Assembly: GCF_040412425.1 (NCBI RefSeq)
Contig: NC_089782.1
Span: 42,030,822-42,094,821 of the forward strand
Length of the DNA stretch: 64,000 nt
Direction: 5' to 3'
Origin: Macrobrachium rosenbergii
Lineage: Eukaryota > Arthropoda > Malacostraca > Decapoda > Palaemonidae
Shown: positions 1-64,000 of the stretch, piece by piece
How positions within the stretch are numbered: the stretch's first letter is position 1
Layout of the letters: the number at the start of each line of letters is the position of its first letter
Notes under the pieces: generated by a model
Told to the model about the DNA's origin: nothing
The model's input: only the letters and a program-made list of their open reading frames with translations
Database searches by the model: none
Program-made: the position numbers and the translations under genes

Positions 1-582
1 TCCTTATGAGACCAGTATCTGCACTTCTTGACAACTGAAAAAACAGACATCCCTAAAGGACTTGGAACAGAAGTTAGGCTTCAAAAGGGCATAGTATCTC
101 TCTTCCATAGTTCCTTCTAAGGGGCCAAGCAAATAAAATGCCAATGAGCTCTTGCGAAGCTGTTGCCAGGTTTAAGGGCTTAGCCATCACCAATAGTGAA
201 GTTAACCAAAGCAGCTTCCCTGGAATGTCGCTAGGTCTTCAGACTACCATCTTTGTTGCAGATGGACAAAGTGGGTTATCATATGCTTGAGCAGAACAAG
301 TACAAAGAAAGGCACAGGAATCCATAACTCCTAAGTGCATTTAACATTCCACTTGTCCTCCCCAACAGGTTGTTCCTCTAAAGCTGCTGAGTGGGGATGG
401 GGAGACAGACACTAATGGAGGGATAGCGGTAGGAGCTGCTACAAAAGGAGAAATTAGAGGTGTATAACTTTTGGAAGACTGGCAACATCCTCCCCAAAAG
501 CGCTCAATTCACCCTTGGTCTGTGTATACTGAACAATAAGCAAGAGCAGTGACAGATGCTAACATAAATGGGGTTTGAGAGA
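1..582. other. Flanking DNA, no gene recognised
   Basis: I see no open frame with recognisable protein similarity, no RNA gene and no clear repeat boundary. It lies downstream of eEF2. Confidence 0.5.
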
Positions 583-788
583 CTAGAACTTAAGCCAAAG
601 GCTGAACCCTGGGACCTATGAAGTCATTCACTGCTGAAAGGGAAACTGATAAAGAATGTTTTGAAAGGTGTAACAGGAGGAAAGTCTTTCGGTTACACTA
701 TGAAACAATTGTCAGGAGAGGGTGGATAGCAACATGGAAGAAAATAAGAATGGAGGTAAAGTAAAAGGAATGAAAGGGGTTGCAGCTA
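583..788 (+). repeat. Dispersed repeat family A, copy 1
   Basis: This matches the copy at 22207-22500. Shared blocks in order are 'tgggacctatga-gtcatt', 'ggtttgaaaggtgtaacagg' (here with small changes), 'aggagagggtgga' and 'gaaaggggttgcagct'. No coding capacity or terminal repeats are seen, so the class is unknown. Confidence 0.7.
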
Positions 789-1353
789 AGCGTTTGTCTC
801 ATCTGTAGTGATTAAATTTCTCAGGCATTACACCCATCAAAATCACACAACCACAATGGCAAGAGAACCCCACACAAAAAACAAACACACACTAGGAACA
901 AAGATTCACACTAAATTAATCACACTAGTTATTTATGAAGCCACAAGCTAGAAACACAAAGCACTAACTGAAGATGGACAGTACCAATAAGTCCATTCTA
1001 ATTTGTATTTTTTCATAGCATACATACCTACACTTACAAAGCCTTTCCTTTACATAGGCCTGTGAATCTTAAAACAGTAACGATTCAAGTGTATAATACA
1101 CATACAATGTTTTACAATACATTATACATGCATAGCTGAGTATACTATGAATGCTATTAGCTGTTCACATTCACTTCTATAACTTAAACCAGGTTAGATA
1201 AACCCCATCCCCGCACACACCAGTTTAATGACTTCAATTTTTTTCTTTTTGCTAACATCTCTCATGCTTCTACTTCCTATTCATCTCAAATTCATTGCTA
1301 CCAACTTCCCAGATCTCAGTAATGGAGTAAACAAACAAATATACCCTCTTATT
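789..1353. other. eEF2 downstream spacer
   Basis: This is AT-rich DNA between the family A repeat and the eEF2 polyadenylation signal. Nothing recognisable was found on either strand. Confidence 0.5.
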
Positions 1354-1359
1354 TTTATT
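1354..1359 (-). terminator. eEF2 polyadenylation signal AATAAA
   Basis: The plus strand reads tttatt, which is AATAAA on the minus strand, about 77 nt after the eEF2 stop codon. It is the first canonical signal downstream, and it gives a short 3' UTR as expected for a highly expressed translation factor. Confidence 0.6.
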
Positions 1360-1435
1360 GTAATCACATCTTCCTCATAGCACTATGGTAAATAAAACCT
1401 TAAAATTAAAATATCCGTTATGTTGTATTAGGTGA

Positions 1436-15556
<14,121 letters not shown>

Positions 15557-15650
15557 CTTGGATGTTTGTTGGTAAAGTTCACAGAGAAACAGAACAATGC
15601 AAGGCGTATGTTGGAAACGCCGTAAAGGACCGACTAGAGCAGAAGGAGGG

Positions 15651-15658
15651 TGACGTCA
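15651..15658. promoter_or_regulatory. CRE/ATF palindrome TGACGTCA upstream of eEF2
   Basis: A perfect 8-bp cAMP-response element lies about 95 bp upstream of the eEF2 start codon. It sits in a locally GC-richer stretch (about 15600-15720) unlike the AT-rich surroundings. Pyrimidine-rich stretches on the minus strand nearby could hold a TOP-type transcription start, but I cannot place the start site. The core promoter is therefore inferred from position only. Confidence 0.5.
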
Positions 15659-15759
15659 CACGATTCTCAGTCGCCGCTAGATGGCCTCGTGGAAGTTCTG
15701 TCACATTTCACTTACAGGCCGTTTTACGTCTTTATTTTTCATTTTCTTGACATGATGGC

Positions 15760-17395
15760 CAAAGCCTTGCAGGTCCACATATTTCATGGCATATAACATA
15801 TTAATGGCTCTTTTCTGAATAGAGAAAATTATACAGATACTTTTCCACAAGTGATTGCGTAACCTTTCGCTATGTGAAGTAACTTGAACTCGGTGATTGA
15901 AGGACAGTTCTATATTTATAGTTTTCTTTAAGTTGAATTCACGATAACAGCTTTCTTTAATTTACATCAATATGGGGTAACTACCAGCATCCAATATAAC
16001 ATGCAACAACAAAGAAGAAGAAAGATGGTCGAATAACTTTTTTGAAGTATAGATTAGTTTGTATAATATTTTTCTTCCTACAAGTGTTTCTTAATAAAAA
16101 TTAAAGACTAATTATACGAAAGAGTATGTAGGTATGTGAATATTTTATTCGCCACTGCCAATATTAGTAATATCTCATTTCCCAGAAGTCATAGATCATA
16201 AAATAAAACCATGATAGAGAACTCAATTTTAGAAATCCCACGCCTCTCTTAATCCTATATCACAATAATACAGTTTATAATGACAACCATTAAACTATAT
16301 TATGTTTTATAGAATATAAATTAATGTTTTAATCGTAAAAATTCACCCTAAATTTCACAATTTTACAAAATGACTAGCAGCCATATTGCAATGACCAACC
16401 TAACAATTTACGTGCGTGTTTTTTGTTGTGGGGATTGGTTTCACACCCTTTCCACATGGAAGTGTCATATGTCATCTTCTGTTTAGAATTATTGAATTGG
16501 ATAATGAAGAAAAAATGAAATCACTTACATCAGGATAAGTTACTTGGAGATACAACGCATATGCATTTTTGTTTAGAAATTCAGGAATGAGCGATTGCAT
16601 GGGAAAGCATAGAACATGTCCTACTTTTAGGCCAATGGCATTGCCCTCCGCTCAAGGGAACATATTCGTACCCCTACAAGCAACTCCAAGTGACGTATAT
16701 CTTTTTGGATGAGCTATCTTGCACTTAATCCGAAATGACCAATTAACACAAAAATATAAAAGTATAATGTGGACGTTATAAGTAGGTTCATAAAGGAAAT
16801 TTTGTCTTTGTTTTGCAAGAATGAAATATAGCAATTCATAATTTTGTCCTATTTTGATGTAAACGTTTTAATGCGAGTCTAACATTTTAGTATGGTAAAT
16901 GTTTTTAATATTCTATTTTTATGTTTAAAAGTCCAAGACCTGCGGTTGTAACATTCACAACATTGCGCAATCATTATCATTCTGCTTTCTCCATAGTTAG
17001 CGATAAAAATAGACTAACTTCGCCTATGGCGTGATTAAATCCTTCCAGAGAAGCCGTGTTTAATTTTTGTTTATGATTCCATTTCAGGAGTTTGTAAGGA
17101 CTCAGTTTTTTCCCACGAAATAAGCAGGATTGTGTAATTAGATACAGTTAATCACAGGACAGTCACTTGAGGTGATAATTATGCGGAATAGTATGTGGTT
17201 TGAAACAATTTCACTGTAACGAAAAAGAAATATGATTGTGAATATTTATTAATAGTAATTCCACGGTCGTTTAGATCTATGAAATAATAACAAAGAGCAA
17301 TGAAAATGTAATGAAGACGCCAGAAAATAAGTCGATAACAATGAAGAAGGGATATTACAAAAATTTAGCAGGATTAAGAATGAAAGAATAAGAGA
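15760..17395. other. Spacer upstream of eEF2, no gene recognised
   Basis: AT-rich DNA without recognisable coding sequence, tRNA or repeat boundaries. Distal eEF2 promoter elements may lie in its left part, but none can be named. Confidence 0.5.
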
Positions 17396-17690
17396 AACCA
17401 CTAAAGTCGTAGAACTAGGCCCAGGAAAGAAGACTGCAGTGGTATGGCCATGTGATGAGAAGGGATGAGAAATCTGTAGGGAGGAGAATGATGCAGATAG
17501 AGGTGCCTGGGAGGAGAGCGAGATGAAGATTGAAGAGAAGGTGGATGGATATAGTTAAAGAAGATCTGAGAGACAAACAATTGTCACAGGACGATTGTAT
17601 GACCGAGCCAGGTGAAGGAAAAACTCAGAAACATCGACCCCACACAGAAGTGGGAAAAGGTGCAGAGAGAAGAAGACTATAAAATTTACA
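17396..17690 (+). mobile_element. LINE 3' end (RTE-like), copy 1
   Basis: Conceptual translation gives pieces typical of the end of a LINE ORF2: LQWYGHVMRRDEKSVGRRMM, GRLKRRWMDIVKEDLRDKQL and DRARWR-like residues, with frame changes. It is the decayed C-terminal end of a non-LTR reverse transcriptase. A second copy of the same 3' end lies at 18030-18175. Confidence 0.7.
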
Positions 17691-18029
17691 TTTCTCGTTG
17701 TTACGGGAAGAAAGGTGCATTATTGATGTTATTACTGACTACTGATCTGCCATTCTTAACTTCCGTATGGATTCTAAAACAAGTGAATGACCATTCTCTC
17801 AGACTAACAGATATGAAGAAGCTCCAAGAAGCACCGTACCGCAACTCGTGGTACGCTCTCAGGTAATCTACACAGACAAGAAAATGACAGATAAGAATCC
17901 TGAACGCTATACTGCTAAACATTAGTTATAGTAAATCGTTTACTTTAGTAAAGAAAATAAGGTAAATAAAACCATCTTCAGCATTTAAAGGCAACGAAAG
18001 ACAAGTAAATGATAGACAATCCGTCTCAA

Positions 18030-18176
18030 GCTGTAGTTAGAGAAGACCTGAGAGACAAACAATTGTCAGAGGACGATGTGTTTGACCGAGCCAGGTGGAG
18101 GAGGAAAGCTGTCAGCAACATCGACCCCAAATAGAAGTGGGAAAAGAAGCTGAGAAAGAAGAAGAAGAAGAAGTCT
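18030..18176 (+). mobile_element. LINE 3' end (RTE-like), copy 2, with (AAG)n tail
   Basis: Translation gives VREDLRDKQLSEDDVFDRAR then WRRKAVSNIDPK, followed by a stop, 'tggg-aaaag' and a run of AAG. This matches the end of the copy at 17396-17690 nearly word for word. Simple-sequence tails are common in RTE-type LINEs. Confidence 0.7.
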
Positions 18177-18927
18177 GTCTCAAGATAACAGGGTATAACT
18201 TTTGCCCAACTTCTTCGAGACATTGAACGATAAGCCAGGTGATTCTAGATATCAGTTCATGAATCATCGACTTCAAGATGGTGGCATATACACCATTTTG
18301 CATAGAAAGCAGGATAAAAAGTTGATTTTCAAAAGATTACGGATTAGGCATCTACTTCAATATAAGGGGGTAATGAACCATCTACTCTTGCAACTTCTTT
18401 CGGTGTTATCGATTTCGTCGTCCACCTCTTCATTCTTCCTTTCTCTACGTTCGTATCCATTTGTAATCTGTTAAGAATCAGATACGGCAGTCCACATTTC
18501 CCCCTTTTCTTGAATCTCGTATTTGAATCTATTCGCTCTCAATGTGATCCAGCTATTACTTGGCACTGGCTTCTCTGTTTAAAATTTATACATATATTAA
18601 ACGAAGAAGAAGAAGAAGAAGATTAAAATTTGTGAATGTGGTTTTTAACCATACCATCGCGCGAAGACGCTCTCATTTGTACTATTTCCATGAATTTAAT
18701 TTTCTACCTGATGTGTGCTACAACCACTTTACAAAATCATTGGACTGGCCTTTTCTCCTTCTTTAGTATATGAAAGTACACTTATTTAAATTGAGGATCC
18801 TCATTAAGAAAGTCATTTTTCTAATCGTAACTTAATTTTTATCTTTGATGTTTTTACATCAAAAACTACTACTATTATACTATTATAATTTTTAGCATAC
18901 TTCGAGATGTTCTGGATATCATTATAC

Positions 18928-18930
<3 letters not shown>
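18177..18930. other. Spacer, no gene recognised
   Basis: This stretch holds a short (GAA) run near 18605-18622 and otherwise unassigned AT-rich sequence. Confidence 0.45.

Positions 18931-18931
<1 letters not shown>

Positions 18932-19015
<84 letters not shown>
18932..19015. repeat. (TA)n microsatellite
   Basis: About 42 uninterrupted TA units, directly left of the first arm of an inverted repeat. Confidence 0.95.
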
Positions 19016-19016
<1 letters not shown>

Positions 19017-19025
19017 TGTATAATG

Positions 19026-19111
19026 CATAATGCTCGGAAAAAGTCTGCAACAGGACTGATAGGGTTGGTGCACGCGACAGTGGGTCACAAATGACAGTGA
19101 AGCGCATATAG

Positions 19112-19199
<88 letters not shown>

Positions 19200-19275
19200 T
19201 CATCGTCATTTGTGACCCACTGTCGCGTGCACCAACCCTATCAGTCCTGTTGCAGACTGTTTTCCGAGCATTATG
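19026..19275. repeat. Inverted repeat with a (TA)n centre
   Basis: The left arm (about 19026-19100) and right arm (about 19203-19275) are reverse complements over roughly 70 bp, with only small differences. Shared strings include 'ggttggtgcacgcgacagtg' against its complement on the right. A (TA) run (19114-19196) fills the loop. The unit can fold into one long hairpin. No coding sequence is seen. Confidence 0.9.
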
Positions 19276-19554
19276 TTCGCCAGAGCTTATATGCAGCAAT
19301 GTCGTCTCGGTTTGAGGACGCGAAAAGATACAGGAAGTTGGAAAAGCGAAGGAAAAAAAAGTACCTCTCTCTGCTACAGTCTTGAAAGTAAGATAAGGTA
19401 CAGGAAATTGGAAAATTATCGTAAAGCAACAGACGCCACAAGGGCGTAAGAATTCGATAGGAGTTAAGCTGTTTCCCTAGCAGGGCATGGCTCCAGGAAA
19501 AGTGATCTGACCAGTTACTGACAAATACATACTTTAACTGCTGGATCGTGGGTG

Positions 19555-19557
<3 letters not shown>

Positions 19558-19614
<57 letters not shown>
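19558..19614. repeat. (GA)n microsatellite
   Basis: A nearly pure GA run of about 57 bp. Confidence 0.95.
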
Positions 19615-19616
<2 letters not shown>

Positions 19617-19642
19617 TATGTGTATCGTCCCATTTTTGGCAA

Positions 19643-19873
19643 AGTGTTGAATGTGCATTTTTACAATTATCTCAGCTATCTGCATAGACGGTGATTTTAT
19701 AATTGACTTCTTGTTTCAGAAAGTATCAACTGTGTCCCTCTCACCATACATCCTGGATGGTGAGAGAGAGACACACTTGACGCTCTGCTGAAACAAGAAG
19801 TCAAGAAGTGAATGATAAAATCACCGTCGATACAGATAGCTCAAATACTTGTAAAAATGCATATTCGACACTG
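19643..19873. repeat. Long foldback repeat (arms about 110 bp)
   Basis: The two halves are reverse complements: 'gacggtgattttata' and 'gacttcttgtttcag' on the left face 'ctgaaacaagaagtc' and 'taaaatcaccgtc' on the right, and 'tgcatttttaca' faces 'tgtaaaaatgca'. The loop near 19755 is only a few bases. Arms differ by scattered substitutions and one short insertion. It resembles a foldback MITE; no flanking duplication was identified. Confidence 0.88.
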
Positions 19874-20418
19874 CCGAAAGATCCAGCAGAAGATGTGTCG
19901 AAGGCGCCTCATTTCGCTAAATAATACATTTGATGGAAACTTGAAAATAGTATTATAAGTGAAGAAATTTGTAAATGTGCTGGTAGTCGTAAGTTTAGAA
20001 ATATAACTGCTGTAGTCAGTTGAATTCTTCCCTAAATCAGAGTTATAATTCAGAACAACATCACTTTGTGGGCTCTTTAGCGGAAGACTCCAGGTTTCTT
20101 CCGCCAAGAAGGTCCCGAAGAATTTTAGAATTGATTTCAGGGCCAACAGCCTGATTAAATAGTTTTATTTTCTTTAATGTTTGTTTGTATATATGGTTTC
20201 CTGCTTTCTTTTGTTTCTTGAGTTGTATATTATACTCCATTTTAGTGATCAAGTCCACAGCAGATGGACGAAAGCTATAAGCTCTGCACATATATATTTT
20301 TAGTATACTATGTTCTGTAATAAGAATTTCATTGTGGACTACCTAGCATTTATGCATTTATATTTCATACACAACACGTACACACACATGACAGACAACA
20401 CACATTTTATATTTCATA

Positions 20419-20420
20419 TA

Positions 20421-20507
<87 letters not shown>
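20419..20507. repeat. (TA)n microsatellite
   Basis: A TA run with one 'ca' interruption. Confidence 0.95.
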
Positions 20508-20511
<4 letters not shown>

Positions 20512-20654
20512 GTGTGTGTTATCAAGAATGTGTTATCAAGAACCACAACTCGGCAAAACAGCACGAGAATCTTGCAAGAGAATACCAAAATACCCCATCA
20601 GCAAATGTGACTTTTTAAATTGTCGTTACAGGCTTTCCCATTCACACGGCCGAC

Positions 20655-20659
<5 letters not shown>

Positions 20660-20707
<48 letters not shown>
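20660..20707. repeat. (CT)n microsatellite
   Basis: Pure CT run of about 48 bp. Confidence 0.95.
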
Positions 20708-20710
<3 letters not shown>

Positions 20711-21111
20711 CGCTTAAATGTCAATACCACTGCCCTTTTAAAGGACTTGTTCCTAAAAATTATTCCCCAGCTGTATTCATCTGCTAACTGACATGTGTCT
20801 ACATGCATATGTTACAATTCCTTGTCATGTTTCGTGTTTGGCAATCCTTTTGTAAACAATATAATCGCTGGATGTTTGGTACGTTTGCCGCAATGGCAGA
20901 AAATTACAAGACACATGCAGTATGAAACGTCAGCCATGCAGTAACGTAATATCTTCTGTAAGAGAAAGTGCAGTGAATTTTTGGAAGAAAGAGTCTAAAT
21001 TTTATTTGTTGTTCCTTCACCTTCTTTAAATTCAGGTATGGGAATCCTGTTCAGTGGAAACTTCCTTCACAAGCTAATGGTTATTTACGTTGATCCATAA
21101 GACTGAGACTG

Positions 21112-21134
21112 TAATAATAATAATAATAATAATC

Positions 21135-21230
<96 letters not shown>

Positions 21231-21292
21231 AGAAGAAGAAGAAGAAGAAGAAGAAGAAGAAGAAGAAGAAGAAGAAGAAGAAGAAGAAGAAG
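21112..21292. repeat. Compound (AAT)n(GAA)n microsatellite
   Basis: AAT units (21112-21228, with one imperfect unit near 21135) pass directly into GAA units (21229-21292). Confidence 0.95.
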
Positions 21293-21959
21293 GTATTGCA
21301 AAAACAATGCATGTCCCCTACCGACCCCTTCCAGCTTTTCTCTAAGAGCATTCCCGCTGATTGAACGTTGAAGAGACACACCACGGTTCTCGCAATTTTC
21401 CCCGAGAAGATGGGTTTTTGAAAAGCGAATATCCGATGGCATCTATTTCTGGTGTGAAGGTCAAAGTCAAGGTTATAAAGTCACTAACTAGCAGTTATTT
21501 GAAAGGGCTTCATTTAGTCTACATTTCTTTTCATTCAAAAGCTGTGGCCACCGTGTTCAAAGTCCCAGAATTTGCAACCGCAATTTCGCCTTCTGGGAAC
21601 GTCGCGTTATTGATAAGTGAGGCAAGTGTCCACAGCGACAGAGAGACACGTGGAACGGACGACTGGGAAAACTACGGTTCCCGGAATTCATCCTACGCGT
21701 TGACTTTCAAGCCCCACGTGTGCGGAGAGGTAAAAAGAGAAAAATTTTTAATAAATAAGAGAATAATTAAGGCATTCATATTAACAAACAAACGCCTACA
21801 CACGAAGCATGGGGTGCGAATCAAGAAATCTATAGAGCACATCACTTTACAGTGGCATTGCAGCACATTTTATCTTGTGAGCAGCGAGATCAGTCGGTGC
21901 CAGAAAAGTCATTCCACAGTCTGGCAGTAAAAGGATCAAGGTAAGTATGTCAGACGCGC

Positions 21960-22165
21960 TAAGGAAAGGACAAACTCACTGCAGGTCCCAGGCCCGGATA
22001 AATAGGGAGGGTCGGATGTCAGGAAGGGCATCGTCCATTAGAAACCTTCCAAAACCAGTTGTGAAATGAACCGTTCAAAAACAGAAACAGTTGGAGGAGG
22101 CTCATTAAAATCAGCTGCCCTGACAAGGGATAAAGCTGAGAAGAAGTTGAAGAAGAAGTTTACCT
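21960..22165 (+). mobile_element. Probable RTE-type LINE 3' UTR
   Basis: The block with 'gggtcggatgtcaggaaggg' followed by 'gggataaagctgagaagaag' and an AAG-rich tail looks like the 3' untranslated end seen in many arthropod RTE-type LINE copies. No reverse-transcriptase remains are recognisable upstream of it, so this is a probable 5'-truncated copy. Confidence 0.5.
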
Positions 22166-22206
22166 TTGTACTACATTTGACTGAATCCCAACAACCGTGT
22201 GGGGAG

Positions 22207-22500
22207 AACTGAATGTAGGATTTAGGCCAAAGTTCAAGCAACTGGGACCTATGAGGTCATTCAGCGCTGAAACGGAAATTGACAGTAAAAGGTTTGAAAG
22301 GTGTAACAGGAGGAAAACCTCGCATTTGCCCTATGAATCAACTGTTAGGAGAGGGTGGAAAGTAAGATGGAAGAAAGAGAATATATGAAAGGAAGTACAG
22401 CAAAAGCAACGAAAGGGGTTGCAGCTGGGGGCCGAAGGCACGCTGCAAAGAACCTTAAGTAATGCCTACAATGCACCGCATGAGGTGCACTGACGGCACT
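22207..22500 (+). repeat. Dispersed repeat family A, copy 2
   Basis: This is the fullest copy in the window (about 290 bp). It runs from 'aactgggacctatgaggtca' through 'ggtttgaaaggtgtaacagg' and 'gaaaggggttgcagctgggg' to 'tgcaaagaacctta-gtaatgcc'. The copies at 25131-25420 and 52649-52885 are the reverse complement of this order. Confidence 0.8.
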
Positions 22501-22737
22501 AGCCGTATAGGGAGAGTTGTGTTGAAAAGGTAAGCGTGACAGTCTGACTGACTGACTGGACAGGTAGACCTGCAGGCAGACTGATAATCTTCCTTCGCGC
22601 ACATCTGTGCGCGATGATCTACCTGTGCATCAGTTTTGACTGACGCCCCTTTAGCCTGATAGGTGTGGTGGAAGATAGGCTGACAGACGAATGGAGAGAA
22701 AACCTAAAACCTACAGTCCACCGACTATGTTGGCGGG

Positions 22738-22761
22738 GGAATAATAATAATAATAATAATA

Positions 22762-22822
<61 letters not shown>
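22738..22822. repeat. (AAT)n microsatellite
   Basis: AAT run left of a nested inverted repeat. Confidence 0.95.
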
Positions 22823-22849
22823 TATTCATAGTAGCATGAGTCTTAAAAT

Positions 22850-23027
22850 GACGAAACAAATCCACAGTTATGTATATGTACATAAATTTAAAGATAAAAC
22901 TATCTGTACAATTTTATCTTTAAATATATGTACATATATTTATGTGCATAAATTTAAAGATAAAACTATCTGTACAGTTTTATCTTTAAATATATGTTCA
23001 TATACATAAACGCGGATTTGTTTCTCC
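22850..23027. repeat. Nested inverted and direct repeat between two (AAT)n tracts
   Basis: Outer arms pair ('gaaacaaatcc' near 22852 with 'ggatttgtttc' near 23015). Inside, a block of about 60 bp containing 'aaatttaaagataaaactat' occurs twice, each copy followed by its own complement 'ttttatctttaaatatatg'. The whole unit is thus palindromic at two levels and is framed by AAT arrays at 22738-22822 and 23030-23083. Confidence 0.88.
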
Positions 23028-23029
23028 AG

Positions 23030-23031
23030 TA

Positions 23032-23083
<52 letters not shown>
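23030..23083. repeat. (AAT)n microsatellite
   Basis: AAT run right of the nested inverted repeat. Confidence 0.95.
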
Positions 23084-23084
<1 letters not shown>

Positions 23085-25130
23085 TTCAGAAGGATTTCAA
23101 CTAAGATCAGTTCTATACAGACATGAAAATGATTCATAATCAAAATCGCTCCTGTCTGTTGTTGCCATTAAATGAAATGTTCCTCTAAAACGTATATCCC
23201 ACATACATAGTTTCAGGTTACAAAGGACTTAAGCCGATTAAACAAAAACTTGCCAACTTCGTAAATATCTATATATGAAGCAAAGGAAGAGGCTGGGAGA
23301 TGGCAAAAACATTGCAGAAAAAGAATGAGGTACCCTACTCACGCTTGTTTTTGTTTACAATGAAGACTGGTGGTTACTTCTTTTCTAATGGGATGTTTTT
23401 CAAAACTAAGTGAAAGGAAAGTTAAATTATAATTTTAGCAATGCTGAAGTAATCCTGATTATTCCACGCTCATATTTGCGCGGATATAATGCTTTAAGGA
23501 GGGAGCAAAACGGTTTCCCCTGTGTATATAGACAAAAATTTGACATAAACATTACTAGAAGTTTTTTTTTGATGGCCCGAACGGTATTTTTTTCCCCTGA
23601 CGGAAAGAGATTCGGTGGCAAAAGTCTTACTTTGTAACTCTCGTTTTCCCGCATCGTGCTTCCAGTTGTTTCTTCGAAATTGTCAAGGTCATTCAAGGTC
23701 AAAGATCTGGAAAAGAATGGGAATAAGAACAAGAACACGGTGACCAGGAATAATAATATAACGCCATTCTGAATGTGGAATTACCATTAGGTTCGACCTG
23801 CTTGCGCGCTCGCCCTCTTTAGTCCTTACACGTTTTCTGTTTTCTTCTTTTCTTCTTCTTCAAAGTTTAACCAATGCGACTTGGGATAGCCTGTGCGTGC
23901 AAACTCAACCTTGGTTGCTATTGATCCGCAACGAAGGGAAGGAGGTGGTGGAAGGAATAAGACCCTCCGAAATGGAGTAGGGGTTGGGAAGGGGTGGGGG
24001 AAAGGTGGAAAGGGGGTGTGTTTAGGAGATTTTGCAGACAGACGTGCACCTGAGTTTTGACGTAATTTCCCCATTTTTATTTTCGGCGTCCGAAGCCTAA
24101 TCTACGGAAATTCGATTTCCAGTCTTCGTGAAAAATAACTTTGGAGAAAAGAAGTTAGGCTACGGAAAAGGACAATTTATCCATGAAAATTATAAACATT
24201 AACCGCCAAATACACGGGACCCGCCCGATGTGGGTCCGATGGAGCAAATGATGGTCGATACAACTGCCTACAGTAATGAACAAAGAGGATTATGACGATG
24301 AAACTATTTTTATCATCAGCCGTATCGTTTGCTCTGAAAATTTGTTACTCATTTTCCTTATTTTAAGATATTTTAACGTTTTTACATAGATTTAAACAAA
24401 ATGCTGAGCTTCTCTATGTAATCTATTTCTTGAGAAATATCACTGTGTCAAGTTTGCCTAGATAAAAAGTATTCTTTTTAGTAAATCTGACTTATTTCGT
24501 GTCGATTTTTATGATATGCTAAAGGTCGTTGTCTCGGTTTACCTGTTCTTTTATTTATTTCTTGCGTATATCTACCCCCTTTTATTAGTACTACTTGTTA
24601 TTTATTTATTTTTTCTTTTTGCTGAAAAGATTCTCTTAAACCGATAGACTCATACCTAGACCGATGCTCAGTTCAATGAAATCAATTGATAGTGGATTTT
24701 ATTTAATGGTTATCTTTCCCCATCAGCGGAACCCAGATATGGCCAGAGGACATGATTGCATCATATGTCGATACGGGACTTTTTATATTTGTCTGGCTTT
24801 TAAGACCTTCACGACGCTAATTGCAGACAATATTTTCGTCTTCTTTTTTTCTTTACTTACGACGATACTCAAAATAAGAAAGTAGTTTCTCTGTAACTTT
24901 GTATTCAGTATAAACAGGACTGAAAAGACTGCAGAGAGCTGTATTGCGCAAAAATATGGCCAGAGTCCTGATCATTAGGAAGACGTCAAAAGCATTTTGT
25001 TACCATCCAAACCACAGATAACATCTATGGTTTGAGCTATCTGGACCACGTACACAATTGATAACGCTTGCGTGCATTAGAGGTATCAAAGATGCACGCC
25101 CCACGCCCCCAAATCCCGTAGGAGTTTAGT
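23084..25130. other. Spacer, no gene recognised
   Basis: Short open frames here show no recognisable domain, low complexity aside. Nothing else can be supported. Confidence 0.5.
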
Positions 25131-25420
25131 GTCGTCAGTGCACCTGACGCGGTATACTGTAGGCATTACTAAAGGTTCTTTGCAGCACCCTTCGACCCAT
25201 ATCTACAATCTCTTTCATTCCTTTTACTTTACCTCCGTTCACAGTCTCTTTTTTCCATCTTACTTTCCACCCACTCCTAACAATTGTTTCATAGTACAAC
25301 CGCGAGGTTATCCTCCTGTTACACCTTTACAATCTATCACTCTCAATTTCCCTTCAGTACTGAATGACCTCATAGGTCCCAACGCCCCAACGCCCTTTGG
25401 TCTAAATTCTCATATTACAT
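25131..25420 (-). repeat. Dispersed repeat family A, copy 3
   Basis: This is the reverse complement of the 22207-22500 copy. It runs from 'taggcattactaaaggttct' through 'cctcctgttacacctttaca' to 'gaatgacctcataggtccca'. Confidence 0.8.
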
Positions 25421-25977
25421 TTCATATATTACAAAGATGCACGCCCATAATAAGCCTTGATACCAGTGTAGGAGCGAGCGTGAGGTTAACCCCCTGAACA
25501 GTTATATAAATAAATAAATAAACCAGGAAGGAATCCATTAAGAGACCAGTGTCAGCAGCAATGTTTAAGAAAGCATTCAGAGAGCCACCAGTGATAATCA
25601 TAAGGACAGTCACTCCTTCACGAAAATTGCTCAGCTGTCGCTGTTTAGACAGATGATAGTTATTCCTGACACAATCTTTCGAATACATTCAAGCAAATTC
25701 GAATTCAGCAAGTGTATTTTATATAATAACAAAGCCCTGTGCGCTAAAAAAAAAAAAATCTTACAAGAAGTTACTGTCAGTCTTCGTGAAATATAAAGAA
25801 GTATTTTTGTTCTTTCAGTGAAGTTTTGTCAAACTGGGGATCTCGGATTTGAAAAAGCATACCAGCCGTACAATATATATTCGTAAGATTAATGTTATAG
25901 TACAATCTGGGAAATTTTTTGGTTAGTAGGCCTAAGATTGATTGATTTATGTATATAACCTATCTTCACGATGGCTC

Positions 25978-25981
<4 letters not shown>

Positions 25982-26050
<69 letters not shown>
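25982..26050. repeat. (GA)n microsatellite
   Basis: Nearly pure GA run of about 69 bp. Confidence 0.95.
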
Positions 26051-26052
<2 letters not shown>

Positions 26053-28280
26053 GCAGTTACTAATATCTGAGCAGCAAAGAAGGTACGATGGAAGTCAGAC
26101 ATACGTCTGGTTCAAGTTACTCTAGACTCTAGTAAAAGGAAGGACAATACGAGTACAGGACACAAAACCTCATGTTGCATGCATGTGCGGGTTCAGCTGA
26201 TCACGTGGACTGGTCGTGGCTGTTGCATAACATTGCTGCCAGACTTGTAGATTAGAGTGCAATATACAGGTTTTTTAGAATGACTCATATTTCAGGCAAA
26301 ATCTACGGATTATTTTGCCAGTCTCATATTCAACTTACCGAAATCTCAAAAAGTGACCTGTGAAATTGCCAAATGTTTAAAAATAAAGAGTGCTGCAACT
26401 TTTTCTGTTTTCTTCTATGTTTATGCATGCAAAATATTAGCGCTATTCAACCTCCTATTATAATACTCATGAAATTTTATATAGACTATGCTGGAAATAC
26501 TTAATTTTTCTCCCTACTGATTTTATTCGCTTTCTTCCTTTTGATATCCAGAATAAAAATACAGATTTGCCAAACTGATGAGTGTAATAGTTGAGGAAAT
26601 TTTGTATTTTGTTATCGTTCAAATGAAGACTGTCCACACATTTACGGGCCAGTCTTTTTGCATCATCATTTGTCAGAAACAACTGACTTAACAGTGCAAG
26701 ATCACCAGCTGGGGCAGAACAAACTATAGTATAAGAGAAAAAAAGTAAGTAACAACATATATAAGACATAATGATGAAGTCCGCAGTTTCTTGACTATGC
26801 AAAAAATCCAGTATAATCCAGTAAAGTTCTCCGTTTTCTGCGTAGCTATTAAATTTCATCATTAGAAAAAAATAGCAATGAGTGACTGTAAAGCTTAGCG
26901 CGACTGAAAGCTTAAATCAAATTAATGGTGATTTATGCTAGTAAAGAGAGATATAACTTGCTGTACAAAAAAAATTGTTTTAAATGGTATTGAACGGTTT
27001 TAGCATGAACGGCTTTTGCTACGGGCTCACTATGACTCCGCTTATTGCAATGACTGCACTTGCAACCTAAACTTGTGCAACTAACACGGTAAATTTTAAG
27101 CACTGTCAAATTAGGTTAAATAATTTTCTTGTAAAATAAGAGGAAAATAAAATTTAAGGAACCTGGTGATGTACAGACCTAATACCAAGATATTTCGCCA
27201 CCGTTTTTGACAAGGGTTATCAGATTTAGTCAGGAAATATGGTACGATTATATTATACATTTATCAGTTAATGATAATTGCCTGCTGGGTAGAATAGTTT
27301 ACCAATATATGCAAATGAAATGTCGACTATCTTAAAGGAACGCAACCAGTCAACAGAAATCAGCTGTTGGACTTATGTGAAGGTTAGGTAACAAACCTCC
27401 CTATGATGGTGTTGTTTTGATAGCTTATAAAACACTTGAGACTTGCGGTCGTCCCTTAACGACAGGTAATTGAATCTTTATATTGATAAAGATAAAATTT
27501 AAGGATAAACTATAAGATTTTGTCGCAGGCATAGATACCCCACGCCTAGATACTTTCCGGCAGGCAATTAAAGATGATGTTTATGTGGTAGATTAGGCAC
27601 GAGGGCTTATCGGTTAAATAAACCTAGAATATTGTAGATTTCTTAAGGGCATCAATATAATATGTTTTAGCCTTTCCAGATTTAAGTCTGCTTTCATAGC
27701 CTATAAATGTTCTATATTTTTATATTATAATAGCTTTTTGACGATTGACGTACCCAATTGAAATCAGTAGTGTAATTGTTGTAGCCTATTGAAATCGTCT
27801 CAGTATTAAAATTTTTTATTTCCTATATTATCTTCCGTGTTTCGAACAGGTCCAATATTCATTTCAGTAAGAAATGCTTTGCTAACACATTGCAAGTAGC
27901 CTAGGCTATATACCCTTTCCTACTCCTAACAGTAGCCTAACAAATTCTAATTAATAGAGAAATGACAATCTTACATTACAGACAGATGTGGGAATGGAAC
28001 TCTTCCTAATCTAACCTGACATAGGGTGATGGACCCCACTTCGCCTGGGTCCCCCTTAACCTTGAGTGAAATGTAGGCTATGGCAGGATGGACTGTTTAC
28101 AGGAATACAGCCTAACATATCTTAACCTATGGCAGTAACCCCTTCCCCCTTCAAACAATATAATCTTTCATTCTAAGATTTTCTAGGGTCAGAAGGATCA
28201 ACAGCCTCATCTAGGAAAATACTCTTGTAACCACTGACGTATGAGGTTGACAACACAAATATGATTTTTTTACATCATCA
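26051..28280. other. Spacer, no gene recognised
   Basis: It contains an unrecognised 131-codon open frame on the minus strand (26467-26862) with a mildly charged middle part. No splice-supported gene model or family match is apparent, so it is left uncalled. Confidence 0.4.

Positions 28281-28281
<1 letters not shown>

Positions 28282-28343
<62 letters not shown>
28282..28343. repeat. (ATT)n microsatellite
   Basis: Nearly pure ATT run of about 60 bp. Confidence 0.95.
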
Positions 28344-28344
<1 letters not shown>

Positions 28345-30807
28345 AAGTCCACCTGCAACCTTAAATGGAAAAGCAGAATGCAGGTAAGCTGTGGGGTTGT
28401 CATAGAGAAAAGCAGGCCAGTATAGAAAAGAACAAAGAGGTAAAGAATTAACTCTAATAGAGAAATATAGGTAATAAAGAAAAATAGGATGAATAACACT
28501 AAATTAAAAAGAAAGATAAATAAATAATGAAATGAGACTTGTGTTAGTCTAATCAACAAAATAGCATTTACTCTGAGTTTAAACTTTGGATGGATTCAGC
28601 TACATAATTATGAGGATCATTACAGAATTTGGTCAAAGTTTTGTAATCTGTCTTCAAGTCATTTTATTTTCTCTTAACTGTGTGTGAATACTCAAGAATT
28701 TATGCATAAATTACAATGAATATAATTTTTTACTATACTTGCCCTCTACAGATTTCTACCAGTTTCTTCTGTAGATATTTAGGTAAAAAAAAAAAAAAAT
28801 AACTAGCAACACTTGTTTAACTAATCACACGGTTGGTTGTGTTACAACTATTAGGTATAATGTATGTGCTCTATATATGAAGATAGATGGTATGTATTTT
28901 ACTATAACAGATTAATATGTAAGGAACACATACCATTCTTAAAGTAAACTGTATACCTTTGTCCTGAATACAGTCAGTAGCTATTGGTCTTGCAATATTT
29001 GCTGGCCATGATTTCACTTGTCATACGTCCATAGGTTATGTAAGTTTCCTTAAAACGTTTCCTCTCTACTGAATAAGAGATATTCCTGCTTCAAGCACTC
29101 CCTTTTGATTAGCATTTTCCTGTAGCACAACAGTGAAATGCTGTCTCATATCACCCTTCAAAACTGAAAAATATTGCAAAAGGAAGGATGAGATGGGAAG
29201 TATCTGATTATTTGTTGCAAAAGGAAGGATAAGATTGGGAAGCATCTGATTATTTGGTATTCACCATCAAACTGTAGCCTACTTGATCATACAGAACACA
29301 AAACATCTTTTTTTGTGAAAGAGTATCCTTCAGCACAAGCTGGGCATCCAGTCTTAGAGCTTAAGCTTATTAAGAGGCAGCTCCCTACACTACCCCTTTT
29401 AATAATGGAGGGGGAACACTAGACCCGTAAGCTGAACCCATCAGTTTCAGTTGTCAAATTTTACCAGCCTTCTGGCTTGTCAACCCTTGTAGTGGTCACA
29501 CTTAACTCTCAGTATTTTCTTATACTAGCAACATTCCAGACACTTCTCACTCAGGTTTAGACCCCCATCAGTCTGGTGTCCCTGTGCCAGACTGAATAGG
29601 AGGTTAGAGTAGTCGACACTTCACTGCTCACTATCATGACTGGGAATGTAACAATTCTGGGTGGCAATTCAACTTGCCAGTCAGTTTAGCGATAAACTCC
29701 CACCGAAGGAATGAGTCTCGTACATAAAGGGCAATGGTTTTTATTCCCATAGGAACACATCCCAAATTTTTAATGTGATTAATATTGACATTGGGGGTGC
29801 TAGAGAGTTCTCACACCAATACTTCTTTTGTAACACTGGCATTGACAACTTCCTGATGTATTATGCTGCCCTGGTCTGATATTGCAACAATTTCAGCGAT
29901 GTTCCTCCCTCTTTTAAACTCATCTGGTTGGGAAATAGACATTTATTGAGCTGGAACACTTAAATTTTCTAGATGTTTGTACTCCCTTCATCAATGAAGG
30001 ACAATACCTGAAGTTTGTATATTGATGTATAATGTATCAGTGTCAAGTGACGTCTTTCACTTGTGTATGGTGCTTCTTGTTTTTGATAGTGTTGTAACTT
30101 CCATAGCAGTCATGAGTTTTGCTCACGCTTTAAAATTATGCTGGTACTGTACCTTGATGATAAGCAAGCAGCGAAACCTTGAGAAGTCTTTCTTTGAACC
30201 TTGAGAAGTCAACTCAAGAAAGAGCACTAAGTGAGTTTGCTACCAGAGGAAGTGCCTGAACACAACTGCAAACCATGTGTGCATTAACAAATGACATGGC
30301 AATTGATGTACAGTAACCCTCTGAGGGTGTCTTAGTCACTAATTAGCATCGGGTTATTATGAAATTCAATATTGGTTTTTAATTGCTTAGACCAGAGAAA
30401 GCATTTGTAAAGCAATGACTCAAAGTTGTCTAAGAACAGAATATTGGCTAGCTACATTTTAGCAAGTCACTGGTTCTCAGTAAACATATGGGAAGTGCAT
30501 ACTCTCACTTGAGGATCCTGCTTGCATCCTCATTTTCATCTAGTGACAGATAGAGCACATGCAATATATGGGCTTGTGTAGTTACAAAGCATTGAAATGG
30601 TGTTGAGAATTAAAACTTCAAATGATTTGTAAATTTTTAAATCTGTTAACTGCAAATTTTAATCTTGATGTAGTATTTACCATTTTTGAGTAATGTGTTG
30701 ATAATTCAGTAGTTTTCTGGGAGAATACATTCACTCTAGTGCTTCGTATTTGGAATAAACCTGATTTCAGTTATAAACCTTGTACTGAACATTTTTATCA
30801 TTTTACA
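28344..30807. other. DNA upstream of the small ORF/MKKS unit
   Basis: It holds a two-copy tandem duplication of a roughly 41-bp unit at 29175-29257 and otherwise unassigned sequence. The promoter and 5' UTR exon(s) of the downstream unit should lie in or upstream of this stretch, since the small ORF's first coding exon starts at an acceptor. I could not locate them. Confidence 0.4.
29175..29257. repeat. Tandem duplication, about 41-bp unit
   Basis: Two adjacent units beginning 'ttgcaaaaggaaggat' and ending 'atctgattatttg', with a few differences. Confidence 0.85.
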
Positions 30808-30809
30808 GA

Positions 30810-33800
30810 ATGGGCCCCAAGTTTGGACGCATTCAGGAATTTATGAAAAGAAACATGGTAATGTTGGTCATGGTTCCTATAATAATTGGATTTCACGTTG
30901 GATGGCAAAAACTACAAGATAATGAAATGTTTGTTCCCAAGAAACAGAAAAGAGATCTACCAGTGATTGAGGTAAGCTATTTATGCATGATAAAATTATG
31001 CAACTGCATGAAGATAAATGATGTGAGGTTCATAGATACCTAGACATACTTTTATCCACATGCTAAACCATGTTGGTTACAGCTAATGTTTTGATTGGAA
31101 GGTTAAATTACATCATGAATAAATTTTGTTTAGGTTTTCAAATGTTGACTGTCTGCTGTTGGTGGCTTTCCTTGTGCACTCTCAAGCGCTGATGTTTGCT
31201 TCTACTGTATTTGTATTCACTCTTATGAGATGCTATTAGCACAGACCAGGATAATACGGTATCTCATGTTATAATTTTTCTCATCATGATGGAGGAAAAT
31301 TATTCAAATTGTGGCTTCACATATACAACTGCAAACTACAGTTGACCCCCGCTTATTCGCAGATTTCGCTATGGAACATATAAACACATTATTTGCAGGA
31401 AAGTCACCTGTTCGTGGTATTTTTCTTAGAGAAATTTTAACAAATGACTTTATTTTCATATCATTTTCGTAACTAAATGCACTCTTTGTGATAAAAGTAT
31501 GAAAATATTCAGGTATAAGCATTTTTTGATGGTTTTTTGGTGTTTTGAACTATCAAAATAGGCTGTTATAAGTGTTTTTAGAGGGGTTTTAAGTAACAGT
31601 ATTTGAGGAATTTAGCTATTTGCAGGGGGTGGTGGTACGCATCCCCCACGAATACCAGGGGTCAACTGTAGTAGAAATAAAACAAAAATGCCCTTTCACT
31701 GCAGTCACATACCACCAACTACTTTATTTCGTTGTTTCAGACAACAGTAAAGTTGCTTGATATACAAAATGTTTTAGGTATCTCTCACCTTGAGACCCTC
31801 CTTGAATGTAAAATATTTATGAACTAGAATATCAGAATATGAAAGATTACAAATTACATATCTTATAATGGTACAACACAGTGTTAGTCACCCAATCTAT
31901 TAAATGCTGTATACAGTTTAGTCAGTGCTAGAATCTAAATAATTTACTCATAACTTTGCATTTTAGCCTTATTTTAGGCTTTTGTAAAACATCAGCAACA
32001 TTAAATTCTGTTGGAACATAAAGACAGCACCAGTTTACCACAGTTCACTTCTAACCTTATGAAGTGATATCCCACATCAGTGTGCATTGACCTTTGATGA
32101 CTAACAGGGTTATTGGATAAGGCTGTGGAACCCTGGTTATTGTGTCATAATGTAAACTTTTTTGAACTCAACACTTGCTACTAAATCATTCAACAACTGA
32201 AGAAAGAAAATCCCTTCCTGGGCAGCTGAAGCTAAGGCCATATACTCAGCTTTACATGATGACAATGCAACTGTTGGTTGCTTCTTACTGTTCCAAGAAA
32301 TTATTGCTGACCCTTCACCTAATCTGAAGCAATATCCTGTTATACTCTTACGATCATCTGATAAGACCCAATCTGCATCCATACAATCTAGCTATCTTCT
32401 CTGTAGCAAAAATATAATTCATGATCTAATGTCTCTTGATTACTCTCAAAACATGTTTAACAACTAGCACATGATGTTCAGCACTTGGTTTGTTTAAATA
32501 CTATGACAATTTAGTAACAATCCAGCTCAAATCAGGTAGTACAAGTCATTGCATAAACAAACTACCAATCATTTCTTTCTATTTTACAACATCAGGGACT
32601 TCAGAGTTAGTGGAAAAATTCAACCTAAGTTCACAAGTTGTAGCCTTTGACTTACAGTTTTCCATCTGTAATTACTGGAGACTCTTTTTGAGACAATGAC
32701 CTTGGCTCATTTTCAGAGTATTTTGAAATTTGAACTTGGTACCTAGAAAGTAAGATATTTTCCGCAAGTCTGGTATCAACAGAGACAAGGTAAAAATCAT
32801 AGAACATCTGTTTTTCTAGGATATACACAATATCCTGTACTCTGAACAAGACAAAATCCTAAATTGACCAAAGAATCATACTACACATTGTTCCAGTTAT
32901 GACCACTTTGTTTCAACCCATACAAGGATTCTTTTAATTTTCGCACAAAAGCTTTAATACCAACATTGATATCATCAGGCTATTCTACAAAAATTTCACA
33001 ATCCATGGGTGCATTGAGGTAAGTGGTTCTTATATCTAACTGAGAAACATTTGAACCAAACTGTGCCACCTGTTGTATTACTCTCAATGGGGTCATCCTG
33101 GCAGGAGGAGCAAATGTTTCCTGTTACTCATTTCCCTGTGTTGGACTACTGTATAACCATTTGCAAAACCCCTTTGAACACATACTGTACACCCAATGAC
33201 TCCTGACTATTCTCCTATTTTTTGGAGATGGAATAACTTCAAATGTGGCATAATACTTCAAAGAGGATACTTCTTCTTCCATTGCTTCATACAATTTTTG
33301 TGAATCTGGTGATGACACAGCCTCTTGATGTGTTATCAGAACATGTAAAATTATTTTATAGCAACAGTTAACATTATGGTGTATTTTGTCATCCATTACG
33401 TAATCATCAGAACATTTTGGCAACTTTGTTTCCTCTATGGATTCCTCCAAATTTTGGGTAACTGCTGAACTCTAAGCTCAAAGGACTCTACATTTTCATC
33501 ATACGTAATTATCACTCATTGGAGTGAAGCAAGTATGACTGTTTTGTATTTACTGAAGTCTGACTATAGCTAATGACTGGTGCATAGCAACTGTGGTTTA
33601 AAACTGTTGATGCTTGTTACTTATTGTGTAGGTAATGTAAAAAACCCCTTAGGCTTTAGAGTCAGAACCTATCTTATTATATTTTATCATATTTCATTTT
33701 TGTATATAATCTTTATATCTGTTTAATGGGAAATATAATGTTCTAATTTGCAAAATAATATATTTCATTGCATGGCTTCTGTGCCTGTTGAGTCTTATAC

Positions 33801-34412
33801 TGTATTATTATGAGAGACCACTTTAGTTTGTGTTTACACTTGAGGGTGGGATTTTGTTGTTTGCCCATAAAAATAGTTGTCCATAGGTTAAACTTTGACA
33901 ATTGACCTTCATCTTGCCCCCCCTTTTTTTTTATTAAGAAAAAGTGTGTTCTATACTGGCAAATATAGCATTCCAGTTGGAAATATCCTGTACACGCAAC
34001 CATTCTATTTCTTTCTGTGACTGTAGATTACAGTAGACTGAATTATGTGAAGTGTCCAAGAATGCTTTTGCCTTCCACTGGAGTGCATTGCTATTCGATA
34101 GGAGGAAGATTAATGTTAATCAGGGAAAAAATCAGTTGCGAGAAGATTCTGTCTCAGGAAAGAAACAGTTGTAATATTGACAAATCCAGGGATGTCTGAT
34201 TTGAAATTAAAAGTTTTCCTAGAGTTATGCTGCTTGAAATGTTTATCATCTTTACAAAACTGTGACCAAAGATTGTGGGGTAACTATAGAAAAGTTTTTC
34301 TTTTTTGCATAATTATCTTTTGTATCCTCTCCTTATTTTTTTACTTTTATTTCAGGGAGCAAGATACTTAGAAGAAGAATTGAAATCTTCTTTAGGCTTG
34401 AAGAAAGAGTAA
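30810..34412 (+). CDS. 72-residue single-pass membrane protein upstream of MKKS (uMKKS-like)
   Basis: Two exons join in phase 0: 30810-30971 (54 codons from ATG, preceded at 30806-30807 by an acceptor AG and followed by GTAAGC) and 34356-34412 (18 codons plus TAA, after ATTTCAG). The protein starts MGPKFGRIQEFMKRN, has one hydrophobic segment at about residues 16-31 (MVMLVMVPIIIGFHVG) and a lysine-rich middle (KKQKRDLPVIE), and ends YLEEELKSSLGLKKE. A short basic N-terminus before one membrane span suits a small mitochondrial membrane protein; that location is inferred. The exon continues past the stop to a donor at 34454 that fits splicing to the MKKS start exon. Human MKKS mRNA is reported to carry upstream ORFs for mitochondrial peptides (uMKKS), and this may be their counterpart. 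I could not align the sequences. Confidence 0.8.
31339..31668 (+). mobile_element. MITE family B, copy 2
   Basis: The termini are exact inverted repeats CAGTTGACCCC / GGGGTCAACTG, flanked on both sides by the dinucleotide TA (31337-31338 and 31669-31670). The 330-bp body has no coding capacity and matches copy 1 at 12137-12486 in reverse. TA duplication and CAGT ends fit a pogo/Tigger-like non-autonomous element. It lies in the intron of the small membrane-protein gene. Confidence 0.85.
32137..33480 (-). mobile_element. Ty1/copia-type retrotransposon remnant
   Basis: Minus-strand translation from high to low coordinates gives a copia RT N-terminus (33124-33450: AVSSPDSQKLYEAMEEEVSS and NRRIVRSHWVYS). 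Next come broken RT pieces near 32900-33060 (DIRTTYLNAPMD and KLKESLYGLKQSG-like residues). The copia RNase H follows (32137-32382: ADWVLSDDRKSITGYCFRLG and KKQPTVALSSCKAEYMALAS). Stops and frame changes make it non-functional. No LTRs were found. It sits antisense in the intron of the small membrane-protein gene. Confidence 0.82.
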
Positions 34413-34454
34413 CCAGGCAATTTTAACCATTTGTACATACAACTTAGTTTTCAG
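34413..34454 (+). promoter_or_regulatory. Intercistronic leader and CAG|GTAAGC donor
   Basis: Only 42 nt separate the small ORF's stop from a near-perfect 5' splice site (TTTTCAG then GTAAGC at 34455). The matching acceptor TTTTTCAG ends at 38458, and the MKKS ATG begins at 38460. Spliced, the small-ORF stop and the MKKS start would be 43 nt apart on one mRNA. Confidence 0.65.
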
Positions 34455-34528
34455 GTAAGCTTACCATAAGACTAGTTTGGCATTAATGTTATACTGCACG
34501 GGACTTCAAAATCACATTTGATAATTTA

Positions 34529-34534
34529 AATAAA
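34529..34534 (+). terminator. Candidate intronic polyadenylation signal AATAAA
   Basis: A canonical AATAAA lies 117 nt after the small ORF's stop and 75 nt into the proposed intron. Use of this site would give a short transcript carrying only the 72-residue protein. Context only; there is no RNA evidence. Confidence 0.45.
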
Positions 34535-37214
34535 CTTATGTGATCCATAGAAATAGATATAGTGCACATAAAAAAGCACTGATGATTGTTTCGCTGGTCT
34601 AAGCAGTTCAGACCAAATTTCATAAGGTATAGAAGATGTGATAGGGCTGTTAAAATAATGACTGAGCCAACCTCAATAAGTTCTGCTCCCTCTCATCTGT
34701 TATGCTCTTTTGGATATCAAACTCATTTACTTTTCATTTCAATAGTCATGAGACTTTATGATTTACCTGAATATCATGAGGTTGCTTTAGAATGCAGGGA
34801 AGTTATAATTTTTCATTGTGATAATCCTGATGACTTAAGATTCATATCTTGCAATTTTTTAGAAATGTTTAAAGGTATATACTCATTGTCAAGGCGCAAA
34901 CTAAGCGGTGGATAGTTTTATAATCTAGCAAAGTGATACTTCATGACAGTTGAGAAGGAACGTCAAACTTCACCTACCTGGTGTTTGTTCTCATTCTTAA
35001 ACTTTGTCTGACTATGAATGAACTAGAGGTAAAGAATGTTCCATTTTGAGTGCTTTTGCGAGGGGAAAAGCTGCTTCTTACCTGGTGCTCAGCTTGGCAC
35101 ACTGCAGATGGTACTGAAGGTTCTTTGCATAATCCTTACATTCCTTTCACCCTTTTAATTTTCATCTGATGACTTCTCGGCCAGAATCCAGGCCCCTTCT
35201 TGAAGTAACAGACAAGTGATTTTTTTTCCTTGGGTGGTGTCACAGTGAACTGAAAGTCTGAAGTTGAATTGTCTATTTGCAAAATGGTGCAGCCACAGCA
35301 TCTACTGAGTGGCTTTATTTGGTGAGTTTTGGAAGACAAAGATGGCAGATGTTTGGTGGCACCAACATTTTTCAAGCAGATTCCCCCATGTGGTACTGGT
35401 TGATAATATTCTTATTGAAATATAAACATTTGGTATCTCTTGGTGGGGTCACCATGCCAGTTGTTATAATGATTGATGTTTGTAGTCAACCTCACACTGC
35501 AATTCCATTTTGAATGAAAAAAAACTACAGCTATGCTTTGTGTGAGAGGGGGAATGGTTGCAGTTGCTGCTTTTGCTGTGGTCACTGTTAATGACAGCAG
35601 GAGAGATATTGACCATGGGAGCATTTACTTCATGATGAAGACTTTAAGTGCATCTAGCAGTGGAATCATGACAGTTACAGTTTCAGGGATGTTGGTATAT
35701 ATGCTGGTACTCTTTGCCTGAATGTATAACCTCCAGTGAAGAAGATGGAGAAGTGTTTACCCCATCAGGATCTCTCATAGTTGTGACTGTGATTTCTTTA
35801 CAGATGACAGGTTTTGAATCATCTTGAGCATACAAACAGGATAGCTGGTAGCAGGATAACTTTGAACTTTGTAGTGCTGGAGGACTAGTCTCTGTTGTAG
35901 TCATTGCTGGAGTAGGGGTCACAGCTGAAGGTGATATTACTTGAGGCAGTGACATGGCAGACACATCAATGTCAATTTTCTGCTGTAACTCTGGGTAAAA
36001 AAAAAACATTGAATAAAACAGTGTACTTCAGTCAGGATGGGTATTAGTCTTCCTTGGTCATGAGTACATCAGCTAGAGGTTTGGTGGGAAGAGTGGGAGT
36101 TGTGTGCAAGGCCATTCACTGGTAAAGGCATGTGTTGAGTTGTCAGGAGGAGAAGTGGGCAGAGTAAGAGTGGTGAGGAGTGCTCAGGGTGAACTGGAGG
36201 CAGGTAGGCTGTGTTGCACCCAAGCCAGGCTGCTGGAATATCACTGGAAGACTGGCTCCTCTTGACTGTGTACTGATATGAAAACTCTATTGCCTACCTG
36301 GAGACAGAGGGCTCCTAAGAAAATGAAGCACATATTTCCATGACATTACTCCTAGAAAGGCACAACTTGTATGTCCTCTTTTTGAAAATGTGCCCCTCTG
36401 GTTGCATGACCACAGGGTTGGGGGAAAGCACCTGTTTTCAGTAATTACTGTACTGCATAAAAGATGTGGGTTCTTTAGATAGTCAGGGTTACATATTAAA
36501 TTAAAGAATATATTTTTCTACTTAATTATTTATTCTCTGAAAATTTAAACCAAAGTTAACATTATTGCCTACATATTTGGTCATTCAAATACTAGTAACA
36601 GTTATTGCCTATGCATTTTGTATTATGCCCAAAATTGGTTGCACTCATGACCAGGAAGTTGCCAGGGTATGAAATGAAACCCTCAGGCTTATTGGAATTC
36701 ACTGTAGTACATAATCATTAAATGAGTTAATATTGCAATAATTGGGTAACAGTTATGTGCAGCTAACTGATATAATTGACACACTTACAAAAATAAAATT
36801 AGTGCATTAGTGGAACAGTTATTGCACCTACAGGACTGTAAAAGAAGTAGCCTACTTAATATTAGTGAAACAGATCATTAGTGCTAGGAAGATACTACCC
36901 AGAAAAATACAATAGCAAAAAAATACCTGAAATTGCCAAAATTATTTTAATACTATATACTAAAAATATAATTCCAAGAAGAGGGAAAATCAAATTAACC
37001 TTCTCAGTACAGTGAAGCTGGTTAGCGTGGATGCAAATCAACCTCTGAATCCTAACAAGTCAGCTGTTTGTTGGCAAGTTAGCATAAATTTGTAACACTG
37101 AAATTGGAGGGAATTTAGAATTGCACATGAAACATAGAAAAACAATGATAAAGCATTGAAATGTTGCTAACAACTGAAAATGAGCTTAATTTTCTAAGGG
37201 TAGTTAAACAAATA
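34535..37214. other. Leader intron of MKKS, left part
   Basis: It contains a short piece like the start of repeat family A on the minus strand (about 35112-35160, 'gaaggttctttgca'). A 108-codon Ser/Thr/Pro-rich minus-strand open frame (35683-36009) is not recognised and may be a decayed element. Otherwise nothing is assigned. Confidence 0.35.
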
Positions 37215-37717
37215 CAGATAATTCTTCATTTACACAGATGTTGTGTATATGGAAATCGTGTAAATAGATCATAATTTCCCTGTGAGAATCAAGGGTAATA
37301 AAGGGAGATGAGGTTCTGAGACGGTGGGAAGCTCAACTTATTTTTGGGCTCTGACAAAAAATATTGTTATTTGAGCATTATGAGTAATGCAGAACATTAA
37401 AACACAAGTTTTCACTGTCCATCATCATTGCCTTACCTTCACCCTCTTTGCTTTCCTTCCGAATTGCGCTATGGGCTCTGTTGATGACCAAATTTATTAC
37501 CAAATTTCCCCAAATATTCAGCTCAGAGGCAATGGAATCTACTTTTCATTTGATGCTGGTAAGTGGCAGTATGGGAAATTTTGTTCTTGCTTCTTGTTCT
37601 TTTTACCTCTGTTCATGTGAGGAATTTGTGTAAACAGATCATTATTTCCTCTAATCATAGCCTGTGTTAAAGTGACAACAAGTATTTAGAACCTGTGTAA
37701 ATGGAGAGTTATCCCTG
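37215..37717. mobile_element. TIR element of about 500 bp in the MKKS leader intron
   Basis: Left and right ends are imperfect inverted repeats: 'cttcatttacacag' (37224) against 'ctgtgtaaatggag' (37693), and 'gtgtaaatagatcataattt' (37258) against the complement of 'gtgtaaacagatcattattt' (37630). TA precedes the left CAG end; the right flank reads CA. The body has no recognisable protein. A pogo-like MITE is the best guess. Confidence 0.65.
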
Positions 37718-38143
37718 CAGCCACACCACAAAGCCAGCAATTGAGGAGTTATGAATTAGGTAATGAATAGTGAAAGTAGTGAGACTGGTCGAAGAACAAT
37801 AAATATGGCAATCCTGCCAAGATGCAGGGAAATTCTGAACAGAGGTGATATAGCTTTGCAAACTAAACATGAGAAAGGTGACTGATAGGTACCTGAGGGT
37901 GTAGAAATACCATTCTTCTTTTATCTGTTAGGCAAAAGACTGTTGAATCAGGGAACACTGAAGATTGCAAATGTTGGCAAATATGATGGATTTGTTTGGT
38001 TGAAAAAGTTATCTTTGCAGACACTGTTTTTATTCAAGTTGTCATAGCACATATTTTCTCTCTTTATTAAATATTACTCACATACAAGGGTTATTTTTTC
38101 TGAATGGGATCAGTTATTTATATTTCCTTGTAAAACATCTGCT

Positions 38144-38264
38144 CCCTTTTGTATACCAAGCCATCAAGGGCTTTGCTTACCTGCCCTTTTGTATACCAAG
38201 CCATCATTGGGCTTGGCTTACCTGCCCTTTTGTATACCAAGCCATCAAGGGCTTGGCTTACCTG
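38144..38264. repeat. Minisatellite, three copies of about 40 bp
   Basis: Three adjacent units starting 'cccttttgtataccaagcca' and ending 'gcttacctg' (38144-38183, 38184-38224, 38225-38264). It ends about 195 bp before the MKKS start codon, inside the proposed leader intron. Confidence 0.92.
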
Positions 38265-38459
38265 TTGACTCTGTGTTTTCATATGAAACTTTAGTCCTTG
38301 CAAAGATCTATTAACTCCTTTGTATTATTAAATATTATGAAAAACAATGTCTGCATGTCTTAGAAAATGTAAATTTAACAATTTGTGTAAACATTTTTTT
38401 ATTTTCTGATACAAGAAAAATTATAGGTTTTCAAGGAATTCATTGACTTGTTTTTCAGC

Positions 38460-41400
38460 ATGTCTGGTGGAATTCTTCAAGAGGAACGGGTGAATGGTGT
38501 GTATTGTCACAGCTTACTGAACTTGTCTTTTGCTTCTATGTTGGCGCAGTACAGAAAACTATTGTTTTCTGCCTATGGTCCAAAAGGAGGTACACTTTTA
38601 ATTACTAATTCTGTGGGAAGAAGTACTCTAGCATCATCTTCAGTTGATATTACAAAGCAGTTGTCATTTGGTCATCCTTGCGCAAAGTACATCAACGCAT
38701 TGATTTCTGCTCAAAATGCATCTTGTGGTCTAAGTGGACTATACACTGGGATCCTCTGTGTGCGACTTCTAGAAGAAGCTCTTTGTTGTGAAGGTAACAC
38801 ACCCCACTATGCAATTGCAGATGTTTGTGAATGGATAATAGACCAGCTTCTGACTCAGATGGCTCAGTTTCCTGACCAAGTAGTAATAGATATAGATATT
38901 GGAGACATTCAGCAGGTGTCATCCTTTGTCAAAACTATTTTGGGCTCAAAAACAAACTTAAATCTCACTAAAGCAGAAATGGACAACTTGAGCATTCAGA
39001 TTGTTAGAGCTTTTCTGAAGAGCATTCCGGATGAAGGTTTGACAACCAAATTTGGTCACGTGAATGTGTTGCAAGAGGGCCCTCCAGGATCAGATGCTAG
39101 AGTTTTTGAGGGATTACTCTATAGGGAACCTGAGTTTGATACAAATCTATCTAAAAAAATTGCTCAGCTGCCCAAAGTTATCAATGTTTTGTTGTTTGCA
39201 GTCCCATTGTCACCTGATGTGGAAAAAACATCTTTACTGTGGACAGGCACTTATTCAAAAGAGGAAAGTTTTATCAATAACCTGGTTGTTTGTCTTTTGT
39301 CCATTTTAAAGGACAAAAATGTTCATGTGCTTGCAAATCAGAAATACATCCATCCAGCTATCAAGTTTGAATTAGAGCGTAAAGGTTGCATAGTACTGGA
39401 AAGACTTGGAACAATAGCCACAGATTCTTTGATAAAACTCAGTGGTTGTCAAGCTGTTACAAGTGTGAGTAACTTAAAACAAGAGGCAGCTAACGCTGTC
39501 TTGGGAAAGTTATCGTCCATACAATATGTTAGACTGCGAGGGAAAAATTATTTACTCTTGAAACAGGATTCAAGTTGCCTCTCTACTCTCTTGCTCCCAG
39601 AAGTTAGTCCTACCACTGAAGGGACCCTGAAGGTAAGCTATACATCCTGAACAGTTTTAAAGCAAAGGAAAATATTTCATGATGCTTTAAGTAATATTTT
39701 TTTATTACCCTTACTCTATTATAGGCTAATGGATAAGAACTGAAAAATTAAAACAGGCAAATCATTTAATCTTTACCTACATAGGAAGAAATTTCATATT
39801 AATGAACTTTATAGTTTTAAGTTTTTCACATTATGCATGTACTAAAAACACTAAATGTCATGCAGTTTAATATTTAATTTCTCAGAGTACCTATGATAAA
39901 ACAACCTTAAAAATTTTTCCAAAGAGCCTTCGTTGTAGGCTGTTTTGTAATTTTAGTAGTAGGCATTTTTGTAACCGTTTAATGTAGTTAGTGTTTCCAG
40001 ACATTTGTAATTTGCTTATGTCCATTTTTCCATCTCGTGTTAACATTAATGTGGGAACAGTGGTGGTAAAAAGCAGGAAAGTGATGGAAATGCTAACAAG
40101 AAGAAACACGAAAATTATTGTGCTCTAGAGATAAGGTATAAAGGACTTGGCACAAAATCCATCGGAAGTGACTTGAAAAAATATAAATTCTGGTGGAATG
40201 GTGGTGACACAAGGCAAAATTGGGTGGGCATAAAGTTAGGTATGAAATGGCTGAAGATGTTATAGAAGGCAGGTGAATAAATGAAAGAATAATGAAGATA
40301 ATGATGACCTTTGGAAAGGCAGTACTGTAATGCATGTATTTTTAGTTTAATTTCTCAGGATTACAGAATATTCATAGAAGGGATTTGTGATTCCCAAAAT
40401 GCATTTGCAAGCATAAAGGGTTAAGTGAGTTGAGAACCTTGTAATAGATGGGCAGGTTGCAGTACAGGTAGGTTATACCTATTACCTTACTGGACATATG
40501 GGGCTGGGAAAGTGTTGAAAGAGCAATAAGAAAGACCAAATGCAGCACAGATGAATTAGTATAGAGATATAGTAGCTAGACTGCTGGTAAATGGAAATGC
40601 CTCATTAGTAGAGGGAGCAAATATTTATGATGTGTACATAAGACGTATTCTACTGTATGCAGCAGAAACATGGACTCTGACAGTTGACATGGAGGATATT
40701 TAGAAAAGATGTGACTTTAGAATTTTGATATTCAAGGCCAGAGCATGGTAGGAATTTTATACAGTATTGTAATTGAAGAATTGGTGGAGAGATGTGTCCA
40801 GAGGCTGGACAAAAGACTGGGATTCCAAAGATTGATATTATGGTTTGTGCATGTGCTGACAAATACTTTATCAGAAAAGCAGTAGATTTGGAAGTACTGT
40901 AACTGGACAAAGACCTGTAGGAGGGCCTAGGGAGTTATGGAAAAAAGGGATAGATGAAGAAATATAGTAGATTTGACAGGAGTTCTGGCTAGAAGAGCAC
41001 ATGACAAGTGGGAATGCATCTCATGCCTAAACCCATGAAGGCAAAAGTTGACAGAAAAATGTATATGATTATGATGATGATGTTGCTGATATTATGCATA
41101 AGCTAAAGCTATATCAAAATGCTTTTTAATCACCCCATATCCTATCAGAAATTGCTCATGCTTTTGATATTTCCACAACTTCACTTACATCTTTGTACAT
41201 GCAAATGTTGGACAGCCACAAACAGTGGGCCTTCGAACTTGCTCTTTATCTTGCTGCACATCTATATTTGAGTTCTATTTATGTTTAAAAAATCCAAACT
41301 CTTTCACTGTTGATATCTTAATGAACTGGAGTATCTAGGTCATTATTGATGGTTGCTGGATTATATCATATCACATTTATTCCTATCTACATGATGGTGA

Positions 41401-44191
41401 ATGTATATAGCCTGTATTGTCAGTGTTTACTTGAGGTTATAGTCAGCCACAGTTTCTTTTTCTTATTCAGATTTTTTTTTTTATCAGAATATAGATGGTA
41501 GTATTAAAGGTTCTTTGCAGTGTCCCTTCAGCCCCAGCTGCATTTCTTTCTGCCTTGGATTGTTAATTTTTATTAATTATATACAGCACATGTATATTCC
41601 AATATTACTTTCATGTTTTCTTGTTGTCCTTTTTATCATGCAGGGATATTTTATAAGGAAGCTTGATGGGCAAGTTCATGATGTTTTGATTTATGCTTTA
41701 GAAATATATGATCATTTTAAATAAGTGGTGCATTGCATCTGTTTTTCTCATAAACATTACACAGGTTTATTCTTTCTGACTTCTTGGAAATGTGTTTTAT
41801 AATGAAGACTTATAATCTGTACATAAATAGTACATTTTCTCTAAATACACATGGATTTTTACTTATTATTTTCTTTTCAGTTTTCTCAGTGGGTATAATC
41901 ATTACTGTATCACATGCTCTTCCAAGGCTAACTAAGTTTTATGTCACTATTTATTACACTCATGTTTCATACCCCTGGATTTTGATTTGTTTACTGTACC
42001 TGCATACATACTGCTTACACCTTTAGCTCTCTTTAAACTACCTAATACCTGTAATGGTAATAATACTGTTTAAAAGGTAGACATATTTTTCCTCTTTGCT
42101 TCTTAAGAAATTTTGCAATCAGTGAAACATAACTTTTAATAAGGTACTTTGTTACACTTGGCCTGACTGACGTAAAACAGGTCATTATGTTAATGAGATT
42201 GTATTGCCTTTTCATTGATGCAGCTTTCTTTATTGTATTGAAGGTTTACAAACTACTTGTGTTCATAATGAAAGAGATATTAAAATGTCATATGCTTCTT
42301 ATTAGGAGGTTACAGAAAGCTGCCTTGCTGCTCTGAAGATGGCTGTTGTGGATGGGAAGGTTGTTGCTGGAGGTGGATGTTTAGAGACCTGGCTAGCAAC
42401 TCAAGTGATCCATATGGTGAAAGTGAACATGGATTGCCTTGCATCCATGACAGAGGTCCCAAGTCATCACATTGTCAGAGTAGGTTCTTTCTGAAAATAT
42501 TTCTTTACTGAAATAAGTATAGAAATAGGTTATTTACCAGATTACATAATCCAGTGACCTGGGTTTTGAATATGGTCACTATCATTGTTTGTCGGCACTA
42601 TAGTACTGTATACCTAAGCCACCATGAAATTATCTTACCTTTATTTAGTTGCTGTGAGAATTGCCAAGGGTAATGTTGAAGGTATTTAAGGGACCTTTTG
42701 GTGCCAGAATTATGATGTAATGGATGAAGGAACTTCCGAAATAATGTTTCATTTGTCATATCCTTCTTAGAATGTTGATCATGTGTTAGCAGCGTAAGTA
42801 GTTTCTTCTCTGTATTTAACAGACATTTTTATGAATATTGATTCCCTGTTAAAAACTTTTTTTTTTTTAGAACAAATTCAGTCATCTTGAAAAAGCAGTG
42901 TTGATCACATTCATTTTCCGAAGACAATTTCCTAGACAGATTCATCATTGAATGAATTTTTAATTGTTCCTGAAAATTTTAGTAGATTCCGAGGTAGTAT
43001 CAATAAATGCCTAACATCTCAAAATGGTAGTTGGCTTCCTGTTCTACTAACCCACCATGACTTTCCTTGAAGTAGGGATTAAGGTAATAGAGAATGAGGC
43101 AAGGAAGTAGGTATTAAGGTAATAGAGAATGAGGCTAGGAGATGCCTCAGCCATTCTCTAGAAAAGTTTTCTTCCCCTTAACAGTTCTCTTGGCAGTGTT
43201 AAGGCTATCAGTAATCATAAGATTGAGAAATTTCACTTATACTTGAAAGTGCCTTGCTGTGCTGCCATAAAATATATCATTATTTATAGCTGTTTGTTTA
43301 TTTATGTATGTGAAGAACGAGGGTTTGTATGTTAGGAAATAAATACAAATTACCTGTACTTAAAAAATTTTCATGTTATTTGTAATTGATATTACTTCAA
43401 TCTCCATTTTGAAATTTTTTCACAAAGGCCATTTTGTTAGCTGTACATTTTTTCTAGGAGTAATAACTCATACTTTATTACAGGTTGGCAATGCCTTTGT
43501 TCGAGTGTTCATGGAACTCGCCATCCAGGTAGCAGGTGGCTCATCAACAACAAAATTTGACTGGTGCGTCGATTCTGTCTTTCATCACCTCTGGTATTCT
43601 CAGGACTGTCTGGCAAATGGAGAATCTCCTCAAGAGAACTTTTCTCAGCAGAAACTGTGTAAATGTGTTTGTGGCTTGTTGACAGATGAAACCATCAAAA
43701 GTAAATATGGTGGTTTTTGGTATGACTTGGATTTCCAGATGAATCAGAATGTTGTTCAGGGGTCACCAGAGTCCACTTGTTTTTGTGAATCATTGATGCG
43801 TTTGGATAGTACTGAGTTAGAGACATTTCACCATGACTCAAAATTACAAACAGAAGATCCTGATTTTGGTATTGATAATGACAGCCTAGAAGAGAAAGTT
43901 GCCATTGAAGATGATGTTGATAGTTTGGAGAAGACTTTAAATAGTTTGGAAGAAGAAGGTGATAGCTTAGAGGGAAGACTGGAAAGTTTAGATGATGATG
44001 TGGATAGTCTAGAAGATGTATTAGATAAAATGGTGGATCAAGTAAACACAAAACATAATCCAAAAATTATATTTAATTCTCAAATCCCAGACGTCTTATA
44101 CGACAGTTACCTTGCAAAGTATAATGCTATGCGTCTTGCCCTGGAAGGTTTCACCCAGTTGTTTCAAGTAGGTTACTGTGTGTATGACTAG
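38460..44191 (+). CDS. MKKS: MKKS/BBS6 chaperonin-like protein (684 residues)
   Basis: Three exons join in phase 0: 38460-39632 (391 codons), 42306-42479 (58) and 43484-44191 (235 plus TAG). The fold is that of the group II (CCT-type) chaperonins. Visible landmarks are YGPKGGTLLI (about 39-48), a region equivalent to the chaperonin ATP-binding GDGTT motif but reading SCGLSGLYTG, an apical-domain middle, and the second equatorial block VVDGKVVAGGGCLETWLATQ (about 405-424) with ALEGFTQLF near the end. Loss of the GDGTT motif is characteristic of MKKS. The family member acts with BBS10, BBS12 and CCT in assembling the BBSome at the ciliary base. At 684 residues it exceeds the roughly 570 of vertebrate MKKS, mainly through an acidic heptad-repeat insert at about 582-632. 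The start follows an acceptor by one base, so the 5' UTR is in upstream exons. Confidence 0.9.
40440..41082 (+). mobile_element. LINE reverse transcriptase 3' remnant in MKKS intron
   Basis: Translation near 40630 gives VYIRRILLYAAETWTLTVDM. Downstream, in changing frames, come GQRPVGGPRELWKKGIDEE and a WFxHV-like stretch, the usual end of a RTE/CR1-type ORF2. The copy ends in a short ATG-rich simple tail (about 41062-41080). It has several stops and is non-functional. Confidence 0.7.
41505..41560 (-). repeat. Dispersed repeat family A, short copy
   Basis: It has 'ttaaaggttctttgcagtgt' then 'cccttcagcccc-agctgca', matching the start of the copies at 25131 and 52649. The remainder is lost. 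Confidence 0.6.
43069..43138. repeat. Tandem duplication, 35-bp unit
   Basis: Two adjacent units of the form 'gaagtagg-attaaggtaata' plus 'gagaatgaggc' in MKKS intron 2. Confidence 0.85.
43880..44032 (+). other. Acidic heptad repeat (DSLE) insert in MKKS
   Basis: Residues about 582-632 contain a tandem of seven-residue units on the pattern D/N/E-S-L-E/D-x-x-x: DSLEKTL, NSLEEEG, DSLEGRL, ESLDDDV, DSLEDVL, with a looser DSLEEKV unit before them. Leu and the residue at the seventh position recur every seven positions, as in a coiled coil. The units differ at DNA level, so this is not a recent replication slip. Confidence 0.85.
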
Positions 44192-44302
44192 CAATTTTAG
44201 TGTGTGAACTGTAGACAGTTCTCTAACTGTGTTAGGGATTTTTATAAGTATTTCACTGAATATTATGTGAATGGCCATGCATGTCACCAAGAGATGTACA
44301 GT

Positions 44303-44308
44303 AATAAA
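44303..44308 (+). terminator. MKKS polyadenylation signal AATAAA
   Basis: First canonical signal after the MKKS stop, 112 nt downstream. Confidence 0.6.
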
Positions 44309-44456
44309 ATAATTTGTAGATTTGATGTTTTACTGAAAACATGGTTTGATTTCAGGATAGATCTGCTTAAAAGTACCTCTACATCTTTTCGTTATAGCTA
44401 GTGAGTTTGCAGTAACGTAGTGTGAAATTTATTTGAATTATTCATAATTTTGTGTA

Positions 44457-44807
44457 CAGGCAGTACCCAACTTATGTCAGAGTTCAGCTCCTGGAGTGCG
44501 ACGGAAATTGGAAAATGACAAAAGTCGGAACACTGTATTAAAAAATGAATGATGACATACAAACATGTGAGTGAGGACTTAGTTTGGTATTGCTACAGAG
44601 CGTGAGCAACCCAGAGTAGGTCATTATCCGGTCAACTACATGCTCAGAAACTAGTTCAGTCTTCCATTGCTTATGGCGCCATAAGACTGAAACAACGTAA
44701 CTTCAGAACATACACCGTAACCCGGAACTGATTTTTTGATGAATATATTTGAAAAGTGCTGTAAGATTGGAACGACGTAAGTTGAGTCTGACATAACCCG
44801 GGCACAG
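44457..44807. mobile_element. Palindromic MITE-like element downstream of MKKS
   Basis: It starts CAGGCAGTACCC after TA (44455-44456) and ends near GGGCACAG before TA (44808-44809). 'cttatgtcagagttca' on the left corresponds imperfectly to 'ttgagtctgacataa' on the right. The interior has a perfect 16-bp palindrome CTTATGGCGCCATAAG (44670-44685). Non-coding; likely a Tc1-mariner-type MITE. Confidence 0.6.
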
Positions 44808-44809
44808 TA

Positions 44810-46200
44810 ATGCATTCACTGTACAGTACAAACTTTTGCATTTCTACAAACTGAAAGTGCTTTGTAATGTAAACCCTAGATATTATCACATTCACTGAAG
44901 CATTATGTGATACTGGAGTCATGTGCTGCCTTATTTTTTCTACCTGTGATTGGTGTTCATATGTGTAATGTACATACTGTACAGTACTGAGAGATCTTAG
45001 ATTTGCAGTTTTATTGGTCTAAAGGAAAAGTGCATATTAATGCCTTATTAAATTTTTGAAACTTTTTCATCTTCCAGTTAAAAGAAAGTACAGACAGTAG
45101 TGTTCAGTAATCAGTAACAAACATTTAACACAATGGTCAGCAACCATTGTGCCTAACTTTCTTGAAGGTTTTTTTTGTTGTTGTAGAAGAGTATTTGTAC
45201 TTAATTCCTTTATTTTATTTTGCTACTTCTTTTGCAGAATTTTTAATTAGATGTCTTTGTTAAGACTGCAGGGAAGGTGAGCTAGAATCTGAAAGAAAGG
45301 GCCAGAGACCAAGTCAACATGAAAAAATTTGGTGAATGAAAATATGGTGAGTGAAAAGACCATGCACAGGTCTGCTGATTTTATCCTTTTATGTCAAGTT
45401 CTAATGATGATGCAATTTCCTGTGATTATTTCTATTTTGTGATTTAACTTCTTTGGTGCAGTAATTTTATATTTGCTTTTGATCTGGACACAATGAAAGT
45501 TGAAAGTCCAGTTCAAGTATCGTTGGTTGTCTATTGTGAATGGTATTGGGATAATAGTGCTCCTTGCACAGGGTACTGCAGGTAGTGCCAAATGTTCTTA
45601 ATAAATTTCTTTTTCCAGTCCTCCAGATCAAATACTGTACTGTTCCATAAACTTCTTTATGCCACTAAATGTTTAACAGTGTTAGACGTTGGTACTTAAG
45701 GCAATGGTGATGTGGGTAAGGTAGTCAAGTGTGTACCTGTAATAACTACATCAGAGGGTAAATGATTATGCAACATTGTGGAAGTCCATTACACTGAACA
45801 ATGACAGAATTTGTGAAATGATATAACAGATTAAAGAAGATTAAATCCACAGATGGTTATAGTAATTTAAAACTTTGTCCAGACGATAGGTAAATAAGCC
45901 TGGAGGGGTATTATCCTGTTTGACAATTAGTCATACCCATTAAAACATCCATAATGACCAATTCAAGTTAGTAGAGAATGCAGTACATCTTTAAGAATAA
46001 CATTTTATGTTAATGCCCAAATTTCAGTCAACTCACAAAAATATTATTGGATGCAAATTCCTTGAATATTTTTAATACTTGTGTTAATCTTCTAAATTTC
46101 AATTGTGTTTAATTATTTTTTTTTACAAAACTGATGCAGTTGACAAGATATAATTAATATTGATATATTTTAAGAACACATCCAGCTCCCTGAGAGTCAA
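44810..46200. other. Spacer downstream of MKKS, no gene recognised
   Basis: AT-rich, with no recognisable coding sequence or repeat. Confidence 0.45.
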
Positions 46201-46399
46201 ACATTTGAACTCTGCTTGTCTGGCTGAATAGTCTTTTATACCCAGGTGTAGAGTTCTTTTCATTAGGTCAAACACAATACCACTGAGACATGCCTTACCT
46301 TATGATGGACAAAGAGATCATGATCCTTGCATGTCATCAAACAAGCTTGGAAAACATCCAGAGTGAACAAAATTCAGTGAACTTAAAGACAAAACAAAG

Positions 46400-48080
46400 G
46401 CTGAGATTATTAATTTAGAAGTAGCAAAAGATTTTATTAATTTGAAGGGTTTACCAGCTCAAACTCAAGGTAAAATCAAATTGATTAAACATCTAGCCCC
46501 ATAACCAGAAGTTATTTACTGCAATTCTACGACCAATTTTGGATCAAGAAGATGTTTTCAGACCAGGCAAAGATCTTAGGAATCCATCAGACTAGACTAG
46601 ACTGACATCTTTAGCAAGCCACCTGAATAATGATAGAAAAACTGTAAACTCAGTGTCAATGTGGTACCTATACTGTACTGGACTGAATGGAACCAAGCAG
46701 TTGGTGCAGCATTTTTTAACTTCAAAAGGGCATTGAATGGTACCTGAAGAAGATACACTGTGGTGAAAACACTACAGGTATAAAAATTATGTCATATTCC
46801 ACCTATCATTATTCATTAGAAAATTCATAACAGGCTACACTGTTCAGGTGGAAATTGAATTGATATCATGTATTCAAACATACATATACTGGAAAGCAGT
46901 ATCCCACAGGCTATGTTTTGAGTGACAATGTTCCTCAAATGGAATTGAAAATACACCCCAGGTTGTATTTTGGAGACAGTTGTCTGGTTTATCCTTTGCC
47001 ATTACAGGACTATGTTTTGCAGAAAAAAAAAGTGACAGTAACAACCAGTCTCATACCTTTCAGCCAAACTGTAAAATTCATCTCTTGAAGGTTTGGTACA
47101 CACTGGAACTGGAAAGCACATATCACATACATAAAAGCCAAAAGGGAAAATGCATTAAACATGATAATAACTATTAAATACAACCAGGGAAGATGGCAAA
47201 TCAAACCTGATGTAACTACACAGCAAATGTTTTGTCTAATTTAGACTATGGTTGCCAAGTACATTGCCCAGCATTAAAAGGCTTAGATTGAATTCACAAT
47301 GAAGGACTAAGCATCTGTATTGTTCTGGGTATTCAGGCCTCCCAAAATAAACCTACAAATTGAAAGTGGTGAACCTCCTCCCTCTCTTCATTGAGACTCA
47401 TTAATCTTACAATAAAGATTCAGGCTGGTGATTTACCAACTAAAAAGCTAAAATATACATTTTTATAAACACTCATTCACCACCATTCCCATTAGACCTA
47501 AGAGAATTTTTGAGTCAATAAATTAAAACATAACACTTCCTCAAGCACTAAAATATCCCCTCCTTTGATTATGCATGAAATATGTGTCTGTACACACTTA
47601 AATACTAAATACTATCTATCCAAAAAACATCCAAATACAATGCTCCTGAATATCACAAGAAACATACAGCATTCTAGAAATGTCTTAGATGCCCTTAAAG
47701 AGTAATATCCTGAAAATTCTTTTGTTCAGTAAATTGAGTTATCATTCCACCAATTATATGAAGTTGGTATACTGTTCTTCATTATAAAAAGAATATTAGA
47801 TTAAAGTAATATTATTCCATCTTCGAATTGGTCGCATTTGTCTATCCATGGTTGTTTCATGAATAACTCTCATGACCGAATCCCTGACTGCAGATAAAAT
47901 ACGATGACACCTACAATCATACATATCTTTTGTGATTGTCCAACTTTTAACCAACAATAAATATCAAGTTTCAGATATAAACTCTTGAAAGAAGTTGTCA
48001 GAACCTTCAACATTTTCATTTTATCCAATGATTGGATTTTTTCAGAAATTTTAACCCAGTATTTTGGTTACTGTATACTA
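46400..48080 (+). mobile_element. Decayed Jockey-type LINE ORF2 (RT end and RNase H)
   Basis: At 47238-47440 the plus strand codes LDYGCQVHCPALKGLD, then stop, then IHNEGLSICIVLGIQ and further pieces, the join between reverse transcriptase and RNase H in Jockey-type LINEs. Near 47820-48000 pieces like IGRICLS and IFCDCPTF suggest the RNase H C-terminus. Stops are frequent. The 5' limit is approximate. Confidence 0.6.
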
Positions 48081-48909
48081 TTTATGGCACAGTACTGTAT
48101 TAATGATGGTCCCAGGTTGCAATCTGTTTTACTTTGAATATATTCCCTTACTTCCCTTTGGATTCTCCCATGCAGTTGTGCAACTTTTGTAACTTTGTTG
48201 TGTACAGTATTAATGTTCTCTCCTCTCTTTAGTAGCAACTCCTTCAGACCACCTAGAATTAAAAAAAATAGTATATTTGGGTCTGGTTAAATTGCTGTAT
48301 AATGCCTTTAAATGTAAAATATTTTTGTATGTTATCTCAATTATAAGCTTCAGTTAAGAGAAAAAAATATTTGTTAAAGACTGAACTTTAAGAAATTTTC
48401 CAAAAGAGTGTTTGAAATAAGTCACGTATTATGCTACACATTCTTTTATTAGTCAAACATATAATGTATCTCTACATTCCATAATGTTAAATTACTGTTG
48501 GAAGTGAAAAGGTATAAAAATAGACAATGTATATGAAATGGAAGATTCAATTGCACATGACATCATGCTTGGAAAATATAACATAGATAACAGAAAGAGA
48601 TACAGTACCTTAAATTGCTATCTCACTTAGCAAATCTCTTGTAGAAATATGAATATCCCCCACAATTCCTTTAATTTAACAAGTCAACTTGAAACAAATG
48701 AAAAAAGTTCAATAACGAACCACATTATTTTCGTTTCCTAATCAAGAAGTTTTGAAACTGCCAAAGTAATTAGGCTCTTAAATTGATACACCTTAGGAAG
48801 AGTTACACAAATATGATTATTATTATAATTTTATGAAAATTTTATAAACTGCACAATATTTCTAGAACTGAAACATTTAAAGGTTATAGAGTGAGACAAA
48901 TAGATAGAA

Positions 48910-48915
<6 letters not shown>

Positions 48916-48990
<75 letters not shown>
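48916..48990. repeat. (GA)n microsatellite
   Basis: GA run of about 75 bp. Confidence 0.95.
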
Positions 48991-48993
<3 letters not shown>

Positions 48994-51900
48994 TAAGGCG
49001 TTGTCATTACTGAGAATGAAATTGATATGAATACTAAGGCATTGTCATTGTAGATCAAAGTTTGAATAAAAATATAACACAGTATGATATGGACAAGCTT
49101 ATCCTAAGAGGTTTATGTCATGGCACAGCCATTACATGCTGGGTACAAATAAGAAGCAGTGATTATCTCTGCTTCATCCCACTGAACAGAAAGCATATTC
49201 AAGATTACGAGTACAGTAGACATCTAACACGACACTTACATTGTTACAGTTTTCATGACAATGTTATGTATTATACCATGATGCAGCAGAATACGGATCT
49301 TAACATAATTCTGAAGTGTAATTAATGTTACAGGTGTTTTTCAGGAGTGTGGAGAATGTTTTCATCTGCTGATAATGAAAAGCCAAACTGCACAATACAA
49401 AGTAAAGTACATTTGTGTCGCAACACGAACATGCTACAAATCCAGACCATTCGAGTACCAAGCACACATCATTCGCATTTATCTAGAGGTTAATGTACGT
49501 AAGATCAACAAAAATATCTTCCTTTGACTAATATTACTACAGACACAGCTTTACACAGATGTATCTAATTTTCAGCCTGGTATTGAGAATGATTCATATG
49601 GCATGTTTAGACATCGAGTTTACAAAGAAAGGGGCAATACTGTATTCACATACGTACAGTACTTACATACATGCATACATATTTTATTTATATAGTCTAT
49701 GGAATACAGAAATCTATATGTAGTATGCATTTGCAAGTGTGCTTTATACACCTCATTCACTCAAGCATGTGCTGTAAATGCTTCTTATGTGTCTATGTAA
49801 ACAATACAATATTTCATATTTTCTGCCAGACTTTATTCCTGTTAATTAAACTCTTTGGAATGTCTAGCTGGTCTAAGATTTGTTTCAGCCTCACACCACA
49901 AATAATCAAAGACAATGTCAAACATTCAGAGAACAATGATTTGCGCTATAGGTGAAAAGAAACTTAGTAGATATGCAAGGCCTTTTTGTTGTTTTATCAA
50001 GTGTACAAACTTTATACAGTATTCCTGATTTCCTTTATTTAAAACTAAATGCTAGATTATTTGTTTCGTAATAAAATACTTTAAACCCCTGTTAGCTTAA
50101 TTTATGCCAAAACAGATATTGCAATATTTCATTCAGTTCATAACATCTGAATATGAGAATTTTTTATGGAAAAAATGGGTAGCCAATTTCTTGTTTTTTT
50201 TTTGAAGGCCTTAGTGTTTTTGCAAATGCAAAATATCAGAAAAATTGAAATGATGGAAACCACTGCTATGTTACAGCAATTAGAATCTAGCTGGCAAGAG
50301 TCACTTGAATTGAAGCTGACTACACTGTGCGCCAGCTATTTATTAATAATGGACTTTTAAAAAATAATATACATTTCAAATATCAAAATCCTCTCATGCA
50401 GCTACCTGCAAAATTTTGAATGCCATCTTGGAAATTCGTTGACAACTTTCATGCCATGTTCTTTATATCAATAAAAAAATAGGAGTTACGGACCTAGTAA
50501 CATCAAAAATATATCTCTAACCAAACATTCTCCCTGATTTTCTCTGTTTGTATACTGTTTCTATATTATCTATCTGAAATGTGACAAACAACCAAGTTTT
50601 CTGGCATATTTCAGCATTTTGCCACCAAACTTTGTGCCAAGGAGCCAATGTCGATTGAAAAACTGCAGTCATCCATGTTCATGCTTGTGTACAATGCCTT
50701 GAAGAAATATGAATGACTTGAATTTTAAGTTAACATAGAAGAAAATATTGGTAGCTCCATGCAAAGTTCAGTGGCAAGATTCCAGAAAACATGTTTGTTG
50801 GCCACCAGGTTAAGGTAACAATCTTTCTCAGTTAAAAAAAACTTTTGTACAGGATAGGATATATTCAGGTTTCATTCTAATCTTCCTAACTTTACATCAA
50901 GACAATCTATGTCAGATTACACTAGTATCTACTAGACTGACTACATCCTATTAAACACCTCTGGAAGATGACTAAAGATGACAGTCACGTAAGCACATTC
51001 TCTGGCATGTTTAGTGTCATACCAGACTTAGCATTAAGTGAACAATGTTTTCTCTATATTGCTGTTGTGCATAATCAAACCTTTGTGACTTTGTCACAAA
51101 TGTGCATTCAATTTTGCATGAATATAGAAAAAGGCATTGATTACTTGGCGCAAGGTTTGCTTGCAAGATGCCATAGAACTTGCTCAACTGTCACCATCCC
51201 AAAGCATTTCTAGAAGGGCAGCGCTTGCTAATGAAGAGATTGTCAGTACAGTACAAGTAATAATGGTAACCATAAATGCAGTTGCTATGGAGACTTCACT
51301 ACCATAAAGCTTTATTTATTGTTTACTGTCTATTCTGCCTTATCTAAAGCAAGGGAGATGGCACCAGCACCAGCCTCTTAACTGAACGACAAATGCTCAA
51401 TTCATCAAAGTGTACCTCTTCCGAGACATCCTTGGATTCACCTCCAAACGATGACAAAACTTCCAGTTTGTTTCAATGATTCCTAAAGGTGTCATTAATC
51501 ATATGCTTTTGAGCTTCACCTGCAAGAAAAAAAAATGTTTTTATTAATCAATTTCATGTTTGCACAAGCAAGTCACTTGATATCTTTAGCATCTTGCCAC
51601 TAAATTTTATGTGAAGTTGCCAATATTTTCTTCACAGCATTTTTAGCCAAAATCAAGTTATGAATGTTATTTTTTATAAGACAATAGCTCACTGGTCATG
51701 GGCATATTGCATAGAATCTGTTGCCAAGATGTTAAACCATGCCAGGAAACATGTTTGTGTTTCACAGTCTTAGTTGTTTAGATGTGTTAAAAATTTAAAT
51801 GACTTAAGGCTACTAATTACTTAATATGACAGTTTTCTTGCCTAATGTAAAGGAAGAAAATATATTCCTAGTAACACTTCCACTAAACAGACTTCTGTAC

Positions 51901-52648
51901 TATTCATTTACATTGTTATAATTATTTTTCACTATGCTGCCATTTCAGATGTGATACATTTTTTAATGTCTCTTAAATCAAATGTTAGTTTAGGTTAGGA
52001 ACCATGTGTAATTGCCTCAAGTTGTAAGATATCTAGAACATATGCAAATTTAGCATATGTGAAGTTGGGCACTAAACCCCAGGAGTTGGGGGGGCCTCAA
52101 ACATTCATCTTCATATAAATTTTATTATAATTTATTCTAAAGCATTACTAAGACTATTCCCATAGTCTTATTGTAAGAAGGATACATTTTTTGCATTTCC
52201 AACAAACATCGTTGTGTTTCATCACAAACCCATTAATTGTAACACCCTCTTTCATGTGGCTACATAAATCCCAGAAACCAAATTCTAAAGAAGTAGATAG
52301 GAAGGTCAGCTGTTGCAGCACATGTATGGTACATATGGCTCCTCCTGGTTCTGGTGGTTAGCTGTCTCACTTTTTGTGTCAGTCAATTTGTTTGCAGTTC
52401 ACAAAGCTTCCTACATTTTTGAAGATATTCAAGATTGCTTTGTTTTTCATATTTTCAATGTTAATTAACTTTATTATCTTTCAGTAATCTTTGCCTTTTT
52501 CTTTTGCTTGATTTTGTTTGTAAATTTTGTAGTGGAAACCTAATTTACTTTATATCACTAGGTTGAGTTGTTTTCAGCAGCTGCCTGTAAGCTTTTCTTA
52601 TGCTTTCAATTTGACTATGCTATTTTTCCAGTTAATCAAGTATTTATG
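48991..52648. other. Spacer with two related foldback sequences
   Basis: Around 50605-50805 and 51585-51755 are two sequences sharing words such as 'ttgccacyaaa-ttt-tg' and 'ggcaagat'. In the first, the left part is repeated inverted on the right ('ccaccaaactttg' against 'caaagttcagtgg'). Otherwise there is no recognisable gene. Confidence 0.35.
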
Positions 52649-52885
52649 GTGCACTGTAGGCATTAGTTAAGGTTCTTTGCAGTGTCCCTTCGGCCCCTAG
52701 CTGCAACCCATTTCATTCCTCCTACTGTACCTCCATTCATATTCTCTTTTTTCTGTCTTACTTCCCCCCCCCTCTTCTAACAATTGTTTTCACAGTGAAA
52801 CTGCAAGGTTTTCCTCCTTTTGGAAATTTAAAACCATTTTACTCTCAATTTCCTTTTCCATGTTGAAATACCTCATAGGTCCTGT
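52649..52885 (-). repeat. Dispersed repeat family A, copy 4
   Basis: 'gtaggcattagttaaggttc' through 'cttcggcccctagctgcaac' to 'tacctcataggtcct', in the same orientation as 25131-25420. Confidence 0.8.
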
Positions 52886-54112
52886 CATTAAACCTGTGCA
52901 GAGTGGTGTAATTTTCCACAAGGCACAGATAAACAACATATCGGAAAACATGTTACAGATAGATAATGTCTCCTATGTGATCTTTCGTCTTATAGTAACC
53001 ATGCTTAGGGTCCAGTATCTAAACTTGCACAGACTTTCTTGTGTCCAGTGTATCCCCCTTCCATCCTTGAAGCTCTCATAAACCAAGTTTATATTGGTTT
53101 CACTCAATTCTTATCCTGTCTCAAGATTACCAGAGTTGAAACTGTCAATATAATGGCAAACTCTGCACCTCATCTATATTTCCATATTTCCTCGCATTTT
53201 AATAATTTTTAATTCAAGTCGTCTCATGCATTTTACACACAGAACAGAACACTTTTCAAACAGTTTAGGTAATATATTTTCTTTCATCACTATAATCCAA
53301 GATGCAACTTCACTTTTTATTGTTCTTGTCATGTTAAGGTACCATTTATTGATATTTTCTTGATTATTCTTCATGAATATCTAAGGTTTTACTCAACTGA
53401 TTTTCGATAGCAGCCCCATCAAAATCTGTTATTACAGAGGCAAAATAGTCTCGATCAGCTGACTAGTAGTCCTGACGTATCTGATTGGAAGCATCTGATG
53501 CCTCGGATGGTCCAGCCTTATCTTTTGTCAATTTTCTGTCATTTATTCTTATGGCAATTTTTTGTTGTCATATCTTTGAACACTCGTCTTTTGTTATCCA
53601 TGGACAACATTATCAAAATACCAAGTAAAAACTATGGAACGAGAGAAAAATGAAAGCAACCAAGCTTCTCCACCAGTTGTAAGTTTACCATGTTGTAAAA
53701 CTAAAGAAAATTAGAATTTTCAAATTAAGAAAACCTGATTTTTAAAAGGAAAAACTAAAAAAGTTCTGCATCCGTCATTAGAATTTTATCACGTTGCTTG
53801 GTGATTTATCTGTCCCCAGTGACGTGGTGAGGCATTCCCTTCGAAAAAGGATATTTTAACCATTAAAAATGTTTCTCTGTTAAAAGTATTACAGATTAAA
53901 ACAGGTGCTTTGAATTTTCGAAAAGCTGCCCCTCTCCGAAACATAAATAGTAATAGAACTCAACCAATGATTCGATCGCTGTTCCCTTATACAACAAATA
54001 TAAGTTAGGTAACTATTGTACATTATAAAGACAAATATGGAATATCCAGATTAGTGAAATGGATTACTTGATCAGTGAAATGGATTAATTGTCAACAAGT
54101 TATATGAAGCAC
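52886..54112. other. DNA downstream of the synaptotagmin exon
   Basis: This stretch is either the synaptotagmin 3' UTR or an intron, depending on whether the donor at 54115-54116 is used. No AATAAA on the minus strand close to the stop was noted. Confidence 0.35.
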
Positions 54113-62820
<8,708 letters not shown>

Positions 62821-63265
62821 CTGACGGAGGGAAAAAATTGATTGAGTGATGTTGCAGTTTAAAGTCTTCTCAGTTCGAATGGGTGCGTTTGATTTGTTCT
62901 TTTTAATCACGTTCATTCAGATGTATGCGCTCAAAGATAGAGGGTTGACAGAGCTGTCAGGAATAAAGTGAGAGAGGAAAAGAAGGCAAATGGTTAAAGA
63001 TAGAGGGGAGAGATGAACAATAAACTTTAAGAATAAAAAGTTTCTCGAAGTGAAAATGCAAAGGTGAATGGGCATACGGATCTGAGGATAAAAGATGAAA
63101 GCGGAGGTTATTGTTTGAGGTGGATGCTGCCTTGGGTTGATAGTGTGAATATGTTGAAGGTTTATTGAAAATGGAAAGAAGAGAGGCAAAGCTGAATGAT
63201 GCAAGAGCTGAAGGAAAAGGTTAGTGCGATGTTAGATTGCTTTTGGAAAAAAGTTTAAGTATATC

Positions 63266-63520
63266 TTAGTTTAACCAGACCACAGAGCTGATTAACAGCT
63301 CTCCTAGGTCTGGCCCGAAGGATTAGATTTATTTTACATTGCTAAGAACCAACTGGTTACCTAGCAACGGGACCTACAGCTTATTGTGGAATCCGAACCA
63401 CATTATGACGAGAAATGAATTTCTATCACCAGAAATAAACTAATTCTTCATTGGCTGGTCGGAGAGTCGAACGCTGGGCCATCAGCGTGCTAGCCGAGAG
63501 CTCTACCTTCCCCCAATGAA
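63266..63520 (-). mobile_element. tRNA-derived SINE
   Basis: On the minus strand the head (about 63450-63517) reads like a tRNA gene. GAGCTCTCGGCTAGC resembles an A box, and GCGTTCGACTCTCC is a good match to the B box GGTTCGANTCC. A non-coding body follows, down to about 63266. Its tail-side segment recurs at 13611-13666 in the opposite orientation. The head lacks the paired arms of a working tRNA. Confidence 0.75.
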
Positions 63521-63539
63521 GAGCTAATTAAGTGAATGT

Positions 63540-64000
63540 TGAGAAAGTTAGAAGGTTAGTCAAGAGGTTGAAGAATGGAAAGACACCAAAGAAGTTGAGG
63601 GATTACTTCTGGTGACAGTGTGATGGAGTGGTTACCCAGGGTTTGTAAGGTATGTCTAGAAGAGAGAACGGTTCTGAGGGAATGGATGTGAGGAACAATG
63701 GCTCGATTGTATAAAGGTAAATGTGACAGAGGAGACTTTAAGAAATGTAGGAGCAGAACATTACTTAGGATACCAGGAAAGTAAAGCAGATGACAGATGG
63801 ACTGATAAGGGAAGAACAGTGGGGGTTCAGACGAGAAAAAAGGCAGGTGGATTAAGTTTTTTCTTGCTATGAAACAGTTATGTGAGAAGTTTGAAGCAAA
63901 GGCATAAGGTGTATGTGGCATACAGGGACCTAGATAAAGCTTAAGAGACAATGGGGTGGGTGTTGATAAAGTGTTGTAAAGGAAATTATTTATTTAGAGC
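63540..64000 (+). mobile_element. LINE reverse transcriptase fragment at right edge
   Basis: Plus-strand pieces in shifting frames resemble RT domains 1-3 of a non-LTR element: LYKGKCDRGDFKKCRSRTLL, GLIREEQWGFRREKRQVD, KQLCEKFEAKA, then VYVAYRDLDKA, where DLDKA corresponds to motif A (DLEKAYDRV-like). Many stops show that it is dead. It continues beyond the window. Confidence 0.65.

What the first reader, a model, noticed from the sequence alone, without database searches (positions are those of the whole stretch)
30808..44308. A small membrane protein and MKKS appear to be encoded on one spliced two-cistron mRNA
Seen: the 72-residue ORF ends at 34412, its exon runs 42 nt further to a textbook donor (CAG|GTAAGC at 34454/34455), and the next same-strand gene, MKKS, begins one base after a strong acceptor (TTTTTCAG at 38458). 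MKKS has no room for its own 5' UTR in that exon, so its leader must come from upstream, and the small-ORF exon is the natural donor. Known: human MKKS mRNA is reported to contain upstream ORFs encoding mitochondrial peptides (uMKKS) that repress MKKS translation. Inference: the arrangement is ancient and present in a crustacean, here with the upstream ORF itself split by an intron, so the peptide has its own exon structure and selective history.
Basis: partly seen in the sequence, partly recalled or inferred. Interest (0 to 1): 0.88.

Follow-up and report, generated by a model that had tools for sequence, protein, structure and literature searches.

The report
Conserved microprotein shares chaperonin-like gene's mRNA
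In shrimps, lobsters and crabs a conserved membrane microprotein of about 70 residues sits just upstream of the chaperonin-like gene MKKS and is probably made from the same messenger RNA, an arrangement reported for human MKKS.

Summary
The anatomy is confirmed. A 72-residue ORF is split by one intron (exons 30809-30971 and 34356-34454). It ends 42 nt before a CAG|GTAAGC donor, and MKKS (684 aa, three coding exons, 38459-44191) starts one base after an acceptor. The identical 72-aa protein exists on public contigs of at most 2578 nt, shorter than the 3384-nt intron it spans, so the splice is real. The peptide occurs in four decapod infraorders. It lies directly upstream of MKKS in Homarus, Petrolisthes and Chionoecetes, whose gene models, probably wrongly, fuse the two. 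One shared mRNA is supported only indirectly: 8 of 10 spliced peptide hits have longest contigs over 2300 nt, and one crab peptide and one crab MKKS share the exact length 2769 nt. Some such match arises by chance in about 6% of simulated draws. No molecule joining 34454 to 38459 was seen. Homology to human uMKKS1 was not shown: only 17 human residues were available and they gave no signal. Best reading: a two-cistron mRNA for a one-pass, probably mitochondrial, microprotein, with MKKS translated inefficiently downstream. A new variant of the known MKKS/uMKKS arrangement.

The parts
30809..30971 (+). Exon A: start codon (30810) and first 54 codons of the 72-aa peptide; N-terminal basic segment and the predicted membrane helix
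   Evidence: Splice signals ttttacag|a and GAG|GTAAGC; exact spliced protein P0001 on public contigs; conserved in a 19-row alignment
34356..34412 (+). Exon B, coding part: last 18 codons and stop (ends ...SSLGLKKE*)
   Evidence: C-terminal LGLK or similar in the relatives that run through the junction
34413..34454 (+). 42-nt stretch between the peptide stop and donor CAG|GTAAGC; no ATG; its last two bases would supply the -3 A and -2 G of the MKKS start context in the proposed mRNA
30972..34355 (+). Intron inside the peptide ORF (phase 0, 3384 nt)
   Evidence: same position suggested by P0038-P0041, which read into an intron there
34455..38458 (+). Proposed intron between the two cistrons (4004 nt); holds an AATAAA at 34529, a candidate early polyadenylation signal
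   Evidence: splice between 34454 and 38459 inferred, not seen
38459..39632 (+). MKKS exon 1 (one untranslated base, ATG 38460, 391 codons)
   Evidence: Cpn60_TCP1 PF00118 E 8.4e-28
42306..42479 (+). MKKS exon 2
   Evidence: spliced protein identical to P0002
43484..44191 (+). MKKS exon 3, coding part and stop
   Evidence: identical to P0002
44303..44308 (+). AATAAA, likely polyadenylation signal of the MKKS mRNA; from the start of exon A to 44325 the spliced length is 2452 nt

Best explanation
One transcription unit makes a spliced two-cistron mRNA: an unidentified 5' UTR exon, exons A and B (72-aa peptide), then the three MKKS exons. The first cistron is a genuine microprotein: a short basic N-terminus, one membrane helix, a conserved FVPKQQRRDLP linker and a C-terminal helix ending in LGLK. 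It is most likely inserted in a mitochondrial membrane, as reported for human uMKKS. Because eight AUGs in exons A and B, including the peptide's own start, precede the MKKS AUG and the gap after the peptide stop is only 43 nt, MKKS is probably translated by inefficient reinitiation, so the first cistron keeps MKKS low. An early polyadenylation site in the second intron could release peptide-only mRNA. Shown: exon structure, splicing within each cistron, conservation, adjacency in decapods. Supported indirectly: one mRNA. Inferred: location, reinitiation, repression, early polyadenylation.
For: Exact spliced 72-aa protein on 28 contigs, longest 2578 nt; exact MKKS on 2 contigs, longest 2453 nt. 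Predicted spliced length from exon A to about 20 nt past the AATAAA is 2452 nt. Eight of ten spliced peptide hits from source 'lgn' have a longest contig over 2300 nt although the ORF needs about 220 nt. P0036 (peptide) and P0014 (MKKS) share longest contig 2769 nt. P0014 is 92.3% identical to Scylla olivacea P0011. P0036 is 94.5% identical to unnamed P0033 and 88.1% to S. paramamosain P0035, and P0033 equals P0035 over their first 55 residues. Three of 28 MKKS hits are gene models with the peptide in front. MKKS ATG sits one base after an acceptor here, and P0023 and P0024 read ...FQ directly before MSG. AlphaFold model: helices 4-14, 16-39 and 51-66, mean pLDDT 68.8; hydropathy maximum 2.12 over residues 16-32.
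Against: No contig or read was seen that contains both ORFs; contig sequences could not be fetched, and whether 'longest contig' refers to the whole cluster or its representative is not stated. At least one exact length match arises in about 6% of simulated draws before the taxonomic agreement is counted. P0002 and P0001, the window's own pair, do not share a longest contig (2453 and 2578 nt), though variants could explain this. Two of ten spliced peptide hits are on contigs of 1163 and 1388 nt, and one hit that reads into the intron, P0038, is also on a long contig (2876 nt), so length alone does not prove MKKS is attached. The human 17-mer gives no similarity.
Confidence: 0.7

Rival explanations
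1. Two neighbouring genes: the peptide gene ends at a polyadenylation site in 34455-38458 (an AATAAA lies at 34529), and MKKS has its own promoter and a non-coding first exon inside that stretch, spliced to 38459.
For: AATAAA 75 nt past the donor; peptide-bearing contigs are more numerous than full MKKS contigs (28 and 2), though short ORFs are easier to recover whole; two of ten spliced peptide hits are on contigs of 1163 and 1388 nt.
Against: AATAAA occurs about once per kb on this strand, so one near the donor is weak evidence. Most spliced peptide contigs have the size of a peptide plus MKKS mRNA (8 of 10), and one shares its length with an MKKS contig. Both transcript types may coexist, as reported for human MKKS (PMC12573267, passage).
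Confidence: 0.19
2. Operon-like unit resolved by spliced-leader trans-splicing at 38458 (and perhaps at 30808), which would also give start codons directly after acceptors.
For: Both cistrons start one base after an acceptor.
Against: Contigs of 2.4-3.3 kb carrying the spliced peptide argue for continuous molecules; 4 kb between cistrons would be long for an operon (general knowledge). Trans-splicing in decapods was not checked here.
Confidence: 0.04
3. The two parts make one fused protein, a membrane-anchored MKKS, as three database models state.
For: P0013, P0016 and P0019 are annotated that way.
Against: In the window the stop at 34410 separates them, and joining exon A directly to the MKKS exon is out of frame and ends after 103 codons. 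The three models treat exon B differently: omitted in P0013, cut at KNK in P0016, continued past KEE in P0019, while P0030 of Petrolisthes manimaculis stops at KEE, as expected of gene-prediction artefacts. An unfused Homarus model, P0007, has a longest contig of the same length and is 100% identical over 638 aa.
Confidence: 0.03

Closest known systems
Human MKKS mRNA with upstream ORFs uMKKS1 (63 aa) and uMKKS2 (Akimoto et al. 2013, not read; known here through passages of PMC8448870, PMC12573267, PMC5896265, PMC7530721; also listed as a predicted polycistronic transcript in PMC3951408)
   Same: A small ORF on the 5' side of MKKS on the same strand; small membrane protein; probable two-cistron mRNA, possible peptide-only mRNA
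   Different: 72 aa here against 63; here the ORF is split by a 3384-nt intron, whereas the human 63-aa ORF spans 193 nt of genome by the coordinates in a table of PMC9776223 (the table prints chr10), leaving no room for an intron; no ATG and so no second small ORF in the 43-nt gap here; sequence homology not shown
Other mitochondrial small proteins encoded in 5' leaders (MIEF1, SLC35A4 uORFs; table in PMC7066179)
   Same: Small, with a membrane or targeting segment, first cistron of a longer mRNA
   Different: No sequence comparison was made; different downstream genes
MKKS/BBS6 chaperonin-like proteins
   Same: Cpn60_TCP1 domain; NCBI names the 86%-identical Palaemon carinicauda protein 'molecular chaperone MKKS-like'
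   Different: Long acidic insertion with repeated DSLE before the C-terminus; not compared with vertebrate MKKS

Membership tests
MKKS upstream-ORF peptide (uMKKS) family | Encoded directly upstream of MKKS on the same strand | tested here: met
   window; gene models joining the two in three further decapods
MKKS upstream-ORF peptide (uMKKS) family | On the same mRNA as MKKS | tested here: inconclusive
   Indirect support: contig sizes and the shared length 2769; no joining read or contig seen
MKKS upstream-ORF peptide (uMKKS) family | Amino-acid homology to vertebrate uMKKS1 | tested here: inconclusive
   Only 17 human residues available (PMC8448870); 341 of 1000 shuffles score as well; no hit named as vertebrate among 15
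MKKS upstream-ORF peptide (uMKKS) family | Mitochondrial membrane localisation | not testable with these tools
   Only a predicted single membrane helix
MKKS upstream-ORF peptide (uMKKS) family | Represses translation of MKKS | not testable with these tools
   Leader anatomy only
MKKS (chaperonin-like, BBS6) | Group II chaperonin (Cpn60_TCP1) domain | tested here: met
   PF00118 E 8.4e-28; 25 solved chaperonin sequences match, best E 5.7e-18
MKKS (chaperonin-like, BBS6) | Closer to MKKS than to a CCT subunit | tested here: met
   Named hits (28 hits shown; only the 7990 candidates sharing most words were scored) are MKKS-like or uncharacterised; CCT and thermosome models score far below their cut-offs. 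No vertebrate MKKS was compared directly

The most novel reading that the evidence does not exclude
The decapod peptide and vertebrate uMKKS1 are the same gene: a two-cistron unit of a mitochondrial microprotein and MKKS that has stayed together since the common ancestor of arthropods and vertebrates, with the peptide, not MKKS, as the more constrained product in decapods.
Probability: 0.45. Interest if true: 0.82.

Novelty: new variant of a known kind. Interest (0 to 1): 0.62.

Why it matters
Eukaryotic polycistronic units are described as rare (PMC3951408, abstract start). Finding the MKKS unit across decapods, with the small protein split by its own intron and more conserved than MKKS in three of three same-species comparisons, argues that the peptide is a gene in its own right and not only a regulatory upstream ORF. 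It would explain fused MKKS annotations in lobster and crab genomes, and it gives a family alignment that can be used to look for the same peptide in other animals and to test why it travels with a ciliary chaperonin-like protein.

Tried and rejected
Pfam for the peptide: no family for the 72-aa protein. For 19 alignment members only chance-level matches: Ycf9 in 2 members, best E 0.015, and EB1 in 1 member, E 0.051. PDB profile search: four weak matches, best E 0.34. NCBIfam for three peptides: only weak unrelated names. Human 17-mer against the decapod profile: no signal.

A resemblance to the C-terminus of the complex III factor BRAWNIN came to mind from recall; no sequence of it was compared, Pfam listed no such family, and I drop it.

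Fused membrane-anchored MKKS: rejected for this species. The 5' UTR exon of the peptide was not found; a CAGGTAAG at 28381 is only a candidate. The structure model is of modest confidence, so no fold search was run. Whether the peptide has other copies in this genome was not tested, because the genome search did not complete.

Literature: searches with MKKS plus uORF and invertebrate (1 paper), bicistronic, crustacean (of which 5 listed; none opened), McKusick-Kaufman plus uORF, and MKKS, arthropod, small open reading frame (110 papers, 15 listed). I saw no title or passage describing an invertebrate MKKS upstream ORF, but many of these papers were not opened. The taxonomic range of the MKKS ORF in PMC7530721 is in a figure and supplements that are not held, so that paper may already list invertebrates.

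Changed on checking: confidence in the best explanation from 0.72 to 0.70 and in the two-gene rival from 0.17 to 0.19, because a hit that reads into the intron (P0038) is also on a long contig.

Full report
What is in the sequence. The MKKS of this window is 86% identical to that of the shrimp Palaemon carinicauda, so I take the source to be a caridean, probably palaemonid, shrimp (inference; lineage). Exon A (30809-30971) and exon B (34356-34454) give a 72-aa ORF with a phase-0 intron. The stop is at 34410-34412, and a CAG|GTAAGC donor follows 42 nt later. MKKS starts at 38460, one base after TTTTTCAG, and has three coding exons (38459-39632, 42306-42479, 43484-44191), 684 codons in all. The finding's coordinates are right. 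The pattern [CAG]AGGTAAGC occurs six times on this strand in 64 kb, three of them at donors of this unit.

Both ORFs are real. The first protein search found one relative of the peptide, P0001, identical over 72 aa, on 28 contigs of at most 2578 nt. The genomic intron is 3384 nt, so these contigs must come from spliced RNA (or, less likely, a processed copy). The exact 684-aa MKKS was found on two contigs of at most 2453 nt, again shorter than its genomic locus. Both have the source label 'lgn', which I recall as the Logan assemblies of public read sets; the tool does not say so.

Conservation and adjacency. Of the 28 MKKS relatives shown (only the 7990 candidates sharing most words were scored), three gene models begin with the peptide: Chionoecetes opilio P0013 (52 residues), Homarus americanus P0016 (66) and Petrolisthes cinctipes P0019 (72). 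An alignment of those three pieces plus a 17-residue human fragment then found 15 peptide proteins with E up to 10 among 20 candidates; all 15 align as one family, and those with a named organism are Petrolisthes manimaculis and Scylla paramamosain. With the window, this covers Caridea, Astacidea, Anomura and Brachyura (lineages). Eleven columns are invariant in the 19-row alignment: M21, P23, H29, W32, Q36, E39, V42, K44, D49, L50 and P51. In the three species where both parts come from one gene model, the peptide is closer to the shrimp than MKKS is: Chionoecetes 61.5 against 50.7%, Homarus 59.1 against 53.2%, Petrolisthes 58.6 against 47.4%.

Conserved intron and start. P0038, P0039, P0040 and P0041 follow the family up to the last codon of exon A and then continue with V (VSQS, VSS, VWV, VSR), which is what translation into a GT intron gives. 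P0039 also has an upstream extension ending LSLFSD before MG, consistent with an intron end close to the ATG. P0023 and P0024 read ...FQ directly before MSG, so an acceptor at the MKKS start codon looks conserved in the crabs they resemble.

One mRNA? Fourteen peptide hits carry the label 'lgn' (P0001 and 13). I set aside the four that read into the intron (P0038-P0041, longest contigs 2876, 1506, 1013 and 1169 nt). The other ten run through the A|B junction; their longest contigs are 2578, 2447, 2985, 1163, 3296, 2769, 2496, 3315, 2450 and 1388 nt, so 8 of 10 exceed 2300 nt. A 72-aa ORF alone does not need this; a peptide plus MKKS mRNA does. The 2876 nt of P0038 shows, however, that a long contig can also be unspliced or genomic. 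The window predicts 2318 nt from the start of exon A to the MKKS stop and 2452 nt to about 20 nt past the AATAAA at 44303. P0036 (peptide) and P0014 (MKKS) have the same longest contig, 2769 nt. P0014 is nearest to Scylla olivacea MKKS (92.3%). P0036 is nearest to P0033 (94.5%, unnamed), which equals Scylla paramamosain P0035 over 55 residues. In a smoothed simulation over nine peptide contigs above 2200 nt (P0038 included) and the seven full-length 'lgn' MKKS contigs, at least one exact match arises in about 6% of draws; shorter MKKS hits and those from other sources were left out of it. The taxonomic agreement lowers the chance by an amount I did not compute. P0001 and P0002 do not match in length. 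I saw no contig sequence, so the support is indirect.

How it would work. In exons A and B eight AUGs precede the MKKS AUG: six in the peptide frame, including its own start, and two in other frames opening ORFs of 6 and 14 codons. The gap between peptide stop and MKKS AUG is 43 nt without an AUG. The MKKS start context would read TTCAGC ATG T, with A at -3 supplied by exon B. Leaky scanning past all these AUGs is unlikely, and reinitiation after a 72-codon ORF is usually inefficient (general knowledge), so MKKS should be weakly translated from this mRNA. For human MKKS, repression by the upstream ORF is reported to depend at least partly on the encoded sequence (PMC7530721, passages). A review passage says the peptides were found in mitochondrial membrane fractions and that there are a long mRNA with both and a short one with the upstream ORFs only (PMC12573267). 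The shrimp second intron has an AATAAA 75 nt past the donor, but this motif occurs about once per kb here (65 in 64 kb).

The peptide itself. Hydropathy peaks over residues 16-32. The model has helices 4-14, 16-39 and 51-66 with a loose linker, mean pLDDT 68.8, pTM 0.32. No convincing Pfam, NCBIfam or solved-structure relative was found. A mitochondrial location is inference by analogy.

Relation to human uMKKS1. The only human residues I obtained are NDDIPEQDSLGLSNLQK (PMC8448870, passages). By eye DIP and SLGL recall the shrimp DLP and SLGL, but 341 of 1000 shuffles of the 17-mer score as well against the decapod profile. Homology is open. The human ORF spans 193 nt for 63 aa (PMC9776223 table), so the intron inside the ORF is a difference.

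Papers. Passages only were seen of PMC8448870, PMC7066179, PMC6886504, PMC10908861, PMC4568590, PMC7530721, PMC3951408, PMC9776223, PMC5896265, PMC4705651, PMC12573267 and PMC10032668. Akimoto et al. 2013 was not read. Searches for an invertebrate counterpart showed no title or passage describing one; many listed papers were not opened, and the taxonomic figure of PMC7530721 could not be seen.

Verdict. Observation confirmed; interpretation partly supported; a decapod variant of the MKKS upstream-ORF arrangement, with common descent from the vertebrate one likely enough to test but not shown.

Noticed in passing
window 1439-3729 (-): Frames of an elongation factor 2-like gene (EFG_IV, EFG_C, EF-Tu domain 2 in Pfam) lie upstream on the opposite strand.
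   Followed up: partly
window 6582-7073 (-): Reverse transcriptase fragment (RVT_1, E 7.5e-09).
   Followed up: no
window 59046-60479 (-): 478-residue open frame with a hAT transposase dimerisation domain (E 1.6e-4).
   Followed up: no
window 62535-62858 (-): C2-domain frame (E 6.7e-06).
   Followed up: no
window 32137-32391 (-), inside the intron of the peptide ORF: Open frame that looks by eye like a Ty1/copia RNase H fragment; Pfam gave no match up to E 1.
   Followed up: partly
window 38144-38264: Three copies of a 40-nt tandem repeat about 200 nt upstream of the MKKS acceptor.
   Followed up: no
MKKS exon 3, about 43890-44030: Acidic stretch with repeated DSLE motifs (4 in the window's MKKS; 2-4 in each of P0003-P0019; none in P0028, P0029 or the truncated P0020-P0027).
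   Followed up: partly
P0013, P0016, P0019: Public MKKS gene models of Chionoecetes, Homarus and Petrolisthes carry the upstream peptide as a fused N-terminus, probably annotation errors.
   Followed up: partly
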